This document shows, in pieces, positions 1 to 64,000 of a stretch of 64,000 nt of DNA; within the stretch, counting starts at the first letter, position 1; every line of letters begins with the position of its first letter. The DNA lies in NCBI GenBank assembly GCA_947458545.1, contig CANGYH010000001.1, positions 248,001-312,000 of the forward strand, read 5' to 3'. Below the pieces are notes generated by a model. The model was given only the letters and a program-made list of their open reading frames with translations. It was not told where the DNA came from and made no database searches. Both the position numbers and the translations under genes were made by a program. This stretch comes from Cytophagaceae bacterium. Lineage in GTDB: Bacteria > Bacteroidota > Bacteroidia > Cytophagales > Flexibacteraceae.

Positions 1-894
1 CACCTGCCAGCAAGCGGGTTTCTCGTTCTCAGGCGTGGTGTCTATGATGATGCGGATGGCAAACAGATCATAGATATCCTCGAATGGCACCTTCTGCTTG
101 CGCATCTTGCTAAAGATGCTGTAGATACTTTTGGGCCTCCCTTTGATGGTAACGTTGAAGCCCGCCTTCTTGATTTCGGCCTCTAAAGGCCCGATAAATT
201 CTTTTATGAACCTGTTGCGGGCCGTGCGGCTTTGGGCCAGCTTTTGGGCTATCTCTTTGTAAACCTCTGTCTCTGTATACTTTAGATATAGGTCTTCAAG
301 CTCCGTTTTTATGGCATAAAGGCCCAAGCGGTGGGCCAAGGGTGCATACAGGTATATCGTCTCGTTGGCTATCTTAAGCTGCGTATTGCGGGGCATAGCC
401 TCCAGCGTCCGCATGTTGTGGAGGCGGTCTGCCAGCTTGATCAAGATTACCCGCACATCGTCTGACAGAGTCAGCAGCATCTTGCGGAAGTTCTCTGCCT
501 GTTGGCTGGTACCCGTCTGAAAGACGCCACTGATTTTGGTAAGCCCGTCTATGATTTTGGCCACTTTGGGCCCAAAGCGGCGCTCTAACTCGCTCAGCTC
601 TATCTCTGTGTCTTCTACGACATCATGCAGCAATGCTGCTATGATAGAGGTAGTACCCAGGCCTATCTCTTCGGCGGCAATCTGGGCTACGGCAATCGGG
701 TGGTAGATATAAGGTTCGCCCGATTTGCGCCTTGTACCGCGGTGCGCGTTGACAGCCGTCATGAAAGCTTCGCGGATTAGAGCTTCATCACCGTCGTGCA
801 ATAGGGGGCGGGCCGAGCGCAACAGCCTACGGTAACGCCGCAGAATCTCTTGGTTCTCTTGTTTCTCGTCTATTTCTAAAGAGTCTAACCGCAT
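1..894 (-). CDS. RelA/SpoT (p)ppGpp synthetase/hydrolase, N-terminal part (cut by window edge)
   Basis: Stringent-response enzyme that makes and degrades (p)ppGpp in the cytoplasm. Only the first 298 codons are inside the window; the C-terminal part lies beyond base 1. From about residue 45 there is an HD hydrolase domain with intact metal motifs (YIYHPIAVA and LLHDVVEDT), then the linker, and near the cut the start of the synthetase domain (KGRPKSIYSIFSKM, FEDIYDLFAIRI). The intact HD motif argues for a bifunctional SpoT/Rel-type enzyme rather than a pure RelA synthetase. Start is the ATG at 894 (MRLDSLEI). The gene stands alone here, with about 200 bp to the tRNA upstream. Family assignment is very secure. 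Confidence 0.95.
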   Translation of the reverse strand, partial: MRLDSLEIDEKQENQEILRRYRRLLRSARPLLHDGDEALIREAFMTAVNAHRGTRRKSGEPYIYHPIAVAQIAAEEIGLGTTSIIAALLHDVVEDTEIELSELERRFGPKVAKIIDGLTKISGVFQTGTSQQAENFRKMLLTLSDDVRVILIKLADRLHNMRTLEAMPRNTQLKIANETIYLYAPLAHRLGLYAIKTELEDLYLKYTETEVYKEIAQKLAQSRTARNRFIKEFIGPLEAEIKKAGFNVTIKGRPKSIYSIFSKMRKQKVPFEDIYDLFAIRIIIDTTPENEKPACWQV

Positions 895-1060
895 GTTGTG
901 GTACCGTGGCTGAAAGGTATAGGTATCAAACGCAATTTGAGGCCCGTTTGCCTGTCTCCAAAACAAAAGTTACGGCCAAATCAGTCTAAGTAATCAAATC
1001 TTTAAAGTAAGCTCGATATAGGCAGGCCAGCCAATCGTAATAAACTGAGTTAGGCATGAA

Positions 1061-1092
1061 AAAAGCCCCTAGACCTACGCCTAGGGGCTTTT
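1061..1092 (-). terminator. Intrinsic terminator downstream of tRNA-Met
   Basis: Stem AGCCCCTAG/CTAGGGGCT with an 8-nt loop, flanked by A and T runs. Read on the minus strand it follows the tRNA 3' end by a few bases and ends in a T-run. The flanking A-run means it could also work in the other direction. Confidence 0.8.
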
Positions 1093-1096
1093 GAAG

Positions 1097-1170
1097 TAGC
1101 GGGGACGGGATTTGAACCCGTGGCCTCAGGGTTATGAATCCTGTGCTCTAACCAACTGAGCTACCCCGCC
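1097..1170 (-). tRNA. tRNA-Met (anticodon CAT)
   Basis: A complete cloverleaf can be folded: acceptor GGCGGGG/CCCCGCT closed by a G1-T72 wobble, D-arm GCTC/GAGC, anticodon loop TTCATAA, T-arm ACGGG/CCCGT with loop TTCAAAT, discriminator A. CCA is not encoded. The lower anticodon stem has an A31-C39 mismatch, which I recall as usual in elongator tRNA-Met of Bacteroidota. It lacks the three G-C pairs and 1-72 mismatch expected of initiator tRNA, so I call it elongator Met; a lysidine-modified Ile(CAT) tRNA is the less likely alternative. Confidence 0.93.
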
Positions 1171-1180
1171 AATTGGGCTG

Positions 1181-1213
1181 CAAAGGTGCGAAGGCCAAAG
1201 GCAATTTTACAAA
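1181..1213 (-). promoter_or_regulatory. Possible promoter of tRNA-Met
   Basis: On the minus strand a TTTG (rc of 1210-1213) lies 21 bp upstream of CACCTTTG (rc of 1181-1188). This is one base off the Bacteroidota -7 consensus TAnnTTTG and sits about 10 bp upstream of the tRNA 5' end. Inferred from pattern only. Confidence 0.35.
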
Positions 1214-1294
1214 TTGACTGTTTTGTACCGACCTTTGCGGCCCTGTTGCGAGTGGCAAGCTGTTGCTCATCACCTGTTTACCTGACTGTAGCAT

Positions 1295-1720
1295 TTGAAA
1301 ATCCACCCCGACCGCCTGGCAGACGCCTTCGTAAAGGAGTACGAGCTCAACTCGTCGCCGAAGCTGCTGTTCCCTTTCTTGTCTACCCCAGAGGGGCTGG
1401 CGCAGTGGTTTGCCGATAAAGCCGAGGCGCGCAACGCAACATTTCGCTTCAGGTGGGACAATGCGGACCACCTGGCTGCCATAGATACGCTCAAGGTCAA
1501 CAAGACCGTTAGATTCTGTTTCATACCCAGCGAGGTAGAGGCTCCGCTCGTGCAAGAGCGAGGACATCAGTTTCCCTTTATTGAGTTTAGCGTTATCCCT
1601 GGCAACTTTTCTCAAGGTGTTTTCTTGCGTGTAACTGATCTTACAGAAGCCAGCGAAGACGACATCGAAGAAACCTGGGACTATCTGATAGGTGTTCTTA
1701 AAGAAAAGATTGGCGGCTAG
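1295..1720 (+). CDS. START-like (AHSA1/START_2 type) domain protein
   Basis: A 141-residue cytoplasmic protein matching the Bacteroidota START-like family: N-terminal helix and strand (VKEYELNSSPKLLFPFLSTP), a GLAQWFADKAEAR segment with FRFRW, and a C-terminal long helix (DIEETWDYLIGVLKEKIG). Such helix-grip proteins bind hydrophobic ligands or act as Aha1-like co-chaperones; the specific role is unknown. An in-frame stop at 1289 leaves TTG at 1295 as the first usable start, giving a length typical for the family. It lies between a tRNA gene and an LptF/LptG permease, on the same strand as the permease but 78 bp away. Confidence 0.8.
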   Translation: MKIHPDRLADAFVKEYELNSSPKLLFPFLSTPEGLAQWFADKAEARNATFRFRWDNADHLAAIDTLKVNKTVRFCFIPSEVEAPLVQERGHQFPFIEFSVIPGNFSQGVFLRVTDLTEASEDDIEETWDYLIGVLKEKIGG

Positions 1721-1798
1721 CGCTACCGCCCGGCGCCTAACCTATTACCAGCCAATTGGGTATTACTGCCGGCTTACTGCCCTAAACACACCCTAACC

Positions 1799-3247
1799 AT
1801 GCAACTACCCATAAAACGGCTGGATCGGTTGGTGCTTAAGGCCTGGATAGGCCCTTTTGTGTTAACACTGGCTGTGGTGGTCTTCATCCTGCTGACGCAG
1901 ACTATGATGAAGTACTTTGAGGAGTTTGTAGGTAAAGACCTGGGCCTGCCCGTTTTTGCAGAGCTGCTATTTTACTTTAGCCTGAACCTGATGCCCATGG
2001 CCTTACCGTTGGCCATGCTCCTTTCTACCCTCATTGCCTTTGGCAATCTGGGAGAACACAACGAGCTGACGGCCATCAAAACAAGCGGCATCACCCTGGG
2101 GCGTGTCATTCTGCCGGTGGGCATTGTGGCTGTTTTGTTGTCGGCAGGTAGCCTGCTCTTCAACGACAGGGTAGTGCCCTACGCAAACCTAAAGGCTTAC
2201 AGCTTGCTCTACGACATAAGGCAAAAGAAGCCCGCGCTAGACATCAAACCAGGGGTGTTTTACAACGGCTTGCCAGGATACAGCGTAAAGGCGCTGCATA
2301 AAGGGCAAGACGGCCGCAGCCTGGGTCAGATACTGATTTACGACCATACTGGCGGCCGCGGCAATGTGAGCCTGGTAACTGCCGACACCGGCCAGATGTA
2401 CACGATCTACAACGACAGGTATCTGGTGCTAGACCTGCGCGATGGCCGCAGTTATGCTGAGTTGATAGACAACGACCCGCGAGGGCAAGAGTTTGTCCGC
2501 AACGAGTTTAAGCAGAGTAAGCTCATCTTCAGCCTGGCCAGCTTCGACATGAACCGGACCAAGGTGGAGCTCTTCAGCCAGAACAGGATGATGCGCAACC
2601 TGCAAGAGCTTGGGCAAGACATAGACTCGATTAAAAGAGAGGAGGCTATGGTAGCCACAGCCGTAGAGACGAACGGAAAGAGCTACTTTTTCTATCTGTT
2701 TAGGTCTCGAAAAGCGCTGTTGGCCGCTCAAACCACGCCGCACCCTGGATTTACCCCGCCGCCTCCTATTGCACTGACAGACAGCATACGGAAGGCGGCA
2801 TCGGTGTTGGCCGTATCGCAAGCGCGAAACGTACGCAGCTTTACGACAGGCTACACAGAGCGCTTCAAAAACGTGCGGCACGACATTGACATCTTCAGCG
2901 TGCAGCGGGTAGAGAAGTTTACGCAGGCCTTGGCGGTGTTTATTCTGTTTCTGATAGCTGCTCCGCTTGGTGCTATTATTCGAAAAGGAGGGTTGGGGGT
3001 ACCGGTGCTCGTCTCAATTGTATTCTTCATGCTCTACTACATCCTGTCTCTGACGGGTACCAAGTGGGCCAAAGAGGGCGTGTTCGACATCACACCTGCC
3101 ATGTGGTACTCCAATGCCGTGTTGGCATTGATAGGCATCTTCTTCCTCAACCAGGCCCGCCGAGATGCCGCCTTGTTCGACATTGAGTTTTATAAACGGT
3201 TGATAGGGCGAAGAAAGCGCATGGTACCAAAGCAAGCCATTGCTTAG
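1799..3247 (+). CDS. LptF/LptG (YjgP/YjgQ) family lipopolysaccharide export permease
   Basis: Inner-membrane permease half of the LptB2FG transporter, which extracts lipopolysaccharide from the outer leaflet of the inner membrane and passes it to the Lpt bridge. The sequence shows the family layout: three N-terminal membrane segments (about residues 16-36, 53-82 and 100-122), a large periplasmic beta-rich domain (about 135-375), and three C-terminal segments (about 378-398, 404-424 and 436-456). The N-terminal motif PMALPLAMLLSTLIAFGNL is characteristic. At 482 residues it is longer than E. coli LptG, as is usual in Bacteroidota. Whether it acts as LptF or LptG cannot be told from this gene alone. 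It ends convergently with the glycosyltransferase gene, sharing a 4-bp overlap. Confidence 0.9.
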   Translation: MQLPIKRLDRLVLKAWIGPFVLTLAVVVFILLTQTMMKYFEEFVGKDLGLPVFAELLFYFSLNLMPMALPLAMLLSTLIAFGNLGEHNELTAIKTSGITLGRVILPVGIVAVLLSAGSLLFNDRVVPYANLKAYSLLYDIRQKKPALDIKPGVFYNGLPGYSVKALHKGQDGRSLGQILIYDHTGGRGNVSLVTADTGQMYTIYNDRYLVLDLRDGRSYAELIDNDPRGQEFVRNEFKQSKLIFSLASFDMNRTKVELFSQNRMMRNLQELGQDIDSIKREEAMVATAVETNGKSYFFYLFRSRKALLAAQTTPHPGFTPPPPIALTDSIRKAASVLAVSQARNVRSFTTGYTERFKNVRHDIDIFSVQRVEKFTQALAVFILFLIAAPLGAIIRKGGLGVPVLVSIVFFMLYYILSLTGTKWAKEGVFDITPAMWYSNAVLALIGIFFLNQARRDAALFDIEFYKRLIGRRKRMVPKQAIA

Positions 3248-4377
3248 GCCAGCAAAGCACCAAGCCCTTGTATGGCCTGTGCAGTCTGCAAAGCCTTGCG
3301 TTGCTCTACCCAGGTGTGATCAAGCCTTTGGCGGCCGGCGCGCTCGGCTTTGTTTGGGGTATCCATAAAGCTGAAGGCAACGCTCCTGCCCAGGCACCAG
3401 CGGGCCCATGCCGCATTTCGAGGTATAATGAGGGGCAGACGCAAAGCCTGAGCTTCCGCAAACTTGGTGGGGATTCTATGCTGCGTTGCCGGGCTTAGTA
3501 CATAGGGGCATAGCATATAGTTTGCCTGAGCCATAAGGCCCAGAACCTGTGCCTGTGGCGCATAGCCTGGCCATATATCGAGGTTTACGCCGGGGTGTGC
3601 TTTGGCTTCAGTCTCTAGAGTTGTTCTAAAGCCCGGATCAGGGCATGGGCCTGCAATCCAAAGCTGGTGGGGCAGGTCGGTTTGATGTGCCCGGCTCCAA
3701 GCAAAGGCATCTAGCGTACCGTAATGGCGCCCCAATGTACCTGTAACCAACACGATGGGGAGCCCTGTCGCTTCTGCGCAAACCAATTGTTCCACAGACA
3801 CAAGCTCATGTGGCATCAAGACGGGTTTTTGGTTGCCAAATTTTATTTCGTTGTAAAAGCACTCCTCCGCCACCGATAAGAAATTGTTCCACGGTAGTAG
3901 CTTTTGCAGCAGGCGGACTATCCACACCCATGTGGATAAGTGCAGCCCAGAGCGCCGAAAGTTGTGCTTCAGGTTCGTCTCGTCGTTCTCTAAAAGGTCT
4001 ACCCAAGTTTTTTGGCCAAATAAAATTTTGCCTGAAAGTGTAAATGGCTGTAAGTCAATACTATTTGTATAGTGAAGTAAGGTGCTGGTTGAGGATGTTT
4101 TGGTAGCTAGAGCAGCCTTAGGCGCGGTAGTTCTTACATCTTCGGGTGCTGCCTTAGGCCATTTACTAAAGATGCCGCTTGCTGCTTCTGCAAGAGATTG
4201 GTAGCTGTGCAGCTCGGCAGATGCTTTGCACTGTGCTAACAGCCAGGGGATTAGCCGTTGAAGCCTGCCATCCGTTGCAGGCCTTCTGAGCGTATGCAAC
4301 CGGGCATGGCGAGGTTCAATCAATGCATCAAAGGGGCCTGCCGAGGGGTTCGATTTCTGCACGTTCTGCCTTGCCAT
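3244..4377 (-). CDS. GT-B fold glycosyltransferase-like protein
   Basis: The C-terminal half resembles the nucleotide-sugar-binding domain of GT4-type glycosyltransferases: a strand-glycine loop (IVLVTGTLGRHYGTLDAF), a second strand (LWIAGPCPD), the GYAPQAQVLGLMAQANYMLCPY segment and the PTKFAEAQALRLPLIIP motif, where K and E normally contact the donor. The middle (HYTNSIDLQPF to FLSVAEECFYNE) fits the end of an N-terminal Rossmann domain. The first 75 or so residues are basic and unlike any glycosyltransferase start, so the true start may be further in. With the dapD start at 4390, only 13 bp separate the divergent genes if this start is used. Substrate unknown; probably surface polysaccharide or lipid glycosylation. 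Confidence 0.6.
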   Translation of the reverse strand: MARQNVQKSNPSAGPFDALIEPRHARLHTLRRPATDGRLQRLIPWLLAQCKASAELHSYQSLAEAASGIFSKWPKAAPEDVRTTAPKAALATKTSSTSTLLHYTNSIDLQPFTLSGKILFGQKTWVDLLENDETNLKHNFRRSGLHLSTWVWIVRLLQKLLPWNNFLSVAEECFYNEIKFGNQKPVLMPHELVSVEQLVCAEATGLPIVLVTGTLGRHYGTLDAFAWSRAHQTDLPHQLWIAGPCPDPGFRTTLETEAKAHPGVNLDIWPGYAPQAQVLGLMAQANYMLCPYVLSPATQHRIPTKFAEAQALRLPLIIPRNAAWARWCLGRSVAFSFMDTPNKAERAGRQRLDHTWVEQRKALQTAQAIQGLGALLA

Positions 4378-4389
4378 GTAGCTTTGGGC

Positions 4390-5214
4390 ATGAATATAGA
4401 GGCCCTACGCGCTTACGTAGAAGATACCTGGACCAACCGTGCCGCGCTACAGTCGGCAGAAGCCCCACAGCACTTCGAAACCTTGCTGCAGGCCTTAGAG
4501 GCTGGCATACTGCGCTCTGCTGAGCCCCTAAAAGCAGGTGATTGGCAGGTGAACGAGTGGGTAAAGAAGGGCATCCTGCTCTACTTTGGCCATGCTCAAA
4601 ACAAACCTGTGCATGCGGGTGACCTGGCATTCTTCGATAAGATTGACACCCGTCAAGATCTTGCGGCTACCGGGGCACGTTTTGTGCCCCCTGGCGTTGT
4701 GCGGCGTGGCGCCCATATCGGCAAGGGGGCCATCGTCATGCCTGGCTATGTAAACATCGGCGCATATGTCGGGGCAGGTACTATGGTAGATACCTGGGCT
4801 ACGGTAGGGAGCTGCGCCCAGATTGGGGCAGACGTCCACCTCTCGGGAGGGGTAGGGGTAGGCGGGGTGTTAGAGCCCTTGCAGGCCTCGCCCGTCATCG
4901 TAGAGGACGGGGCCTTCATTGGCAGCCGCTGCATATTGGTAGAAGGCGTGCGGGTAGGGGCAGAGGCTGTGCTGGGGGCCAATGTAGTGCTAACGGCCAG
5001 TACCAAGATTATTGACGTAACCGGCCCGGCGCCCGTAGAGCGCAAAGGGTATGTGCCGCCCCGCTCTGTGGTTATCCCTGGCAGCCTGCCCAAGCAGTTT
5101 GCGGCGGGCACCTACCATGTGCCATGCGCGCTCATCATCGGCCAACGTAGCGAAAGTACCGACCGCAAAACCAGCCTTAATGCAGCCCTCCGAGACTTTG
5201 AAGTTGCGCTCTAG
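4390..5214 (+). CDS. dapD: 2,3,4,5-tetrahydropyridine-2,6-dicarboxylate N-succinyltransferase
   Basis: Lysine/meso-diaminopimelate pathway enzyme that transfers succinyl from succinyl-CoA to tetrahydrodipicolinate. The 274-residue length equals the E. coli enzyme. Seen: N-terminal helical domain (IEALRAYVEDTW), the WVKKGILLYF motif, then a left-handed beta-helix of hexapeptide repeats (about residues 100-235) including GAHIGKGAIVMPGYVNIGAYVG, DTWATVGSCAQIG and the GGVLEP segment near the active site. The ATG at 4390 is chosen because it gives the canonical N-terminus; an in-frame extension up to 4258 would run through the divergent gene and add unrelated sequence. The product feeds peptidoglycan synthesis; aspartokinase, the first step of the pathway, is encoded separately at 52.1 kb. 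Confidence 0.95.
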   Translation: MNIEALRAYVEDTWTNRAALQSAEAPQHFETLLQALEAGILRSAEPLKAGDWQVNEWVKKGILLYFGHAQNKPVHAGDLAFFDKIDTRQDLAATGARFVPPGVVRRGAHIGKGAIVMPGYVNIGAYVGAGTMVDTWATVGSCAQIGADVHLSGGVGVGGVLEPLQASPVIVEDGAFIGSRCILVEGVRVGAEAVLGANVVLTASTKIIDVTGPAPVERKGYVPPRSVVIPGSLPKQFAAGTYHVPCALIIGQRSESTDRKTSLNAALRDFEVAL

Positions 5215-5244
5215 CAATACAGAGGACAGCCGCCTGACTCAGGC

Positions 5245-5275
5245 TTGGTAAAACGGATGTTTATGGCTATATTTG
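5245..5275 (+). promoter_or_regulatory. Bacteroidota-type promoter of rpsO
   Basis: TTG at 5245-5247, 20 bp spacer, then TATATTTG at 5268-5275, a full match to the Bacteroidota -33/-7 pattern (TTTG ... TAnnTTTG). It ends 30 bp before the rpsO ATG, so the leader would be short. Confidence 0.75.
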
Positions 5276-5305
5276 CACGTTTTTTACACTCATTTACAAC
5301 GCAAA

Positions 5306-5581
5306 ATGCCGATTGACGCTGCTGGCAAAAAAGATATTTTTGCCCAATTCAGCCCCAGCAAGTCCGGTACCGACACCGGCTCGCCTGAATCTCAGATTGC
5401 GCTCTTCACTCGCCGGATAACGGATCTGACCGAGCACCTGAAGGAGCACAAGAAAGACCACGCCACCCGCCTCGGGTTGGTCAAACTGGTTGGTAAGCGC
5501 CGCCGCTTGCTCGACTATCTACATCGCACAGACATTGCCCGCTACCGCGCCATTGTCGCTGAACTCGGCTTGCGCCGCTAA
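5306..5581 (+). CDS. rpsO: 30S ribosomal protein S15
   Basis: A 91-residue primary rRNA-binding protein of the small subunit, contacting 16S rRNA. Seen: [42 protein letters not shown], the highly conserved S15 core with the LL(D)YL motif and the C-terminal R-Y segment. The ATG at 5306 gives [12 protein letters not shown], with only a couple of extra residues compared with E. coli S15. A strong promoter lies immediately upstream and a terminator follows, so rpsO has its own transcript. It precedes pnp, the same order as in E. coli, where S15 represses its own translation; no matching control structure is evident in this short leader. Confidence 0.97.
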
Positions 5582-5598
5582 GTATTTACGACCTTCGC

Positions 5599-5633
5599 AG
5601 AGGGGAACCTTCCGGTTCCCTTCTTTCTTTTTA
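5599..5633 (+). terminator. Intrinsic terminator between rpsO and pnp
   Basis: Stem AGGGGAACC/GGTTCCCTT with a 4-nt TTCC loop, followed by TTCTTTCTTTTT. It separates rpsO from pnp and probably gives partial or full termination. Confidence 0.8.
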
Positions 5634-5788
5634 AGACAACTGGGATGCACCCTGCTGAAGGGACGACCCCGCCCAACTGCAACTCTCCTGTCTGGCCTCC
5701 TGGCTTGCTTTTTCCGAGGGCTTAAACGTTAGCCCAAGCAAACTGCCTCGAAAGGGGGCCTCAAAAGGCAGAGCGGCTCTTTTGATTG

Positions 5789-7951
5789 ATGAACATGTTT
5801 GACAAGTATTTGGCCAAGACCATCCGTATGCCGGATGGAGCCGAGATTACCATCGAAACGGGCAAACTTGCCCGCCAAGCAGATGGCTCTGTAACAGTGC
5901 GCTGCGGCGACACCATTCTGTTAGCTACCGTAGTAGCAACTAAAGACCCCCGCCCCGGCGTTGACTTCCTGCCACTGTCAGTGGATTATATGGAGAAGTT
6001 TGCCTCGGCTGGCCGTATCCCAGGCAGCTTTAAGCGCCGCGAAGGCCAGTTGGGCGAGCACGAGGTGCTCATCTCTCGCCTGGTGGACAGGGCGCTGCGC
6101 CCGATGTTCCCAGACGATTACCATGCCGACATCCAGGTGAATATCTGGATGATTTCTGCCGACGAGCAGGTATTGCCCGATGCACTGGCAGGCCTGGCGG
6201 CAGGTGCCGCCCTGGCCGTGTCTGACGTGCCCTTCAACGGCCCGGTATCAGAGGTTCGCGTAGCCAAAATCAATGGTGAGTACGTGGTTAACCCCAAAGC
6301 AGACGCTTTGAAGGAAGCAACGCTCGACCTGATCGTGGCTGGCTCTATGGAGAACATTCTGATGGTAGAGGGTGAGATGTCTGAAGTCTCTGAAAAAGAG
6401 ATGCTGGATGCCATCATCTTCGCCCACCAGGCTATCCAGGTTCAATGCCAGGCGCTTATGGAGCTTACCGTCGCTGCCGGCAAAACCGAAAAGCGTACCT
6501 ATAGCCACGAGAGCCACAACGAGGAGTTCCGTGCCAAGGTGCAGGCAGGTCTATACGAAGGCTACAAGGCTGTGGCAGGCAAAGGCCTGGCCAGCAAGAG
6601 CCAGCGCAAAGAGGAGTTTAAGGCCATCTATGATGGCTTTGTAGCTACCCTTACGGAAGAAGACCTGGCTGGCGAAAACGCCGGTTTGCTGAAGGCCTAT
6701 GCTAAAGAGGTAGAGAAAAAGGCCATGCGCGATGCCGTGCTTGACACGCGCACACGCCTTGACGGTCGTAAGACCGACGAAATCCGCCCCATCTACTGCG
6801 AGGTTGACCTGCTGCCTGGCCCGCATGGCTCGGCCCTGTTTACCCGCGGCGAGACACAGTCGCTTACAACGGTAACGCTTGGTACCAAGCTTGACGAGCA
6901 GATCATCGACCAGGCCATGTACCAGGGCTATGGAAAGTTCATGCTCCACTACAACTTCCCTGGCTTTAGCACCGGTGAGGTTAAGCCTAACCGCGCCCCT
7001 GCCCGCCGCGAGGTAGGCCATGGCAACCTGGCTTTCCGTGCCATCAAAAAGGTAATGCCCCCAGAAGAGGAGAATCCTTACACGATCCGTATCGTGTCAG
7101 ACATTCTGGAGTCTAACGGCTCATCTTCTATGGCAACGGTGTGCGCTGGTACCATGGCCCTTATGGATGCCGGTATCAAGATCGCTGCGCCTGTGTCGGG
7201 CATCGCCATGGGTCTGATCACTGATACGGAGTCAGGACGCTATGCCGTACTGTCGGACATCCTCGGCGACGAGGATCACCTGGGCGATATGGACTTTAAG
7301 GTAACCGGCACGGCCAACGGCATCACCGCTTGCCAGATGGATCTGAAAGTGGACGGTCTGCCTTACGAGGTGCTAGAAGAGGCCCTGGAGCAAGCTCGCC
7401 GCGGCCGCCTGCACATCTTGGGTAAAATCACTGAGGCTATCCCAGAGGTACGCCCCGAGCTGAAACCCCAAGCCCCTCGCTCAGTTAAAATATTCATCGA
7501 GCGCGAGTTCATCGGTGCCGTTATCGGGCCAGGTGGCAAGGTGGTGCAAGAGATTCAGCGCCAAACCAACACCACCGTCAACATCGAAGAGGTGGCCAAC
7601 CAAGGTATTGTGTCCATCTTCGCCACCAACGGCGATGATATGGCGCGTGCTGAGGCTTGGGTACGTGGCATCGTAGCCGTACCCGAGGTAGGTGCTACCT
7701 ACGAAGGCAAGGTGAAGACAATCCAGCCTTTCGGTGCCTTCATCGAGTTTATGCCTGGTAAAGAAGGCCTGCTTCACATATCTGAAATCAAACACGAGCG
7801 TTTGCCTTCTATGGATGGCGTACTCGAGCTTGGCGAAGTGGTGAAGGTGAAGCTGCTGGAGGTTGACAAGAAGACGGGCAAATACCGCCTGTCTCGCAAG
7901 GCTCTGCTGCCAAAGCCTGAGCGCGCCGAGCGTTCAGAGTCTGAGGCCTAG
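5789..7951 (+). CDS. pnp: Polyribonucleotide nucleotidyltransferase (PNPase)
   Basis: Processive 3'-5' phosphorolytic exoribonuclease acting in mRNA turnover and sRNA metabolism. Domains in order: RNase PH-like domain 1 (about residues 15-145, [21 protein letters not shown]), an all-helical linker, RNase PH-like domain 2 (about 325-460, [16 protein letters not shown]), KH (about 553-612, [16 protein letters not shown]) and S1 (about 620-692, [17 protein letters not shown]). The length of 719 residues is normal. Both ATG 5789 and ATG 5795 are plausible starts; the first is used here. It follows rpsO after a terminator and has its own terminator downstream. Confidence 0.97.
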
Positions 7952-7974
7952 CCTTGGATTGCGCCCTACTAGAA

Positions 7975-8012
7975 AGCCCCGGCAGAGCAATCTGCCGGGG
8001 CTTTCTCTTTGC
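7975..8012 (+). terminator. Intrinsic terminator of pnp
   Basis: AAAGCCCCGGCAGA and TCTGCCGGGGCTTT form a long G/C-rich stem with a very short loop, followed by a pyrimidine-rich tail CTCTTT. The A-rich 5' flank suggests it could also terminate the convergent peptidase transcript. Confidence 0.85.
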
Positions 8013-8059
8013 TGTTAAGATAACTACAAGGGTAGGGTAGGTACCAGTGTCCAAACCGG

Positions 8060-9145
8060 CTACCTGTTCACCCTTAGCCTACGGCCTGAGCGCAGCCTGG
8101 CGCTGCGAGATAAGCCGTTCATACGCGCCAGTTGGGCTATGGTAAGCCCATACCTTGATGCCACACTGACCATGGTATCGCCTGGCCGAACGCGGTGGTA
8201 GAACGTTTTGCGGGCCTTGCGGGCTGCGTAGCCAAACTGCTCTGGCGTCAGCAAGAACTCAGACATCAGCAACCTGCCTTCATGGAAGTTGAAGAGCTGC
8301 TCGGGATTGATGGCGTTGCCTTGATACCGAACTTCGAAGTGCAAGTGTGGCCCGCTAGAGCGGCCCGTATTGCCGCCTAATCCGAGTGGTTGCCCCGCCT
8401 TCACCAATGTACCGACCTCTGTTTGGATGCTGCTGAGGTGGCCGTAGAGCGTTTCTAGGCCATTGTAATGCCGTACCAATACGTAATAGCCATATCCTCG
8501 CGCGTCGTAGCTGGTGATTCGTACGATGCCATCCCAAACGCTGCGGATGGTATCCCCTACATCTAGTTCCAGATCGGTGCCATAATGGAATCGCCCCCCC
8601 CGCTGGCCAAAGTGGCTGGTGGCAAACGTAGAGGCCACTGGAGACGACCAAAAAGAGCCTATGGTACTGTCGTATAAAACAACGTTTACCGTATCATGGA
8701 AGGCTGTCCTATCTACCCCATACGGGTTTACACGTCGGCTATCCCAGAGCGAGTAATACTCTGTCACTTTTACCCAGGTGCAGTCCAACTTCACCTCCTC
8801 TTCCACTTCAACCAACTCGGTCTCGGCATCGTTTAAGGTGTCATGCTTTTCTTCAACTATTGCTGGAATCTTGGCGGGTACAAACTGCTGACCAATACGG
8901 GGATACGACTGCTCGTTTACAGCTTTAGTATCATCGACTCTAGAGGCCTTAGGCTTCCTTCTTCGAGATTTGCTACTCTCTTTGCTGCGTCTAATGCTTG
9001 GGGCTTTGATGCGCGCAAAGTCGACCTTCTGGCTCGTCTTGGGCTTTTTTCGGCCCCTGCTACGTCTCCGCTGTGCTTCTGCTGGCCCAGACAAGGTCAG
9101 CAAAAGCATAAGGGTAGCGAGGATGTAAACTAAAAAACGCTTCAA
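8060..9145 (-). CDS. Secreted M23-family peptidase with C-terminal LysM domain
   Basis: Predicted envelope protein of 361 residues: signal peptide (about 1-24, ending AEA), a long basic Arg/Lys-rich stretch (about 25-70), a linker, an M23/LytM peptidase domain (about 185-285) with the HYGTDLELDVGD and HLHFEVR zinc motifs, and a LysM domain at the C-terminus (about 315-360, YHRVRPGDTMVSVASRYGL). Such proteins hydrolyse peptidoglycan cross-links or activate amidases during cell division. The metal ligands look complete, so it may be catalytically active. The start is TTG at 9145; it gives a clean MKRFLVYIL signal sequence and no in-frame ATG or GTG fits better. It lies 12 bp downstream of trxB and is probably co-transcribed with it. 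Confidence 0.88.
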   Translation of the reverse strand: MKRFLVYILATLMLLLTLSGPAEAQRRRSRGRKKPKTSQKVDFARIKAPSIRRSKESSKSRRRKPKASRVDDTKAVNEQSYPRIGQQFVPAKIPAIVEEKHDTLNDAETELVEVEEEVKLDCTWVKVTEYYSLWDSRRVNPYGVDRTAFHDTVNVVLYDSTIGSFWSSPVASTFATSHFGQRGGRFHYGTDLELDVGDTIRSVWDGIVRITSYDARGYGYYVLVRHYNGLETLYGHLSSIQTEVGTLVKAGQPLGLGGNTGRSSGPHLHFEVRYQGNAINPEQLFNFHEGRLLMSEFLLTPEQFGYAARKARKTFYHRVRPGDTMVSVASRYGLTIAQLARMNGLSRSARLRSGRRLRVNR

Positions 9146-9157
9146 TATAAGGTTCTA

Positions 9158-10114
9158 TTAAGCAAGCTCTTCAACCTCTTTTTCAGCTAGATAGCGCTCT
9201 GCATCTAAAGCTGCCATGCAACCAGTTCCGGCGGCTGTTATGGCCTGGCGGTAGATGTTGTCTTGAGCATCACCGCAGGCAAAGACACCTTCAACGTTTG
9301 TCTTGGTAGAGCCATGCTGTGTGATGATATACCCAGCCTGGTCCATATCCAGGGTCCCTTTGAAAAGGCTCGTATTTGGTTCGTGGCCGATGGCGACAAA
9401 GAATCCATCTATTTCCAGTTCTTGCGTCGAACCGTCGATGCGGTTTTTAACCCGTACCCCGGTAACGACGTCATCACCCAAAATCTCGTCAGTCTCCGTA
9501 TTCCATAGTACCTCAATATTGGGTGTATTGAGCACGCGGTGCTGCATGATGGTACTGGCCCGCATCTGGTCTCTACGCACCAGCATATAGACCTTTTTGC
9601 AAAGCTTTGCCAGGTAGCTGGCTTCTTCGGCAGCGGTATCTCCGGCACCTACTACGGCCACCGTCCGCCCCCTGTAAAAGAAGCCGTCGCATACGGCGCA
9701 AGCCGATACACCATGGCCGTTCAGCCGAGCTTCGCTTTCGATGCCGAGCCATTTGGCACTTGCCCCGGTGGCAATAATGATGGTATCTGCTATTACCTCG
9801 TCGGTATCGTCTACAAGGGCCCTAAAAGGCCTTGTATTGAGATCTACCTGGGTTACCATACCATAACGAAGGTCAGTGCCAAAACGCTCTGCCTGGCGCT
9901 TTAGATCCTCCATCATGGCGGGGCCCGTGATGCCCTCAGGATAACCTGGGAAGTTCTCTACGTCGCTGGTAATGGTGAGCTGCCCACCTGGTTGCGGGCC
10001 TTGAATCTGTACGGGCTTCAGACCTGCGCGGCTTGCGTAAATGGCGGCGGTATAACCTGCCGGGCCAGAGCCGATGATTAAGCAAGGTGTGTGCGTTGAG
10101 CTTGTGGTCGGCAT
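9158..10114 (-). CDS. trxB: Thioredoxin-disulfide reductase
   Basis: FAD/NADPH enzyme that reduces thioredoxin in the cytoplasm. Seen: N-terminal FAD-binding GSGPAGYTAAIYASRAGL, the redox-active CAVCDG motif (about residues 138-143), the NADPH-binding Rossmann loop VVGAGDTAAEEASYL, and the C-terminal FAD motif GVFACGDAQDNIYRQAITAAGTG. Length 318 is typical of the low-molecular-weight bacterial type. It is followed after 12 bp by the M23/LysM peptidase gene. No good promoter match is visible upstream. Confidence 0.96.
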   Translation of the reverse strand: MPTTSSTHTPCLIIGSGPAGYTAAIYASRAGLKPVQIQGPQPGGQLTITSDVENFPGYPEGITGPAMMEDLKRQAERFGTDLRYGMVTQVDLNTRPFRALVDDTDEVIADTIIIATGASAKWLGIESEARLNGHGVSACAVCDGFFYRGRTVAVVGAGDTAAEEASYLAKLCKKVYMLVRRDQMRASTIMQHRVLNTPNIEVLWNTETDEILGDDVVTGVRVKNRIDGSTQELEIDGFFVAIGHEPNTSLFKGTLDMDQAGYIITQHGSTKTNVEGVFACGDAQDNIYRQAITAAGTGCMAALDAERYLAEKEVEELA

Positions 10115-10185
10115 ACGAGAGCTTGTACTGTCGGTTGGTTTGAGTTGAGAGACTCTATGTCCGAGTCTGGTGCAATGGTTAAGGG

Positions 10186-10223
10186 CTTAAAAAGCCAAAA
10201 GGGAGACTTTCGTACTCCCTTCT
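10186..10223 (-). terminator. Intrinsic terminator of rpoD
   Basis: On the minus strand AGAAGGGAG and CTCCCTTTT form a stem with a 9-nt loop, followed by TGGCTTTTT. It lies about 30 bp beyond the rpoD stop codon. Confidence 0.7.
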
Positions 10224-10250
10224 AGCTCCTTAATTTTCAGACGGTTACGT

Positions 10251-11114
10251 TTAGCCCAGGTAAGGCTTAAGCGATTTGCTACGGGTGGTATGGCGCAAAC
10301 GGCGGATAGCCTTCTCCTTAATCTGACGTACCCGCTCGCGGGTCAGGCTGAACTTTTCGCCGATCTCCTCAAGCGTCATGGCCATGCCGCCGTCAAGCCC
10401 AAAGTAAAGCGCCACCACCTCAGCCTCACGCTGGGTCAGGGTAGAGAGGGCTCGCTTCACCTCGCGGCGCAGCGAGTCGTTCATCAGCTCAGAGTCAGGG
10501 GTTTCCTCGCTGTCGTTTTCAAGTACGTCTAGCAGGCTGTTCTCCTCACCCTGGGCGAAGGGAGCATCCATCGAAACGTGTCGGCCGCTGATTTTCAGCG
10601 TATCTACGACTTCCGTAGTGCTAACTTCCAAGACTTCAGCCAACTCTTCAGGTGAGGGCTCACGCTCGAACTTTTGCTCAAGCTCAGAGAAAGTCTTGCT
10701 GATTTTGTTGAGTGACCCGACCCTGTTCAACGGCAGGCGGACAATCCGGCTCTGCTCTGCCAGGGCCTGCAAGATTGACTGACGAATCCACCAAACGGCG
10801 TAGGAGATGAACTTGAAACCACGCGTCTCATCAAACCGCTGCGCGGCTTTTATTAGACCCAGGTTGCCCTCGTTGATTAAATCTCCTAGACTAAGCCCTT
10901 GGTTTTGATACTGTTTGGCTACGGAAACCACAAAGCGCAGGTTGGCTTTGGTTAGTTTCTCAAGCGCTAGTTGGTCTCCCTCTTTTATGCGCTTGGCCAG
11001 GTCCACTTCTTCGTCCGGCGTGAGCAGCTCTACCTTACCAATTTCTTGCAGATACTTGTCGAGTGACTGGCTTTCTCGGTTGGTAATCTGTTTGCTGATC
11101 TTAAGCTGTCTCAT
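10251..11114 (-). CDS. rpoD: Primary RNA polymerase sigma factor (sigma-70/RpoD)
   Basis: Housekeeping sigma factor of the short Bacteroidota type: 287 residues, starting [31 protein letters not shown], without the long region 1.1 and non-conserved domain of the proteobacterial protein. Seen: region 1.2 near the N-terminus, region 2 ([48 protein letters not shown]), region 3, and region 4 with the helix-turn-helix ([28 protein letters not shown]). This factor would recognise the unusual Bacteroidota promoter pattern seen at several genes in this window. Monocistronic, with its own terminator. Confidence 0.97.
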
Positions 11115-11211
11115 GCGTATTTCCGAAGCTTGCGGCCTGTTTAAAATTGCTTACGACGTAAACCAGGCCCTAATGGGCAAAGTTCGCAGATTTTAGACGT
11201 TTCCGCAAGAA

Positions 11212-11859
11212 TTAAACGCGGACGAATGGATTAAATTTCTTCTCGCGGCCGATTGTAGTCGCGGGGCCGTGGCCAGGATAGACTTGCGTCTCGTCTGGAA
11301 GGGTGTAGAGCTGCTCGCGGATGGAGCGCTCGAGCACGTCGAAATCGCCGCCGGGCAAGTCTGTACGGCCGATGCTCCCGGCAAACAGGCAGTCTCCTGC
11401 AATCACGCCCAGCGTCTGGTTGTAGAAAACCAAGTGGCCTGGGGCATGCCCTGGTGCGAACCGAACCTCAAAGCGGGCTTGCCCAACCGAAACCGTATCT
11501 CCATGGCCAATCGTGATTCCGGGCTCGTCTGGTAAGGCGAAATGGTGTACCCCATACATAGGGGCATAGACTGGCACAGAGCGTAGTGTGGCCACATCGG
11601 CCTCGCTGTGGTAAAATGGAATGCGGTAGTGCTCACAAGCCCAGCGTAGGCCTATGACATGGTCAATATGTGCATGGGTAAGCCATACCGCCGTAGGGCT
11701 TGCTCCAATCCTAGCCAGCGCATTTTGCAGTTCTGCCTCTTCTGCCGGAGACGAGACGCCCGGATCTACTATCACCGCCTCCTTTGTGTCGCTGCAGAAA
11801 GCTATGTACGTGTTCTCTTGAAAGGCGTTGAAAGTCAGTGATATAAGTGAGATTGGCAT
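11212..11859 (-). CDS. Metallo-beta-lactamase-fold hydrolase (glyoxalase II-like)
   Basis: A 215-residue single-domain enzyme of the glyoxalase II-like subfamily. Metal ligands are visible: THAHIDHV (HxHxDH), the GHAPGHLVF histidine, the GDCLFAGSIGRTDLPGGD aspartate loop and PGHGPATTIG near the C-terminus. The family hydrolyses thioesters such as S-lactoylglutathione or related thiols; the substrate here is unknown. A good Bacteroidota promoter precedes it (11942-11972 on the minus strand) and a 28-bp palindrome separates it from the divergent parA gene, so it could share regulation with parA. Unusual for its position next to a partition-type cassette, but the two may simply be neighbours. 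Confidence 0.85.
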   Translation of the reverse strand: MPISLISLTFNAFQENTYIAFCSDTKEAVIVDPGVSSPAEEAELQNALARIGASPTAVWLTHAHIDHVIGLRWACEHYRIPFYHSEADVATLRSVPVYAPMYGVHHFALPDEPGITIGHGDTVSVGQARFEVRFAPGHAPGHLVFYNQTLGVIAGDCLFAGSIGRTDLPGGDFDVLERSIREQLYTLPDETQVYPGHGPATTIGREKKFNPFVRV

Positions 11860-11941
11860 CTTGTTTTTGCGAAAAAAGAGGGCGTCCTAGTGTAAAAAAA
11901 ATCTGCAGCACCGCAAACATGTATTGCAAAGCGTAGCATTA

Positions 11942-11972
11942 CAAACCTACTTTTGTGAAAAGCCGGGCCAAA
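11942..11972 (-). promoter_or_regulatory. Bacteroidota-type promoter of the MBL-fold hydrolase gene
   Basis: On the minus strand TTTG (rc 11969-11972), a 19-bp spacer, then TAGGTTTG (rc 11942-11949), an exact fit to the consensus. It lies about 80 bp upstream of the ATG and about 20 bp from the 28-bp palindrome. Confidence 0.7.
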
Positions 11973-11993
11973 GTTAGGTTCCTGCAAAGGCAA

Positions 11994-12021
11994 CCGTTTG
12001 TCGGAAATTTCCGACAAACGG
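11994..12021. promoter_or_regulatory. Perfect 28-bp palindrome upstream of parA (candidate operator or parS-like site)
   Basis: Two 14-bp arms, CCGTTTGTCGGAAA and its exact reverse complement, with no spacer. It lies 35 bp before the parA start codon, between the divergent parA and hydrolase genes. The core TGTCGGAA ... TTCCGACA recurs inside the downstream parB-like gene and in the cobalamin riboswitch. The size and symmetry suit a dimeric DNA-binding protein, most simply the ParB-like protein encoded next door. There is no T-run, so it is not a terminator. Function is inferred. Confidence 0.7.
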
Positions 12022-12056
12022 ATCTGACCCAGACTTAGCCACTTGGCTTTACTCTT

Positions 12057-12797
12057 ATGACTCGGACTGTCTCTATAACCAACAACAAAGGCGGCACATC
12101 AAAGACGACAACGGCCCTAAACCTGGGGGCGGCGCTCAAGCGCGCAGGCCACAGGGTGCTGGCCATTGACTTGGATGCGCAATGCAACCTTACCCTAGGG
12201 GCAGGGCATATGCCAGGTAACGCCCACGCGGGTACTTTTCTGCTTGGAGAGACTTCTTTTGAAGAGACCCTTGTCGAGACAGAGAGCTTCGATTTAATCC
12301 CCAGCCATAAGACATTGTTGAGTTATGAGTATCGGATAAACACAGAGCCTGATTCGGCCTTCTTTCTTAAAGATTATTTATTTAATAAGCAATATGACTT
12401 TATCGTCATTGATTGCCCGCCAAGTTTGGGTGCCTTAACGGTAAATGCATTGGTAGCATCTGATTTTTACCTTATCCCTATGCAGGGTGAGAATTTTGCC
12501 TACGTCGGCCTCAATGAAATCCTGCAGCTTACGGCCAAAATTAAAAAGCGCCTCAATCCAGACCTAGAGCTGGCGGGGATTCTGCTGAGCAAGTTTGATC
12601 ATCGTACTAAGTTTGCCCAGATGGTTTATGCCAAGTTGCAGCAGAACACCAATTTGAAGTTGCTCAAAAGCCATATTCGCCAAGATGTAACCTTGATGGA
12701 GTGTGCTGCATTCGGTAAAAATATTTTCGCCTATGCTCCCGAGAGCCGCGGGGCTAAAGACTTTGATGCCCTCTGCCAAGAAATTTTAGCACTGTAA
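12057..12797 (+). CDS. parA: ParA-family partition ATPase
   Basis: A 246-residue deviant-Walker ATPase of the ParA/Soj group, which binds DNA non-specifically in its ATP form and moves ParB-bound cargo. Seen: ITNNKGGTSKTTTALNLG with the signature lysine of the deviant Walker A loop, the LAIDLDAQCNLTLG switch I region, and Walker B YDFIVIDCPPSLG. No N-terminal helix-turn-helix, so it is a short (Soj/type Ib-like) ParA. Three bases separate its stop from the ParB-like gene, which indicates an operon. The stretch around 12350-12420 is visibly more AT-rich than the flanking genes, hinting at acquisition from elsewhere, though this is weak. The main chromosomal parAB pair is not in this window, so this may be a second system. 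Confidence 0.88.
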   Translation: MTRTVSITNNKGGTSKTTTALNLGAALKRAGHRVLAIDLDAQCNLTLGAGHMPGNAHAGTFLLGETSFEETLVETESFDLIPSHKTLLSYEYRINTEPDSAFFLKDYLFNKQYDFIVIDCPPSLGALTVNALVASDFYLIPMQGENFAYVGLNEILQLTAKIKKRLNPDLELAGILLSKFDHRTKFAQMVYAKLQQNTNLKLLKSHIRQDVTLMECAAFGKNIFAYAPESRGAKDFDALCQEILAL

Positions 12798-12800
12798 ACC

Positions 12801-13607
12801 ATGAGTATTGCCCAGAAGCCCATCAAGCGGCAAAAAGCTTTCTCGCCAGATCTACTCCGCGACATCCACGCAGAGCCTACCTTAAAGCCTATTGCCATTG
12901 AGGACATGGACGACGAGGATGCTGCAGGCACCAGGTCGTTGGCTCCGATGTCTACCCACGAGCAACGCCGGTTTGAGGAGTGCGAGCAGATCATCACAGA
13001 AGGCTTACACACCTTTATGGAGGTGGGCCAAGCCTTGGCTGAAATTCGAAACAGAAGGCTCTATCGAGAGGATTTCAAAACCTTTGAAGCCTACGCGCAG
13101 CAGCGCTGGGGCATAAAGCGGCAGCGAGCTTACGAGCTCATGGGTGCCAGCGAGGTCGCTCGCAATTTGTCGGAATTTTCCGACATACTCCCATCCAAAG
13201 AGAGCCATGCTGCATCTTTACTCAAATTAAGCCCTGAGGATCAACGAGCTGCTTGGGCAGAGATTATCGCCGAAGCAGGCGACAATGTGCATAGCCTCAC
13301 AGCCTCGCGCATCAAAAAGAAGGTGGCTGAACGCCTCAAGGCCACAAATCATGAGGATGAAGAGGGCAACGGTCAGGCTATGCCACAACCTGCCGCAGAC
13401 GAAATTGCCAAACCGCTGGCCAAGGCCATGAAAAGGCAACCCGAGCAGCTATTCATAACCATTACGGGCCCGTGGCTGATCAAAAACAACCTCGAGCATA
13501 TCTGGCGAGAACTGCGCGGCGTATCCAGGAAGATTGACAATAACTTCTCAGACGTCATCACCCTGGGCGAGGCATTTGAGATAGGCTTACTACGCCCCAG
13601 CCGTTAA
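12801..13607 (+). CDS. Atypical ParB-like DNA-binding protein (partner of ParA)
   Basis: A 268-residue protein directly downstream of parA. It lacks the N-terminal ParB CTPase/nuclease-like domain (no GERRxRA motif). The centre (about residues 55-145) is a helical module (EQRRFEECEQIITEGLHTF, EVGQALAEIRNRRLY, FEAYAQQRWGIKRQRAYELM) of the kind found in plasmid- and phage-encoded ParB-like or replication-associated proteins, where the W-G-x-x-R-x-x-A-Y segment looks like a helix-turn-helix. Residues about 165-215 are charged and linker-like, followed by a C-terminal domain (about 218-268). The gene itself contains one copy of the palindrome found upstream of parA. By position it should be the DNA-binding adaptor or repressor of the ParA system. 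Exact family not recognised with certainty. Confidence 0.6.
   Translation: MSIAQKPIKRQKAFSPDLLRDIHAEPTLKPIAIEDMDDEDAAGTRSLAPMSTHEQRRFEECEQIITEGLHTFMEVGQALAEIRNRRLYREDFKTFEAYAQQRWGIKRQRAYELMGASEVARNLSEFSDILPSKESHAASLLKLSPEDQRAAWAEIIAEAGDNVHSLTASRIKKKVAERLKATNHEDEEGNGQAMPQPAADEIAKPLAKAMKRQPEQLFITITGPWLIKNNLEHIWRELRGVSRKIDNNFSDVITLGEAFEIGLLRPSR
13168..13185. repeat. Palindrome copy inside the parB-like gene (TGTCGGAA-TT-TTCCGACA)
   Basis: 8-bp perfect arms with a 2-bp centre, encoding L-S-E-F-S-D in the parB-like reading frame. Its minus-strand sequence is identical over 18 bp to the copy at 42972-42989 and shares both arms with the parA upstream palindrome. Confidence 0.75.
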
Positions 13608-13657
13608 GCTATTGTTAAAGCGGGGCATTACCATGCCCGGCAAGAAGCTTGTTGGGC

Positions 13658-13665
13658 TAAATTTG
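13658..13665 (+). promoter_or_regulatory. Possible purB promoter -7 element
   Basis: TAAATTTG matches the Bacteroidota TAnnTTTG element 70 bp before the purB ATG. A matching -33 TTTG at the right distance is not evident, so support is partial. Confidence 0.4.
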
Positions 13666-13734
13666 CCGCTTACCGCAGCGCTTCGCACAGTCGCAAACTT
13701 GTTTGCGTCAAGCTAGGAAGCGGGTAAAATACTT

Positions 13735-15108
13735 ATGGATTCATTTGCGGCCTTGCGCGCCATATCTCCTCTGGACGGCAGATATGGCGCGCAGCTTTTT
13801 GAGCTAAGTGCTTATTTTTCAGAGTATGCTCTGTTCAAGTACCGCCTCTTTGTAGAGGTTGAGTATTTGATAGAACTCTGCGCATTAGGCTTAGAGGTAA
13901 CACCTAGCCTAAGCCAGGCGCAAATAGAGCAACTCAGGGGTTGGGCGCAAGGCTTCAGTTTTGAGAATGCCGCCAAAATCAAAGAGATCGAGCGTACCAC
14001 AAACCATGACATAAAGGCGCTGGAGTACTACATCCGCACAGAGCTAGAGCAGATGGGGCTGGCACCTTTTAAAGCCTGGGTGCATTTTGGCCTCACCAGC
14101 CAAGACATCAACAATACGGCCATACCGCTGAGCCTGAAGGCCTTTTTGCAAGGGCACTACCTGCCAACGTTAGGGGCGTTTGTAACGGCGCTCAATGCCC
14201 AGGCCCAAAGTTGGAGCCAAATGCCGATGTTGGCCCATACGCATGGGCAGCCTGCAAGCCCAACCTATCTGGGTAAAGAAATGGCGGTTTTTGCTGAGCG
14301 GTTGGCCTTGCAAGCCGATGGTCTTGCAACCACCGTGTCTAGAATGAGTGGTAAGTTTGGCGGGGCAACGGGGAACTTTAATGCGCATAAAGTAGCCTTT
14401 CCGGCTGTAGACTGGCCTGCATTTGCAGATAGATTGCTAAGCAGGCTTGGCCTAGTAAGGCAGCAAACCACAACCCAGATAGAGCATTATGATGGGCTAG
14501 GGGAGGTATGCCACCATTTGGAGCGTATCAATACCATCCTATTAGATTTTTGCAGGGATATGTGGAGCTACATCAGCTTTAACTACTTTAAGCTTGCACT
14601 TAAGCAAGGTGAGGTTGGGAGCTCTGCCATGCCTCACAAAGTCAACCCCATCGACTTTGAGAATGCAGAAGGCAACCTTGGCCTAAGTAATGCTTTGCTG
14701 CACCATATGGCGTCTAAGCTGCCCGTCAGCCGCCTTCAAAGAGATTTATCTGACTCTACGGTACTGCGTAGCCTTGGCGTACCGATGGGGCACGCTATGC
14801 TTGCGTTGCAAAGTGCCTCAAAGGGTTTGGCAAAGTGCTTGCCCAACCAAGCGGCCATCGAGGCAGACCTCAACGACAATACCAGCGTGGTAGCCGAGGC
14901 CTACCAAGTAATACTGCGCAGAGAGGGTTTTGAGAACGGCTACGAAATTCTGAAAGAGCTTACCCGCAACCACGAGCGCCCCACGCTATTACAACTGCAA
15001 GAGGCTGTTTTCAGCCTGCCACTTAGCGAGGCAGCAAAAGCAGAGCTCCGTGCCATAACGCCACAGACTTACACAGGCTTTTTGCCTGCCCATCATCGCA
15101 AGGCCTAG
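13735..15108 (+). CDS. purB: Adenylosuccinate lyase
   Basis: Catalyses two fumarate-releasing steps in purine synthesis: SAICAR to AICAR and adenylosuccinate to AMP. 457 residues, the usual size of the E. coli-like PurB. Seen: the N-terminal AISPLDGRYGAQ motif, THGQPASPTYLGKEMAVF with the catalytic histidine, HFGLTSQDINNTA, and the signature loop GSSAMPHKVNPIDFENAEGN. A perfect 14-bp inverted repeat with a following T-run lies over codons 7-24 (separate entry). It ends convergently with the lipoprotein gene, with stop codons overlapping by 4 bp. The assignment is secure; the hairpin may affect its expression. Confidence 0.96.
   Translation: MDSFAALRAISPLDGRYGAQLFELSAYFSEYALFKYRLFVEVEYLIELCALGLEVTPSLSQAQIEQLRGWAQGFSFENAAKIKEIERTTNHDIKALEYYIRTELEQMGLAPFKAWVHFGLTSQDINNTAIPLSLKAFLQGHYLPTLGAFVTALNAQAQSWSQMPMLAHTHGQPASPTYLGKEMAVFAERLALQADGLATTVSRMSGKFGGATGNFNAHKVAFPAVDWPAFADRLLSRLGLVRQQTTTQIEHYDGLGEVCHHLERINTILLDFCRDMWSYISFNYFKLALKQGEVGSSAMPHKVNPIDFENAEGNLGLSNALLHHMASKLPVSRLQRDLSDSTVLRSLGVPMGHAMLALQSASKGLAKCLPNQAAIEADLNDNTSVVAEAYQVILRREGFENGYEILKELTRNHERPTLLQLQEAVFSLPLSEAAKAELRAITPQTYTGFLPAHHRKA
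13754..13802 (+). promoter_or_regulatory. Intragenic hairpin with T-run at the start of purB
   Basis: TGCGCGCCATATCT (13754-13767) and its exact reverse complement (13780-13793) enclose a 12-nt loop; six T residues follow within a few bases (13796-13801). This has the shape of an intrinsic terminator or a translation-blocking hairpin 20-60 nt into the coding sequence. It encodes the conserved RAISPLDGRYGAQ segment, so some symmetry could be coincidental, but 14 perfect pairs is far more than coding constraint requires. Confidence 0.55.
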
Positions 15109-15542
15109 CCCCTAAAATCGCCCGAGCTTGCCCGGCATTGCTTGATGCGCTGTTTAAGGCGCTTTTTCCAACCGAAGCCCAAGCGTTTTGTAAGTCGAAT
15201 GTGCGTCCAAACATTATGCGAAAAGCTGTAGAGCTTGTTCGGTTTGGCATTTGGCGCATCAAATGGGTAAGTGTACTCGAACCCAAGGGTTTTTGTGTAC
15301 TCAGTAACACACTGATTACCCACCAGGTAATCGTTTGGCGTATAGGTGTAGAGCGCTAATGGTTCGTAGCGGGTAGGGCGCTCAAATTTGCTGGCATTGT
15401 AGTAGTCTGTTTTAGACGAGTAGGTGTATGGCGTCTCTTTTGCCTTGCAGCCTGTTGCGAGGGCTGCGATGATAGCTACGACTAAAAGCGTTCTAACTGC
15501 AGCGTAACAGTTTTGCCAGGCGCGCTCAAGTCGAAGGAACAT
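15105..15542 (-). CDS. Small putative lipoprotein of unknown function
   Basis: A 145-residue protein with a hydrophobic segment (LLVVAIIAALATGC, about residues 19-32) that ends in a lipobox-like A-T-G-C, so it is probably lipid-anchored. The mature part is rich in Tyr (YTYSSKTDYYNASKF, YTYTPNDYLVG) and ends in a very basic tail (RLTKRLGFGWKKRLKQRIKQ). I recognise no domain. The only in-frame start, ATG 15542, overlaps the upstream DUF2141 gene by about 60 bp, which gives a long positively charged pre-signal region; the true start is therefore uncertain. It is in tandem with the DUF2141 gene and probably co-transcribed. Its stop overlaps the purB stop by 4 bp. Confidence 0.6.
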   Translation of the reverse strand: MFLRLERAWQNCYAAVRTLLVVAIIAALATGCKAKETPYTYSSKTDYYNASKFERPTRYEPLALYTYTPNDYLVGNQCVTEYTKTLGFEYTYPFDAPNAKPNKLYSFSHNVWTHIRLTKRLGFGWKKRLKQRIKQCRASSGDFRG

Positions 15543-15958
15543 TCGGCAAAGGTAGGCCTCCGCAATTTGCTCTTAAGTCCGTTGCTAACCCCAATAGGTT
15601 CTTTGGGGATGCCAAGCATGTTTTTATCTAGTTTGCCATTGCCGTTTACATCGTGCACAACCATGATGGCATAGCGGCCCGGATGCAGGCCGAAGCTGGC
15701 TGTGGCTCCTGCCTTTGCTTCTACTTTTTGCCTGGCTATGGCGGCTTCTGCAGCATCACTTTCCATACTTTTGGCCGAATTGTAAACGGCAATCAAAAGC
15801 TGCCCCTTAGGCTCTAAGTCCGTAAAAGCTACTTTCAGCGTAACTTGATTTCTGCTGCTCTGCCCGTAATTGGGTACTAGGGCCAGGCTGCACAGGGCCA
15901 TCAAAAAAAAGCCTAACCGTGGCATAGATGTCATTAGCTTTGTAAGGCCTGTGCCCAC
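15482..15958 (-). CDS. DUF2141 domain secreted protein
   Basis: A periplasmic or surface protein of 158 residues with a signal peptide (MPRLGFFLMALCSLALVPNYGQ) and a single DUF2141 domain. The typical family motif is clear: HPGRYAIMVVHDVNGNGKLDKNMLGIPKEPIGVSNG, an Ig-like fold with D/N-rich, probably calcium-binding, loop. Function is unknown in general; these proteins are common in Bacteroidota and Alphaproteobacteria. The start may be an internal methionine (residue 9 or 12), because the first residues MGTGLTKL precede a better signal sequence. It is divergent from paaC and overlaps the small lipoprotein gene downstream. Confidence 0.8.
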   Translation of the reverse strand: MGTGLTKLMTSMPRLGFFLMALCSLALVPNYGQSSRNQVTLKVAFTDLEPKGQLLIAVYNSAKSMESDAAEAAIARQKVEAKAGATASFGLHPGRYAIMVVHDVNGNGKLDKNMLGIPKEPIGVSNGLKSKLRRPTFAECSFDLSAPGKTVTLQLERF

Positions 15959-16017
15959 TTTTGGGTAAACCTACGCAGCCACGCACAAGTTAGGTTTTGG
16001 CAATCACACCAAGAACG

Positions 16018-16761
16018 ATGCTCGCGCTCAAAGAACTGCTCTACAAAATGGCCGATGATCAGCTCATCTATGGCCATCGTAATTCAGAATGGATTGGCCT
16101 GGGGCCTCTGCTTGAGGAGGATATCAGTTTTGCCAGCATCGCCCAAGACAAGGTAGGGCAGAGCCGAGTGCTCTACAATTTACTGCACCGGCTGGGCGAG
16201 GCCGAGCCCGATACCGTTGCTTTTATGCGCAATGCCAGCCAGTTTCATAACGCTATCCTGGTAGAACTGCCTTGCCAGGCCTATGAGTTTGCCTTGATGC
16301 GGCACTTGCTTTTTGACGAGGCTGAGGCGGTGCGTTTTGAGGCGCTGCGTGCCAGCAGCCAAGCTGACCTTGCTGCTTTTGCGGCAAAGTTTAGTGGAGA
16401 GATCAAGTACCATACCCTGCACGCTCGCTCTATGCTTAAAAGGCTGCTAACTGGGTCTGAAGAAGCATTTACCAAACTTCAAGAGGCTTTCTATCAGCTT
16501 TGGCCCTACGCAGGTGGCATCTTCGAGCCTTCGCCCTATGAGGCTGAGCTCTCCGCAGCGGGAATCATAGAAGCAGAGCAGGTACTGCAAGGGCGTTGGG
16601 TTGAGCGTATATCGGCTTTTCTGGAGCCTTTGGGCATACACCCAGACGCAACCCTGCTTGGCCATTGGGGAGGCCGCCTAGGCCAGCATAGCGAGCATTT
16701 GCAGCCCATGTTAGACGAAATGTCGGAGGTGTTTCGTTTAGATCCTACAGCCGAATGGTAG
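16018..16761 (+). CDS. paaC: 1,2-phenylacetyl-CoA epoxidase subunit PaaC
   Basis: Structural (non-catalytic) ferritin-like subunit of the PaaABCE epoxidase, which converts phenylacetyl-CoA into its ring epoxide. The sequence shows the PaaC pattern: LYKMADDQLIYGHRNSEWIGLGPLLEEDISFASIAQDKVGQSR, then a four-helix-bundle region and HTLHARSMLKRL. The ATG at 16018 gives 247 residues, the length of E. coli PaaC; an upstream in-frame TTG at 15997 would add seven residues. It overlaps paaD by 7 bp. The partner genes paaA and paaE are not in the window; a PaaB-like gene lies 26 kb away. This suggests either a scattered Paa pathway or a different substrate. Confidence 0.85.
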   Translation: MLALKELLYKMADDQLIYGHRNSEWIGLGPLLEEDISFASIAQDKVGQSRVLYNLLHRLGEAEPDTVAFMRNASQFHNAILVELPCQAYEFALMRHLLFDEAEAVRFEALRASSQADLAAFAAKFSGEIKYHTLHARSMLKRLLTGSEEAFTKLQEAFYQLWPYAGGIFEPSPYEAELSAAGIIEAEQVLQGRWVERISAFLEPLGIHPDATLLGHWGGRLGQHSEHLQPMLDEMSEVFRLDPTAEW

Positions 16762-17276
16762 ATCTAGCATTAGCCCACCCTGCAACGCCTGAAGGCAAGG
16801 CATGGGAGGCCCTCGCACAGGTGCCTGACCCAGAGATACCTGTCGTCAGTATCGCAGACTTGGGCATGATCTTTAGCATTACCCCCTTGTCAGACGCTGG
16901 CATAAGGGTAGAGCTGTTGCCCACCTTCAGCGGTTGCCCTGCGTTAGATACTATAGAAAAAATGGTGCGCGAGGCGCTTGTAGACGCAGGCTTCGCACCG
17001 ATTGAGGTTGCGTTTAACTTGCACCACCCCTACACTTCTGATCGAATTACAGAGCGTGGTAGGCAAAAACTGAAAGAATGGGGCATTACCCCTCCCGGTA
17101 AGTCGTCTGATGTGCTGTTGGCTGATAACCTAGATTTCCTCAACGAGGTGGAGTGCCCCGTGTGCGGCAGCCGCAATACCGAGATGAAGTCTCCCTTCGG
17201 GCCCGCTTTGTGCCGGTCTCTTCACTTTTGCTTTGCCTGTAAAAACGCTTTTGAAGCTTTTAAGCCCATATGCTAA
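16755..17276 (+). CDS. paaD: PaaD, MIP18-type Fe-S assembly factor for the phenylacetyl-CoA epoxidase
   Basis: A 173-residue protein with an N-terminal MIP18/DUF59 domain (about 18-105, VPDPEIPVVSIADLGM, PTFSGCPALDTIEKMV with the conserved cysteine) and a C-terminal zinc-ribbon-like tail (VECPVCGSRN and CRSLHFCFACKNAFEAFK). This is the PaaD layout; PaaD is thought to mature the Fe-S reductase subunit PaaE. It overlaps paaC by 7 bp and the next lipoprotein gene by 7 bp, so the three genes are tightly coupled. The assignment to PaaD rather than a generic SufT is based on the C-terminal cysteine tail and the neighbour. Confidence 0.88.
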   Translation: MVDLALAHPATPEGKAWEALAQVPDPEIPVVSIADLGMIFSITPLSDAGIRVELLPTFSGCPALDTIEKMVREALVDAGFAPIEVAFNLHHPYTSDRITERGRQKLKEWGITPPGKSSDVLLADNLDFLNEVECPVCGSRNTEMKSPFGPALCRSLHFCFACKNAFEAFKPIC

Positions 17277-17860
17277 TGTCGCCTAGAAAATCTGTGCCTT
17301 TATGGCTCCTTATAGCAGCTTTTGCGGCTCTGGCAGCCGGTTGCAGCAAGCAACCCAAGCAAAGCACCGAAAAGCAGGATGCCGCTACCCTTGCCGTCGG
17401 CATGCGGCGGGCATCTGCAGACTCTATCTGGGCAGCCATGCTGGCCAGTAACGATAGGAAAATTGCCACAACTACCTACTTCCTCAACCTGGTTCGCTAT
17501 ACCAACATCACAGATACAGTTGCCATCCAACGTGTGCGAGCTGCCAACGATTCGCTTACCGCGCTTCGCTATGACCAGAGCAACCTACGCAACCTCGTAG
17601 ATGCTTACGACTCTGCCGAAAACCGAGTCCTGCAAGGCGTAGGAGAGGTTTATAACGCGAACCCTGAGCTGCAGCGCATGATGAATGCGGCACAAGCCTT
17701 AGAAGAGATTAAGGCCGCAGACGACTCCGTGCTCATTTTCCGGTATCTCTACGATAAAGCGGCCGACGATTACAATGCCACCCTTAAGGCCAATGCTAAG
17801 GCCCTGAAAGCTGCCGACCAACCTCTGGAGCCACTGCCTCTTTTCAGGCTCAATAGTTAG
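17270..17860 (+). CDS. Hypothetical lipoprotein
   Basis: A 196-residue predicted lipoprotein: signal sequence with lipobox (LLIAAFAALAAGC, cysteine about residue 25) followed by a largely alpha-helical, charged mature part with probable coiled-coil segments (RVRAANDSLTALRYDQSNLRNLVDAYDSAENR, DDSVLIFRYLYDKAADDYNATLKANAKAL). I recognise no domain. It overlaps the end of paaD by 7 bp and is followed by a strong terminator, so it is the last gene of the paaC-paaD transcript. A link to phenylacetyl-CoA metabolism is only positional. The second methionine (residue 3) is an equally good start. Confidence 0.7.
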   Translation: MLMSPRKSVPLWLLIAAFAALAAGCSKQPKQSTEKQDAATLAVGMRRASADSIWAAMLASNDRKIATTTYFLNLVRYTNITDTVAIQRVRAANDSLTALRYDQSNLRNLVDAYDSAENRVLQGVGEVYNANPELQRMMNAAQALEEIKAADDSVLIFRYLYDKAADDYNATLKANAKALKAADQPLEPLPLFRLNS

Positions 17861-17872
17861 TTACCTAGCCCC

Positions 17873-17908
17873 AAAAAAAGGCCTTCCCCGTATAAGGGAA
17901 GGCCTTTT
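17873..17908 (+). terminator. Bidirectional intrinsic terminator between the paaCD operon and pgm
   Basis: GGCCTTCCC/GGGAAGGCC with a 7-nt loop, preceded by A7 and followed by TTTT; it serves both convergent transcripts. Confidence 0.88.
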
Positions 17909-17936
17909 GCATTTTCGCCTGCTTTTGAGATAGGGC

Positions 17937-19676
17937 CTAGGCCAGACCAAGGTCTGCCTTTACAGCCGAAATCTTGGCGTCTAACAAGGCGCCAGTGGTC
18001 TCAAAATCTGACGCAGTTGCAAGCGGCGTGTTTACAGACACGTAAAACTTGATCTTTGGCTCGGTGCCGCTTGGCCTGGCAGAGACTTTGGTGCCGTCTT
18101 CGGTTACAAACTGGAGCACATTGCTTTTCTCGAAGGCCATGGATTGCTGGGCGCCCGTCAGTAGGTTGGTGGCCAGCAATTGCTGGTAGTCTAGCATCTG
18201 CACTGTTTTGCTACCCGCAATCTGCGCAGGCGGATTGGCACGCAGCTCGGCCATCATTGCCTGGATTTCTTTGGCCCCGTTCATCCCTTTTTTGGTGATG
18301 GAAACCAGGCCTTCTTTGTAGTAGTTGTACTTCTTGTAAATCTCCGTCAAAAAGTCGAAAAGGCTCAGGCCCTTGTCTTTGGCAAAGGCTACCATTTCAG
18401 CAATCATGGCGCAACTGCAAACGGCGTCTTTGTCTCGTACCTGGTCTCCTACCAGGTAGCCATAGCTTTCCTCGCCACCGCAGATGAAGGTCTCTTTACC
18501 TTCTTTGTCTGCCATTACGCCTGCTATGTACTTAAAGCCTGTAAGCGTATCGTAGCAGGCCACGCCGTAGTCTGCGGCCATTTTGTTCAGAATGTCAGAG
18601 GTTACAATCGTCTTCACGATCATCTCTTTGCCAGTCAGCTTGCCTGCCGCCTTCCATGCCTCTAGCATGTAATAGAAAAGCAGGGCGGCCGTCTGGTTGC
18701 CGTTCAAAAGTTCCCACTGCCCACTGGGCCCTTTTAGACCAATACCGACGCGGTCGCTGTCTGGGTCGGTAGCCATTACCAGGTCTGCCTCTATTGCTTG
18801 GGCCTGATGCAGGGCCAGCGTCATAGCCTCGTGCTCTTCGGGGTTAGGGTACACTACTGTCGGGAAGTTCCCGTCTGGCGTGGCCTGGGCCTCTACCACA
18901 TGCACCTCCGTAAATCCAAAGCGCTTTAGTACCTGCGGCACAAGGGTTATACCCGTACCGTGAATGGAGCTATAAACGATTTTAACGTCGTGCTGGCGTG
19001 CAATGGCCTCTTTGCTGATAGAGAGGCTCTGGATATAGTCTAGGTATGCCTCGTCGGCTTCTGGCCCCAGCAGAACGATGTTTTCTGCCACGGGCTCAAA
19101 GCGAACGTCTGCTATACTACGGATGGCCTCTACCTCGGCAATAACGTTTTTGTCGTGGGGTGGAATGAGCTGCCCACCATCCGCCCAATAGGCCTTGTAG
19201 CCGTTGTACTCCTTAGGATTGTGCGAGGCCGTTAGCACTACACCGCCTTGCGCCCCTAGTTTGCGTATGGTAAACGAAACCTGCGGCGTAGGCCGTAACT
19301 CAGAAAACAGGTAAACTTTAATGCCATTGGCAGAGAAGACATTAGCCGTAATTTTTGCAAACAGGCTGCTGTTGTTGCGGCTGTCGTGCCCTATTACCAC
19401 AGAGCATTGCTGGCCCGCAAAGGCCTTGTTCATATAATTGGCCAGCCCTTGGGTGGCGGCTCCAACGGTGTATATGTTCATCCGGTTGGTGCCCACCCCC
19501 ATGGTACCACGCAGCCCGCCGGTACCAAACTCTAGTGTGCGGTAAAAGGCATCGTTGAGCTCGTTGTGCGCACCGGCAGCCTCTAATGCACGGATGGCTT
19601 GCTTGGTTTCCTCGTCGTAAGGGCCGGCCAGCCATTGTTGGATGCGCGCGGCGGCCTCAGGTATCAGGGTTGACAT
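17937..19676 (-). CDS. Phosphoglucomutase/phosphomannomutase family enzyme
   Basis: An alpha-D-phosphohexomutase of 579 residues, which interconverts hexose 1- and 6-phosphates. Seen: the phosphoserine loop TASHNPKEYNGYKAY, the metal-binding DPDSDRVGIG, the sugar-binding GGEESYGYLVGD loop, and the C-terminal phosphate-binding RPSGTEPKIKFY. Residue length and the N-terminal PYDEETKQAIRAL segment match the PGM2-type group that handles glucose-1-phosphate (and possibly phosphopentose) in Bacteroidota. Substrate preference cannot be settled from sequence. Monocistronic, with a shared bidirectional terminator. Confidence 0.92.
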   Translation of the reverse strand: MSTLIPEAAARIQQWLAGPYDEETKQAIRALEAAGAHNELNDAFYRTLEFGTGGLRGTMGVGTNRMNIYTVGAATQGLANYMNKAFAGQQCSVVIGHDSRNNSSLFAKITANVFSANGIKVYLFSELRPTPQVSFTIRKLGAQGGVVLTASHNPKEYNGYKAYWADGGQLIPPHDKNVIAEVEAIRSIADVRFEPVAENIVLLGPEADEAYLDYIQSLSISKEAIARQHDVKIVYSSIHGTGITLVPQVLKRFGFTEVHVVEAQATPDGNFPTVVYPNPEEHEAMTLALHQAQAIEADLVMATDPDSDRVGIGLKGPSGQWELLNGNQTAALLFYYMLEAWKAAGKLTGKEMIVKTIVTSDILNKMAADYGVACYDTLTGFKYIAGVMADKEGKETFICGGEESYGYLVGDQVRDKDAVCSCAMIAEMVAFAKDKGLSLFDFLTEIYKKYNYYKEGLVSITKKGMNGAKEIQAMMAELRANPPAQIAGSKTVQMLDYQQLLATNLLTGAQQSMAFEKSNVLQFVTEDGTKVSARPSGTEPKIKFYVSVNTPLATASDFETTGALLDAKISAVKADLGLA

Positions 19677-19748
19677 AAGGGGTGGTTGCTATCTCAGCTT
19701 GTAGGGTTGCGCAGATGCGCCGTTTGCTGCGCTTTGTGGCAGCGCGGC

Positions 19749-19756
19749 CAAAAATA
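19749..19756 (-). promoter_or_regulatory. Possible -7 element of the phosphohexomutase promoter
   Basis: On the minus strand TATTTTTG fits TAnnTTTG, about 73 bp upstream of the start codon; no clear -33 element at the expected spacing. Confidence 0.35.
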
Positions 19757-19857
19757 AGGAATGGCCTGACACCATTTTGTGCCACGCAACGCAGAACTAC
19801 TACTTTTTCAGGAGTGCAGCCTTCATGCCAGGCAGCAAGGCTTTTTTTTCCTAGACG

Positions 19858-20484
19858 TTAGTCCAGGTTTAGGTTGGCATCCTCACGCTCTGCCATGCCA
19901 TGATCAAAGGGAATAATCACAGAATCTACCATGTGGAGCAGGCCACTGCCTTTGCTCCAGTTATAGGCGGTTATGTGAATGTCTTTGGCCGACTCGTTGG
20001 TCAGCGTAACATTACCCTTGGCATCGGCCGTAGCCGTTAGCTTAAAGCCAGACATCGTTTTGAAGATGGCCTTGCCGCCCCCCGCTTTGATGCGCAACAG
20101 CATATCCTCGTGCGTGACCTTTTCGGCCAAAAGGTGGAAAGAAACAAGTTCGTCGAGCGCCTTTTTGTTATCTGAGTTTGTAAAGTAGGCAAGCGTACCC
20201 TCTGGCACCTTCTTAAAGGCTGCGTTATTGGGTACAAATAGTGTAAAGGGCTTATCGCCTTCTAACCCCTTGAACTGCCGCACTGCCCGTACCAACCGCT
20301 CAATAGAGGCCAGGCGCTTCTCGGTCATGATCTGGCTGGAATCTATCTCCTCTTGCGCCTCTACCATGTGCGAGAAAACAGCAATCTCTGACTGCGCTTT
20401 GGCACGGCCTGGCAAGAGGCTGACGGCGCCCAAAAGCAAGAGGCATAGAGCATAGCAAAAGTGAGATTTGAGCTTAGGCAACAT
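19858..20484 (-). CDS. Secreted fasciclin (FAS1) domain protein
   Basis: A 208-residue secreted protein: signal peptide (about 1-31, ending RAKAQ), an N-terminal helical part, and one FAS1 domain (about 65-195) with the FTLFVPNNAAFKKVPEGTL H1 motif, a central FHLLAEKVTHEDM segment and the H2 motif GLLHMVDSVIIPF. FAS1 domains mediate adhesion or bind small molecules; the role here is unknown. The ATG at 20484 is chosen because it gives a clean signal peptide; an upstream in-frame extension would cross the divergent gene's leader. No operon partners. Confidence 0.87.
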   Translation of the reverse strand: MLPKLKSHFCYALCLLLLGAVSLLPGRAKAQSEIAVFSHMVEAQEEIDSSQIMTEKRLASIERLVRAVRQFKGLEGDKPFTLFVPNNAAFKKVPEGTLAYFTNSDNKKALDELVSFHLLAEKVTHEDMLLRIKAGGGKAIFKTMSGFKLTATADAKGNVTLTNESAKDIHITAYNWSKGSGLLHMVDSVIIPFDHGMAEREDANLNLD

Positions 20485-20538
20485 AAAGAAGATGGTTTTA
20501 CCTGCAGGGTAGGGCCGGGCACAAAACAGGCTTTTGCA

Positions 20539-20571
20539 CCAAAATACCGTTGTTCGAAATGTAAGTGCAAA
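20539..20571 (-). promoter_or_regulatory. Possible promoter of the fasciclin gene
   Basis: On the minus strand TTTG (rc 20568-20571), 21-bp spacer, TATTTTGG (rc 20539-20546), one base off the TAnnTTTG consensus. About 55 bp upstream of the start codon. Confidence 0.35.
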
Positions 20572-20722
20572 TTGTGAATTTCTATCCATCGGTGGTAGAT
20601 ATAGTTGCCTTGTCTCTGGCAGATGTATCTGTTTGGTTCTTTTTGACGTTAAAGTGCCAAGACAAGCTGGCAGAGATGTTTCAACGTTTCTTGCGTACTT
20701 GCAACCTAATCTTCCACAGACG

Positions 20723-21616
20723 ATGAAAATGAAAAATCTGATGATGCCCTTGGCCGTAGCCGCTACTGCTTTTTGGGCGGTTTCTTGCCAAAGCAATGTG
20801 CAAGAAAGTGCCGAATACAGAGCCTTGCAGCAACGGACCGACAGCCTGCAACAGCAAGTGTCTGCCAAAGAGCAAGAGGTTGAGGATGTGGCCGCTACCG
20901 TAAACGAGATCGAAAACAACTTATTGGCTATTGAGAAAGACCAGCTCTCGATCAATACCATCAAGAAGGAGGGGCAAGACGCCACCCAGAAAGACCGCAT
21001 CAACGAGATGATTGCGGGCATAGACAACTACATGGAGCAGAACCGCCAGCGCATGGAAAAGCTGGAGTCTCAGGCTAAAAAGAGCGGCAAAAAGAACGCT
21101 GCCCTCCAAAAGCTTGTAGCCAATCTGCGTGCTTCGATTGCGCAAAAGGAGCTTGAAATTACCGAGCTCCGCGGCACCATCGAAACTTTGACCAATGAGA
21201 ATACCGGCCTGAAAGATGCCGTTGCCCAGCGAGACCGCTCGCTGAGCCAACGCGACTCCGTCCTCTCTGCGCGTCAGAGAGATATCCAGGAACGCGATAC
21301 AGAAATCTACACGGCTTACTTCGTCCATGGCAAGCGCAAGCAACTGGAAGAGCAAGGTGTGATAGATCGCACGGGTAACATCCTCAAAAAGGTGAGCCAG
21401 GTCAGCGGGCGCGTAGATAAGTCTCGTTTTACGGCCGTTGATATGAGAAACATGACAGACATCAACCTTGGCATTACCAAGAAAAAGGATGTCATCAGCC
21501 GGCATCCCAGCGACAGCTATTACATGACCAAGGTAGGGGAGGAGACCCACCTCATGATTACCGACTACCGCAAGTTCTGGTCGCTCACCAAGTATCTGGT
21601 CGTTGAAACCAACTAG
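20723..21616 (+). CDS. Coiled-coil lipoprotein of unknown function
   Basis: A 297-residue predicted lipoprotein: signal with lipobox (LAVAATAFWAVSC, cysteine about residue 21), then an extended coiled coil (about residues 30-200) rich in Q/E/K/R heptads (ALQQRTDSLQQQVSAKEQEVEDV, AQRDRSLSQRDSVLSARQRDIQERD), and a C-terminal globular part (about 205-297, YTAYFVHGKRKQLEEQGVIDRTGN, ...KKKDVISRHPSDSYYM). I recall similar Bacteroidota proteins annotated only as hypothetical; the spacing suggests an elongated envelope protein. The ATG at 20723 is chosen for the signal peptide. It ends just before a strong terminator and stands alone. Confidence 0.75.
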   Translation: MKMKNLMMPLAVAATAFWAVSCQSNVQESAEYRALQQRTDSLQQQVSAKEQEVEDVAATVNEIENNLLAIEKDQLSINTIKKEGQDATQKDRINEMIAGIDNYMEQNRQRMEKLESQAKKSGKKNAALQKLVANLRASIAQKELEITELRGTIETLTNENTGLKDAVAQRDRSLSQRDSVLSARQRDIQERDTEIYTAYFVHGKRKQLEEQGVIDRTGNILKKVSQVSGRVDKSRFTAVDMRNMTDINLGITKKKDVISRHPSDSYYMTKVGEETHLMITDYRKFWSLTKYLVVETN

Positions 21617-21655
21617 TGGGTTAGCAGCACGCTAAACACTGCTCTCAAGTATAAA

Positions 21656-21687
21656 GCCTCGCCCATCAGAAAGGGCGAGGCTTTTTT
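21656..21687 (+). terminator. Intrinsic terminator
   Basis: GCCTCGCCC/GGGCGAGGC with an 8-nt loop, followed by TTTTTT and preceded by AAA; ends the coiled-coil lipoprotein transcript. Confidence 0.9.
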
Positions 21688-21741
21688 GGGCAAGAGGCAA
21701 AGTAGGCTAAATCCCTACGGGCAGGCGTTTTTTGTACTGGA

Positions 21742-22440
21742 ATGGCCCGCAAAGAGATACCCTGGTTTTACCACCCTGATCTGTCAGGAAACACACTGGC
21801 AGAAGAGGAGGCGCGCCATGCCGTCTCAGCCTTGCGCCTTGCAACGGGTGATGGCTGCATGCTCACCAACGGCCAAGGCATTACGGCAAGCGCTACTATC
21901 CATGCCATTGGCAAGCAGCAGGTAACCGTTACTATTGGCCCAATGGCTGAGGTTGGCCGCCAGCGCCCCAGATATTTGATAATGCCCCGCCTTCAACATC
22001 CAGACCGTATGGAATGGCTGGTAGAGAAGTGCCAGGAGCTTGGGCTGGCGCAAATCATCTGGACAGAAATGGAGCGTTGTAAGAAGGGCTCGCTTAACCT
22101 AGCCCGGATGCAGCGTGTTGCCGTGAGCGCCCTTAAACAAAGCCAGCAAGCGTGGCTTTGCCAGCAGGTTCAGATGCCCACCCTTGCAGATGCCATAACC
22201 TCGTTGGATGGCAAGCGTGGCGCGTTCGGATACATTCCACCCGATGCTACGCACCAATCGCCGGGTACGCTGCTGCCAGCTTCGGCAGACTATGTTGTAA
22301 TCGGGCCAGAAGCAGACTTTTCAGATGCAGAAGTTGGTTATCTAAAAACTCACGGCTTGCAACCCATTGCCCTGGGCCAAACCCGCCTCAGAGCAGAAAC
22401 CGCAGGCTTGGCCTCAGCCGTCCTTCTACAACTCATATGA
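21742..22440 (+). CDS. rsmE: 16S rRNA (uracil(1498)-N(3))-methyltransferase
   Basis: SPOUT-class methyltransferase that uses S-adenosylmethionine to methylate U1498 of 16S rRNA. Seen: N-terminal PUA-like part (EEEARHAVSALRLATGDGCMLTNGQG), and the C-terminal trefoil-knot motifs VVIGPEADFSDAEV (usually GPEGGFS) and IALGQTRLRAETAGLASA. 232 residues is typical. The stop overlaps the start of the DUF4159 gene (ATGA), a sign of translational coupling. Confidence 0.93.
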   Translation: MARKEIPWFYHPDLSGNTLAEEEARHAVSALRLATGDGCMLTNGQGITASATIHAIGKQQVTVTIGPMAEVGRQRPRYLIMPRLQHPDRMEWLVEKCQELGLAQIIWTEMERCKKGSLNLARMQRVAVSALKQSQQAWLCQQVQMPTLADAITSLDGKRGAFGYIPPDATHQSPGTLLPASADYVVIGPEADFSDAEVGYLKTHGLQPIALGQTRLRAETAGLASAVLLQLI

Positions 22441-23099
22441 AATCCTCGACTATACTGCTACTCTTCGCGGCTTGGCTGCTCAGCTTCGCTAGCCAGGCCC
22501 AGACGGCCTACAGGATTGGCAAGCTTAAATACGGCGGTGGGGGAGACTGGTACGCCAACAAAACCAGCCTGCCCAACCTGATTGCTTTTTGCAACAAGAA
22601 CCTGGGTACCCGGTTTGAAGCCGATCCAGTCGTTGTAGAGGCAGGCAGTCCAGATTTGCTTGGCCTGCCCCTGGTACACGCCACAGGCCACGGCAACATC
22701 GTTTTTACGCAGGCCGAGGCTGCCAACCTACGCAAATACCTGCTTGCCGGAGGGTTTCTGCACGTAGACGACAACTACGGGTTAGACAAATACATCCGCC
22801 GCGAGATGAAGAAGGTGCTGCCAGAGGCCGACTTTGTGGAGTTACCACATAGCCACCCCATTTATAGCCAGAAATACAAGTTTCCTAAAGGCCTGCCTAA
22901 AGTCCACGAGCACGACAATAAGCCGCCGCAAGGCTTTGGCCTGTTCTATCAAGGCCGAATGGTATGTTTTTATACCTATGAGTGCGATTTGGGCAACGGT
23001 TGGGAAGATCAGTCCGTTTACAAAGACCCAGAAGCCGTTAGGCAGTTGGCACTGCAAATGGGGGCTAACATTGTAGCATTTGCCTTTGCGCAGCCCTAA
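22437..23099 (+). CDS. DUF4159 domain secreted protein
   Basis: A 220-residue protein with a signal peptide (about 1-22, SFASQAQ) and a DUF4159 domain filling the rest: YRIGKLKYGGGGDWYANKT, TEAANLRKYLLAGGFLHVDDNYG, HPIYSQKY-FPKGLPKVHEHD and VCFYTYECDLGNGWED. The domain has a class I glutamine-amidotransferase-like/VWA-like fold in structural predictions that I recall; the biochemical role is unknown. Such proteins follow rsmE in other Bacteroidota as well, to my knowledge. The ATG overlaps the rsmE stop (ATGA). Confidence 0.85.
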   Translation: MKSSTILLLFAAWLLSFASQAQTAYRIGKLKYGGGGDWYANKTSLPNLIAFCNKNLGTRFEADPVVVEAGSPDLLGLPLVHATGHGNIVFTQAEAANLRKYLLAGGFLHVDDNYGLDKYIRREMKKVLPEADFVELPHSHPIYSQKYKFPKGLPKVHEHDNKPPQGFGLFYQGRMVCFYTYECDLGNGWEDQSVYKDPEAVRQLALQMGANIVAFAFAQP

Positions 23100-23139
23100 A
23101 GTTGCATTGTTGTCATAACCTTTCTGCGAAAGCGGGTGT

Positions 23140-23147
23140 TACCTTTG
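23140..23147 (+). promoter_or_regulatory. Possible -7 element of the desaturase promoter
   Basis: TACCTTTG matches TAnnTTTG exactly, 85 bp before the desaturase start; a -33 partner is not clear at the expected distance. Confidence 0.45.
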
Positions 23148-23231
23148 TTAAGCAGTAGGCTGCTGGCGGGCATGCATCCGTATCTTCGAGATACATCCCC
23201 AAAAGCGTAAAACCTCGTCTTCAACATCTCT

Positions 23232-23984
23232 GTGACCGCAGTTATCGTATTTTTTGTAGCGCACTGGTATCTGTCGCTCTTTTCGCAGACATTTTTTCTG
23301 CACCGCTATTCGGCCCACAAAATGTTTGTAATGAACAAGTTCTGGGAGCGGTTCTTCTACTTTTTTACCTACATCACCCAAGGCAGCAGCTACCTGAGCC
23401 CGAGGGCCTACGCCATCCTGCACCGTATGCACCACGCCTACTCAGACACTGAGAAGGATCCGCATACCCCGCACCACACCAAGAACGTCTTCACGATGAT
23501 GATGAAGACCAAGGACATTTATAATGGCTTTGTAAACAACAACGTGCAGCCCGAGGCCCGCTTCGACGGCAACGTACCCATCTGGCGCTGGCTAGAGTCT
23601 GTCGGCGATAGCTGGTACAGCCGCATAGGCTGGGGCACCGCATACGTGCTGTTCTATATAAACTTTGTACCTGCCTCGGCTTGGTATCTCTTCTTGCTAT
23701 TGCCTTTCCACTTTTTGATGGGCCCCGTACACGGTGCCATCGTAAACTGGTTTGGCCACATGCACGGCTACCAGAACTTCGACAACAACGACAAGTCTCG
23801 TAATACGGTATTCTGGGCAGACTGGCTTATGATGGGCGAGCTGTTCCAAAACAACCACCACAAGCTACCCAACCGCCTCAACTTCGCGGCACGTTGGTAT
23901 GAGTTTGACCCAACCTATCCCATCATCAAGACTCTGCTGCTCTTTCGCATCATCAAGCTAAAGCCCACCCAGGCCAACGCTTAA
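23232..23984 (+). CDS. Membrane fatty-acid (acyl-CoA) desaturase
   Basis: Integral membrane di-iron desaturase of 250 residues that would introduce a cis double bond into fatty acyl chains. The three histidine boxes are all present: HRYSAH (about residue 24), HRMHH (about 64) and QNNHH (about 213). Hydrophobic segments flank them (about 4-20, 140-172). It starts at GTG 23232, and no better ATG lies upstream in frame. The first membrane helix is short compared with longer desaturases, but this compact form is common in Bacteroidota. It stands alone with its own terminator. Substrate (acyl-CoA or acyl-lipid) cannot be told. Confidence 0.9.
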   Translation: MTAVIVFFVAHWYLSLFSQTFFLHRYSAHKMFVMNKFWERFFYFFTYITQGSSYLSPRAYAILHRMHHAYSDTEKDPHTPHHTKNVFTMMMKTKDIYNGFVNNNVQPEARFDGNVPIWRWLESVGDSWYSRIGWGTAYVLFYINFVPASAWYLFLLLPFHFLMGPVHGAIVNWFGHMHGYQNFDNNDKSRNTVFWADWLMMGELFQNNHHKLPNRLNFAARWYEFDPTYPIIKTLLLFRIIKLKPTQANA

Positions 23985-24010
23985 GGCTTGAAAACACCTA
24001 GTTAATCAAG

Positions 24011-24046
24011 AAGCCCAACCTCGCATTTGCAGGGTTGGGCTTTTTC
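24011..24046 (+). terminator. Intrinsic terminator of the desaturase gene
   Basis: GCCCAACC/GGTTGGGC stem with a 12-nt loop followed by TTTTT. Confidence 0.85.
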
Positions 24047-24136
24047 ATAACCGAAAACTTAAGGCCTGCGTTGAACTTTCTATCCTGTTGAATCACTTTT
24101 GAAGCCAGACAAACAAGCGCCAAACTACCGATTTAT

Positions 24137-24460
24137 ATGAGCCCAGACTTTACGCAGTGGATACAGGCCAACCTACTTGAGCCTCAAGGCCCAAAGCTGC
24201 TCCCTGCAGCTGACGATCGACCACCGCTGTGTACCGGCCGACAGGCGTGCTTAGAGCGGCTTCTAAGTGTAGTAGATGGCAGCATCTCTCCAGATGGCGA
24301 GGCGCTGTTTAGGGCCAACATTATGCATTGCAGGCCTTGCTATCAAGAGTTTGACGTTCAGTACGCCATAAAGGAAGCTGTGCAAGCCCGCGCCCAGCAA
24401 AAAGAACTACCCTTAGGCCTGCTCGAAAAGATCCGAGGTAAAATGGTTGAGATGGCGTAA
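24137..24460 (+). CDS. RsrA-like (ZAS family) anti-sigma factor
   Basis: A 107-residue soluble protein resembling zinc anti-sigma factors: [45 protein letters not shown], with the conserved upstream cysteine and a C-x-x-C pair. The usual H-x3-C-x2-C histidine is replaced by Asn, with a His right before the first cysteine instead. These proteins sequester SigR-type ECF sigma factors and release them on thiol oxidation. No sigma gene is adjacent; the best candidate partner in the window is the SigR-like ECF factor at 55.7 kb. It is followed closely by gmk. Confidence 0.6.
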
Positions 24461-24470
24461 ACTTTGCGCC

Positions 24471-25070
24471 ATGTTTGACGGAAAACTCTTGGTTTTTAGT
24501 GCTCCCAGCGGATCTGGTAAAACCACTATCGTACACCACCTGCTAGAGAACAACAAAAACCTGGGCTTTTCTATCTCTGCCTGTACCAGAGACCGCCGAG
24601 GCCGCAAAGAGGAAAACGGCAAAGACTACTACTTTCTGACCCCGGCCGAGTTTAAGGCCAAAATTGACAACGACGAGTTTGTAGAGTGGGAGGAAGTGTA
24701 CGAAGGTGCCTTCTACGGCACGCTCCGCTCAGAGATTGAGCGTGTGTGGTCGCTGGAGAAGCACGTCATCTTTGATGTTGACGTTAAGGGTGGCCTGACC
24801 CTCAAGAAGCACTACGGCTACAAGGCCTTAAGTGTTTACGTGCAGGTTGGAGACATGGAGCAGCTCGAGCGACAACTCCGCGGCCGCGGCACTGAGACGG
24901 AAGAAAGCCTCTCTCGGCGCCTCTTTAAGGTAAAGTTCGAGATGAGCTTTATGGACAACTTCGATGTCATCCTCGTTAACCGAGACCTAAACCGAACGCT
25001 GCAAGTAGCCCAAGAGTTGTTAGATGAGTTCATCACGACGGGGCGGGTCTCAAAGCGTATTTACGAGTAG
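24471..25070 (+). CDS. gmk: Guanylate kinase
   Basis: Phosphorylates GMP to GDP with ATP. Seen: P-loop [13 protein letters not shown]-binding [16 protein letters not shown], the conserved [15 protein letters not shown] and DVDVKGG motifs, and the lid region [17 protein letters not shown]. The ATG at 24471 gives 199 residues and a standard N-terminus. It follows the anti-sigma gene by 10 bp and precedes nadD by 18 bp, so the three may form one transcript. Confidence 0.96.
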
Positions 25071-25088
25071 TTAACCAAGGCGAAACGG

Positions 25089-25664
25089 GTGCACATAGGT
25101 CTGTTCTTTGGCTCCTTTAATCCGATAACACTCGGGCATTTGATCATTGCAGATCACATGGCCATCAGCCGTGTGTTCAACAGGGTTTGGCTGGTGGTAT
25201 CACCTCAGAACCCCCTTAAGCCTGCCAGAAGCCTCGCACCAGACTTTGCCCGCTTCGACATGGTGCGGGCAGCCGTCCTAGACAACCCACTGCTTGAGGC
25301 CAAAGACACGGAGTTCGCTTTACCTAAGCCAAGTTTTACAGCCGTAACGCTGGCACACCTGCGCAATAAGGAGCCAGGGCACCGTTTCTCCCTGATTTTG
25401 GGGCAAGACAATCTTGAGAATTTCACGCGCTGGAAAAATCACGAAGCCATCTTGGCCGAGCACCATCTCTATGTATATCCAAGGCCTGGAGCCTCTACGC
25501 CAGAGGTATTTGCAGGCCATCCTCACATCCACCTTGTAGAGGCCCCCATGCTTGAGATTTCGGCCACCATGGTACGCCAAAGAGTGGCCGCAGGGCAGCC
25601 CATCAGGTACCTGGTGCACCCTGAGGTGGAGGCATACATTGACAGCCGAAAGCTATATACCTAA
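25089..25664 (+). CDS. nadD: Nicotinate-nucleotide adenylyltransferase
   Basis: NAD biosynthesis: adenylates nicotinate mononucleotide. Seen: N-terminal FFGSFNPITLGHLIIAD with the HxGH-like motif, VSPQNPLKP, and the C-terminal ISATMVRQR, which corresponds to the ISxTxxR motif. 191 residues; the GTG start at 25089 gives the canonical MHIGLFFGSFNP. The gene is 18 bp after gmk, an order common in Bacteroidota, and ends 9 bp from the convergent haem lyase gene. Confidence 0.95.
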   Translation: MHIGLFFGSFNPITLGHLIIADHMAISRVFNRVWLVVSPQNPLKPARSLAPDFARFDMVRAAVLDNPLLEAKDTEFALPKPSFTAVTLAHLRNKEPGHRFSLILGQDNLENFTRWKNHEAILAEHHLYVYPRPGASTPEVFAGHPHIHLVEAPMLEISATMVRQRVAAGQPIRYLVHPEVEAYIDSRKLYT

Positions 25665-25673
25665 CTAGCGCTC

Positions 25674-28211
25674 TTACTTCGAGAGAACGGCTGCCGGCTT
25701 CTTGTCTGGCTTGGCTGCCTTATCAGACCGCTTACGCTGGGTTAGTGCCATAAAGAACCCTGCCGTCATGATCAAGAACCCGCCCCACACCAAGGCTATA
25801 AAAGGCTTTTTTACAGCCTTTAAGATGATCCAGTCTTGCTGGGTAGTGTGGTAGCCTATCTCGAATATACCCGTGGCTGGGTCTATACTCATAATCTCGA
25901 ACCGGATGCCCAGCTCTTTGATATCCGAAAAAACCCGGCCTGCCTCGTTTCCGCGGATCATGTACTTGGGCCTGGCCTGGTAAGTCTTTGTAGGCCCTTG
26001 CACCTCAATAACTGCCTCTACACCTGCATCGAAGGTTACACCCGGTAGCTCCATCAGTGTGGTTATGGGGCGCACCTCTCTGAACTTGCACACGTAGTCG
26101 TTGGCAAAGAACACCTTGCCTATCGTCGCCTGAGCCCGCTGTAGCTCGCTATGCTCGTCCTTATCCTCGCCGTTAGGTATGGAGCTTACGTGCGTGTAGA
26201 GGTCAAATCCGGCGCGCATGCGCACGTCAGGGCTGGCAAGCAGGCCCATATTGGGGTTTGCCTGTGCCCTGGGGTAAAGGATGAACTCTTCTTTAGACGC
26301 CGTATCTCTAAATAACACCTGATAGTAGGTATTCTCGGGGCGGATGGCTACCGTATCGCCCCGCTTTCCATAAGCCTTACCATTGTAGAGCAGGCTACCC
26401 AATGCAACGGCCCTAAAGCCCCCTTCGCCTATACGCATCAAAGAGTCTGCATCTACAAGGGCATACGGCTCGGCCAGCTCTGTTTTGGGGCCTTTATAAA
26501 GCAGGTCATACCCATCCATTTGCATAGGCTTGCCGCGCCAAAGCAACACGTTGTCGCGCGTCATCTCTGTGCTAAACTCCTTGCTATACACCCTGCCCGA
26601 CCGATTCACACTCACCACCTTGTCGTACCCGGCAGAGAAAAGCACTCCCATCAGCATGATGGCCATGCCGAGGTGGGCCACCGTGCCCGCATTCCGCCTG
26701 ATGCCATCGGCGAAGCGGCTGCCTATTAGGTATCCATTGCTCACTATGGCGCCGAGTGCCAGCAAAAAGAGGGCATAGTCTTGCCAACGCTTCAACCCAT
26801 AGGCAATGGCTACATAGCCCCCGGCAAATACTACACCCATAGCCAGGTACTGCCAAACCGCCAGCCTGATGGCTCGGCCCGATAGACGGTACATAACCTG
26901 CGCCACTGCCGACAAGGCTAGGATTCCGATGGCGAAGGCCATCTGCCAATTGGTGTAGTGCTGGATGGGGTTGGCGGGCGGGGCCAGCTTGTTGTCTATA
27001 CCTACGAGTTTGCCCAGCTCGTTGAAAACCGGGATCGACGTGGACACCAATACCTGGAAAGAGGCCAACATCAGCAGCGTAATGCCACCGAGCAGTAGCC
27101 ATTCTACCGCACTGGTTTTGCTGCCGCTATCTGCAGATTTGCCGCGGAAGAGCAGCCAACCAGAAAGAAACAAATACCCACCCAGAAAGACTAGCAACTG
27201 CCCGCTCAGGCCCAAATCGGTAAAAGAGTGAACGCTCGTGTCGCCAAGCACGCCAGATCTGGTAAGGAAGGTGCTATACAAAATCAGGATGAATGCACAC
27301 TGCACCAGCGCATGGGCCAGCTTTTGGTTGCCCGGCTTGGCCTTGGGTAGCAAAAGCGTATGCAAGGCCGCTACCAGCACCAACCAGGGAATATAAACGG
27401 CATTTTCGACGGGGTCCCAGTTCCAGTATCCACCGAAATTGAGCGTCTCGTAGGCCCAATAGGCCCCCATCATGATGCCGATGCCGAGTACGGCCGCGGC
27501 TACAATAAGCCAGTTGCGCAACAGCTTTGTCGGGCCATCTTTATCGACCAGCCCCGCGACGGACAAGGCATAGGGTACGCCCGTTAGGGCGAAGCCTAAG
27601 AACAGGGTAGGAGGGTGGATGATGTTCCAATAGTTTTGGAGGAGCGGGTTCAACCCACGACCGTCCTTAGGGATGTACTCCGGGTTTAAGGCGAAGATGG
27701 GCGCCTGGCCCGCCATCTGGTCTCGTAACAAGATGAAGGGGCTGCTGCCCACCTTAAGGCCCGCAAAGTCTAGCCCAAGAATCATGCTGGCAAGCACTGC
27801 CTGCACAGACAGCAGCACGGCACCTGCCACAGGCGGTAGCTGCACGCCAGCCACAGTCAATCCTAGCCATATCACGGCATTCCAGAACGCCCAAAGTAAA
27901 AAACTGCCCTCTTGGCCCTCCCAAAAGCAGGCAATCATGTACTTAGGGTCCAGATGCAGAGAGCTGTGGCTCCAGGCATATCCGTACTCAAAGTAGTGAT
28001 TCTTAATAATCACAAATAGGCAGGCAACTACGGCAAAAACCGAAATGGCCTGCCCAACCCCCAGGCGTTTGCCCAACGTGGCCAGGTCTGCCTGGCCTGG
28101 CCGCAAAGACAACAGGTAGCTGAAAGTCCCTGCTATGCCAAAAACGAAAGAAAGAATAGCAAAAGCGTAGCCCGCGTTGCCGATCCCGTAATGAAAAGTG
28201 GCTTGCCCCAT
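25674..28211 (-). CDS. CcmF-type cytochrome c haem lyase / biogenesis protein
   Basis: Large polytopic inner-membrane protein (845 residues) of the CcmF/NrfE/CcsA group, which attaches haem to apocytochrome c in the periplasm. Seen: more than ten hydrophobic segments, the WWD-type tryptophan motif (FGGYWNWDPVENA), flanking conserved histidines (LALAWS and others), and a large soluble domain between about residues 525 and 790, followed by a final membrane helix and Lys-rich tail (KRSDKAAKPDKKPA). The remaining Ccm genes are not adjacent. Its own promoter is not obvious. Assignment to CcmF rather than CcsB is based on size and the DPVENA motif. Confidence 0.9.
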   Translation of the reverse strand: MGQATFHYGIGNAGYAFAILSFVFGIAGTFSYLLSLRPGQADLATLGKRLGVGQAISVFAVVACLFVIIKNHYFEYGYAWSHSSLHLDPKYMIACFWEGQEGSFLLWAFWNAVIWLGLTVAGVQLPPVAGAVLLSVQAVLASMILGLDFAGLKVGSSPFILLRDQMAGQAPIFALNPEYIPKDGRGLNPLLQNYWNIIHPPTLFLGFALTGVPYALSVAGLVDKDGPTKLLRNWLIVAAAVLGIGIMMGAYWAYETLNFGGYWNWDPVENAVYIPWLVLVAALHTLLLPKAKPGNQKLAHALVQCAFILILYSTFLTRSGVLGDTSVHSFTDLGLSGQLLVFLGGYLFLSGWLLFRGKSADSGSKTSAVEWLLLGGITLLMLASFQVLVSTSIPVFNELGKLVGIDNKLAPPANPIQHYTNWQMAFAIGILALSAVAQVMYRLSGRAIRLAVWQYLAMGVVFAGGYVAIAYGLKRWQDYALFLLALGAIVSNGYLIGSRFADGIRRNAGTVAHLGMAIMLMGVLFSAGYDKVVSVNRSGRVYSKEFSTEMTRDNVLLWRGKPMQMDGYDLLYKGPKTELAEPYALVDADSLMRIGEGGFRAVALGSLLYNGKAYGKRGDTVAIRPENTYYQVLFRDTASKEEFILYPRAQANPNMGLLASPDVRMRAGFDLYTHVSSIPNGEDKDEHSELQRAQATIGKVFFANDYVCKFREVRPITTLMELPGVTFDAGVEAVIEVQGPTKTYQARPKYMIRGNEAGRVFSDIKELGIRFEIMSIDPATGIFEIGYHTTQQDWIILKAVKKPFIALVWGGFLIMTAGFFMALTQRKRSDKAAKPDKKPAAVLSK

Positions 28212-28301
28212 GAAAGGTAGTCCGGATAAGATAACCAGCTTACAGGTATCCTAACACCGGATGGCAAAGTTAGGTTGCGGCAGACGGTGCCCTAGGCCAA
28301 G

Positions 28302-29288
28302 CTAAGCTCTACGCAAGGGATCGATCGTCCAAGATTGCAATATATGCCCCTGAAAGTCAACCGCTTGCAGCTCTGCTTGCGCTCCTTTGCCGCCCATTCT
28401 AAAGCACCCTAGTGTTTTGGCCGTAAAGTCAGATCTGCCCCCCGGCCGAACGTAGGCCGTCTTACTAGCGGCCCCGCTTACAATGAAGTGATTACCATCT
28501 ATGCTGTAATGTTGCAGGTTATGGTCGTGCCCGCCGGCATAGACAAGCCCTTGGTACCTGCCCAGCACCTCTTTTAAAGCAATTCTCAGCCGCCTGTAAC
28601 GTGGATGCCTGATATCCTCGCGTGTACCCAATGCCCGGCGACCCATGGCTACGGCCGTGCCCAGCCCTGGCAAGGGCACCATTAGCCGCTTCCCAATCAA
28701 AGTCAGCGGAAAAAGGTGCTGTTTCAAGCTGAATTTGCCACCATGCATGGCCCGGCTGTAAAGCGGGTGATGCCCGCACAGCAGCGTAGGGCGGCCCAGG
28801 CTGCCTTCCAGTAGCCTGGCCAGGTCCTCCTGCAAAAAGCGCATCTGGCTTTCGGCCTTTGCTTGCTCGGGTTGCAGGTAATGCTGGGTATCAATGAGGA
28901 TGACGCTCATACGCCCTACCGTTACCTTACAAGGGGCGGCCGGCACCGTTACGACGCGGTCGTTAAAAAAGGTGCGCACAAGGTCCATCTGACTTTGCCA
29001 GCTCAGCACACCTCCGGTTTTGCCCCGGTTATAGTCATGGTTACCGGGGAGTAAGTGTATGGGCGCAGAAAAAAAGTCCAGGCAATGGTCCAGGATATGC
29101 CTGAGCCGGGTGGCCATTTCGGCATAATCTTTATCGTAGGGGTGAGGCACTCCCTTCGGATAGACGTTGTCGCCTAGTAAAATAAGGCGGTCTTCAGGCG
29201 CTGGGTTTAGCCTGGCCCAGGTCAGGCCATGGGCCAGGCTATCGGGTGTCTTGTAGCCGCCTATATCACCTGCCAGGTAGAGGTACAT
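28302..29288 (-). CDS. Calcineurin-like metallophosphoesterase
   Basis: A 328-residue dinuclear-metal phosphoesterase. The family motifs are in order: GDIGGY (about residue 8), GDNVYPKG (about 40), GNHDYN (about 82), GHHPLYSR (about 172) and GGHDHNLQ (about 253). No signal peptide, so probably cytoplasmic. The first motif GDIG lacks the usual histidine (GDxH), as in some acid-phosphatase-like members. Substrate unknown. It lies between the CcmF gene and the acidic protein gene without clear operon links. Confidence 0.85.
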   Translation of the reverse strand: MYLYLAGDIGGYKTPDSLAHGLTWARLNPAPEDRLILLGDNVYPKGVPHPYDKDYAEMATRLRHILDHCLDFFSAPIHLLPGNHDYNRGKTGGVLSWQSQMDLVRTFFNDRVVTVPAAPCKVTVGRMSVILIDTQHYLQPEQAKAESQMRFLQEDLARLLEGSLGRPTLLCGHHPLYSRAMHGGKFSLKQHLFPLTLIGKRLMVPLPGLGTAVAMGRRALGTREDIRHPRYRRLRIALKEVLGRYQGLVYAGGHDHNLQHYSIDGNHFIVSGAASKTAYVRPGGRSDFTAKTLGCFRMGGKGAQAELQAVDFQGHILQSWTIDPLRRA

Positions 29289-29380
29289 TATTAGAATATA
29301 GTGCCCACTGGCTACTATGATGCCACAAGGTTCAAACCTATCCTAAAGTTACAAGCTTGTTACCTGAACAGGCACCGGCG

Positions 29381-29722
29381 TCATGCTTCATCTGGCGATT
29401 TTTTAAAACTGTCTGCCAAGCTGCTGTTGTAGGCCTCTGGCATAATAACATCCTCATATGGTTTGCGGCTGTCTCGCGCCTCGGCAGTATCTTCTTTGGC
29501 GTAGGCCTCTGTATCGTCGGGCGCAGCTTTGGCATTGATATCTGCGGCTGTTTTGTTTGGCATATTGGCAGCATCCTCACGAGGGCTTGCACCTGCATCC
29601 CTGGTTTCGTCGTGGGTGGCCGCCGCCTCTTGCCCGTCTTCTTGCAAGGCCTTCTCAACTTCTGGGGCCTTGTGGCTGCTGGGCAGATTTTCGTCAGAAG
29701 AGTCGTAATGTGTTGGTGCCAT
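29381..29722 (-). CDS. Small acidic, low-complexity protein of unknown function
   Basis: A 113-residue protein rich in Ala, Asp, Glu, Lys and Pro (SSDENLPSSHKAPEVEKAL, DETRDAGASPREDAAN), with no hydrophobic segment and no recognised domain; probably disordered. It starts at ATG 29722. The antisense frame gives a hydrophobic ORF of similar length, as expected for an acidic disordered gene, so one of the two is a shadow; the acidic frame has the composition of a real protein. It shares no close neighbour. Confidence is only moderate. Confidence 0.45.
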   Translation of the reverse strand: MAPTHYDSSDENLPSSHKAPEVEKALQEDGQEAAATHDETRDAGASPREDAANMPNKTAADINAKAAPDDTEAYAKEDTAEARDSRKPYEDVIMPEAYNSSLADSFKKSPDEA

Positions 29723-29952
29723 GGATGCTGGTTTGATTTAGGCTTGAGAGGTACCGAAGCGATATCGTAACGATAAAGGTGGGCTGAGCAACAGCCGAGA
29801 AGCTCATGCTGGTGTAAAACGCCTCCTTAGTTTGTTGCGCCATCGGCAACGGCGCTCCCGCACAGAGCCTTGCGCTCCAAGAGACTGCCTCGGCCTCATT
29901 TTTTCTGGTTAGTTGCCGCTTCACAGCTACATGGTACGGGCGGCAAGCAGGC

Positions 29953-30834
29953 TTAGTTTCTGCTGAGCCTCAGCATAATCTTGGCTGTTTGAACGGCACC
30001 TAGGCTACGCTTAAAGGCTGCCAGGCCCATATGCTCTTGGCCAGGCAAGCCGGCGGTGCCCAGATCTAAAACCGCCACGCCTGCGTTTTGGGCATCGGCC
30101 CATATCTGAGCCAGGAGGCTCAAAATGGGGCTGGCCCCTGGGCCGGCTGAGATGTGCCCAAGCATGAATGTATACCAAACTAGGCCGGTTACCTCCACAA
30201 CCACTGCCGCACCCACCAACAAATCTGCCGGTGTAGAAACTACATAGGCTCGGTAATGCTCTGGTAGAGTCTTAAAGGCAGCTTGCAACTCTGTCAAGGT
30301 CAGAGGCATTGGATATCCTTTGCTGGCCCTGTTGGAAGCCAGTACATCATAAACCAATGGTAACTCATAGGCAGTGGCAAGCCTGGTTTGCCAGCCGGCA
30401 GCAAACTGACGTCGCAAAACGCGGCGCTGGTCGGCCGGTAACTGTTGGGCAAAGGGTAGGGGGCTTATGACCAGATGGTAGTTAGCCGCGCAGGCTACCA
30501 CCTTAAAAGCCGAGTTTGCATCTGGCCATGCGTGCCACTTCGCCAGGCCTGGCAGCATCGGAGGCAGCTGCAAAAGGGTTTCATGCGCACCTCTGGCCAC
30601 CATTTCCTCTGTAAGCATCTTTGCCAAACCCAAGTGGCCCATCTGCTCAAAGTGGCCTTGTGTAAAAGGCGACTTGTACTGTGTGGCAAGGCCCTTACCG
30701 TGCTGAAAGCAAAAAAGCCGCCCTGCCCCAAAAGTGGGAGGCGGCATTATCGTAAAGGCCTCCTTGCCTTGCAGGGCAAGGTAGGCTTCAGATCCAAACA
30801 AGTGCTCCTCGATGCTCAGGGCCTTAAATGCCAA
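29953..30834 (-). CDS. FemAB/GNAT-like acyltransferase family protein
   Basis: About 290 residues resembling the FemAB-like GNAT group (acetyltransferase_6): PLVYDVLASNRASKGYPMPLTLTELQAAF, a central YVVSTPADLLVGAAVVVEV strand pair, and YTFMLGHISAGPGASPILSLLAQIWADAQNAGVAVLDLGTAGLPGQEHMGLAAFKRSLGAV. Members transfer acyl or aminoacyl groups in cell-wall or glycan assembly; the substrate is unknown. The upstream barrel gene ends at 30824, so a long ATG start at 30903 would overlap it by 80 bp. The TTG at 30834 (giving MAFKALSIEEHLF) keeps the overlap to 11 bp and is preferred. The two genes probably share a transcript. Confidence 0.6.
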   Translation of the reverse strand: MAFKALSIEEHLFGSEAYLALQGKEAFTIMPPPTFGAGRLFCFQHGKGLATQYKSPFTQGHFEQMGHLGLAKMLTEEMVARGAHETLLQLPPMLPGLAKWHAWPDANSAFKVVACAANYHLVISPLPFAQQLPADQRRVLRRQFAAGWQTRLATAYELPLVYDVLASNRASKGYPMPLTLTELQAAFKTLPEHYRAYVVSTPADLLVGAAVVVEVTGLVWYTFMLGHISAGPGASPILSLLAQIWADAQNAGVAVLDLGTAGLPGQEHMGLAAFKRSLGAVQTAKIMLRLSRN

Positions 30835-31456
30835 ACCCGTACCCAACGGATAGCACAACACCCCCGTTGTAGAGGTTTGGGGCAGAGTTGTCGAAGGCAT
30901 CATTGTTGTCTTTGGCTACCTTGCGCAGCCCTTGGTTGTACCGAGCATCCAAGTTAAGCCACTGGTTTTCGTAAGTGCGGATATTGACGCCCAAGCCTGC
31001 CAACAGGCCCACATCAAAGCGACGCCAATCATCCGTGTTGACGATGTAGCCGTCTGAAGCATCGTCGCCTTTCACCTTGGCCTTGGTCATAAAATTGGCG
31101 CTGGCACCCAAAAAGGCGTTGGGGCGTACGGCATTGCCCGTCTCGTTAAAGAAGTAGCGGACATAAACCGGCACATCCAGGTACTGAAAGCGCTGCAGCA
31201 CCTCCCGATTGCCAGGCTCCCACTGGGCGCCCCGGGCTGCATACATCGCCTCTACCGTCAGGCCCCAGTGCGACTGTCCGCTCACCGTCAAGAAGCCTCC
31301 GGCTACCAGGCCGGGGTAAAGCTTCTGGTTGTCGGGCTGGTCGCCTCCGGTGAAAAAGCTATGGCCAACACCGATTTTAGGGCCGAAGGTCACATAAGAC
31401 TGTGCCTGGCAAAGCCATGGCAATAAGAGACACACAAGAGTTAAGGTCCGCTTCAT
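30824..31456 (-). CDS. Outer-membrane beta-barrel protein
   Basis: A 210-residue protein with a clear signal peptide (MKRTLTLVCLLLPWLCQAQSYV) and alternating aromatic/hydrophobic strands typical of small OmpX/PorT-like barrels: YVTFGPKIGVGHSFF, WGLTVEAMYAARGAQW, YLDVPVYVRYFF, and a final strand GGVVLSVGYGFGI. Function unknown; it could be structural or transport related. It precedes the FemAB/GNAT-like gene in the same direction, with a small overlap. Confidence 0.82.
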   Translation of the reverse strand: MKRTLTLVCLLLPWLCQAQSYVTFGPKIGVGHSFFTGGDQPDNQKLYPGLVAGGFLTVSGQSHWGLTVEAMYAARGAQWEPGNREVLQRFQYLDVPVYVRYFFNETGNAVRPNAFLGASANFMTKAKVKGDDASDGYIVNTDDWRRFDVGLLAGLGVNIRTYENQWLNLDARYNQGLRKVAKDNNDAFDNSAPNLYNGGVVLSVGYGFGI

Positions 31457-31525
31457 ATTACAGGGTTTTTGAGGTTACCCTAGCTTTTACGGCCCCGCTT
31501 GCCCGCTGGTTAGGCTCTGACCCTC

Positions 31526-31924
31526 TCAGGCATATTGGCAAAGCTCAACCAGCACCCCGGCGGTGTCTTTGGGGTGGAAGAACTGCACCCATTTGCCCTT
31601 GGCGCCGAGCGTAGGTGCCGGGCTCAAGGCACGGTAGCCTTTGGCCTCAAGTTTGGCCCGCTCTGCCGCAATATCATCAACCAAAAAAGCCAGATGGTGT
31701 AAGCCAGGCCCGCGCTGCTGTAAAAATTTTGCAACGGTGCTGTCTTCTGATAGGGGCACGATTTTTTCTACCGTAATGCCATTAGGTAGCACACTGAAAC
31801 TGGCTGCAACCCCTTGCTTTTCAAGTACTTCTGGCTGGCCGAAAGTAGGGAGGCCAAGATCATTGAAAAGCGTATCGAGGGCTGCCGGGTCTGGCTGGGC
31901 AATGCCGATGTGGTCTAGCTTCAT
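31526..31924 (-). CDS. mce: Methylmalonyl-CoA epimerase
   Basis: A 132-residue VOC-fold metalloenzyme that epimerises (S)- and (R)-methylmalonyl-CoA in propionate/succinate conversion. Seen: MKLDHIGIA (first metal His), VLEKQGVAASFSVLPNGITVEKIVPL, GPGLHHLAFLVDDIA (second His), and the C-terminal metal Glu in VLVELCQ. Length is typical of MCE. The related methylmalonyl-CoA mutase requires adenosylcobalamin, so this gene fits a cell that needs the B12 uptake locus at 43-49 kb, although the two are not adjacent. It is divergent from the M16 protease gene, 46 bp apart. Confidence 0.9.
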   Translation of the reverse strand: MKLDHIGIAQPDPAALDTLFNDLGLPTFGQPEVLEKQGVAASFSVLPNGITVEKIVPLSEDSTVAKFLQQRGPGLHHLAFLVDDIAAERAKLEAKGYRALSPAPTLGAKGKWVQFFHPKDTAGVLVELCQYA

Positions 31925-31970
31925 GCTTATCTGGTGGGATATTTGCGTGCAAGGTACCCCACCCAATCCT

Positions 31971-33227
31971 ATGATAGAATTTTCGCGCCGCGTCTTAGCC
32001 AACGGACTTAAGGTAATCTACCATCCGGATCTGGCCAGCCCTAGTGTGGTGCTCAATCTGTTATACAACGTAGGCAGCCGGGTAGAAGACCCTGAGAAAA
32101 CGGGCTTTGCCCACCTCTTCGAGCATTTGATGTTTGGTGGGTCGGCCAATATCCCCAGCTACGACACACCGCTGCAGCGTGTTGGAGGCCAGAACAATGC
32201 CTTCACCAGTCAGGATATCACCAACTACTACCTGACGCTGCCTGCAGCCAATGCCGAGACAGGTTTCTGGCTCGAAAGCGACCGTATGCAAGCACTCAAC
32301 TTCGACCCGGAGGTGCTAGAGGTGCAGCGCAAGGTGGTTATTGAAGAGTTTAAGCAGCGCTATCTAAACCAACCATACGGCGACTTTTGGTTGAAGATAT
32401 TTCCATTGGCCTACAAGGTTCACCCTTATCGTTGGCCTACCATAGGAAAGGAGCTAGCCCACATTGAACGTTTCACTATGGACGATGTGCGCAACTTCTT
32501 CTACAGCTATTACGGGCCTAACAACGCCACGCTGGTAATAGCTGGCAACATAGCTGAAGCTGATGCCTGGAGCTTGGCCGACAAGTGGTTTGGGAGTATT
32601 CCATCTATAGATGTTAAGCAGAAGGCCTTACCCACAGAGCCTGCAGCAAGCCATTTTCAAAAAGAAGACCTATATGCTGACGTACCCGTCGATGCCGTTT
32701 ACCTGGCCTACAAAGTAGGCAAACGAGGGGATGCAGAATACCATGCGACAGATTTGCTAGGTGATATTTTAGGCAGAGGCAAAAGCAGCGTCCTGTTCGA
32801 GAAGCTGGTGCGCCAAGCAGGCATCTTTACGAGCCTTAGCGCTTACAATCTGGGCAACCTCGACCCAGGCCTGCTAATCGTCGAAGGCAAAGTGGCTCCA
32901 AATGCTACTGCCGAAGAAGGCTGCAATGCTTTGCTGCGCGCAATCGAGTCTTTTGTGCAAACTGGTGCCTCTGAGGCTGAAGTAGAAAAGGCCCGCAACC
33001 AAGCAGCAACCAGCTTCGAGTTTAACCAGCTGGAGCTGCTAAACAGGGCCATGAACCTGGCCTACTTCGAACTTTTAGGTGGGGCTGAGTCTCTTAATCA
33101 AGAGGCTGAGCGTATTCTGGCCGTAAGCCAGGCCGAGGTAAACGCTGCAGCAAGACAGTACCTGAGGCCAGAGAATTGTTCAGCAATTTTATACCACAAG
33201 CGCGAGCAGGCAACTGCCATTGCCTAA
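31971..33227 (+). CDS. M16-family zinc peptidase (pitrilysin-like)
   Basis: A 418-residue metalloprotease. Seen: the inverted zinc motif HLFEH (about residue 44-48) with the downstream glutamate (VVIEEF, about residue 121), then the M16 C-terminal half with the HPY-W and RIGK-type regions (YRWPTIGKELAHIERFTMDDVRNFFYSYYGPNNATLVIAGNI). No signal peptide, so cytoplasmic. The full HxxEH makes this an active-type subunit; many bacteria encode an inactive partner next to it, but none is present here. The ATG at 31971 is preferred over an in-frame extension crossing the divergent epimerase gene. Confidence 0.92.
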   Translation: MIEFSRRVLANGLKVIYHPDLASPSVVLNLLYNVGSRVEDPEKTGFAHLFEHLMFGGSANIPSYDTPLQRVGGQNNAFTSQDITNYYLTLPAANAETGFWLESDRMQALNFDPEVLEVQRKVVIEEFKQRYLNQPYGDFWLKIFPLAYKVHPYRWPTIGKELAHIERFTMDDVRNFFYSYYGPNNATLVIAGNIAEADAWSLADKWFGSIPSIDVKQKALPTEPAASHFQKEDLYADVPVDAVYLAYKVGKRGDAEYHATDLLGDILGRGKSSVLFEKLVRQAGIFTSLSAYNLGNLDPGLLIVEGKVAPNATAEEGCNALLRAIESFVQTGASEAEVEKARNQAATSFEFNQLELLNRAMNLAYFELLGGAESLNQEAERILAVSQAEVNAAARQYLRPENCSAILYHKREQATAIA

Positions 33228-33248
33228 AAACCAAGGACCCCTTTTACT

Positions 33249-33728
33249 ATGGATATCAGAATTGGCCAAGGCTATGACGTACACGCTTTTGTGCCAGGGC
33301 GAGCGCTTTGGCTTGGGGGCGTGCAAATTCCCAGTGAGGTGGGGCTAGACGGCCACAGCGATGCCGATGTGTTGTTGCATGCCGTCTGCGACGCTTTGCT
33401 CGGCGCCCTTGCCTTGGGCGATATCGGGCACCTATTCCCCAATACGGACAATACTTGGAAGGGCGCCGACAGCAAGAAACTGTTGGCCATCTGCCACGAG
33501 CGCGTGGCCAGCTTAGGCTATCAGGTCATCAATCTAGATTGTACGCTACTGCTAGAGGCACCCAAAATCATGCCCTATTCCGTGCAGATTAGAGAGACGA
33601 TTGCAGCGATACTCGGCATAGGCCCGTCGCAGGTGAGCTTAAAAGCAACAACGGGAGAAAAGCTCGGCTTTGTCGGCCGAAAGGAAGGCGCTTGTGCTTT
33701 AGCTATTGCCCTGTTGAAAAAGGTCTAG
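33249..33728 (+). CDS. ispF: 2-C-methyl-D-erythritol 2,4-cyclodiphosphate synthase
   Basis: MEP isoprenoid pathway enzyme. Seen: GQGYDVHAFVPGRALWLGGV, SDADVLLHAVCDALLGA with the zinc ligands, the GHLFPNTDNTWKGADS loop, and the C-terminal TTGEKLGFVGRKEG. 159 residues is standard. It follows the M16 protease gene by 21 bp and may be co-transcribed with it, and lies 18 bp from the convergent hslU end. Confidence 0.96.
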   Translation: MDIRIGQGYDVHAFVPGRALWLGGVQIPSEVGLDGHSDADVLLHAVCDALLGALALGDIGHLFPNTDNTWKGADSKKLLAICHERVASLGYQVINLDCTLLLEAPKIMPYSVQIRETIAAILGIGPSQVSLKATTGEKLGFVGRKEGACALAIALLKKV

Positions 33729-33746
33729 CCAACACCCTTTAATCAT

Positions 33747-35123
33747 TTAGAGGATGTACTGGCTCAAATCCCGGTTTTCCACCTTAGTGCCCAGCTTCTC
33801 TTGCACCATCTCAGCCGTAACCTCAATTGAGTTGCCATGAGGAAGCTTGTCCGGGATGTCGAACATGAGCTCGTTTAGGAGCGTGGACATTACCGTGTGG
33901 AGCCGCCTTGCACCGATGTTCTCTAGCGTGTTGTTCAATGTAAAGGCAACCTTAGCCAGTGCCTGCAGGGCCTCGTCGGCAAAGCTCAAGGATAGACCCT
34001 CTGCGGCCAACAAATAGGCGTATTGCCGGGTAAGGGCGTTGTGCGGCTCTTTTAAGATTCTGTAGAAGTCAGACTCGGTAAGGTTCTCAAGCTCAACGCG
34101 TATAGGAAACCTGCCTTGAAGTTCAGGTATAAGGTCGCTAGGCTTAGAAAAGTGAAAGGCACCGGCTGCTATAAAGAGGATGTGATCTGTATTGATAACA
34201 CCATACCGTGTACTGACGGCACTTCCCTCCACTATAGGGAGCAAATCTCTTTGCACGCCTTCGCGGCTTACATCGGCCTTACCAACCCCTCCTCCGGCAT
34301 TGGCAATTTTATCGATCTCGTCTATGAAGATTATACCACTATTCTCTGCCAATCGAATAGCCTCTTCTTTGACATCTTCCATGTCTATAAGGCGCTCCGT
34401 CTCTTCGTCTAACAGCAATTTGCGGGCATCTGCAATGCGCACCTTGCGCTTGCGTGATTTTTTGGGGGCTAGCTTGCCTAGCATCTCCTGAAAATCAACC
34501 ATAGACGACTCGTCCATACCAATGGGGCCAACCATGGTAGGGCCGCCTCCAGTGTCTTGAACGCTAATCTCAATCTTTCGATCATCTAGTTCTCCACTCT
34601 GGATTTTCTCTCTGAACCGCTCCCGCGTACGGGCGTTGAGCTCGAGCTCCTCTTGGTCTTGTAAGATGTTTGTCCCGCTTTTAATGGGAGGGATCAGTGC
34701 ATCGAGTATCACATCCTCCACGCGCTCAATCGCTACGGCACGCACGGCCTCCTTCCTTTGTGCCGTAACCAGCGACACGGCGTGCTTTACCAAGTCGCGC
34801 ACCATAGACTCTACGTCTCTGCCCACGTAGCCCACCTCTGTAAACTTAGAGGCTTCAACTTTAGCAAAGGGGGCATCTGTGATCTTAGCCAGCCGGCGGG
34901 CAATCTCCGTTTTTCCTACGCCGGTGGCCCCAATCATGAGGATGTTGTTGGGGACAATCTCGCTTCTGAAGGCTACAGGCACTTGCATACGCCGCCAACG
35001 GTTGCGCAGGGCAATAGCAACATTCCTCTTCGCATCGTGCTGGCCGATGATGTATTTGTCTAGCTCTTCAACGATCTGCGACGGGGTCAGAAAGACGGCT
35101 TTATCCGTAGACATATCAGCCAT
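33747..35123 (-). CDS. hslU: ATP-dependent protease ATPase subunit HslU
   Basis: AAA+ unfoldase partner of the HslV peptidase. Seen: N-terminal DKYIIGQHDAKRNVAIALRNRWRR, Walker A GATGVGKTEIARRLA, the I-domain (about residues 110-245), Walker B GIIFIDEIDKIA, sensor/arginine motifs and the C-terminal GARRLHTVM and ENRDLSQYIL tail that contacts HslV. 458 residues is normal. The hslV gene is not next to it here, unlike in E. coli. Confidence 0.96.
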   Translation of the reverse strand: MADMSTDKAVFLTPSQIVEELDKYIIGQHDAKRNVAIALRNRWRRMQVPVAFRSEIVPNNILMIGATGVGKTEIARRLAKITDAPFAKVEASKFTEVGYVGRDVESMVRDLVKHAVSLVTAQRKEAVRAVAIERVEDVILDALIPPIKSGTNILQDQEELELNARTRERFREKIQSGELDDRKIEISVQDTGGGPTMVGPIGMDESSMVDFQEMLGKLAPKKSRKRKVRIADARKLLLDEETERLIDMEDVKEEAIRLAENSGIIFIDEIDKIANAGGGVGKADVSREGVQRDLLPIVEGSAVSTRYGVINTDHILFIAAGAFHFSKPSDLIPELQGRFPIRVELENLTESDFYRILKEPHNALTRQYAYLLAAEGLSLSFADEALQALAKVAFTLNNTLENIGARRLHTVMSTLLNELMFDIPDKLPHGNSIEVTAEMVQEKLGTKVENRDLSQYIL

Positions 35124-35222
35124 AAGGTTTGTGTATAGTGCTGGTTGAGATTGTAAGATGTAGGCTTGCTCATGCAGCCGCTAGAGAGTAGACTGCCAGG
35201 CAAACGGGCTTCGTCTTGCGCC

Positions 35223-36260
35223 TTATGCCCCCGGTTGGTGGCCAAAAGCGTAAGACAGGTTGATGTAGTTGCCTCCCCCCGAGCTTGAAACAAACATGTG
35301 GGTATAGTCTAGCTGTAGTTTCTTTAGCTTTAGGCCTAGGCCAAAACTATAGCCTGCAGCCCCGGCAGCTCCTTCGGCAAGCTTCATCTCTTTACGCAGC
35401 AGGTGGTTGTATCCGCCGCGGGCCAATACGCTTTTGCCTAGCGACAGCTCTGCCCCAATGGCCACATGCCTAAACAGTTTTTCAGACCATGGTTTGCGCT
35501 GGGGCTGCTGCTGGCCGCTTGGGTCTATCACAACGTTGTAGCGTGGATCTAGGTAAACGATGTCCCAACGCTGCAGCTGCTGCGTAGTGACAAAGAACCG
35601 TACCGGCATGTGCTCAAACTTATAGGAGGCCCCGGCATTGATCTGAAAGGGCCAGGCCCTATCTGCATTTGGTGTAAATCTTTGGAGGGTTGCTCCCATG
35701 TTTTGCAGGCAGAGGCCTGCCGTCAGGTTCTTTTTCGGGTGCTTGTAAGAGAAGCCAATGTCTGCCCCTAGCCCAAAGCTGTTGTAGGCTTCGATGCTGC
35801 TTCCTGCAAGTTTCAGGTTTGCACCATACCTAAAGGGCCCCAGAGCCCGGTTGTAATTGAAGGTAGCCACGTAAGCATTGGCCCTGAAGGTGCCCGTAGC
35901 ATTACCTGCCGGATCGTAGCCTGCAAAGGTGCCATAGTCAATAAACTGAACGGCTGCACCAGCGGTACCCTGCCAAGCATCTGCCATGGCCGCTGCCGAA
36001 CTATACCTAAAACGCCCCCCAAAAGGATTGTAGCCTACGGATGCGATGCCCTTGCTGGCATGGCCGGCCGGGTTGTGCAACATGGCCGCGGCGTCTTCGG
36101 TACCGTTTTGCGGTAACAGCCCGCCAAGTGCCGCAGCTTTGGCCGTGGGCGCAATACCCAAAAAGGCGTAACCAACTGTGCCCCCTAATTGAGCAAACGA
36201 CTGCTTGCCCATTGCCAAGAGCAGCATCAGATACAACCAGACCTTCCCAAGCGTTTTCAA
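35223..36260 (-). CDS. porQ: Type IX secretion system PorQ-like outer-membrane protein
   Basis: A 345-residue outer-membrane barrel of the PorV/PorQ family. Signal peptide (about 1-24, QSFAQ), then LGGTVGYAFLGIAPTAKAAALGGLLPQNGTEDAAAMLHNPAG, the family signature, followed by beta-strands ending YINLSYAFGH. PorQ is needed for type IX secretion and sorting. The start is TTG 36260, as no in-frame ATG gives the signal peptide. The window also encodes proteins carrying T9SS sorting tails (43.2 and probably 45.9 kb), so the machinery and cargo occur together in this genome. Confidence 0.82.
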   Translation of the reverse strand: MKTLGKVWLYLMLLLAMGKQSFAQLGGTVGYAFLGIAPTAKAAALGGLLPQNGTEDAAAMLHNPAGHASKGIASVGYNPFGGRFRYSSAAAMADAWQGTAGAAVQFIDYGTFAGYDPAGNATGTFRANAYVATFNYNRALGPFRYGANLKLAGSSIEAYNSFGLGADIGFSYKHPKKNLTAGLCLQNMGATLQRFTPNADRAWPFQINAGASYKFEHMPVRFFVTTQQLQRWDIVYLDPRYNVVIDPSGQQQPQRKPWSEKLFRHVAIGAELSLGKSVLARGGYNHLLRKEMKLAEGAAGAAGYSFGLGLKLKKLQLDYTHMFVSSSGGGNYINLSYAFGHQPGA

Positions 36261-36298
36261 TCGATGCTCAAACGAATTTGATTCTGGTTTAATGTTCG

Positions 36299-38728
36299 CT
36301 ATTTTTTGGGCTTCTTGGATGGAGCTTTCTTGGCAGTTTTCGGTTTAGCAGTCTTAGCAGGCTTTTTAGCAGTTGCTTTGGTTTCAGAAGCCGCCTTTTT
36401 AGCAAATCGACCACGGCCGGCGGGCTTGTCTTTTTGCTCTTCTGCCAGCTTTAGCACGTCTGCATAGGTTAATGCCGCAGCATCTTGCCCCTTGGGAATC
36501 TTGAGGTTACGGCCGCTCATGGCCACATAGGGCCCCCATCGTCCGTTTAGCACCTGGCACTCGGCGTTTTCGGTAAACGTCTTGATAACCTTGTTGGCAT
36601 CTGCCAATAGCTTGGCTTCGATAATCTCCTGTGCTCGGGCCAACGTTACCTCCAATGGGCTCTCGCCTGCGGGAATGCTAAAGAACTTACCCTGAAATTT
36701 TAGATAAGGCCCAAACCTGCCTGCCGCCGCTATTATGGGCTCGCCCTCTATTGCACCTACTGTGCGGGGGAGCTTGAAGAGGTCTAGAGCCTCTTCAAGG
36801 GTAATCGTATCCAGGCGCTGGTCTTTGCGCAGGCTGGCAAACTGAAGCTTTTCTTCACTTTCCGTATCGCCAATCTGCACCATCGGGCCAAAACGTCCAA
36901 GCCGTACGCTAACGCGTAGGCCTGTTTCTGGGTGCAAGCCTAGCTCGCGGTTAGAACTTACGCTGGCGCGATCTACTTGGTCGGCAGATTCTACCTGGGG
37001 GTGAAAATCCTGGTAGAAGCCTGCAATCATTTTGCCCCACTCCGTGTGGCCTTCTGCAATTTCGTCCAGCTCCTTTTCGATGTTTGCCGTAAAAGAATAG
37101 TCAACAATGTCCTTGAACTGATCTACCAGAAAGTCGTTGACAACACGGCCTACATCGGTCGGAAAAAGCTTGTTTTTCTCAGCGCCGACCATCTCTACAC
37201 CTTCTTTCCGCCCGATGGCCTGCCCAGCAAGTTCAAGCTCTACATATGGCCGGGGCTTGCCTTCGCGGGTCTCTTTTACAACATACTCCCGGTCAAGAAT
37301 GGTGCTGATCGTTGGTGCATACGTAGATGGGCGCCCAATGCCAAGCTCTTCCATCTTTTTTACCAGGCTTGCCTCCGTGTAGCGGGCTGGCGGCCTGGTA
37401 AAGCGCTCTTTGGCAATCAACTGTTGGCGTTGCAGTACTTCTCCGGCTACCAGTTTGGGCAACAATGCAGAGCCTGCCGCCTCGTCTTCTGTGTCATTAC
37501 TTTCCACATACACCTTCATGAAGCCCTCAAAAAGCACCACCTCTCCATTAGCAACAAACTTGGCGCTATGAGGGCCTTGCCCTGTTTTTGGCAGTATATC
37601 AATGTCGGCTGTGGTGCGCTCAAGCCGAGCGTCGCTCATCTGGCTGGCTAGCGCCCGTTTGTAGATTAAGTCGTATAGCCGCTGTTGATTACGGTCTGCA
37701 CCTGCTTCTGGCTCGTTAAAATTCGTGGGTCTGATGGCCTCGTGCGCTTCTTGTGCAGACTCGTTTTTGGTCTTGAACCTACGGTTTTGCACAAACTCAT
37801 CTCCATACTGGCGCCTGATGGCAGCCGAAGCCGCGGCAATGGCCTCTTCGCCGAGGTTAACAGAGTCGGTACGCATGTAGCTGATTTTACCCGCTTCGTA
37901 GAGCTTTTGAGCGATAGACATCGTCAGCCCCGGGGGGAAGCTCAGCTTCCGGCTGGCTTCTTGTTGCAGTGTACTAGTCGTAAAGGGAGGGGCAGGCGTC
38001 CGCTTAGCGGGTTTGGTCTCTACTGCAGACACTACAAAGTCTGCGCTTTGGCAAATCTCGAGCAGGCGTTGGGCCTCCTGCTCGTTTTCTAGCCTGGTAT
38101 TCAGCTCTGCGCCAAAGGGCTTCTGCTGGCTGTTGATAAACCGTGCCGAGGCTTTGAAGTACGACTTGGCATTATGGCTTTCAATCTCACGCTCTCTGTC
38201 TACCACCAACCGCACGGCCACCGATTGCACACGGCCTGCCGATAGCCCACGTTGAATCTTTTTCCACAATACAGGGCTTAGTTCAAAGCCTACCAGCCTG
38301 TCTAGCACGCGGCGGGCCTGTTGTGCATTCACCAGGTTAAGGTTAATCAGCCGAGGCTGCTCTATGGCACGTTGAATGGCAGATTTAGTGATTTCTCTGA
38401 AGACGATCCGTGGCGTGGTCTTTTCGTCTAGCCCTAAAGCCTGGGCCAGGTGCCAACTGATGGCCTCACCCTCGCGGTCGTCGTCAGTGGCTAGCCATAC
38501 GGTGTCGGCCTTCTTTGCTAACTCCTTTAACTGCCTGATTACGTCAACCTTATCTTTGGTTACCTCATATACGGGTTGAAACCCGTTTTCGATATCTATA
38601 GCTTTGTTGCCTTTGGGCAAATCACGCACGTGGCCCATGCTAGACTTCACTACGAAGTCTTTGCCTAGATAGCCTTCAATGGTTTTTGCCTTAGCAGGAG
38701 ACTCTACGATAACCAGGTTTTTAGACAT
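36299..38728 (-). CDS. topA: DNA topoisomerase I (type IA)
   Basis: Relaxes negative supercoils. Seen: Toprim domain with VESPAKAKTIEGYLG (residues about 6-20) and DDDREGEAISWH, the decatenation core with the catalytic tyrosine in KISYMRTDSVN (about residue 290), and C-terminal topoisomerase-Trp-like/zinc-free repeats (RFGPMVQIGD, AAGRFGPYLKFQGKFFSIP, GRWGPYVAMSGRNLKIPKG). The C-terminus ends in a Lys/Ala/Pro-rich tail (about 775-809) that may bind DNA non-specifically. No cysteine zinc fingers are evident, as is common in Bacteroidota. Monocistronic. Confidence 0.96.
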   Translation of the reverse strand: MSKNLVIVESPAKAKTIEGYLGKDFVVKSSMGHVRDLPKGNKAIDIENGFQPVYEVTKDKVDVIRQLKELAKKADTVWLATDDDREGEAISWHLAQALGLDEKTTPRIVFREITKSAIQRAIEQPRLINLNLVNAQQARRVLDRLVGFELSPVLWKKIQRGLSAGRVQSVAVRLVVDREREIESHNAKSYFKASARFINSQQKPFGAELNTRLENEQEAQRLLEICQSADFVVSAVETKPAKRTPAPPFTTSTLQQEASRKLSFPPGLTMSIAQKLYEAGKISYMRTDSVNLGEEAIAAASAAIRRQYGDEFVQNRRFKTKNESAQEAHEAIRPTNFNEPEAGADRNQQRLYDLIYKRALASQMSDARLERTTADIDILPKTGQGPHSAKFVANGEVVLFEGFMKVYVESNDTEDEAAGSALLPKLVAGEVLQRQQLIAKERFTRPPARYTEASLVKKMEELGIGRPSTYAPTISTILDREYVVKETREGKPRPYVELELAGQAIGRKEGVEMVGAEKNKLFPTDVGRVVNDFLVDQFKDIVDYSFTANIEKELDEIAEGHTEWGKMIAGFYQDFHPQVESADQVDRASVSSNRELGLHPETGLRVSVRLGRFGPMVQIGDTESEEKLQFASLRKDQRLDTITLEEALDLFKLPRTVGAIEGEPIIAAAGRFGPYLKFQGKFFSIPAGESPLEVTLARAQEIIEAKLLADANKVIKTFTENAECQVLNGRWGPYVAMSGRNLKIPKGQDAAALTYADVLKLAEEQKDKPAGRGRFAKKAASETKATAKKPAKTAKPKTAKKAPSKKPKK

Positions 38729-38955
38729 AAAAAAGACTGCGCCTGCGCTCAGGCCTATGTTGACCTATGCGCCAAACAAGCGAATCTGGCAGCAATGTTC
38801 GCATGGCCGGTCTCAATAACCCAAACCGGGTAGCTATGGGATTACCTATTGAAAGGCTCCAAGGTACCTAACGGTCAAAGGGGTATTGCGTAAAGTGCCT
38901 TTACATATAGGTATGTACTAGGGCTTGTATTTACCTTGGCAGCCTAATCAATTAC

Positions 38956-39426
38956 ATGAAGACACTGCTGATTTTAAGGCATGGCCAGGCCTCGCCAGCT
39001 GATAAGGATACGCCCAGAGACTATGACCGCGCCTTAACACCCCGCGGCATAGAAGAAGCTCAGGACGCCGGCTTGGTGGCTAAGGCCTTCTTTACCGGGA
39101 AAACTTTAGTGATTGCCTCTGCTGCCTTACGCACCGCACAGACCGCGCAATGGTTCTTGCATGCCTTTGGGCACGCAGATCTTGAAACTCGAGAGCTCCT
39201 GTACCACGCAAGCCCTTCAGATTGGCTAGAGCAGCTCTTTGGCTGCCCTGAAGACTTGGCCCATGTTGTTTTCGTTGGACATAACCCGGCTGTTTCAGAG
39301 TTGTGCACCCAGCTTTCTGGCAAGACGCTAGACTTGCCCACAGGTGGGTTTGCTGCCTTTTCTGCCCCAAATGCGCCTTGGACAGAATTGCATGCATCAG
39401 ACTGGCGTCTGTTTGTACCTGCTTAA
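38956..39426 (+). CDS. SixA-like histidine phosphatase
   Basis: A 156-residue single-domain phosphohistidine phosphatase of the SixA branch of the histidine phosphatase superfamily. Seen: the catalytic LRHGQASPADKDTPRDYDRALTPRGIEEA, the AALRTAQTAQ segment, and the second His in VFVGHNPAVSEL. SixA can dephosphorylate phosphorelay proteins; in Bacteroidota the role is not established. It stands alone, 106 bp before the MerR gene. Confidence 0.85.
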   Translation: MKTLLILRHGQASPADKDTPRDYDRALTPRGIEEAQDAGLVAKAFFTGKTLVIASAALRTAQTAQWFLHAFGHADLETRELLYHASPSDWLEQLFGCPEDLAHVVFVGHNPAVSELCTQLSGKTLDLPTGGFAAFSAPNAPWTELHASDWRLFVPA

Positions 39427-39532
39427 ACCTAAAGTTTAGATTTATTTCAACCTATCGCTGATTTACAGGCTATATAATGCTTTTGACTGAATCTGAAGTT
39501 TAATCTTTGCAAGCCAGTGAGCAGTTACTGAA

Positions 39533-39871
39533 ATGGCGACAGAGACACTTGATAAACTATACTATACCATTGGGGAGGTAGCAAGTTTACTTTCCATATC
39601 CACCTCCAAGATTCGTTTCTGGGAGGGTGAGTTCGACCACCTACGCCCAAAGAAAAATGCCCGCGGAGACCGTCGCTATACCCAAAAAGACATCGAGGCC
39701 ATCAGGCAGATTGTGCATTTGGTAAAAGAGAAAGGTTATACCCTGCAAGGAGCCAAAGATTATCTAGGCTCCCGCTCGGACAGCCGGCGCCAAGAGACCA
39801 TTCAGGCATTGGAAGACGTTAAACGATTTTTGTTGGAGATTCAAGCGCGTTTGCCTCAAAGCAAGGCTTAA
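39533..39871 (+). CDS. MerR-family transcriptional regulator
   Basis: A 112-residue regulator: an N-terminal winged helix-turn-helix of the MerR type (YYTIGEVASLLSISTSKIRFWEGEFDHLRPKKNARGDRRYTQKDIEAI), followed by a dimerisation helix (about residues 75-112). No metal- or ligand-binding C-terminal domain is visible, so the effector is unknown. Small MerR proteins of this kind are conserved in Bacteroidota. It is followed by dprA after 14 bp; co-transcription is likely. Confidence 0.85.
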   Translation: MATETLDKLYYTIGEVASLLSISTSKIRFWEGEFDHLRPKKNARGDRRYTQKDIEAIRQIVHLVKEKGYTLQGAKDYLGSRSDSRRQETIQALEDVKRFLLEIQARLPQSKA

Positions 39872-39885
39872 CTACCCTCTATGTC

Positions 39886-41004
39886 ATGTCTGACCCCATC
39901 ATCCAGGGTTGTATTGCACTTACCCATGTAACAGGCATAGGCTCAGTAACCGCCAGGCGGCTGCTTGCGCACTTTCCTGACCCCAGCGAAATTTTTAAGA
40001 TTCCCAAGGGTAAACTTTTGCAGGTAGAAGGGGTAGGGCAGGTGCTAGCCACAGCCCTCAAAGAAGAGGGCACAGCTGCCCTCAAGAAGGCAGAAGAGGT
40101 GATGCGCCAATGCGCAGACCGTAAAATCACCATTCTGACGCTCGGGCAAGAGGGGTACCCATCTAGGCTAAAGGAGATACCTGATGCACCCATCGTACTT
40201 TACACGGCGGGCCAGGCAGAACAAGAACCCAAACGCTCTCTCGCCATCGTTGGGACGCGTAAGAATACCGCCTATGGCAAAAGGATCACCCAAGACGTTG
40301 TCCATGCCTTAAAAGAGGCTGATGTTACCATCGTATCTGGCCTTGCCTTTGGAATTGACACCTATGCACACAGAGCTGCGCTAGACTGTGGCCTTCCAAC
40401 ATTTGCAGTTTTGGCCACGCCTTTGGATAAGGTATATCCAGCCCAAAACCGTGAGCTGGCCATTGAAATCTTCAAACGGGGTAGGCTGTACTCTGAATAT
40501 GCACCTACCTCGCCTGTAGATGCGCGCAATTTTCCGATGCGGAACCGCATCATTGCAGGCCTTTCCGATGCCACCTTGGTAATAGAGGCTGGCGAGTCTG
40601 GTGGAGCATTGATAACTGCAACCTTGGCTCAAGATTACGACAGAGAGGTATTTGCCGTGCCCGGCAGGCTTGGCGATGCCGCCTCTGTGGGGTGCTTGAA
40701 CCTTATTGCCGACAACAAAGCCGCTGTTTTTACATCTGTAGATGCCATGCTGTTGGCGCTTGGGTGGGAGGGAGGCTTTCAAACACCCAAAGCCGGCACA
40801 CAGCTACCGGCCAGCCTGAACGCCACAGAAAGGCAATTGATGGAGACACTCCTCACCACGGGCGGGCTTCATATAGATGAGTTAAGCGTACGGACGGGCG
40901 TTGGGTTAAACGTTTTGGCGGGTATTCTGCTTAAGCTAGAGTTCGACGGCTTAGTTAAGCCGATGCCTGGCAAGCGCTTTGCACCTGCAATGGCAATTCT
41001 TTAA
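39886..41004 (+). CDS. dprA: DNA-processing protein DprA
   Basis: Binds single-stranded DNA and loads RecA during natural transformation. Seen: an N-terminal HhH-like region (LTHVTGIGSVTARRLLAHF, VEGVGQVLATALKEEG), the Rossmann-like core with the SLAIVGTRKNTAYGKRIT motif, GLAFGIDTYAHRAAL, FPMRNRIIAGLSDATLVIEAGESGGALITA and the PGRLGDAASVGCLNLI loop, then a C-terminal winged helix (LSVRTGVGLNVLAGILLKLEFDGLV). 372 residues is normal. Confidence 0.94.
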   Translation: MSDPIIQGCIALTHVTGIGSVTARRLLAHFPDPSEIFKIPKGKLLQVEGVGQVLATALKEEGTAALKKAEEVMRQCADRKITILTLGQEGYPSRLKEIPDAPIVLYTAGQAEQEPKRSLAIVGTRKNTAYGKRITQDVVHALKEADVTIVSGLAFGIDTYAHRAALDCGLPTFAVLATPLDKVYPAQNRELAIEIFKRGRLYSEYAPTSPVDARNFPMRNRIIAGLSDATLVIEAGESGGALITATLAQDYDREVFAVPGRLGDAASVGCLNLIADNKAAVFTSVDAMLLALGWEGGFQTPKAGTQLPASLNATERQLMETLLTTGGLHIDELSVRTGVGLNVLAGILLKLEFDGLVKPMPGKRFAPAMAIL

Positions 41005-41034
41005 CCCAGGTACAATCAACTAGTCTTAGGTTAG

Positions 41035-42213
41035 GTGGCAGCCGATAATCCATATTCAATCTTAGGCGTATCTACGCAGGCTACCGACGCAGAAATTAAG
41101 GCAGCCTATAAGCGGCTTGCCTTTAAGCATCACCCAGACCGTAACAAGGGTTCGCTGGCCCATACCGAACAGTTTAAGCGTATTGTGGCCGCTTATGCCA
41201 TACTCGCAGACCCGCACAGCCGCGCACGATACGATAGGCAATTTGGAGCCTGGAGCCCAAACCTGGCATCTGCGCAGCATGGTTCTGCCAATGGGAATGG
41301 CCCAGCATACCAAGGCCCAAGCCCTTACGGTGGGCGGTACACAGGGTATGACCCATTCTCTGGTTATGGGGGCGCTCGGGATGGGGCAGGTGCTCCGCCC
41401 CCAAGGGTACGCAGATATACTTACCCGACGGCACACCAAATCTTCATTGCATTAACCTTGTTGGCTTGCTGTGTGATGGTAAGCCTGTGGTTTGGCACGC
41501 TGATGAACCGTAACACTGCCAAAAACCGGTTGGCCGAAGGTGATTTTATCGGAGCTTTGGAATACGACAGTACATACGGCGAAGCCTGGTTTGCGCTTGG
41601 CCAGCGGCTTGCCAAGGTTGGGCGGTATGAGGGTGCCTTGAGCCACATGCACCGTGCCATCGCCTTAACAGAAGATTATCCGGCCTCGTGGCTCTACCAA
41701 AAGGGTAGGGTAGAAGAGCAACTGGGATCTATATCTCAAGCCAAAGCTAGCTACAGGTCGGCCCTGCAGGGTATGGACAATCAGCAAGAACCGGCCATCC
41801 TAGACTCTGCCGCCTTGCGGCTGGCTCGTTTGGAGTTGCAAAATCACCTGCGGGCAGATACCGCTTCTGTACTATTGAGCCGCCTATCACCCAGTGCCAA
41901 GCAATTAGCTTCAGCTTACTATTTGCGTGGCCTTGCTGCCTATTATTTGGGGCAGTATTCCAGCAGCATCAACCTCTTGCAGCGCTCTGCAGACTCGCTC
42001 TACCTCGCCGGGGCATCGTATTTCTACTTAGGCCAAGCCTATTGGGCAACGGCAGATACAGCCATGGCCTGCAAAGCATGGGACATTGCACTAACCTCTG
42101 GAGACTTGCGCGGCGACAGCCTGATGCGGCTTCGCTGTACCTTTACGCCGCAGTCGCCCGAAGGGCCAGTGCCATACACCATCCATGTCCAACAGTCTAG
42201 ATCCACGCATTAA
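41035..42213 (+). CDS. DnaJ-domain membrane protein with C-terminal TPR-like repeats
   Basis: A 392-residue protein: J domain at the N-terminus (NPYSILGVSTQATDAEIKAAYKRLAFKHHPDRNK, HPD motif intact), a Gly/Tyr/Pro-rich linker (about 85-130), one membrane segment (about 138-160, QIFIALTLLACCVMVSLWFG), then a TPR-like helical domain (about 180-365, AWFALGQRLAKVGRYEGALSHMHRAIALT). The J domain should stimulate DnaK, and the TPR part would then lie on the periplasmic side. Client unknown. Start is GTG 41035, 31 bp after dprA. Its end overlaps the PaaB-like gene by 29 bp. Confidence 0.8.
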   Translation: MAADNPYSILGVSTQATDAEIKAAYKRLAFKHHPDRNKGSLAHTEQFKRIVAAYAILADPHSRARYDRQFGAWSPNLASAQHGSANGNGPAYQGPSPYGGRYTGYDPFSGYGGARDGAGAPPPRVRRYTYPTAHQIFIALTLLACCVMVSLWFGTLMNRNTAKNRLAEGDFIGALEYDSTYGEAWFALGQRLAKVGRYEGALSHMHRAIALTEDYPASWLYQKGRVEEQLGSISQAKASYRSALQGMDNQQEPAILDSAALRLARLELQNHLRADTASVLLSRLSPSAKQLASAYYLRGLAAYYLGQYSSSINLLQRSADSLYLAGASYFYLGQAYWATADTAMACKAWDIALTSGDLRGDSLMRLRCTFTPQSPEGPVPYTIHVQQSRSTH

Positions 42214-42787
42214 CAGGCTGGGCCTGCAGCCCGCAGGTGCCGACTTTAAATACGCCAGCTACGAGGGCTTACCCTACGAGATTTTTTGGATTCCTAAGCC
42301 AGGCAAGCCTTACGAGCACGTAGGTATTATGCACGCTGCAGATTTGGATTTGGCATTGATCTACGCAAAAGAGCAGTTTAGCCGCCGGGGGGGCAATTGC
42401 TACGGCTTGTTGAGCATTAACTCAGAAGCGATCTGGGCAAGCGCCGTTACCGAGGCTGGCGCCAATGCCTTCGACCAGTTGGCAGGCATGCCCTTAGAGG
42501 CGTGGTTGGGGCAAAAACTCCTTGTTTTCGGGCTTAAGAAGCGAGGCAAGCAGCACTTGCTTTTGGGTGAGGCCATAGGAGGCCATGCCGCCGAGGTGTT
42601 TAGCCAGATTGCTGCCTTGCGGACTGACCCATGTCTGAATGTTTGGGTAGTGCCAGCCGTAGAGACCTCTACCCTTGAGGCAGGACCAGAGGGCCTATGG
42701 CAGACACTCCACGAAAAACAATACCGTGAGGCGACGGCCTACAAATCAGCCGATAAAATCAAGGCTTTTGTTGACAGTAGAAAGTAG
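42185..42787 (+). CDS. Tandem PaaB-like domain protein (putative phenylacetyl-CoA epoxidase subunit PaaB)
   Basis: About 200 residues. The first half (YEIFWIPKPGKPYEHVGIMHAADLDLALIYAKEQFSRRGG) and the second half (VFGLKKRGKQHLLLGEAIGGHAAEVFSQIAAL ... NVWVVPA) each resemble the small PaaB fold (K/H-x-VG-x-x-HA-D ... IWVVPS), so this appears to be a duplicated PaaB-like protein. PaaB is a structural subunit of the PaaABCE epoxidase complex. The gene follows the DnaJ-TPR gene with a 29-bp overlap, and is 25 kb from paaC-paaD. Assignment is by eye and tentative; the C-terminal DSRK tail continues into the riboswitch region. Confidence 0.55.
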   Translation: MSNSLDPRINRLGLQPAGADFKYASYEGLPYEIFWIPKPGKPYEHVGIMHAADLDLALIYAKEQFSRRGGNCYGLLSINSEAIWASAVTEAGANAFDQLAGMPLEAWLGQKLLVFGLKKRGKQHLLLGEAIGGHAAEVFSQIAALRTDPCLNVWVVPAVETSTLEAGPEGLWQTLHEKQYREATAYKSADKIKAFVDSRK

Positions 42788-42819
42788 AAAGTAGGTGCAT
42801 TTTCTAGACACACTGCGGG

Positions 42820-42827
42820 TATATTTG
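42820..42827 (+). promoter_or_regulatory. Promoter -7 element of the cobalamin operon
   Basis: TATATTTG fits the Bacteroidota -7 consensus and sits 10-15 bp upstream of the aptamer. A TTTC about 16 bp upstream could be a weak -33. The mRNA would start directly before the riboswitch. Confidence 0.6.
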
Positions 42828-42837
42828 TGCCCGAAAC

Positions 42838-43045
42838 CGTTTGGTAGCTGAGCCTTTACAGTCTCAGCTTTAAAAGGGAACCCCGTGCAAGACGGGGGCT
42901 GTACCCGCAACTGTGAGCTTCTCAGTGCCTCTATGGCTCTGAAAATAGGCTGCCCAATTAGGCCACTGCCATGTCGGAAAATTCCGACAAAAGGTGGGAA
43001 GGCCGGGCGCCAAGCCTGAAGCAAGCCAGGAGACCTGCCAACGCG
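42838..43045 (+). promoter_or_regulatory. Cobalamin riboswitch
   Basis: The conserved cobalamin aptamer is readable: AAAAGGGAACCCCGTGCAAG with the ACGGGGGCTGTACCCGCAACTGTGA core, GCCACTGCC, GGTGGGAAGGCCGGG, and the B12 box GCCAGGAGACCTGCC near 43026. It lies in the only long non-coding stretch of the window (42788-43206) and heads an operon with a TonB receptor and a BtuG-like protein. On cobalamin binding it should reduce expression. The variable stem between GCCACTG and GGGAAGG is formed by the TGTCGGAA/TTCCGACA palindrome. After the aptamer CCTGGCTT (43057-43064) can pair with AAGCCAGG of the B12 box, a possible expression platform. Confidence 0.93.
42972..42989. repeat. Palindrome copy within the riboswitch variable stem (TGTCGGAA-AA-TTCCGACA)
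   Basis: 8-bp arms around AA. It is the exact reverse complement of the copy in the parB-like gene, and matches the core arms of the parA upstream palindrome. In RNA it forms the peripheral stem between the GCCACTG and GGGAAGG elements of the riboswitch. Confidence 0.75.
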
Positions 43046-43206
43046 TTGTCTTTCCACCTGGCTTCGGGAATAAAGCTAACGGTTGGCCCATACATGCCGG
43101 ACATTCTGCTCCGTTGAGCAAGGATGGTTCATATACTTGCTCGCAGAGCAAACCGGTGTTATTGGCTATCTGTCTTTACCGGGGTCTCATCTAGGCTTTC
43201 TCTAGA

Positions 43207-44505
43207 ATGACTCGACAGATTTTTAAAACACTTGCTTCTTTAGCATTTTGTGCCGCCACTTTTAGCGCGGTGCTTACTCCACGCGTATTTGCCCAAAGCA
43301 GTAGGCTCGTCGTTGTAAACGGCGGTAGATTTGAGTTTGCACCTCCATTTAGGGATTTCGTAAGCGTCGGATACATCGATACGCAAGCCGGTGCATTCGT
43401 TAAGGCTGACTCGATCCTAGGCCAGTCAGTTACAGACGGGATAACCGTAAACGATACCCTGTATTTAGCCACAGACATAGGCGTCCGTGCCTACAGCCTC
43501 CCAACGTTCTCTATTATTGGCACGTCTCCCTTTTTGTCTGGCATCAGAAAGCTGGCCAAAGTAGGCAATAAACTCTGGGCCACCCGCGGATTTGGCACCC
43601 CTGCCGGCGGCTCATATCTGCTTGCCCTGGATCCAAACCGCCTCACCGTGACCGATTCTGTTGGAGGCTTTCCCTCCGACCTCGAGCATTTGGTTTCAGG
43701 CGGCCAGGGCACCCTTTTTGTCGGCAATCCCGGCTCTTTTTTATCCGATACCGGTGCCATCTTTCGCGTAGATACCAGGTCTTTGCGCATCACCGCTGTA
43801 TATAGGCTGGGTACGCTAGGCAAGGGCATAGGCAAGCTAGGCTTTGCCAATGGTCGGCTTACGGCCATTGCCTCGCGCGGATTTGGTGCTCCAAGGGGTG
43901 CCTTTGTAACGATAGCCTCAGCCTTGGGTATGCCGGCGATTCAGCCATTATCATTTGCCGTCGGAGGGGTGGTAAGTTACCGCCAAGGCTTATTCATAGG
44001 CCAGCTAGACAGCCTCGGCCTTGGGGTGGCCAACGGCGATTTTTCGGGCTTGCGTGCCCAGCCTCGCGTGCCCAATGCCTCGGCAGCCGTAGAGGTTGAT
44101 ACTTTAGCTAACCGCGCTTGGATCACCACCGCAGACTTTGCCAGCAACGGCCAGGCACTCGCGTTTAACCTTTTTACCGGCCAGCCAGAAGCAACATACC
44201 GCGTTGGCATATCGCCAGAAGTGATTCTGCACTGGCGTGCAGCCCAGCTGACATCCACTCTCCAGGCTGGCCTCAGCCTGCACCCCACACTGTATCCCAA
44301 TCCTGCGCAAGAGGCAATCTATCTGGCTCAGTTTTTAGCCCAAGGCTACGACAACTTTGCCGTATACGACGCCCAGGGCAGAGAACATCTTGTGCAGCAT
44401 ATTGATAGTCAAAAACTTAACACATCAGATCTGGCACCTGGAGTGTATACGCTGGTCGCCAAAGGGCCTAATGGTATTATAGCCACCAGGTTCATGAAAA
44501 ACTAG
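43207..44505 (+). CDS. Secreted beta-propeller protein with T9SS C-terminal sorting domain
   Basis: A 432-residue exported protein, first gene of the cobalamin riboswitch operon. Signal peptide (about 1-29, RVFAQ), a repetitive beta-rich body with propeller-like blade repeats (SVGYIDTQAGAFVKADSIL, NKLWATRGFGTP, LFVGNPGSFLSDTGAIFRVDT, RAWITTADFASNGQALAFN), and a type A sorting domain at about 352-432 (HPTLYPNPAQEAIYL, FAVYDAQGRE, LNTSDLAPGVYTLVAKGPNG, ATRFMKN). The sorting tail predicts export by the type IX system and attachment to the surface. YncE-like propellers bind cobalamin in BtuG; whether this one does is inferred from location. No lipobox. Confidence 0.78.
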   Translation: MTRQIFKTLASLAFCAATFSAVLTPRVFAQSSRLVVVNGGRFEFAPPFRDFVSVGYIDTQAGAFVKADSILGQSVTDGITVNDTLYLATDIGVRAYSLPTFSIIGTSPFLSGIRKLAKVGNKLWATRGFGTPAGGSYLLALDPNRLTVTDSVGGFPSDLEHLVSGGQGTLFVGNPGSFLSDTGAIFRVDTRSLRITAVYRLGTLGKGIGKLGFANGRLTAIASRGFGAPRGAFVTIASALGMPAIQPLSFAVGGVVSYRQGLFIGQLDSLGLGVANGDFSGLRAQPRVPNASAAVEVDTLANRAWITTADFASNGQALAFNLFTGQPEATYRVGISPEVILHWRAAQLTSTLQAGLSLHPTLYPNPAQEAIYLAQFLAQGYDNFAVYDAQGREHLVQHIDSQKLNTSDLAPGVYTLVAKGPNGIIATRFMKN

Positions 44506-44515
44506 TTTCTTTAGT

Positions 44516-45919
44516 ATGCGCATGAGGCTGATTCTTGTTTGCATCGTTAGCTTAACCGCCCTGCCTATGGTTTGGGCCAATGGCCTTACGTTGCGAATAC
44601 AAGAACCGGCCAGCCCTCGCAAGGCCCGATGCTGGGTCACGTGGGCCAACGGATGGAACGACCTTTCTTCTGGCGGAAACCATGATGCCGTCTGGCTATT
44701 CGGCCGCGAGGCTCAGACCGGCCCCTTACGCGTGCAGAGTGCAGCCATAATTACTGGCGCAGAGCGTTTTCAGCTCAGGATAGCCTCAGACAGGCTGGGC
44801 CTTTGGTTGCTGTCTGCAGCGGGCCGCAGCTTTGAGCGAGACAGCGCGCTTGTAGAGATTGAATGGAGTACAGAGGTCAATCTCTTACGTTTATGTGCCT
44901 TAGAGATGGTTTTAATCCCTCCAGGGCCTTTTTGGGTAGGCGATAGTCTTTCCAACAACACATTGTGCCAATACGGGAGCCGTCGTCCTTTTCAAATACA
45001 TGGAGACACCGGTTTATCTCTTAACCAAGATGGAGAATTAGCCACCGGCGATGAGCCCTCAGGCCCTTTACCAAGTGGTTTTCCTATTGGTACACAAGGT
45101 TTTTTTTGCATGAAATACGAGGTAAGCCAGGCACTCTGGGCAGACTTTGTAAACGATTTGCCGGCAGAGGATAAGGCTTTACTTTATCCTGAGCTGGGCC
45201 AAAACCAGTTGCCGGCAGCGTTTACATACAAGCGGTCTCAATTAAGCGTTTCGACATCTGGCCAGGTATTGGTTCGCTATGGGGGAGCCCGTGCCATGGG
45301 CGGCCTGAGTTGGACAGATCTGCTTGCTTTCCTAGACTGGGCTTGCCTTAGGCCGCTAACAGAGACAGAGTTTGAAAAGGCATGCAGGGGACCTTTGCGT
45401 CCAATACCTAAAGAGTATGCCTGGGGTACGCCGCATGCACAAGCTCCCCTAGATAGCCTGCAATACGACGGTACATTGGCCGAAACAGAAACCGCCCCAA
45501 CCGATGCCGAGACGGGCATGGCCAATTTTGCCCGCTTTGTAGGGTTGCCTTACCTAGACGGCCCTGCACGACAGGGATTTGCCGCTAAACCAGAGCCCAA
45601 TCGCATAAATGCCGGGGCGGGCTACTATGGCTGTTTTGAGCTTAGCGGCAACGTTTGGGAGCAATGCGTACGCCTTATGATGCCCAACAGCACGTTTTCT
45701 TCTGATCCAGGAGATGGCAAACTGGCCAGCGGACGGGCCAACCAACCTGGATGGCAGGGTATCTCACCCATCGTAAGAGGCGGCGGGCATGCAAGTATTT
45801 TGGTGGATGCGCTGTCTTATCCTTACCGAGATCTGGCAGTATCAGACAGGTTTTATATCAATTATACAGGTACGCAACGCCGCAGTACCACAGGCGGACG
45901 AGGCGCAAGAGGATGGTAA
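44516..45919 (+). CDS. Secreted formylglycine-generating-enzyme-like (SUMF1/EgtB fold) protein
   Basis: A 467-residue exported protein with a signal peptide (about 1-22). The N-terminal ~120 residues are a beta-rich domain (LRIQEPASPRKARCWVTWANGWN). The rest resembles the FGE/SUMF1 fold: LIPPGPFWVGD, FFCMKYEVSQALWADFVN, CLRPLTETEFEKACRG, YAWGTPH, YYGCFELSGNVWEQCV and IVRGGGHASILVDALSYPYR. The catalytic cysteines of true FGE are not seen (the RGG motif is followed by GHAS), so it is probably non-enzymatic, as in the T9SS lipoproteins GldJ and GldK. It ends in a GR-rich tail (TGGRGARGW) and its stop overlaps the next gene (ATGGTAA). Role in B12 uptake is unproven. Confidence 0.68.
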   Translation: MRMRLILVCIVSLTALPMVWANGLTLRIQEPASPRKARCWVTWANGWNDLSSGGNHDAVWLFGREAQTGPLRVQSAAIITGAERFQLRIASDRLGLWLLSAAGRSFERDSALVEIEWSTEVNLLRLCALEMVLIPPGPFWVGDSLSNNTLCQYGSRRPFQIHGDTGLSLNQDGELATGDEPSGPLPSGFPIGTQGFFCMKYEVSQALWADFVNDLPAEDKALLYPELGQNQLPAAFTYKRSQLSVSTSGQVLVRYGGARAMGGLSWTDLLAFLDWACLRPLTETEFEKACRGPLRPIPKEYAWGTPHAQAPLDSLQYDGTLAETETAPTDAETGMANFARFVGLPYLDGPARQGFAAKPEPNRINAGAGYYGCFELSGNVWEQCVRLMMPNSTFSSDPGDGKLASGRANQPGWQGISPIVRGGGHASILVDALSYPYRDLAVSDRFYINYTGTQRRSTTGGRGARGW

Positions 45920-46233
45920 AGATTTTCGTAATCCTAATTGGTTGGTTGGTTAGCCCTTCTATTTGCTTCGGGCAAGGCAGATTTTCTGGCGGCCCAGGCA
46001 GAGGCGATGCATCAGTAGTTGTGCAAATGCAAAGCGCAGGCGGAGCACTGGCTTATCCTAACCCGGCCAAATGCGGCCAAGTAGTACAACTCTCGGGCAA
46101 TGCCACGACCTTTGACGTCCTTAGTATTAATGGGTATATACTAATTACCAATACCGCAACTTATTTAGCTAATTCGCCTGGTATTTATATACTAAAAACA
46201 TCAGACAAATGGCTAAAACTGGTTGTATACTAG
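45913..46233 (+). CDS. Very small exported protein resembling a bare T9SS sorting domain
   Basis: A 106-residue protein: signal peptide (about 1-21, LIGWLVSPSICFGQG), a short Gly-rich linker (GRFSGGPGRGDASVVVQMQ), then a segment like a T9SS C-terminal domain (LAYPNPAKCGQVVQLSG, FDVLSINGYI, LANSPGIYILKTSDKWLKLVVY). It carries no other domain. The start ATG 45913 overlaps the upstream stop and the end overlaps the TonB receptor start by 25 bp, so it is embedded in the operon. It could be a small surface protein, an accessory for exporting the adjacent FGE-like protein, or a remnant. I recognise no named family. Confidence 0.65.
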   Translation: MVKIFVILIGWLVSPSICFGQGRFSGGPGRGDASVVVQMQSAGGALAYPNPAKCGQVVQLSGNATTFDVLSINGYILITNTATYLANSPGIYILKTSDKWLKLVVY

Positions 46234-48113
46234 TATTGCTACTAGCAATATACTTGCTAACTAATTTAGTATATGGCCAGCCTGCGCCTAAAGATACTTT
46301 AAGTCTTGATGGGGTGGTTATTTCTGCACCACAGGTTAGGCTCAGACTCAATACGCAGCCTGGGCAGTTGCTCGATTGGGCAGTGCAGCCTTTGTCGGAA
46401 ATTTCTTACAAATCTTATGGCGCCGCTGGGGTTGGCAGTATATCCTTCAGGGGCTTGCCCGCCAACCAGACCGCCCTTTTGTGGAGAGGGCTCTCGCTAG
46501 GTTCTCCACTGCTTGGGCAGGTAGATATGGGCCAGCTAACCATTACCGAAGCATGGGCGCCTCAACTGGCAGACAAACCATCGCTGGTACACGCAGGCAA
46601 TGCTCCAAGCTCGGTTTGGGTAGGGCAACCACTCTACACTCCTGATAGTAGCAGGCAGCCTCGTCTGCGGGCTCAAGCCCATTTTACAGCAGGGCTTTAC
46701 GGTTTACGTGTAATCGAAGGAGCTGTAACTGGCCAGGCCAATCGTTGGCGATTTTCTGTACGCATGCTAACGTCGAGGGCCCAAAACGACTTTCGCATTT
46801 ATCGGCCGGCTGGGGCTGATCCATTGCTTCCGCGTTTTCAGGGGCATGCCATGCAATCAAGTTTACAGGCCGAGGGTGTGGCTGCTTATCAATCTAGGCG
46901 GCAGAATTACCTAGTAGAAATGTCGGCCCTCACCAATGCGGCCCAGCGACAACTGCCTCCTCCTATTACAAGGTACAGCTCTGCTCAGCAACTATTAGGA
47001 CAAACCTTGGCTTTTGTAATCAACCAACGGTTTACGCCTAAAGCATCGCGTTGGGCCTATAAGCTTTCCGCAGGCGGATTGCTGGATCAGGGCAGATACA
47101 TAGACGATGCAGGCGTATCTAATGTCTTTACAGCCAGGCAATTGCAAGCACTCGGCCGGCTAACCAACTCCGCTGCAGCAGGCTTTGGCAACCTAACTTT
47201 TGCGTTAGAGCACACCCATGCTGTAGGCATTGCACCAAGCTATGGGCAGCACCAAGCTTTACAGGTACATGCGTTCCAGGCGGGGTGTGGCATTGCGCGA
47301 GGCCGGCTAAGGCTAGACCCAACGGCCAACTATTTTATAGTGCAAGGGGCCTCCCATGCGGCAATGGGGCTAGATATATCGTTTGGAAATGAAACCACGG
47401 CCGAGCCGGCCGTGCGTTTAACGACCAAGCCAATTTTCAGGGCTCCCACCTTAAACGACTTGTACTACCCCAGCCTAGGCAACCCCAGCTTGCGCTACGA
47501 GCAAGGCCGACTTTACGAGCTGGCATTGTCTTTGGCTACGCGCTCGGCCGCCAAGTCTTTATACAAGGCCGAAATCATACCATTTATATATGATTATCAG
47601 CGGTTTATCTCATGGCAGCCCCAAGGAAACCTTTGGACGCCCTTATCCTTGTCAGATGCACGCGTTTCTGGAATTACCGGAAAAGCCACAATTACCACCA
47701 AGCCAGGCTTATGGCAATTAGACTGGGTAAACCAAGCCACCATAAGCCAGGGTGGGCTAGGAGGGGCTTGGTTCCAGCTATCGGCCCGGCCCGCAGCGTT
47801 TCTATACACGCCTGCGCTCAGGCTTACGTCTACCTTCGTAGCCAAACGGAACAACGATATTATCTCCTTCCAAACAGCATACACAGGCCAACGCCCAATT
47901 GTAACAGATCTAAGCGCACACCCAATGCCGGGATTTCTGATCTACACCTTAGCTTTAGCCCGGTCTGAGATTGCTCTGTGGGCAGGAAAGGCTTCTGTAG
48001 CTGTGCAGGTGCACGTAGCCTCTAGGTCAGATTATGCCTGGGTACCAAATTATGCTGCTCCTCGCTGGTGGGGCCAATTAAGCTTATCTTATGGTCTGGC
48101 AACGCGTTCGTAG
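46209..48113 (+). CDS. TonB-dependent receptor (putative cobalamin/BtuB-like)
   Basis: Outer-membrane receptor of 634 residues under the cobalamin riboswitch, so cobalamin or a corrinoid is the likely substrate. Signal peptide (about 1-24, LVYGQ), a plug domain (about 30-140, DGVVISAPQVRL, LSEISYKSYGAAGVGSISFRGLPANQTALLWRGL) and a large barrel (strand pairs to the C-terminus, WWGQLSLSYGLATRS). No N-terminal CarbopepD_reg domain as in SusC types. A 22-bp stretch (46391-46412) near the plug start resembles the parA palindrome. It overlaps the preceding small gene by 25 bp and the next by 23 bp. Confidence 0.88.
   Translation: MAKTGCILVLLLAIYLLTNLVYGQPAPKDTLSLDGVVISAPQVRLRLNTQPGQLLDWAVQPLSEISYKSYGAAGVGSISFRGLPANQTALLWRGLSLGSPLLGQVDMGQLTITEAWAPQLADKPSLVHAGNAPSSVWVGQPLYTPDSSRQPRLRAQAHFTAGLYGLRVIEGAVTGQANRWRFSVRMLTSRAQNDFRIYRPAGADPLLPRFQGHAMQSSLQAEGVAAYQSRRQNYLVEMSALTNAAQRQLPPPITRYSSAQQLLGQTLAFVINQRFTPKASRWAYKLSAGGLLDQGRYIDDAGVSNVFTARQLQALGRLTNSAAAGFGNLTFALEHTHAVGIAPSYGQHQALQVHAFQAGCGIARGRLRLDPTANYFIVQGASHAAMGLDISFGNETTAEPAVRLTTKPIFRAPTLNDLYYPSLGNPSLRYEQGRLYELALSLATRSAAKSLYKAEIIPFIYDYQRFISWQPQGNLWTPLSLSDARVSGITGKATITTKPGLWQLDWVNQATISQGGLGGAWFQLSARPAAFLYTPALRLTSTFVAKRNNDIISFQTAYTGQRPIVTDLSAHPMPGFLIYTLALARSEIALWAGKASVAVQVHVASRSDYAWVPNYAAPRWWGQLSLSYGLATRS
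46391..46412. repeat. Degenerate copy of the parA palindrome in the TonB receptor gene
   Basis: TTTGTCGGAAATTTC followed by TTACAAA: two bases short of the 22-bp core of the perfect palindrome. It encodes L-S-E-I-S-Y, in the same reading frame as the copy in the parB-like gene, so it could be coincidental coding similarity. Confidence 0.35.
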
Positions 48114-49191
48114 TTTCATAGGCAGCTTTGGCCTATTAGCTGCCTTGTTGTGTGCAGCTCCTGCTTGCAAACGCGAGGCGCCCGTAGGAGAACCTACGCC
48201 TGTGGCCTATACCCAGGGAGCATACGTTCTATGCGAGGGCAATTATGGCTGGGGCCAAGGCACCATAGAGTATTTGGATACCAGCATGCCTGGTGGCCAA
48301 ACGGAAGATGCCTACCTACTGGCCAATGGCTTTGCAGCCGGCAATGTTGTGCAGAGCATGGCAACTTCTGGCGATTCTGCCTATTTAGTCGTCAACAACA
48401 GCAATAAGGTTGAATTGATAGAGAAGCGCACCCTTAAGCGCCTCCGTGCCTACACACAACTTGTATCGCCCAGATTCGCCCTCCCCGTTGGGCCAGACCT
48501 TTGGGTTACCGATCTTTATGCAGGCAGGATTACCGTTTTAGACCGCGCAACGCTGGCGCTTAAGCGTACCATCAAAGCACCGGGGTGGACGGAACAATTG
48601 GTCTATGCCCAAAACAGGGTTTATGTGGCCAACCGCAGACAAACAACCCAAGCCGCTGGCGGAATAAACGAGCAGGTGCTCGTGTGCGATCCTACAACCT
48701 ATTCTATCGTCGATAGCATCAAATTTTCGGGCGGGCGTGGATGCCAAGACTTGGTCTGGATGCCGCAAGACGGTAAACTATACACCCTGTTAGAGCATGA
48801 CAGTGCCCTGCGCGGGCCCGCCCTTGCGTCCATAACACTGGCTGATAAATCACTGCATAAATGGCCAACCGTGGTTCGCAACCGCCAACCCATCAGGTTA
48901 CATGCTGCCGCGGGAGGTTTGTTATGGCTCCAAGGAGACAGGGTATGCTATTGGACGCTGACGGACGGCATTCACTCTGTGCAGCCCTTGGGTGCAGGCG
49001 CTAACCTTACCGCCATCGGCCCCTTGCCATCTCATGGTTCCAAGAGAGGGCGCTTGTGGGTTGCCAATGCGCAAGACTATGTCTCGCGTGCATCTTTGGC
49101 TTTAGTAGAGATTGACTGGGCCACACTATCGATAAATCAGATAAAAAATACCAGAACTGGTATTATTCCTGCTCAGATTGTAATATTTTAA
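48091..49191 (+). CDS. BtuG-like YncE/DUF5074-type beta-propeller lipoprotein
   Basis: A 366-residue protein with a signal sequence ending in a probable lipoprotein cysteine (LLCAAPACKREAPV) and a seven-bladed propeller-like body (NGFAAGNVVQSMATSGDSAYLVVNNSNKVELIEKRT, PVGPDLWVTDLYAGRITVLDRATLALKRTI, YVANRRQ, GGRGCQDLVWMPQDGKLYTLLEHD). In gut Bacteroides, BtuG is a surface-exposed propeller lipoprotein that binds cobalamin with very high affinity and hands it to BtuB. The same arrangement, TonB receptor followed by this lipoprotein under a B12 riboswitch, makes BtuG-like function likely. It overlaps the receptor gene by 23 bp. Confidence 0.75.
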   Translation: MVWQRVRSFIGSFGLLAALLCAAPACKREAPVGEPTPVAYTQGAYVLCEGNYGWGQGTIEYLDTSMPGGQTEDAYLLANGFAAGNVVQSMATSGDSAYLVVNNSNKVELIEKRTLKRLRAYTQLVSPRFALPVGPDLWVTDLYAGRITVLDRATLALKRTIKAPGWTEQLVYAQNRVYVANRRQTTQAAGGINEQVLVCDPTTYSIVDSIKFSGGRGCQDLVWMPQDGKLYTLLEHDSALRGPALASITLADKSLHKWPTVVRNRQPIRLHAAAGGLLWLQGDRVCYWTLTDGIHSVQPLGAGANLTAIGPLPSHGSKRGRLWVANAQDYVSRASLALVEIDWATLSINQIKNTRTGIIPAQIVIF

Positions 49192-49197
49192 TTTTTT

Positions 49198-49884
49198 ATG
49201 CAGCGGATTGTAGTTTTATCAGGTGCAGGCATATCTGCAGAGTCTGGGATTCGCACATTTAGAGACTCCGACGGGCTTTGGGAGAACCACCGAATAGAAG
49301 ACGTTGCCACGCCTGCGGCCTGGGTGCGTAACCCAGCATTAGTACTCACCTTTTACAGACAGCGTTGGGAGCAGTTGGCCCAAGTTGCGCCCAATGCCGC
49401 GCATAAAGCACTGGTTGCCTTAGAAAGCCAATACAAGGTTCACATCGTTACTCAGAACGTTGATGATCTGCACGAGCGCGCTGGCTCAACCCATGTATTG
49501 CACCTACATGGTGAGCTTTGTTTTGCCAGATCTAGCCTCGGGAGAGACAAGCAACTTTATCCAATCCGTAATCGGTACATCGATCTCGGAGACATGGCCG
49601 CAGACGGCAGCCAGCTCCGGCCTCATATCGTTTGGTTTGGCGAGGCTGTACCCAACCTCGAGCCAGCCATTGAGCTGGCCGCCACTGCCGATCATCTGCT
49701 CGTCGTAGGTACCTCGCTGCAAGTGTACCCGGCTGCTTCTTTGGTCAATTATGTATCCTCAGGTTGCGGCATCACCGTAATAGACCCTCATTTGAGCCCA
49801 ACGGTGTTACCCCCCAGCACCCAGTTGATAGCTGCCAGTGCGACAGAAGGCGTGCCGGCCTGGGTTGAGCAGATGCTTGGTTAA
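49198..49884 (+). CDS. cobB: Sirtuin-type NAD-dependent protein deacylase
   Basis: A 228-residue Sir2 enzyme removing acyl groups from lysines with NAD+. Seen: VLSGAGISAESGIRTFRDSDGLWENH, the QNVDDLHERAG motif, catalytic HLHGEL, and HIVWFGEAVP. The four zinc cysteines of classical CobB are missing; the region between HLHGEL and QLRPHIVWFGE contains none. I recall this variant in several Bacteroidota. It follows the BtuG-like gene by 6 bp in the same direction and may be read as the last gene of the B12 operon, although its link to B12 is only positional (the symbol cobB is historical). Its stop overlaps the convergent ABC gene by 4 bp. Confidence 0.9.
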   Translation: MQRIVVLSGAGISAESGIRTFRDSDGLWENHRIEDVATPAAWVRNPALVLTFYRQRWEQLAQVAPNAAHKALVALESQYKVHIVTQNVDDLHERAGSTHVLHLHGELCFARSSLGRDKQLYPIRNRYIDLGDMAADGSQLRPHIVWFGEAVPNLEPAIELAATADHLLVVGTSLQVYPAASLVNYVSSGCGITVIDPHLSPTVLPPSTQLIAASATEGVPAWVEQMLG

Positions 49885-50804
49885 TAACTGCCTACCTGCA
49901 CCACCTCTCCTTTTTTAGCTGGCACGTCACTTAGGGCAAAAGCTGGCTGCCCCTTAGCCATTGTCCCAATAAGTAGGTAACCATCTCCCTTAGGGCGGCA
50001 GGCTCTTACGGCAAGGGCCACTGTATCAGCACCATCCTTGCAAACTTTATACCTTACTAAGTCGCCGGCATCTTGGCTCAACCATCCAAATAGGGCCTGG
50101 GCCTCGGGTATGGGCAGGTTTCGCAATCCTTCCCACTTGCCACGGTAAGCCACTTGGCCATCCAACAGGTAAAGGCAATGCTTGCAGAGGTACTGTGCCT
50201 CCTCCAACTGGTGCGTGGCCAGTAGGATCGTTGCCTTACAAGCCGCAGCCTCTAATCGGCAGGCCTCCAGGAGCAACTGCCTCTGCCAGGCATCCTGATG
50301 CGTGAACGGCTCGTCGAGGGCTATCAGAGATGGCGCAACACTAAAAGCCAAGCCTAAGGCGCAACGCTGCCGCTGCCCCATGCTAAGCTCCTCGGGTTTG
50401 GCACTCATCAGGGCCTCAATCCCGAAACGGCCAACGATTCTATCTATACGCCTGCGGGCTTCATTTATGGGTACCCTATTCAGCCTTTGCCTGAATTGCT
50501 CCTCTATCCGGACAAAAGGTGCCAGATGGGCATCCTGGCTTACATAAGCCATGCCTGCAAAGCCAGGCATCAGTTGCTTGCCCGCATCCTGAAGGGCATC
50601 TTTCCAAAAGATTCTACCCTGGCTAGTGGTCTGGTAGCCGCTAAGAATTCTAATCAGTGTGCTTTTGCCCGATCCGCTTGGTCCAAGCAGGGCCATGTGT
50701 TGCCCTGCTGAAAGGTTCAGCGAAACAGGCCCGAGCTCAAATACAGGGCTAAGCCGCGTGCTAATCTCTAACGCCTCAAAAAAGGTAGTTGGCAATGGAT
50801 GCAC
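49881..50804 (-). CDS. ABC transporter ATP-binding protein with extra C-terminal domain
   Basis: A 307-residue ATPase: Walker A LLGPSGSGKSTLIR, Q-loop around YVSQDAHLAPF, signature ELSMGQRQRCALGLA, Walker B SLIALDEPF and H-loop LATHQLEEA. After about residue 225 there is a C-terminal extension (GDLVRYKVCKDGADTVALAVRACRPKGDGYLLIG) that looks like a TOBE-type domain, as in importers for phosphate- or spermidine-like substrates. No permease gene is adjacent, so substrate and direction are unknown. Start is GTG 50804, 3 bp after the rhodanese stop. It is convergent with cobB. Confidence 0.82.
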   Translation of the reverse strand: MHPLPTTFFEALEISTRLSPVFELGPVSLNLSAGQHMALLGPSGSGKSTLIRILSGYQTTSQGRIFWKDALQDAGKQLMPGFAGMAYVSQDAHLAPFVRIEEQFRQRLNRVPINEARRRIDRIVGRFGIEALMSAKPEELSMGQRQRCALGLAFSVAPSLIALDEPFTHQDAWQRQLLLEACRLEAAACKATILLATHQLEEAQYLCKHCLYLLDGQVAYRGKWEGLRNLPIPEAQALFGWLSQDAGDLVRYKVCKDGADTVALAVRACRPKGDGYLLIGTMAKGQPAFALSDVPAKKGEVVQVGSY

Positions 50805-50807
50805 TAC

Positions 50808-51122
50808 CTAATACTTGGGCACAGTTCCATCCACCTGGTCTGAGTAGGCCAAAATGCCGCCTTCCAGATTGTAGAGGTTGTCAAACCCCATTGATTCTAA
50901 CTGGCGGATAGCGTCAGCGCTGCGCTTGCCAGACCTGCAATGCACCACCACCTTCTTGTCCTTGGCAATCTGGCCCACAAAGGCCGACAATTGCCCGAGT
51001 GGCATCAGCTCACCTCCGATAGAGGCAATTTGTGCCTCAAAAGGCTCGCGGACATCAATAAGCTGAAAGGCCTCGTTGGTCTTTTGCCATTGATCCAACT
51101 CGGTAGGCGTGATAGACTTCAT
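50808..51122 (-). CDS. Rhodanese-like domain protein
   Basis: A single-domain rhodanese of about 104 residues. Seen: ITPTELDQWQ, LIDVREPFEAQIASIGGELMPLGQL, and the active-site loop VVHCRSGKRSADAI with the catalytic cysteine, ending GGILAYSDQVDG. The family transfers sulfur or serves as a redox/sulfur carrier. A longer ATG upstream exists, but the internal ATG at 51122 (MKSITPTELD) gives the canonical N-terminus; 51125 gives one extra methionine. It precedes the ABC ATPase gene with a 3-bp gap, so they may be co-transcribed. Confidence 0.9.
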   Translation of the reverse strand: MKSITPTELDQWQKTNEAFQLIDVREPFEAQIASIGGELMPLGQLSAFVGQIAKDKKVVVHCRSGKRSADAIRQLESMGFDNLYNLEGGILAYSDQVDGTVPKY

Positions 51123-51165
51123 CATAGCACAAATATCGCAACAGCTTTGGCTCAGGCCTGAGGCG

Positions 51166-52038
51166 CTAGCATAACACCTGAATGAGGCCTGGCTGGATTT
51201 GGGCCTCACAGGTGGTGGACTCGCCACCATATTCTCCATCTACCTGCCAGGGCCAGGGATGTTTCAACTCTAGTAAAATCTGTTTTCCGGTAAAACACTC
51301 AAAATAGTCTGGGTCTAGATTGCCGGTCATCAGGTCTAGCAAGATGTCTGGCCCCGCAGATTTGGGGAAATACTTGAGGACCACAACTTCGGCCAGCCCA
51401 TCGTCAGGCTTTCCGCGGGGGTTGATAAATAGATCAGACCCATAGCGCATGCCGTTGCAGACCGCTACGAGGTAGGCATCACCGTCATAGACTTGTTCTC
51501 CGTCAATGGTAAGCTTCAATTGATTGGGCCCTGCCGAGAAGTAAAAGCGCAGCAAGTGCCAGGCATAGGCCTTCAGCGTTCTGTAAGAGCCAGAGGCATA
51601 ATCCCTGATGACGCGGGCATTGAGCCCCATGTCGCTAAGGTGGAAGCAGGGCTTTTGATTTACCCAGATACCGTCTAGCGGCTTCGGCGTACCAAAAAAG
51701 AGTGTCTGTATTGCATCGGCCTCGGCCAGCGGCAGGCCCAGATCTTTGGCCAGTCCATTGCCGCTACCCATCGGCAAAATGCCCAACGGCACGCCGGTGC
51801 CAATAAGCGCACGTGCCACTAGGTGCACGGTGCCGTCGCCGCCCGCTGCCACCACCGCATCATATTTATCCGTGCAGATAAGATTGTGCAGTTCTTGCGC
51901 ATGCATCTCTTGTTCTAGCCAGAGGATATGCGGGCGGACTGCCCAAGGCAGTTCTTCAATCAAATCTATGAGGCCATGCTTATCTCTACCCCCGGCGACC
52001 GGGTTTATCAAGAAGAGATACTTTTGTCTGCTGGTCAT
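51166..52038 (-). CDS. Diacylglycerol/lipid kinase family protein
   Basis: A 290-residue soluble lipid kinase of the YegS/DAGK type. Seen: the N-terminal NPVAGGRDKHGLIDLIEE, the nucleotide-binding VVAAGGDGTVHLVARALI, GILPMGSGNGLAKDLGLP, and a C-terminal domain (GYSFVAVCNGMRYGSDLFINPRGKPDDGLAEVVVL, DGEYG). Such enzymes phosphorylate diacylglycerol or related lipids. No membrane segment. Closely follows the rhodanese gene region upstream on the same strand. Confidence 0.88.
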   Translation of the reverse strand: MTSRQKYLFLINPVAGGRDKHGLIDLIEELPWAVRPHILWLEQEMHAQELHNLICTDKYDAVVAAGGDGTVHLVARALIGTGVPLGILPMGSGNGLAKDLGLPLAEADAIQTLFFGTPKPLDGIWVNQKPCFHLSDMGLNARVIRDYASGSYRTLKAYAWHLLRFYFSAGPNQLKLTIDGEQVYDGDAYLVAVCNGMRYGSDLFINPRGKPDDGLAEVVVLKYFPKSAGPDILLDLMTGNLDPDYFECFTGKQILLELKHPWPWQVDGEYGGESTTCEAQIQPGLIQVLC

Positions 52039-52106
52039 TCGTGGCTAAATGTAACGGCTGTTTCTCAATAGGAACATGCTCTCTGAAGTTAGATTACTAC
52101 TAAATT

Positions 52107-53369
52107 ATGCAGTCTCAGTACCGGGTTTTTAAGTTTGGCGGTGCCTCCGTGAAGGATGCAGCCGGCCTTAGAAATGTTACGCAAATTCTTAGCCAAGAGC
52201 TTGCGCAAGGCGGCAGTATTGTGGTGGTAGTGTCTGCAATGGGTAAAACCACCAACAGCCTAGAGGCCATCTTAAATGGTGCTAACGCAGAGAGCATCAA
52301 CCAGTTGGCTAATCTTATTGCCTTGCACAAAGCACAGGCAACGCTGATATTAAAAGATGCCCAACCCTGCCTTGCTGAGCTAGACGGCTTGCATCTGCAG
52401 ATGCAGGCAGCCCTTGCCCTAGGCCGCTCACGACCCTTCGACGAGGCCTACGACCAATTCGTTAGCTTCGGCGAAGTGCTCAGTAGTTGTTTGCTCTTTG
52501 CTGCCGTACAGGAGGCTGGGCAAGCCGTTGCAATGCTAGACGCAAGGCGCATAATAAAGACCGATAGCACCTTTCGGGCACCGCAAGTCAATCTGCCCCT
52601 TACTACCTCTCTGCTAAGGCAAGCGGTAAGCAGCGCGCAAAAGCCCATATGCATCTTACAGGGCTTTATCGGCAGCGACGATTTTGGCCGTACCACCACC
52701 TTAGGGCGAGAAGGATCAGACTATACGGCGGCCTTGTGTGGAGCGGCCTTACAGGCACAAAGCGTCACGGTTTGGAAGGATGTGCCAGGTGTATTGAATG
52801 CAGACCCGAAGCGGTTGCCCCGCGCGCAACTGTTATCCAGCATCTCGTATGCCGAGGCTGCCGAAATGACTTTTTATGGAGCCACAGTCCTCCATCCCAA
52901 AACGCTTAAGCCGCTCGCAGAGGCTAACATTCCGCTGTACGTCCGCAGCTTTGTAGATCCTACGCTCCCAGGTACCGAAATAGGCCCCGGGCAGGGCAAA
53001 CAAGCCGCAGATATCTTTCTGCAACAAGATCAGGTAGCCTTGCTACACTGCAAAACCAAAGATCTAAGCTTTGTATCTGAGCTGTACGTTGCGCGATTGC
53101 TACAGACAGCCCATCAAGTAGGCCTGCGGGTCCTTACGCTGCAAGCAAGTGCCCTCGATCTTAAGCTCGTTGTTTTACAAGACTTTGGGCGGGCGGCCCA
53201 GTTCGCCTCTCTCTTGCAGCAAGATTATGATGTAACGGCAGATTACGATCTGGCTCTGGCCACTTTTATGAACGGAGCTCCTGCGTTTGTGGCCAGCCAG
53301 TTGGCAGGCAAAACCATAGTGCTGCAGCAGCAGGTTGGTTCTAACCTTTATGCGCTTATCCGCGCTTAG
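52107..53369 (+). CDS. lysC: Aspartate kinase
   Basis: First enzyme of the aspartate pathway (lysine, threonine, methionine, and DAP for the cell wall). 420 residues, the single-function type. Seen: VFKFGGASVKDAAGLRN, VVVVSAMGKTTNSLEA, the FSFGEVLSSCLLFA helix, TTTLGREGSDYTAALCG, KDVPGVLNADP and two C-terminal ACT-like domains (about 295-420) for feedback regulation. The ATG at 52107 gives MQSQYRVFKFGG. Divergent from the lipid kinase. The downstream part of the pathway, dapD, is in the same window at 4.4 kb. Its end overlaps the Sua5 gene by 14 bp convergently. Confidence 0.94.
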   Translation: MQSQYRVFKFGGASVKDAAGLRNVTQILSQELAQGGSIVVVVSAMGKTTNSLEAILNGANAESINQLANLIALHKAQATLILKDAQPCLAELDGLHLQMQAALALGRSRPFDEAYDQFVSFGEVLSSCLLFAAVQEAGQAVAMLDARRIIKTDSTFRAPQVNLPLTTSLLRQAVSSAQKPICILQGFIGSDDFGRTTTLGREGSDYTAALCGAALQAQSVTVWKDVPGVLNADPKRLPRAQLLSSISYAEAAEMTFYGATVLHPKTLKPLAEANIPLYVRSFVDPTLPGTEIGPGQGKQAADIFLQQDQVALLHCKTKDLSFVSELYVARLLQTAHQVGLRVLTLQASALDLKLVVLQDFGRAAQFASLLQQDYDVTADYDLALATFMNGAPAFVASQLAGKTIVLQQQVGSNLYALIRA

Positions 53370-54333
53370 CTGCTGCCCTGCGCAGCCTGTCGTTGATGGC
53401 ACGGCCCAGGCCTGTTTCTGGGGCCAGGCAAGCAACAATCTCTGTAAAGTTGCCTGCGTCTGCCTTGTGCAGTATTCCAAAAAGGGCGGCCGCGGCTTCT
53501 GCCAGGCTACCACTTGCAGAGAGCAAATACTGCTGTTTATAGGGCAATGTGCTTCTTTCGTTAAAGCCTATAAAGACAGCATCGGATGGGTCAAGCCCTG
53601 CGGGTACCTCAGAAGGGGTAGGAGAGAGCCATAACTTCTTTGCCGGTGCGTAGTGGCTGCTTAACTGCCCCGGGGCTCCTGGAGCGGTTGGATTAGAGGG
53701 CTCAAGCGATGATGCTGGTACCCAAGCAAGGCCAGGCAGCAGGGCTTCGAGCGCCTCTTGTGGTATTCCACCTTGCCTGTAAATGATACCTTGATTGGCT
53801 GTAAGCCTCACAACGGTGCTTTCAACCCCTACCTGGCAGGGTCCTCCGTCCAAAATATAATCAACTTTGCCGCCCAACTGGCCCTCCACATGGGCAGCTG
53901 TGGTAGGCGATATATACCCGAAAGGATTGGCGCTCGGTGCTGCCAGCGGAAAATCCAGCGCCGCCAACACTTGTAGCGCCATGGGATGGTTGGGCACCCG
54001 CACAGCAACATAAGGGCTTCCGCTGGTTACAAGAGCCGGTATTTGGTCTGGTTTAGGCACCAGCAGGGTTAACGGCCCGGGGCTAAAATGCCTAAGAAGG
54101 CGGAGCTCGTCAGCCGTAAGGCCTGGGATAAGCTGCCTGATGCGCTCTACCGATGCAAAGTGGCATATCAGCGGATCGAAGAAGGGCCTGTTCTTGGCTT
54201 CGAAAATGCGTGCTATGGTCTCAACGCGCAAGGCATTGCCCGCCAAGCCATAAACTGTCTCCGTAGGCAATGCCACAAGGCCTCCCTGGCGTAGAAAATG
54301 TAGGGCCTTTTCTAAGGCACTTTGGGCAAACAT
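53356..54333 (-). CDS. L-threonylcarbamoyladenylate synthase (Sua5/TsaC family)
   Basis: Makes L-threonylcarbamoyladenylate for t6A37 modification of tRNA. About 325 residues: YrdC/TsaC domain (about 7-195) with PTETVYGLAGNAL, KNRPFFDPLICHF, PGPLTLLVPK, VAVRVPNHPMALQVL and APSANPFGYISPT, followed by the Sua5 C-terminal domain (about 205-325, GQLSSHYAPAKKLWL). The ATG at 54333 (MFAQSALEKAL) gives the standard N-terminus; a longer in-frame start at 54447 overlaps the membrane-protein gene. Sua5-type length, so it may differ in regulation from short TsaC. Confidence 0.93.
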   Translation of the reverse strand: MFAQSALEKALHFLRQGGLVALPTETVYGLAGNALRVETIARIFEAKNRPFFDPLICHFASVERIRQLIPGLTADELRLLRHFSPGPLTLLVPKPDQIPALVTSGSPYVAVRVPNHPMALQVLAALDFPLAAPSANPFGYISPTTAAHVEGQLGGKVDYILDGGPCQVGVESTVVRLTANQGIIYRQGGIPQEALEALLPGLAWVPASSLEPSNPTAPGAPGQLSSHYAPAKKLWLSPTPSEVPAGLDPSDAVFIGFNERSTLPYKQQYLLSASGSLAEAAAALFGILHKADAGNFTEIVACLAPETGLGRAINDRLRRAAAKRG

Positions 54334-54337
54334 TGGG

Positions 54338-55582
54338 TCAAATATCCACTCCCCAAATGGCTTTGGCGGCCATCCGGAGCACCTTAGGAAAGATGGGTCC
54401 CATCCAAAGTACCGTAGTGCCGACGGTGAAAAGTGGCGGGAAGGCAAATGCCGTTACGGCCAATAGGGGCGGTACACGTGTGCAGGTAGATAGGCTTTCG
54501 TGCCGGGCTATGGCAAACAGCCCCGCCAAAGCAGCCGGAAATAGATAAGCCGTGCAGCGCGTCAGGTCTAGTACCAGCATCATGGCAGCCAGGCATATAC
54601 ACATATAAAGCGTGTAAAGCACCCCCAATAATCGCTGCTTGGTAAACCACCAATAAATCGCGGGCAGAAAACCTACGAAAAGGTAGAAGTCTAAGCCAGA
54701 CAGAAGGCCGATTGCCGCCACCTGAAAGTTACCCCTGAAGGTAATTAGCCCCAAATTTTCGCTTGTGGCGCCGTTTTGGAGGCCGAATTGATGAGTCAGA
54801 TAGATCCGTATCACCACGGCCAGACTTAGCGTAACCAGGGCTGGCCAAGCCTCAAACCAGATGTTTTTTAACTTAGGAGACTCGTTGCGCCAGAACCGCA
54901 TATAAATCCAAAGCCGGGCAACCACGCAAAGAGGCACTGCCAAAAAGGCGCGCTCGTCTACAAATAAGGCCCCCAACCATGCCAGCATGGCAACGTACCT
55001 CTGTGGAGCCATTAAGCTAAGCAAGAGGAGCAGGTAACAATAACCGTCGAAGTAGCCTATGACATCTACAAAGAACCCCTTGCCGACATAGGTAAAGGCA
55101 AAGCCCAATGCAAGCCAAAAGCTAGCCCAGCCATCAAACCCTACACGCCTACAAAGGGCCAACAGCGTCCGGAAGAATAACCATCCCGCCACAGGTAGCA
55201 GAGCCAGAAACCAGAGGATTGAAAATTGCCCCAGATGTGCCAAAACGGGCAACAATAGCCGAAATGCAATCTGCCCATGGTGTAGCTCGGCCGGGTAATC
55301 ACGTGGTGTCAGCGGATGCTCAGCCTGCGCCTGGAGCGCTTGCCAGTTGGTGGCTACGATTACGTTGGGGTGCAAAAACAGGTCGTAGCTGGGAAAGGAG
55401 CAAACAATACAAACCAGGCAAAGACCTAGGGCTGCCCAGCTTTCAGTACGATGGGGGTGTGCGTCAAGCTGACAGCTGTATAGCCGCCGCGCGCGGGTGT
55501 AGTATTTGTATAGTTCAATTATGAGCAAGGCAGACGTGGATTTTCTTAGAGAGTATGGAGTAGGATAGATTCTGTTTATCAA
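54338..55582 (-). CDS. Polytopic integral membrane protein
   Basis: About 414 residues with roughly nine hydrophobic segments (for example WAALGLCLVCIVCSF, GQFSILWFLALLPVAGWLFF, YVGKGFFVDVIGYFDGYCYLLLLLSL, FLAVPLCVVARLWIYMRF, YLFVGFLPAIYWWF, LYTLYMCICLAAMMLVLDL) and several extracytoplasmic loops rich in aromatic residues. I recognise no family for certain; the layout resembles polyprenyl-linked glycosyltransferases (GT-C) but no catalytic motif stands out. The upstream start TTG 55582 is uncertain; the first ~45 residues are hydrophilic and may not be translated. It is 4 bp upstream of the Sua5 start (head-to-tail, 54338 vs 54333), probably one transcript. Confidence 0.6.
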   Translation of the reverse strand: MINRIYPTPYSLRKSTSALLIIELYKYYTRARRLYSCQLDAHPHRTESWAALGLCLVCIVCSFPSYDLFLHPNVIVATNWQALQAQAEHPLTPRDYPAELHHGQIAFRLLLPVLAHLGQFSILWFLALLPVAGWLFFRTLLALCRRVGFDGWASFWLALGFAFTYVGKGFFVDVIGYFDGYCYLLLLLSLMAPQRYVAMLAWLGALFVDERAFLAVPLCVVARLWIYMRFWRNESPKLKNIWFEAWPALVTLSLAVVIRIYLTHQFGLQNGATSENLGLITFRGNFQVAAIGLLSGLDFYLFVGFLPAIYWWFTKQRLLGVLYTLYMCICLAAMMLVLDLTRCTAYLFPAALAGLFAIARHESLSTCTRVPPLLAVTAFAFPPLFTVGTTVLWMGPIFPKVLRMAAKAIWGVDI

Positions 55583-55742
55583 ATACTTATGCTATCTCAG
55601 CGAAAAGGTTGATTAACGTGGCTGATTCTTTATAAACTGCAAATTTACGCATGATATTTGTAGCTACATGAATTGCAACCGAAGTGGCAGGTATCCGTTC
55701 CGGTAGGGGAACCCTTACGGTACACCCGGTAGCACCAACCAC

Positions 55743-56348
55743 ATGAGCGAAGTTAGAAACCATCTGACCGAAAAGCGCGAGCGGGATTTACAGTTCGAAA
55801 AGGAGTTTATGCCCTTTGCGACATCGCTGTACAATTTCGCTTTTAGGCTTTCTATGGACGAAGACGATGCAAGCGACCTGGTGCAGGACACTTACCTGAA
55901 AGCGTACCGCTTCTTCAACAGCTATCAGCCTGGCACCAACGCCAAGGCATGGTTATTCCGCATACTCAAGAATACGTTTATCAACGAGTTCAGGCGCAAG
56001 AGCAAGCTACCCATCAAGGTAGATTATCAGGACGTTGAAAGTTACTACAACAGCGACGATGTGGATGAGCCCGCCACCACCGACCTCCGCTCAGAAACTG
56101 TGCGCGAGCTTTTGGGCGATGAAGTGGCTAAGGCGTTGAACTCCATCGATGTTGATTTTAGGACAGTTATCGTGCTTTGCGACATTGAGGGGTTCACCTA
56201 CGAGGAGATGGCCAAAATTCTGGACATTCCTATCGGTACCGTCCGTAGTAGGCTGCACCGAGCGAGGCAACTGTTAAAACAGCAACTAATAGAATACGCC
56301 CGAAACCATGGCTACACGGCTAATGATAGACCTGAGGACGGCGACTAA
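55743..56348 (+). CDS. ECF RNA polymerase sigma factor (SigR-like)
   Basis: A 201-residue ECF sigma factor. Region 2: EFMPFATSLYNFAFRLSMDEDDASDLVQDTYLKAYRFFNSYQPGTNAKAWLFRILKNTFINEFRRK; region 4 helix-turn-helix: FRTVIVLCDIEGFTYEEMAKILDIPIGTVRSRLHRARQLLKQQL. Sequence of region 2 resembles the SigR/RpoE-like group that responds to redox stress and is held by RsrA-type zinc anti-sigma factors. The window encodes one such protein at 24.1 kb but no anti-sigma gene adjacent here. It stands alone and its stop overlaps the convergent nuclease gene by 4 bp. Confidence 0.9.
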   Translation: MSEVRNHLTEKRERDLQFEKEFMPFATSLYNFAFRLSMDEDDASDLVQDTYLKAYRFFNSYQPGTNAKAWLFRILKNTFINEFRRKSKLPIKVDYQDVESYYNSDDVDEPATTDLRSETVRELLGDEVAKALNSIDVDFRTVIVLCDIEGFTYEEMAKILDIPIGTVRSRLHRARQLLKQQLIEYARNHGYTANDRPEDGD

Positions 56349-57775
56349 AGTTCGAACGCTTCTCCAGGGGCGGGAGCAGAAACCCCGGCGTAACCTTCTT
56401 GCCGGAGTTTAGAGGCAAAGTCTAGCATAGGCTCTTTGTCTCCGTGTACTAGAAAGACGTGCTTAAGCCTTTGCTTGTCTTGCTGGCCGACGAATTTGAG
56501 TAGGCCGTTTAGGTCAGCATGGCCAGAGAAGATATCCGTACGCTCGATGTTGGCGCGCACCTGATATTCTTTGCCCTCATTATAGATTTTGTCTTGCCCT
56601 TGGATGAGCGAGTGGCTAAGCGTCCCTTCAGGGGCAAAGCCGACAATGAAAATGGTAGCGTAAGGATTCTCGATGTTGCGCTTGACGTGATACTCAATCC
56701 GCCCGCCTTTAATCATCCCTGAGCTTGAGATGATGATGCATGGCTCGTTGTAATCGTTGATGGCCTTACTTTTATCAGGGTCTGCCACGAACTCGAAGTT
56801 CTCAAAATCGAAAAGATGGTTGTGCTCTTGCCCAAACTTGCGCGCCTGCCCATTAAGTTGGTGCTGATACTTGGTAAACACCTTGGTGCTTTGCAAGGCC
56901 ATGGGGCTGTCTGAGAAAACCTTGATGGGCTCGAAACCCCGCTCAGAGTACAGGCGATTGAGCGTGTACAGAATGGCTTGCGTCCGCCCGATAGAGAATG
57001 CCGGGATCAGCAGGCGCCCGGGGATGTCCACGCAAGTACGCTGGATAACGTCTTGCATGATATCGACAGGATCGCCCTTGTCGGTGTGGTAGCGGTTGCC
57101 ATAAGTGGACTCGCAGATGAGGTAATCCACTTCCGGAAAAGGTGCCGGATCTACCAGCAACGGATAATCGTACCGGCCCAGGTCGCCTGAAAAACCGATG
57201 CGCTTTACTTGCTGGCCTTCGGTTACTTCCAAGTAAATGCTGCCGGCGCCCAACAAGTGGCCTGCCGTGTAAAAGCAAACCTTGATTGTATCTGTTAGCT
57301 GGAAGGGTTTGTCAAGGCTTACCTGCTGGAACCTATCCATGACCTCATCTACATGGTCGGCAAAGTAGAGTTCGTTGAATTGCTGGGCAGCAGCCTTGTC
57401 TTTGGTCTTTTTCTGGCTCAGGGCCTTGGCCTTTTTGGAGTGCAGGTTGGCCGAGTCGTATAGCAAAATGGTGGTGAGCTCACGGGTGGGGGCTGTGCAA
57501 TAAATCTGCCCCTCAAAGCCTGCGCGCACCAGGTTGGGCAGCATACCGCTATGATCCAAATGAGCGTGGGTTAGCAGCACACAGCTAATAGTACTTGCGT
57601 CAAAAGGAAACAGCGCACCATCATAGGCTGGCTCCCAGGTCGGCACGTAATCGTCTTGGCGTCGCTCGCGGCTCATGTCCAAGCCACAGTCTATCAGTAT
57701 CTTGTAGTCTCCTTGCTCTAGCAAAAACATGCTGCCTGTTACTTGCTGGGCAGCACCCCAAAAGGTTAGTCTCAT
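56345..57775 (-). CDS. MBL-fold / beta-CASP ribonuclease-like protein
   Basis: A 476-residue protein of the RNA-processing metallo-beta-lactamase family (RNase J/CPSF73-like, exonuclease of the YSH1 type). Seen: the N-terminal start MRLTFWGAAQQVTGSMFLLE, metal motif THAHLDHSG, GHLLGAGS, GDLGRYDYPLL, the beta-CASP insert (RLLIPAFSIGRTQAILYTLNRL, VFSDSPMALQ), ISSSGMIKGGRIEYH, and the C-terminal SGHADLNGLLKFV and HGDKEPM. Likely a cytoplasmic RNA exo/endonuclease. The ATG at 57775 is preferred to a longer in-frame start. It follows the AddB-like gene by 52 bp. Confidence 0.9.
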   Translation of the reverse strand: MRLTFWGAAQQVTGSMFLLEQGDYKILIDCGLDMSRERRQDDYVPTWEPAYDGALFPFDASTISCVLLTHAHLDHSGMLPNLVRAGFEGQIYCTAPTRELTTILLYDSANLHSKKAKALSQKKTKDKAAAQQFNELYFADHVDEVMDRFQQVSLDKPFQLTDTIKVCFYTAGHLLGAGSIYLEVTEGQQVKRIGFSGDLGRYDYPLLVDPAPFPEVDYLICESTYGNRYHTDKGDPVDIMQDVIQRTCVDIPGRLLIPAFSIGRTQAILYTLNRLYSERGFEPIKVFSDSPMALQSTKVFTKYQHQLNGQARKFGQEHNHLFDFENFEFVADPDKSKAINDYNEPCIIISSSGMIKGGRIEYHVKRNIENPYATIFIVGFAPEGTLSHSLIQGQDKIYNEGKEYQVRANIERTDIFSGHADLNGLLKFVGQQDKQRLKHVFLVHGDKEPMLDFASKLRQEGYAGVSAPAPGEAFEL

Positions 57776-57827
57776 TCGTATTCTGTCGGCACTTATGTGC
57801 CGAATGGGCCCTGCGTGGTTGGCTGTA

Positions 57828-60650
57828 TCAGTTCCTGTGGCAAAGCCCTGCAAAGGAACAATACTTACAGGCATTATGGTTGGCTGTCTGAGTAAACGGG
57901 ATGGCTGGGTCAAAAATTTCTTTTACCAGCAACTTTAGGTTCTGTTCAATCTCCGTGCTATGTGCAGCTACGTTGTCAATCAGAACTTTGTTGACCGTAA
58001 AAGACTCTACAGATAGCCCAGCGGGGTTGTTGCCATACAGATCACCAATCCGGACAACGGTTGGTTTAACGGCAGGTTCGCCTTCTGCTTTGTGCAACAG
58101 CCAGGCGTAAAGAATAATCTGGAATGCCTCTTTTAGCTTCCACTTGGTGCGGTCCGCATGTCCGAAAAGCTCCTCCCAAGACTTAAAAGAGGTCTCTACT
58201 TTGCTCCCGGTTTTGTAATCGACGATCTCAACGCTGCCATCTGGCAACCTGTCGGCACGGTCAAACCTACCGTTTAGTTGTACCCGCAGGGTTTTGTTGG
58301 CGGTCTCTATGGGCAACGCGAAAGTCTGAGATAGCTTATCTTCTAGTTTCAAGAGGACAAACGGGGCCCGCGCCTTGTCTCTTGCAAGCAAACGCTCCAC
58401 CACGTCTTCTACCACCTCTTGCACCACGGGCACAAACGACAGCTCGTCAATGTCAGCCGTCGAGTTGCAATGGTATTCTGCCGTCATTTTGCCCGCAACG
58501 GCCTCTAGTCTCCTTTCCGAGAGTTTTTCGATGTCATGGGCATAGACCAACTTGCCTTTAAAATCATCATAGAGCGCCTCCATACTGTTGTGCACCAAGT
58601 TGCCAAAGCGGCTGCTGTCAACCTCTTCCGTCAGTACCTCAAGCTCGCTCAACTGCATCACCTTAGATAAATAGAACTGCAGGGGGCACTCCAGGTAAAC
58701 CGTCAAAGCAGTGGGAAACAAGGGCTTGCTTGCGCCTTCATATTCGCCTATCAAAAAGAGCTTCAATTGATTCATCACGGCCTCGGTCTTTTCGATGCGG
58801 ATGGCCTTGGGCCGGTGTGCCTCAGCGGGCACCATGCAAAGCTTATGGTCGGCCTGCAACTGCCAATAAGTCTCTAGCTGTGCTATAAACCTACTTGGCT
58901 CGCTCTGGCTCATTTCGTCGCCTCCGTCCGTCACATAAAAGCAGCATTCCATGACCCGCTGGCACATTCTGAAAAAGAGGTATGCTTGCTGGGCTGCATC
59001 GTCCTTGGGGGTAGTCATCCCCATTACTCCCCTAAAGGCTAATGGAATAAGGCCATATCTGGGCAGAGAGGCAGGCAAAGCACCTTCGTTGGCATTAAGA
59101 AAGTAGATGGCGTCAAAGTCTTGCGTTTGCAAATCGGCCAACGTCCCGCAGACGACGCCCGTTTGGGTAGCATCGGCAGACAACCTGCACCCGCGCAGCT
59201 CGCTGCTAAACACCGACCAAAACAAGCGGGCATCCTCGGGGCAGCGCTCGGCCAAAAGTTCTGTTAGCTGGTTGTACTTGGCCAGGGCAACCTGTATTTG
59301 CTCTATTACATCTGTCTGGGCCTCTAGGCGGGCTCTGGTGTAAATTTCTAGCAGTGCCTTATGCCAGAAATGACTTGTAGATACCTGATCATCAGCCGCC
59401 AGAGCAAGGATGGGCGCTGTTTGCAGGGCGGCTTTAGCATACAAGAGTGCATCTGCCCAAGGCTCGGCAGCCAGCAGATGCCATAGAGGATGCTGCTGCA
59501 AAGGTTTTAGCCAAGGCTTGGGTATGCGGGTGCGGCTCGGTGCCGATATTAGCCGGAGCCGCAATTTTTGAAGAGCTTCCAGAAGACTGAACACAGGGCT
59601 ATGCGCCATACCCTGCGTTTGTAGGTTGGTGGCCTTTATGTCTGCCTCGGCCAATAGCGCCACTACGCCCGCAGCTTCGGTTTCTTCGGCAACGACTATG
59701 GCTATGGATTGGTGTGGGTTTTTGGCTAGCCGCTCCACCACCCAAGCTCTGCAAGCCTGCTGGCCAGGCAATTGCCCGCCACCTTTCAGAACGGTAAAGG
59801 CAGGCCTGCCATCTGATGCTTTTATGCTGATTAGGTTATTTGCCAACAGATGCGTTTTGCCCCAGCGCTTCTGAAAGCGTGTAGCTTCTTCAGTGTTGGT
59901 TTCTGGCACCAATGCATCAATCACAACACAGGCAGCCCCATGCCGCACAAAGGCGGCCATAATGGCCTCCTGGCTTTTAGACACCTTGTTAAAGCCCACA
60001 AAGGCCACCTTTGCCCCAATGGCAGGTGCAGTATCTGCAGCGAGTTTTTCGCTCAACTGCCGGTAAAAACTGCCGCGGAAGGTGGTTTTTTGAGCTGCCA
60101 ACCGTGCCACAAACTCCGCGTACACCTGGGGTAGTACGCCGAAAAAAGCTAGCCTCTCTGCGCCGCTCTCTATCCTGTCTTCGTTTTTGTAGCCCGACCA
60201 GTACTGCTTGATGATAGCCTCTTCTTCTGGCGTTACAAAATCAGCAAAGAGCTGAAAGATCTCCGTTTCTTCTACCAGGCTTCTGAACAGCAGTTTGGCG
60301 TCAACCTCTTGGGCTTCAATCTCTTCAAAATCTGTCAGGAGTAGCTCTATCAAGTGCCTGTTTTGCTCGAAGTTGTTCTTGGCCGGCAGCACGGCCTCTA
60401 CGGCCTCTTGAAGCACAATCATTAATTGTAGCTTGGGCGCAATGGGTAGCGGCATCAAATCTTGGCAAAACCGCTGCAGCGTTACAACCTTGGGCAGCAA
60501 GATGGGTGCTTGCCGCCGCGCAGCATACCTGGACGCAGCTTGCTCAAAGGCGGCAAGGGCATTTTTATCAGGCAACACAACTGTTGCCTCTCCCAGTGCG
60601 GGGCCAAACCTTTGGTCTAATTCACTAATCGCGTCGAGCAAGAATGCCAT
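57828..60650 (-). CDS. PD-(D/E)XK nuclease family protein (AddB-like)
   Basis: A 940-residue protein: N-terminal helicase-like/structural region (about 1-620, VVLPDKNALAAFEQA, FVGFNKVSKSQEAIMAAF, IAIVVAEETEAAGVVALL) without a clear Walker A motif, then a C-terminal PD-(D/E)XK nuclease (about 640-940) with YLECPLQFYLSK, FGNLVHNSMEALY, GRFDRADRLPDGSVEIVDYKTGSK and EAFQIILYAWLL. Four cysteines (one in YLECP, three in CKYCSFAGLCHRN) probably bind an Fe-S cluster, as in AddB and Cas4. This is the AddB-like half of a recombinational repair nuclease; an AddA helicase is not in the window. The start ATG at 60650 gives MAFLLDAIS. Confidence 0.82.
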   Translation of the reverse strand: MAFLLDAISELDQRFGPALGEATVVLPDKNALAAFEQAASRYAARRQAPILLPKVVTLQRFCQDLMPLPIAPKLQLMIVLQEAVEAVLPAKNNFEQNRHLIELLLTDFEEIEAQEVDAKLLFRSLVEETEIFQLFADFVTPEEEAIIKQYWSGYKNEDRIESGAERLAFFGVLPQVYAEFVARLAAQKTTFRGSFYRQLSEKLAADTAPAIGAKVAFVGFNKVSKSQEAIMAAFVRHGAACVVIDALVPETNTEEATRFQKRWGKTHLLANNLISIKASDGRPAFTVLKGGGQLPGQQACRAWVVERLAKNPHQSIAIVVAEETEAAGVVALLAEADIKATNLQTQGMAHSPVFSLLEALQKLRLRLISAPSRTRIPKPWLKPLQQHPLWHLLAAEPWADALLYAKAALQTAPILALAADDQVSTSHFWHKALLEIYTRARLEAQTDVIEQIQVALAKYNQLTELLAERCPEDARLFWSVFSSELRGCRLSADATQTGVVCGTLADLQTQDFDAIYFLNANEGALPASLPRYGLIPLAFRGVMGMTTPKDDAAQQAYLFFRMCQRVMECCFYVTDGGDEMSQSEPSRFIAQLETYWQLQADHKLCMVPAEAHRPKAIRIEKTEAVMNQLKLFLIGEYEGASKPLFPTALTVYLECPLQFYLSKVMQLSELEVLTEEVDSSRFGNLVHNSMEALYDDFKGKLVYAHDIEKLSERRLEAVAGKMTAEYHCNSTADIDELSFVPVVQEVVEDVVERLLARDKARAPFVLLKLEDKLSQTFALPIETANKTLRVQLNGRFDRADRLPDGSVEIVDYKTGSKVETSFKSWEELFGHADRTKWKLKEAFQIILYAWLLHKAEGEPAVKPTVVRIGDLYGNNPAGLSVESFTVNKVLIDNVAAHSTEIEQNLKLLVKEIFDPAIPFTQTANHNACKYCSFAGLCHRN

Positions 60651-60756
60651 ACGAGGCTAAGGTCTTAAGGATGATTGCCAAAAGTTGGCGATAGCAGCAG
60701 GTGCAGCAGTAAAGAGCTGGCCATGCAGGCCCGTACGGCCTGCAAAACGAGCATAA

Positions 60757-61731
60757 TTACAGCAGGGCCTTCCAGGTACCTTTTACCCAGTTGTATTTCA
60801 GGGTACTGGGCAGCGCCTTCCAAAAGTAGGCATCCACTTTGGTGGCCATGCTGGGCTGCATATAGCAGTTAATGGTGCAGCCCTGGCAAACCTCTAGCCT
60901 TCCGGCTTTGGCACGCTCCTCTCGCACGGTGGCGCTTGCCCATAACTGGGCCAGGTTTCCTTCTATGGCATAGGTCTGTAAACCGGCATGGTAACACGGC
61001 AAAACCAGCTCGTTATTGGGCGAGATTACCACTGTTGTCTCTCCGGCTCTGCAGGTAGGATTGTTTATCTGGTTGCCCCCATTCCGCCGTAGTTCGGTAA
61101 ACCCTTTATTGAGATATACCAGGGGCTTTGCGGCCAAACGCTCCATGCGCATCATGGTAGCAACCGACACGGCCTCGCCGCCAACGTCGTTGTACCCAAA
61201 CATCGGATTGAGCAGCAACATCAGCCCTCTTGGCCGGCAGATTTCTTGATAGACGACTTCAGCCTCTTCAGCATTCTCATCAGAGAAGGTAAACAACACA
61301 TCAGGCCGCTCACCAAGCGTCAGCGCAAGGTCTAGGCTGTCGATCACCTTCTGGAAGCAAGCAATACCCCGGCCTTTGTCGTGCCGCTCGGCCGAAGCTG
61401 CATCTAAAGAGAAGTGCAGCATATCTACCAGCCCTTGCAAAGCTGATGCACGTTTGGGGTAGAGCAGGCCGTTTGTCGTAACAGTCGTAATAAAGCCCCG
61501 CGCCTTTGCCGCTTCCAGAAAGCCAGGCAGCCCGGTGTGCAGCAGTGGCTCTCCACCTGTAAAGTCTATCACCTTTACCCCAAGCTCTTTTAGCGCCAGC
61601 AAATTGGCCACAACGTCGTTGTGGTTTACGTACGGGCTTGGCTTTTCCCAGATGTCGCAGAAGCTGCAGCTTGCATTGCACCTGTAAGTCAGGTAATAAT
61701 TGCAAAGTACAGGCTTGTGGGTCAGGCGCAT
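60757..61731 (-). CDS. Radical SAM protein with SPASM-like C-terminal domain
   Basis: A 324-residue radical S-adenosylmethionine enzyme. The N-terminal cluster motif is CNASCSFCD; FTGGEPLLHTGLPGFLEA follows. A C-terminal cysteine-rich part (CRAGETTVVISPNNELVLPCYHAG, EVCQGCTINCYMQ) resembles SPASM auxiliary-cluster domains. Such enzymes modify peptides, proteins or small molecules; the substrate is not identifiable and no peptide gene is adjacent. The start ATG at 61731 gives MRLTHKPVLCNYYLTY. It is divergent from the large secreted protein and 106 bp downstream of the AddB-like gene. Confidence 0.85.
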   Translation of the reverse strand: MRLTHKPVLCNYYLTYRCNASCSFCDIWEKPSPYVNHNDVVANLLALKELGVKVIDFTGGEPLLHTGLPGFLEAAKARGFITTVTTNGLLYPKRASALQGLVDMLHFSLDAASAERHDKGRGIACFQKVIDSLDLALTLGERPDVLFTFSDENAEEAEVVYQEICRPRGLMLLLNPMFGYNDVGGEAVSVATMMRMERLAAKPLVYLNKGFTELRRNGGNQINNPTCRAGETTVVISPNNELVLPCYHAGLQTYAIEGNLAQLWASATVREERAKAGRLEVCQGCTINCYMQPSMATKVDAYFWKALPSTLKYNWVKGTWKALL

Positions 61732-61812
61732 TTGGAGTTGAAGGTAACGGGCAAGGGCTATCGTATCATACTCTAACGGAAGCGAAGGTTACCCACCCCT
61801 TCTGCAAAGGGC

Positions 61813-61820
61813 TAACTTTG
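61813..61820 (+). promoter_or_regulatory. Possible -7 element for the secreted protein gene
   Basis: TAACTTTG fits TAnnTTTG; it lies about 80 bp upstream of the preferred GTG start. No good -33 element at the expected distance. Confidence 0.4.
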
Positions 61821-61902
61821 CCTGCCAATAGGTATTGTGCAAGGGGCCAGAAAGCTACCGCGTGTCTCTCTGCACTACCCAGACAAATTTCGCAGGCAGC
61901 TT

Positions 61903-64000
61903 GTGTTGATTAGAATTTTTGCGCTTTGGATTTTGACTTGCTGCCTGGCCGCCAGGGCATCAGGCCAAAGTTTGGTTTTTGAGCAAGAGTTAACCCGCTT
62001 TATACATGCCGAGACGGCCACCCATCCGGCCATGTTGGGTAAGCTAGGCCCGGCGGCCAAAATCAGCTACCGCTACGAGGTTTCCCTAAAAGTCATAAAG
62101 GGGACGCAGCCCAACCAGTTTACGGCCAGCCTTTATGTTGAACCAGCCGTGCTATCTGGCACGCGCCGCATGGAAGGATTTGATGTTACTCCCGTCTTAT
62201 GGCCAGATTCTATATACCTGAACTACAGCCTTGCACAGCCCAATGGCCCCAGCGTATTAGGGCAGACCGTTGAGGCAAGCAGCACCACACTCAAAGAGGG
62301 CTTGCGGCAAAACCTGATGAGTACGGCAGACTGGAGCAAAGTGCGCTTTTCTATTAAGATACAAAAAGTAGCCTTCTCTGCTGCCCAGATACAGGCCTTG
62401 GCCGATGCCAAGGCTCAAATGGCACGTTTTGCCTTTGCCACCGGGACACTTGCCACCCTGCCGGCCGACAAGCAGAAGTACCAAAACGTGACAGATCCCG
62501 ATACGCTGGACTATCGGCTGCAAGAGCTAGTGTTGCTTGAAAGCATTTTGCCAGACGTACGGGCTACGTTGGCGCGCCGCCCTTTCTGGCTCACCGCTCA
62601 AGATGCCCAGACGACTCAGAGCCTGCTCGCGGAAAGCGCAGGAAACATCACCGAGCTCCGAGCCAGCCTCGAAAGCCAAGCCGGAAACATCCGCGAGCTG
62701 GTGCGAGCCAAGGCCAACAAACTTTACCAAACGGCCCGGCGCGAGCGTGCCAAGCCCTATTACATCCGCCTGCTGGCCCTTGAGCCCGGCAACGAGCAAG
62801 CCATAGATCGTCTGGCATTGCTGGCGTTAGACGAGGCCGATTGGGTTGGCGCGGCCAGGTTGCTCATCAGGAACGCTGCCTTGATGCAGGGTTTTAGCCA
62901 CCAGCGCACCGTAGATAAGACCGGCCGGGCCCTAGAGGTATCTGTCGTAAAGCTGACCAAAGGGCCAGACCCTGAAGCGGCCAGGCCCCAGGTTTTCTTG
63001 CTAGACAGCCTCTGCAAAAGCTTTCCCGGTTACAGGTGCCCCAACCTGAACTTTACCCGAGCGGCGACCCCCGTCAGAGATGTGTACGCCAAGCTGATGA
63101 ACAAGGCAAGGGTAGAAACCAGCCAAGACAGGCTTGAGGCTGCCTTAACTACTATTGCCAGTGCGCTCTCTGCCGCGCAGGATGGTGCCTTGCCGGTGGC
63201 AAACCAGCAATCGGCCCTAACGTTACAAAAGCAGATAGTGGACAGGCTGGCCACAAAACTGTGTTATCAGAGCCAGACCGCATATCGCCAGGGCAAAGAC
63301 AGCCTGGGGACTGAATACCTGGTTGCCGCCAAAGAGCTTACCAACAGGTATGGACAAATCCTACCAGGCCTTTTCGGCCAACTGCTACGTGCAGAGGCAG
63401 AGCCCTACGCCATAGAGCTCGTCAGCCGCCCCGGCCTACATGCGGCAGATGTGGCAGCTCGCAAAAACGGTGGGCGCTACATGGCCGTCCTTGGGCTAGA
63501 AACCTCGGGTAAGGTGGCTCAAGCAGCTACTGCAACTGCTAAATCCGTTTCAACATCAGATTGCAAGCGTGCACAGGCTGAGGTGAACGAATGGGTGAAC
63601 AAGGGTGTAAAGGCTGAGAAGGAGTTGGCCTTTGTGCAGGCCCAAACTCACTACCTGCGTGCCCAAGAAGCCGCCCGCCGCAAACTTGAGTGCCTCATCA
63701 ATGCCGCGTTTATTGCAGAAAAACTTGGAAGTATAGAGAAGCCTGCCGCCTACCAGAAATTGGTAGCTAAGGCAGAATCACACCTCTCTGACAAACAATA
63801 CGACTCTGCTTTTGTGACCTACGTGCTTGCCGAGAAGCTCTATGATCAAAACAACCTGGCGGAACGCTTCTTGATCGGCGTGTCCATCCCGGCTACGGTG
63901 CGGGTGCCGCGCTATGCCGGTTTTGCCCTCTTTGCCGGTGAGCGTTATCTGACCTTAAACGAGCTTGACTCTGCACTTGCCATGGCCCAGGTTTCGGCCA
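61903..64000 (+). CDS. Large unrecognised secreted protein, 5' part (runs off the window)
   Basis: An open frame of about 700 codons continuing beyond the window. The preferred start is GTG 61903, giving a good signal peptide (MLIRIFALWILTCCLAARASG-Q); GTG 61837 upstream is an alternative. The visible mature part is mostly helical: an N-terminal beta-rich region (ISYRYEVSLKVIKGT, WSKVRFSIKIQKVAFSAAQ, about 50-155), then helical repeats with low similarity to TPR (YIRLLALEPGNEQAIDRLALLALDEADWVGAARLL; VETSQDRLEAALTTIASALSAAQDG; AELEFVQAQTHYLRAQEAARRKLECL). I recognise no named family. The divergent radical SAM gene is 105-170 bp away. Confidence 0.7.
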   Translation, partial: MLIRIFALWILTCCLAARASGQSLVFEQELTRFIHAETATHPAMLGKLGPAAKISYRYEVSLKVIKGTQPNQFTASLYVEPAVLSGTRRMEGFDVTPVLWPDSIYLNYSLAQPNGPSVLGQTVEASSTTLKEGLRQNLMSTADWSKVRFSIKIQKVAFSAAQIQALADAKAQMARFAFATGTLATLPADKQKYQNVTDPDTLDYRLQELVLLESILPDVRATLARRPFWLTAQDAQTTQSLLAESAGNITELRASLESQAGNIRELVRAKANKLYQTARRERAKPYYIRLLALEPGNEQAIDRLALLALDEADWVGAARLLIRNAALMQGFSHQRTVDKTGRALEVSVVKLTKGPDPEAARPQVFLLDSLCKSFPGYRCPNLNFTRAATPVRDVYAKLMNKARVETSQDRLEAALTTIASALSAAQDGALPVANQQSALTLQKQIVDRLATKLCYQSQTAYRQGKDSLGTEYLVAAKELTNRYGQILPGLFGQLLRAEAEPYAIELVSRPGLHAADVAARKNGGRYMAVLGLETSGKVAQAATATAKSVSTSDCKRAQAEVNEWVNKGVKAEKELAFVQAQTHYLRAQEAARRKLECLINAAFIAEKLGSIEKPAAYQKLVAKAESHLSDKQYDSAFVTYVLAEKLYDQNNLAERFLIGVSIPATVRVPRYAGFALFAGERYLTLNELDSALAMAQVSA

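Follow-up and report, generated by a model that had tools for sequence, protein, structure and literature searches.

The window analysed here is a stretch of 64,000 nucleotides (bases 248001–312000 of contig 1) from a genome of 3.23 Mb that is 99.7% complete. On its plus strand there is one cobalamin riboswitch aptamer (RF00174; 42825–43057), which matches the full model (1–189) with a score of 90.4 bits and an E-value of 4.5e-21, above the gathering score of 31.5 bits across the whole model. No other RF00174 match was found anywhere in the genome. The aptamer lies upstream of five plus-strand genes (ORF1–ORF5), which are separated by a gap of 10 bp (ORF1/ORF2) and overlaps of 7, 25 and 23 bp (ORF2/ORF3, ORF3/ORF4 and ORF4/ORF5, respectively). 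The original prediction of a cobalamin riboswitch heading five genes with small overlaps or short gaps is thus borne out, with no gap or overlap longer than 25 bp. Immediately before the aptamer, TATATTTG (42820–42827, plus strand) fits TAnnTTTG, the consensus of the Bacteroidota −7 promoter element. Patterns of this type occur 35 times in the window versus 37 expected by chance and are not enriched; the position of TATATTTG alone is suggestive. Scans for intrinsic terminators and sigma-70 promoters gave no signal above shuffled sequences. The predicted gene content of 42820–49884 is correct for the five genes, but a sixth was left out: ORF6 (49198–49884, plus strand; 228 aa) encodes a Sir2/CobB-type sirtuin (PF02146, 140.8 bits) and begins 6 bp past ORF5; it may share a transcript with btuG. 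ORF6 was ruled out as a member of the system, being absent from the side of BtuG in the related loci L034 and L035, and is probably a neighbour outside the B12 system.

The last two of the five genes encode the predicted B12 importer. ORF4 (46209–48113, plus strand; 634 aa) is assigned as the TonB-dependent B12 transporter BtuB by its whole-length likeness to characterised BtuB. Specifically, a family profile of 12 sequences (residues 10–631) matches Bacteroides BtuB2 (8bmx_C) with an E-value of 1.3e-123 and E. coli BtuB with an E-value of 4e-27; the single sequence scores far under the NCBIfam TonB-B12 cut-off. ORF5 (48091–49191, plus strand; 366 aa) is assigned as the propeller lipoprotein BtuG by its DUF5074/BtuG propeller, its lipobox and the adjoining btuB; its family profile matches BtuG2 (8bmx_D) with an E-value of 5.8e-95, and the lipobox cysteine, Cys26, is invariant across the aligned homologues. 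A TonB receptor and a BtuG-like propeller lipoprotein had been expected here, and both are confirmed by the family profiles; the accompanying statement that the fourth gene has no obvious role in B12 uptake is wrong, as this gene is btuB.

ORF1 (43207–44505, plus strand; 432 aa) is composed of a signal peptide, a propeller (residues ~32–340) and a type IX secretion system (T9SS) C-terminal domain (residues 362–432). The tail scores 37.5 bits against TIGR04183 (cut-off 23) and also matches PF18962, and the genome has genes for the T9SS translocon SprA (1949 bits) and for more than 80 T9SS-tailed proteins. With a tail over the cut-off and SprA in the genome, ORF1 is classed from its sequence as T9SS type A cargo, and it is very probably exported by this route. 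The propeller has no Pfam match. Nevertheless, it is related to BtuG: hhalign aligns ORF1 with the BtuG family profile at 98.5% probability (E-value 2.1e-15, ~16% identity), and a profile search of PDB sequences retrieves BtuG entries with an E-value of 1.5e-7 alongside T9SS tail structures. Consistent with these matches, the best two Foldseek hits of the ORF1 AlphaFold model (pLDDT 79) among 350,542 chains are 8ptd and 8ptf, which are BtuG1/BtuG2 complexes with cyanocobalamin, and the B12-binding protein BtuK1 is found at rank 12. We did not file ORF1 as BtuG proper, because its sequence contains no lipobox and has a T9SS tail in place of the lipoprotein anchor. By profile and model, ORF1 is a divergent BtuG/BtuK-like propeller, in agreement with the T9SS-sorted beta-propeller predicted as the first gene, and it is likely to bind cobamides (B12). 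The genome also codes for proteins with strong B12-binding domains.

ORF2 (44516–45919, plus strand; 467 aa) contains a signal peptide, an N-terminal beta-sandwich-like domain and a domain with the fold of the formylglycine-generating enzyme (FGE). It scores 48.7 bits against FGE-sulfatase (PF03781), and the top Foldseek match of its model (pLDDT 84) is the FGE structure 6xtq (E-value 1.2e-7). Although ORF2 shares the fold and the Pfam family with the formylglycine-generating enzyme, the active-site cysteine pair (C-x4-C) is present in 0/118 ORF2 relatives, ruling out ORF2 as a canonical enzyme of this type. The prediction of an FGE-like secreted protein therefore stands for the fold, but not for the FGE cysteine pair, and is extended by a specific pairing with ORF3 (see below). 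A C-terminus of the form SDR...GGRG is conserved in 94/118 relatives. A secreted FGE fold without catalytic cysteines is known from PorK, GldK and GldJ of T9SS-bearing Bacteroidota, in which the fold serves as a docking hub (PMC12421860). In particular, the FGE substrate groove of PorK, devoid of catalytic cysteines, is the docking surface for PorN (PMC12421860). Unlike these proteins, ORF2 carries an N-terminal beta-sandwich-like domain, has no lipobox, is partnered by a motif peptide and is not part of the T9SS core.

ORF3 (45913–46233, plus strand; 106 aa) comprises a signal peptide, a mature start QGRFSGGPGRGD and a T9SS-type tail; its longest reading frame begins upstream at 45751, and 45913 is the likely start. 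The tail of the window copy scores 20.1 bits against TIGR04183, under the cut-off of 23, while the homologue in L069 scores 40.5 bits and also matches PF18962 over the Pfam cut-off. The tail type predicted for this tiny protein is thus seen above threshold in the L069 homologue and below it in the window copy. The mature start is of the type Q..[YF]xGGx[GN]xG, a motif found in 15 homologues from B12 loci, and ~27–40 residues precede the tail in homologues where the tail start is clear.

Outside B12 loci, an ORF2 relative is usually followed directly by the gene for a secreted protein bearing [YF]xGG motifs, in many cases as repeats of ~30 residues. A motif-bearing partner adjoins ORF2 in 44/55 non-B12 loci, versus 13/760 other ORFs of the same loci, and several of the 13 background matches are ORF3-type partners too, encoded at another place in the locus. 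The corresponding Fisher p of ~1e-50 is overstated, as the pairing rule, though fixed, was drawn up once the sequences had been inspected, and the loci share ancestry and hence are not independent. Even so, the pairing is seen in several Bacteroidota families as well as in records labelled Omnitrophota. ORF2-type genes, two or three in tandem in some genomes, stand before genes for secreted proteins that begin with [YF]xGG repeats; these repeats are ~30 residues apart, and many of the proteins have a conserved cysteine per repeat (L076, L084, L089, L096, L097, L102, L108, L116, L117, L119, L129 and others). In the Omnitrophota-labelled loci (L092, L103, L120, L125, L134, L139 and L145), tandem ORF2-like pairs are followed by secreted proteins with xGG motifs, an arrangement that suggests a module not tied to the T9SS. 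To judge from sequence, ORF2 and ORF3 have the appearance of a single module that was recruited. There is close to an even chance that they represent a general and apparently undescribed system of two genes, present in Bacteroidota and perhaps also in Omnitrophota, in which the FGE-fold protein recognises or modifies [YF]xGG-type motifs, either single or tandemly repeated, on its secreted partners, and of which the distinct B12-recruited branch organises a T9SS-secreted capture layer.

The five-gene order was looked for in other Bacteroidota, with riboswitches called by Rfam scans, since a simple regular expression missed most aptamers. Two genomes of the same family (L034 and L035) retain this order behind an RF00174 riboswitch, and it is also complete in more distant Bacteroidota (L068, L069, L082 and L085); at further distant loci, the operon is truncated by contig ends or partly rearranged. 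Because the same order recurs in distant relatives, the five-gene arrangement is not due to chance. The genes lie under riboswitches in relatives, where their absence from B12-regulated loci would have counted against the original prediction; together with the BtuG-related propeller of ORF1, this upholds its suggestion of B12 capture partly routed through the T9SS. Variants of the locus are found as well. Two further members of this family (L032 and L033) have the riboswitch before the T9SS propeller alone. At other loci, a DUF4465 protein occupies the first slot, T9SS-tailed in L070, L075 and L083 and without this tail in L066 and L087. The riboswitch of L072 and L075 is followed by the first gene and ORF2, with ORF3-ORF4-ORF5 on the opposite strand, and in L078 and L079, ORF1 and ORF2 lie under the riboswitch with no adjoining ORF3. 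The ORF1-type proteins at L078:5131-7998 and L082:6198-7922 contain extra Big_9/cadherin-like domains between the propeller and the T9SS tail. Control loci with other ORF2 relatives, including L076, L089 and L104, have no cobalamin riboswitch. A branch with 99% support in the tree of 118 ORF2s parts 96 non-B12 members from 22 others, and this group of 22 includes all 18 ORF2s from B12 operons. In the genome studied here, ORF2 is present as a single copy, at the B12 locus only.

To gauge the frequency of T9SS routing, we surveyed 80 riboswitch sites in genomes from across the class, mostly the top-scoring site of each genome, and assigned the genes of the operons behind them with home-made profiles. 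As these profiles are rough, the sample is biased to strong riboswitches and some regions end at contig ends, the counts are approximate. An ORF4-like TonB receptor is encoded in 66/80 operons, BtuG in 45/80, and at least one T9SS-tailed protein in 33/80, with a T9SS propeller in 13/80 and a T9SS-tailed DUF4465 protein in 13/80. That T9SS-tailed proteins are frequent in B12-riboswitch operons holds irrespective of fine thresholds. Because 33/80 operons encode a T9SS tail, T9SS-routed B12 binders look common in the class, and the same count rules out that T9SS routing is unique to the window. ORF2 was found in 0/80 sampled operons; therefore, the ORF2-ORF3 module is a lineage-specific addition and is not required for B12 uptake as such. 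At three sites (L160, L191 and L199), a T9SS-tailed propeller is the only gene called past the riboswitch. The third gene of the operon at L168 (G237) encodes a BtuG-like protein matching the T9SS tail profile, in which lipid anchoring has possibly been swapped for the T9SS.

Taken together, the locus is best read as a BtuB-BtuG importer with a T9SS-delivered capture propeller and a docking ORF2-ORF3 module, a reading that we hold with moderate confidence as a whole. The riboswitch would be expected to shut down this cobamide-scavenging operon under ample B12 supply. BtuB (ORF4), with BtuG (ORF5) as its lipoprotein lid, would import B12 over the outer membrane, while ORF1, exported through the T9SS onto the cell surface or into the medium, would bind cobamides and hand them to BtuG/BtuB, the job ascribed in Bacteroides to lipoproteins such as BtuK1, BtuH and BtuJ. 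ORF2 and ORF3 would form a single accessory module, with ORF3 as a ~27–40-residue peptide displayed by the T9SS. The most likely role of ORF2 would be to dock the [YF]xGGx[GN]xG motif of ORF3, thereby keeping or organising the secreted layer near the transporter.

The capture role of ORF1 has to be weighed against its being a T9SS-secreted propeller that binds no B12, such as a scaffold or adhesin. Propellers are a generic fold, the sequence of ORF1 is diverged from that of BtuG, and B. theta BtuK2 showed no B12 binding, though its paralogue BtuK1 binds (PMC12751083). However, the top structural matches among the 350,542 chains are BtuG–cyanocobalamin complexes, two related genomes have an ORF1 homologue as the sole gene under the riboswitch, and the first slot is interchangeable with DUF4465, a B12-binding family, so a non-binding ORF1 appears rather improbable. 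The part played by ORF2 is less firmly placed. Docking is proposed because PorK docks PorN with the same fold, and we advance it on this analogy as a tentative assignment, somewhat short of an even chance. The main rival is modification of the motif, with ORF2 as an enzyme acting on the GG motif in ORF3, or in repeat proteins encoded elsewhere, in the manner of a maturase and its substrate. The strict pairing of an FGE-fold protein with a short mature N-terminal motif fits such an enzyme, as do the C-terminus conserved in 94/118 relatives and the Omnitrophota-labelled partners, which run on into long sequences, so that ORF2 may be associated with the motif and not with the T9SS. We nevertheless consider it unlikely: the cysteine pair of the FGE copper site is missing in 118/118 relatives, no alternative catalytic set was recognised, and Bacteroidota have well-established docking proteins with a catalytically inactive FGE fold (PMC12421860).

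A different objection is that ORF2 and ORF3 are unrelated to B12, being a surface module that was inserted into the operon and travels with it, as might be expected from the 96/118 sampled ORF2 members outside B12 loci and from the lack of ORF2 in the sampled B12 operons. Against this, the ORF2s of B12 operons all fall on one side of the 99% branch, they are kept in diverged genomes despite rearrangement (L072 and L075), and the single ORF2 of the genome is at the B12 locus; we regard a mere passenger as doubtful.

The B. theta B12 operons (btuB/btuG, btuH, btuJ, btuK and btuL; PMC6143338, PMC10404256, PMC12751083) have the riboswitch, BtuB and BtuG, and extra binders in common with the operon described here. 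They join BtuG with the B12 binders BtuH, BtuJ and BtuK1, all of which are lipoproteins, some vesicle-enriched (PMC12751083). In contrast to these lipoprotein accessories, the extra propeller in the window is T9SS-tailed without a lipobox, and an FGE-fold protein and a mini T9SS protein are inserted in the operon. B12 binding has been demonstrated for distantly related DUF4465 proteins of the BtuJ family, which are described as lipoproteins or as having periplasmic signals, with the T9SS unmentioned (PMC13398666). This family takes the ORF1 slot in L066, L070, L075, L083 and L087, whereas the window has a propeller there. We found no description of the T9SS combined with B12 in the open-licence papers searched, which is weak evidence of absence, and only PorK/GldK/GldJ-type work on FGE with the T9SS in the same set of papers. 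The combination of BtuG with further B12 binders is already known; the novelty here lies in the T9SS route and in the FGE/GG module. The arrangement widens the lipoprotein-only view of Bacteroidota B12 capture known from gut Bacteroides and, if the reading is true, many other Bacteroidota would export B12 binders via the T9SS, which would give this major secretion system a part in the competition for a vitamin in short supply. Furthermore, the ORF2-ORF3 pairing offers a testable partner relation, with a short motif as a handle, for a widespread family of unknown function.

The survey also brought up a secreted family of ~290–340 aa, mostly T9SS-tailed, which is encoded in 21/80 B12-riboswitch operons. 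It has no Pfam domain except the tail, and one member tested has no PDB relative. The typical sequence is of the form ...SLGDGGSA...DFAVFENSF...ELAFVEVSSDG..., and the gene (L153, L156, L158, L163, L164, L166, L170, L175, L176, L182, L183, L193–L195, L197, L198, L201, L203, L210, L216 and L222) usually adjoins that of a T9SS propeller or a DUF4465 protein.

Follow-up and report, generated by a model that had tools for sequence, protein, structure and literature searches.

A cobalamin riboswitch in the genome of a Cytophagaceae bacterium carries in its apical hairpin an 18-bp palindrome (TGTCGGAAAATTCCGACA) that is also found inside a ParB-like gene linked to parA. The question raised by this locus is what the same 18 bp are doing in both places. 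The window, by which we mean the whole stretch of 64,000 nucleotides that was analysed, was first read in an initial annotation that placed the palindrome at 42972-42989, where it is indeed found, and described it as the reverse complement of the copy about 30 kb away in the ParB-like gene at 13168-13185. That description is exact. The annotation offered two readings, a small dispersed palindromic element or a DNA-binding site just downstream of a promoter that adds protein-based control to the B12 operon. On sequence evidence the palindrome is very probably a protein-binding DNA site linked to the parA/parB-like pair, and protein control of the operon is a possibility. The features that are discussed below are collected in Table 1.

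Table 1. Features of the window, with positions counted from its first nucleotide
Feature	Position	Strand	Basis or remark
28-bp perfect palindrome containing the exact site 11999-12016	11994..12021	.	ends 35 bp before the ParA start codon
ParA-family ATPase gene	12057..12797	+	AAA_31, 4.9e-47
Probable centromere-binding protein P0001, 268 aa	12801..13607	+	predicted ParB/Noc-like DNA-binding domain, weak borfam_49 match
Exact site inside the P0001 gene	13168..13185	.	codons S-E-F-S-D, loop after the predicted recognition helix
TATATTTG, promoter-like	42820..42827	+	resembles TAnnTTTG
Cobalamin riboswitch aptamer (RF00174)	42825..43057	+	90.4 bits against a gathering score of 31.5
Variable tip of 27 nt, flanked by GCCACTG and GGGAAGG	42969..42995	+	fold and tips of relatives
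18-bp palindromic site TGTCGGAA-AA-TTCCGACA	42972..42989	.	apical hairpin of the riboswitch
Gene for a T9SS-sorted protein, first after the riboswitch	43207..44505	+	homologue after the riboswitch in 4 same-family genomes
BtuB-like TonB receptor of the presumed B12 operon	46209..48113	+	TIGR01779, E 6e-6, below cut-off
Degenerate 2-mismatch copy in the BtuB-like gene	46393..46410	.	doubtful

Copies of the palindrome in the window and the genome

The search pattern consisted of the arms TGTCGGAA and TTCCGACA with any two bases in between, and the whole-genome count covered 3,233,599 bases in 9 contigs with the reversed pattern as the control. Three exact copies were found in the window, starting at 11999, 13168, and 42972, and the whole genome holds no others. 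One precedes the ParA gene, one is within the gene that follows it, and one is part of the riboswitch, and together they span less than 31 kb of the 3.23-Mb genome; the copy before the ParA gene (11999-12016) forms the core of a longer perfect palindrome of 28 bp. A single copy with one mismatch is located at G000:C1:238797-238814, 9.2 kb before the window and 21 kb before the first exact copy, in the gap that separates a ROK-family kinase gene from an mdh-like gene (gene context read by eye). The copy in the BtuB-like gene, which falls in a coding stretch reading LSEIS, is doubtful because 0.76 matches per genome are expected by chance at up to two mismatches, the corresponding expectations being 0.0006 for exact matches and 0.03 at up to one mismatch. 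The initial annotation mentions neither the exact copy before the ParA gene nor the one-mismatch copy nor this doubtful one.

Four matches at up to three mismatches were found in the window, where shuffling gave a mean of 0.10. In the whole genome, five matches at up to two mismatches were found and none with the reversed control, and all five fall inside one 55.6-kb stretch, for which the chance is ~4e-7 if five points are placed at random. At three mismatches, the whole-genome count was not above background (8 vs 11). The palindrome is a clustered site rather than a dispersed element. The idea of a REP- or MITE-like repeat that landed by chance in the riboswitch and in the parB-like gene is scarcely credible and was rejected on these genome-wide counts. 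The tips of such riboswitches are permissive, with extracted lengths from 7 to >20 nt among relatives, but no copy with up to two mismatches lies outside the 55.6 kb; the search for other copies that the annotation had proposed thus returned a set gathered near the parA-cbp pair, with no spread through the genome. The same repeat would also have to account for a palindrome that occupies the same codons with fixed codon usage in eight homologous genes, and for the different palindrome that fills that place in distant homologues.

The ParA-linked protein and the site in its gene

No match was returned when P0001 was searched against Pfam, and hence none to the ParB_N/CTPase (PF02195) domain. Its match to the NCBIfam model borfam_49, 'chromosome replication/partitioning protein', is weak (E 0.025 and 15.1 bits, cut-off 60), and weak matches to the same model were found in six of seven homologues (best 2.1e-4) and in seven of ten members of the wider family (best 2.8e-6). 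The AlphaFold2 model of P0001 is helical and moderately confident (mean pLDDT 71.2). When the model was compared by VIA-align, residues 55-182 matched Noc-DNA (6y93_B) and residues 49-181 matched Spo0J-parS (4umk_C), both with a Z of 10.2. For a helical model, Z values near 10 are supportive of a ParB/Noc-like fold but not decisive, and in a Foldseek search of the same model no match reached an E of 0.001 (the best Noc row had an E of 0.021 and a TM by target of 0.74). A PDB sequence search with P0001 gave only two chance-level matches, a genome scan with it as the single query gave nothing, and no match was found among phage records.

The top structural match of the model, ahead of Noc and ParB, was Raf1, a Rubisco accumulation factor, with a Z of 12.5. 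It is the N-terminal domain of Raf1 that matches, and Raf1_N was found weakly by Pfam in one of ten family members.

P0001 is matched by 79 plasmid records, but the match covers at least 80% of its length in just two, both of them Cytophagales plasmids. In these two (pEMTOL01 and Spirosoma oryzicola unnamed3), the homologues are 38.1 and 36.5% identical to P0001 in alignments that cover 96% of the query, and ParA is adjacent. The Spirosoma pair directly follows a replication initiator gene, and the Emticicia pair lies ~12 kb from the replication initiator on the same plasmid. The pair is rare in the order, with matches in 5 of 194 genomes (own genome included), most of them partial.

Nine full-length homologues were compared, that of the window, the two from plasmids, and six from named genomes. 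Eight of these nine Cytophagales homologues have the exact pattern TGTCGGAA-NN-TTCCGACA in their coding sequence, with place and frame unchanged: the window, the Emticicia and Spirosoma plasmids, two Telluribacter, Arsenicibacter, a Cytophagaceae MAG, and Larkinella. The ninth, from Bernardetiaceae, has a different palindrome, GCGCAATTGCGC, at that place, and no ParA motif was found near it. The five other named Cytophagales genomes with the exact site have one exact copy each, as does each plasmid, and the window genome is alone among these site carriers in having several. The extra sites are therefore special to the window genome. A separate observation concerns two paralogous partial homologues (L010 and L013) in G001, a genome of the same family, which carry TGTCCGCAATTGCGGACA in the gene at another place and in another peptide.

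Codon usage was examined across the eight genes with the site. Among 55 invariant residues other than M and W, five use a single codon throughout, and these are the S, E, S, and D of the palindrome and one F elsewhere. Single-codon use is thus seen at 4/4 palindrome residues vs 1/51 others (Fisher 1.5e-5). The palindrome residues belong to a loop that joins two predicted helices and varies in length. Because the codons are fixed across eight genes in such a loop, the DNA sequence itself appears to be constrained at this place. Together with the covariation in the wider family described below, this makes the palindrome very probably the binding site of P0001 itself.

Other partition components and the position of the pair

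The genome contains a canonical ParB at C1:863973 (the sole PF02195 match), a second and stronger ParA match at C1:83684, and canonical-type parS sites (TGTTNCACGTGNAACA type, 0-1 mismatch) solely at C4 86925-103587. Since all of these are present, the parA-cbp pair is an additional system in this genome. The palindrome was also considered as a canonical parS and rejected, as both motif and place differ from the canonical-type sites on C4. The canonical parABS set is itself unusually scattered, with parS on C4:86925-103587, ParB at 864 kb on C1, and the strongest ParA at 84 kb on C1.

The G-C skew of C1 turns from plus to minus near 200-240 kb (200001-240000), in a region of low GC close to the site cluster, which looks terminus-like. 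The skew covered 82% of C1; a second turn near 840 kb is unexplained, and the turn on C4 is near the canonical-type parS sites. It is possible that the site cluster lies near the replication terminus.

An integrated plasmid with its own Rep_3-type replication gene was rejected, since no Rep_3 gene was matched in the genome. A related explanation is that the pair and its sites are the decaying remnant of an integrated plasmid, without present function. The presence of homologues on plasmids with replication genes and the rarity of the pair in the order (any match in 5 of 194 genomes, most partial) are consistent with this, but neither gene is disrupted, three of the sites are perfect, and the additional ones are found in contexts that are not those of a plasmid (the riboswitch and the gap between the ROK kinase gene and the mdh gene). 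The absence of a Rep_3 gene and the core genes that flank both sides also argue against a remnant, which we regard as quite unlikely.

The riboswitch and its variable tip

The aptamer is full-length by its match to RF00174 (model 1-189, 90.4 bits, E 4.5e-21). The initial annotation had the palindrome 'precisely' filling the hairpin between GCCACTG (42962-42968) and GGGAAGG (42996-43002). The palindrome does lie in the 27-nt tip between these two elements, but it does not fill it, as flanks of CCA and AAAGGT remain on its two sides (the layout is CC-A-site-AAA-GG-T). When folded alone, the tip forms a hairpin of 7 bp, closed by an AAAU loop, above a basal stem of 5 bp.

Cobalamin riboswitches are present in 33 of the 39 genomes searched, the own genome counted. 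Thirty loci were read and 29 tips obtained (L029 gave none, and L030 and probably L044 were wrongly cut). Among relatives, the hairpin at the tip varies in both length and sequence, and the palindrome was found in 0 of the 29 tips. Four cleanly cut loci of the same family were used for comparison, in which the riboswitch precedes a homologue of the first gene of the operon (tblastn E 9e-44 to 1e-8). Their tips are 9-14 nt long and without the palindrome (GCCAAAATAAGGCT, GCCAGAATATGACT, GAATTTTCT, and GCATTTGCT; in two, the cut starts one base early or late), and a full-length P0001 homologue was not found in these genomes, G001 having two partial matches. The placement of the palindrome in a variable stem is borne out by this comparison with related riboswitches, which have a different and shorter hairpin there. 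By eye, the site seems to replace or extend the apical loop on a short basal stem, and the aptamer is presumably unharmed by the 18-bp palindrome.

It could be argued that the hairpin matches the site by coincidence, both being inverted repeats. Hairpins are palindromic anyway, so the match becomes likelier once a half-site is present, but only 0.0006 exact matches are expected in the genome, an 8-base half-site in one given hairpin has a chance of ~1 in 65,000 (our estimate, assuming equal base frequencies), and the palindrome is absent from all 29 tips obtained from 30 riboswitch loci. Coincidence is therefore very improbable. The annotation had taken the same stem in species that lack the pair as a sign of coincidence, and this was not what was found: among 58 other genomes searched, the pattern at up to one mismatch is present in one, G015 (a single 1-mismatch match), where no riboswitch match was found. 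No genome of the same genus was found among these 58.

The presumed B12 operon and its leader

The riboswitch is followed by the gene for a T9SS-sorted protein and then by that for an FGE-sulfatase-like protein, after which come the genes of a BtuB-like receptor and a DUF5074 protein, an arrangement that would fit a B12-uptake operon. It is a separate observation that T9SS-sorted and FGE-sulfatase-like proteins stand ahead of the BtuB-like receptor in this region (43207-49191), possibly as surface proteins for B12 uptake. Before the riboswitch is TATATTTG, which we take to resemble the Bacteroidota -7 promoter element TAnnTTTG; a sigma-70 promoter scan of the region before the riboswitch found no promoter.

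Protein control of the B12 operon is possible. In its strongest form, the leader site would be a dedicated operator, bound mainly to regulate the B12-uptake operon as a roadblock or repressor and adding DNA-level to RNA-level control. The site is suitably placed for this, ~145 bp downstream of the promoter-like TATATTTG and within the aptamer, but the other sites are not at B12 genes, the set clusters around parA-cbp, and one site is inside a coding sequence. We consider a dedicated operator unlikely.

The wider family and its predicted recognition helix

A scan of viral contigs gave 22 loci, and a wider alignment gave 71, or 66 without near-duplicates. An in-gene palindrome of at least 14 paired bases was found in 45 of these 66 viral-contig genes. 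The palindromes differ between distant members but are usually at the same place in the gene as that of the window. This place was defined as a test window of 78 nt lying 30-56 codons after the LYR motif, and 61 of the 66 genes had a usable reference motif. At least 16 paired bases were found in the 78-nt window in 37 of the 61 genes, whereas 200 rounds of synonymous shuffling gave a mean of 0.69 genes and a maximum of 4; elsewhere in the same genes, such palindromes were found in 2 of 959 windows. The remaining 24 of the 61 usable distant genes do not have a 16-paired palindrome in the 78-nt window. The palindrome and covariation thresholds were set after the first examples had been seen.

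The stretch that we take to be the recognition helix was assigned from the resemblance to ParB/Noc and from the ParB helix-turn-helix motif. Helix KRQRAYEL is paired with half-site TGTCGGAA, ARRTAYQ with TGTGCGC, R(G/A/P)RAYQL with TGTCTAC, AHA(Y/H)RL with TGTCTCC, and GRSRAY(E/D)L with TGTCCG(A/C)C. An exception to this neat pairing is KSHAYRV, whose partner is TGTCCCC in one gene but GGTCTCA in a second. Covariation was measured in 49 of the 83 genes entered, those dropped being near-duplicates, genes with no recognisable helix motif, or genes with fewer than 12 paired bases. Identity of the recognition helix and identity of the half-site were correlated (r 0.51; partial r 0.48 when the rest of the protein was allowed for), and 0 of 5000 permutations was as high for either value, effects of shared ancestry being not wholly removed. 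Such covariation is expected if each protein binds the palindrome of its own gene. In viral contigs (L221-L289, L076-L097) and plasmids (L216, L217, L218), the in-gene palindromes that track the predicted helix look like a readable specificity code.

A motif search for a ParA-like gene within 4 kb of the gene start found one near 0 of 22 viral and 1 of 6 plasmid loci, several of the contigs being short. The general job of the wider family may therefore be autoregulation or another role rather than partition. We lean towards the view that there is a large, mostly unnamed ParB/Noc-like family, found on plasmids, on phage-like contigs, and on some chromosomes, whose members have their own site at a fixed place in the gene and a readable recognition code, with Borrelia ParZ related. 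In the present genome, a copy of the site would have entered the hairpin of a riboswitch, where the same 18 bp would be a partition site at the DNA level and a stem of the aptamer once transcribed.

Proposed explanation

We consider it probable that the palindrome is the binding site of the ParA-linked protein encoded at 12801-13607, and that a plasmid-type partition cassette on the chromosome has gained extra sites, one of them in a permissive riboswitch hairpin. The parA-cbp pair would be a plasmid-type (type I) cassette that is now on a 1.78-Mb chromosomal contig beside purB. The in-gene site would be ancestral, because it is common to the plasmids, and the others would have been added in this lineage. 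These extra sites, all of which would have arisen within ~52 kb, are the one that precedes parA, the one that separates two metabolic genes, and the one in the riboswitch's apical loop. The riboswitch hairpin could take up the palindrome because it is already an inverted repeat in DNA and is tolerant of extension, and 18 bp would be accepted with few changes and without harm to the aptamer. Dimers of the protein would then occupy each site, and ParA-ATP would engage the bound cluster, in the manner of type I partition systems, and position this chromosomal region. The site before parA may also serve autoregulation. Binding, partition activity, and autoregulation are what we infer from the sequence.

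Comparison with known systems

In Borrelia burgdorferi, ParZ is a centromere-binding protein that is not a ParB, apparently shares an operon with parA, and acts together with ParA (PMC9712426). ParZ binds within its own gene, with a ChIP peak of ~8 kb, and coexists with canonical ParB/parS (PMC9712426). The P0001 pair is like Borrelia ParA/ParZ in its arrangement and in standing beside a canonical ParB. The family of P0001 also has the weak matches to borfam_49, a model to which the available part of the Borrelia account does not assign ParZ. In contrast to what is seen here, the available part of the Borrelia account mentions neither a palindrome nor a recognition code, nor further sites in other genes (PMC9712426). 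The window genome in addition contains a second ParA match, which is the stronger one. By analogy, Borrelia ParZ is the closest precedent for own-gene binding; ParZ apart, no family with in-gene sites was described in the open-licence PMC papers listed. If the proposed explanation is true, own-gene binding by ParZ would gain a wider setting, genes that carry their own sites would make binding specificity readable from the sequence alone, and the family would provide a natural collection of matched helix and half-site pairs.

The pair resembles canonical ParABS systems of the Spo0J/Noc type in that ParA adjoins, a ParB/Noc-like domain is predicted, and several palindromic sites are near the par genes. 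It differs in that P0001 gives no match to ParB_N and in that a separate cluster of canonical-type sites is on C4. The canonical parS is of the 16-bp TGTTTCACGTGAAACA type, whereas the P0001-linked site is the 18-bp TGTCGGAANNTTCCGACA. The type I cassettes of Cytophagales plasmids (pEMTOL01 and Spirosoma oryzicola unnamed3) also have ParA adjoining a homologous binding protein and the same in-gene palindrome. Each of these plasmids has a single site. In the window genome, where the pair is on a chromosomal contig, the in-gene site is joined by two further exact copies and a near-exact one at distances of up to 30 kb.

A natural parS in a riboswitch was not found among the open-licence PMC papers listed. 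If true, the present case would link riboswitches and DNA partition, which are usually studied apart, and would suggest as a general idea that the hairpins of RNA leaders are ready-made places for palindromic DNA sites. Like other members of RF00174, the aptamer of the window is full-length and stands before an operon of the B12-uptake type. Unlike the typical member, its apical hairpin is an 18-bp DNA site that it has in common with the parA-cbp locus, and the same 18 letters would be used once as DNA and once as RNA.
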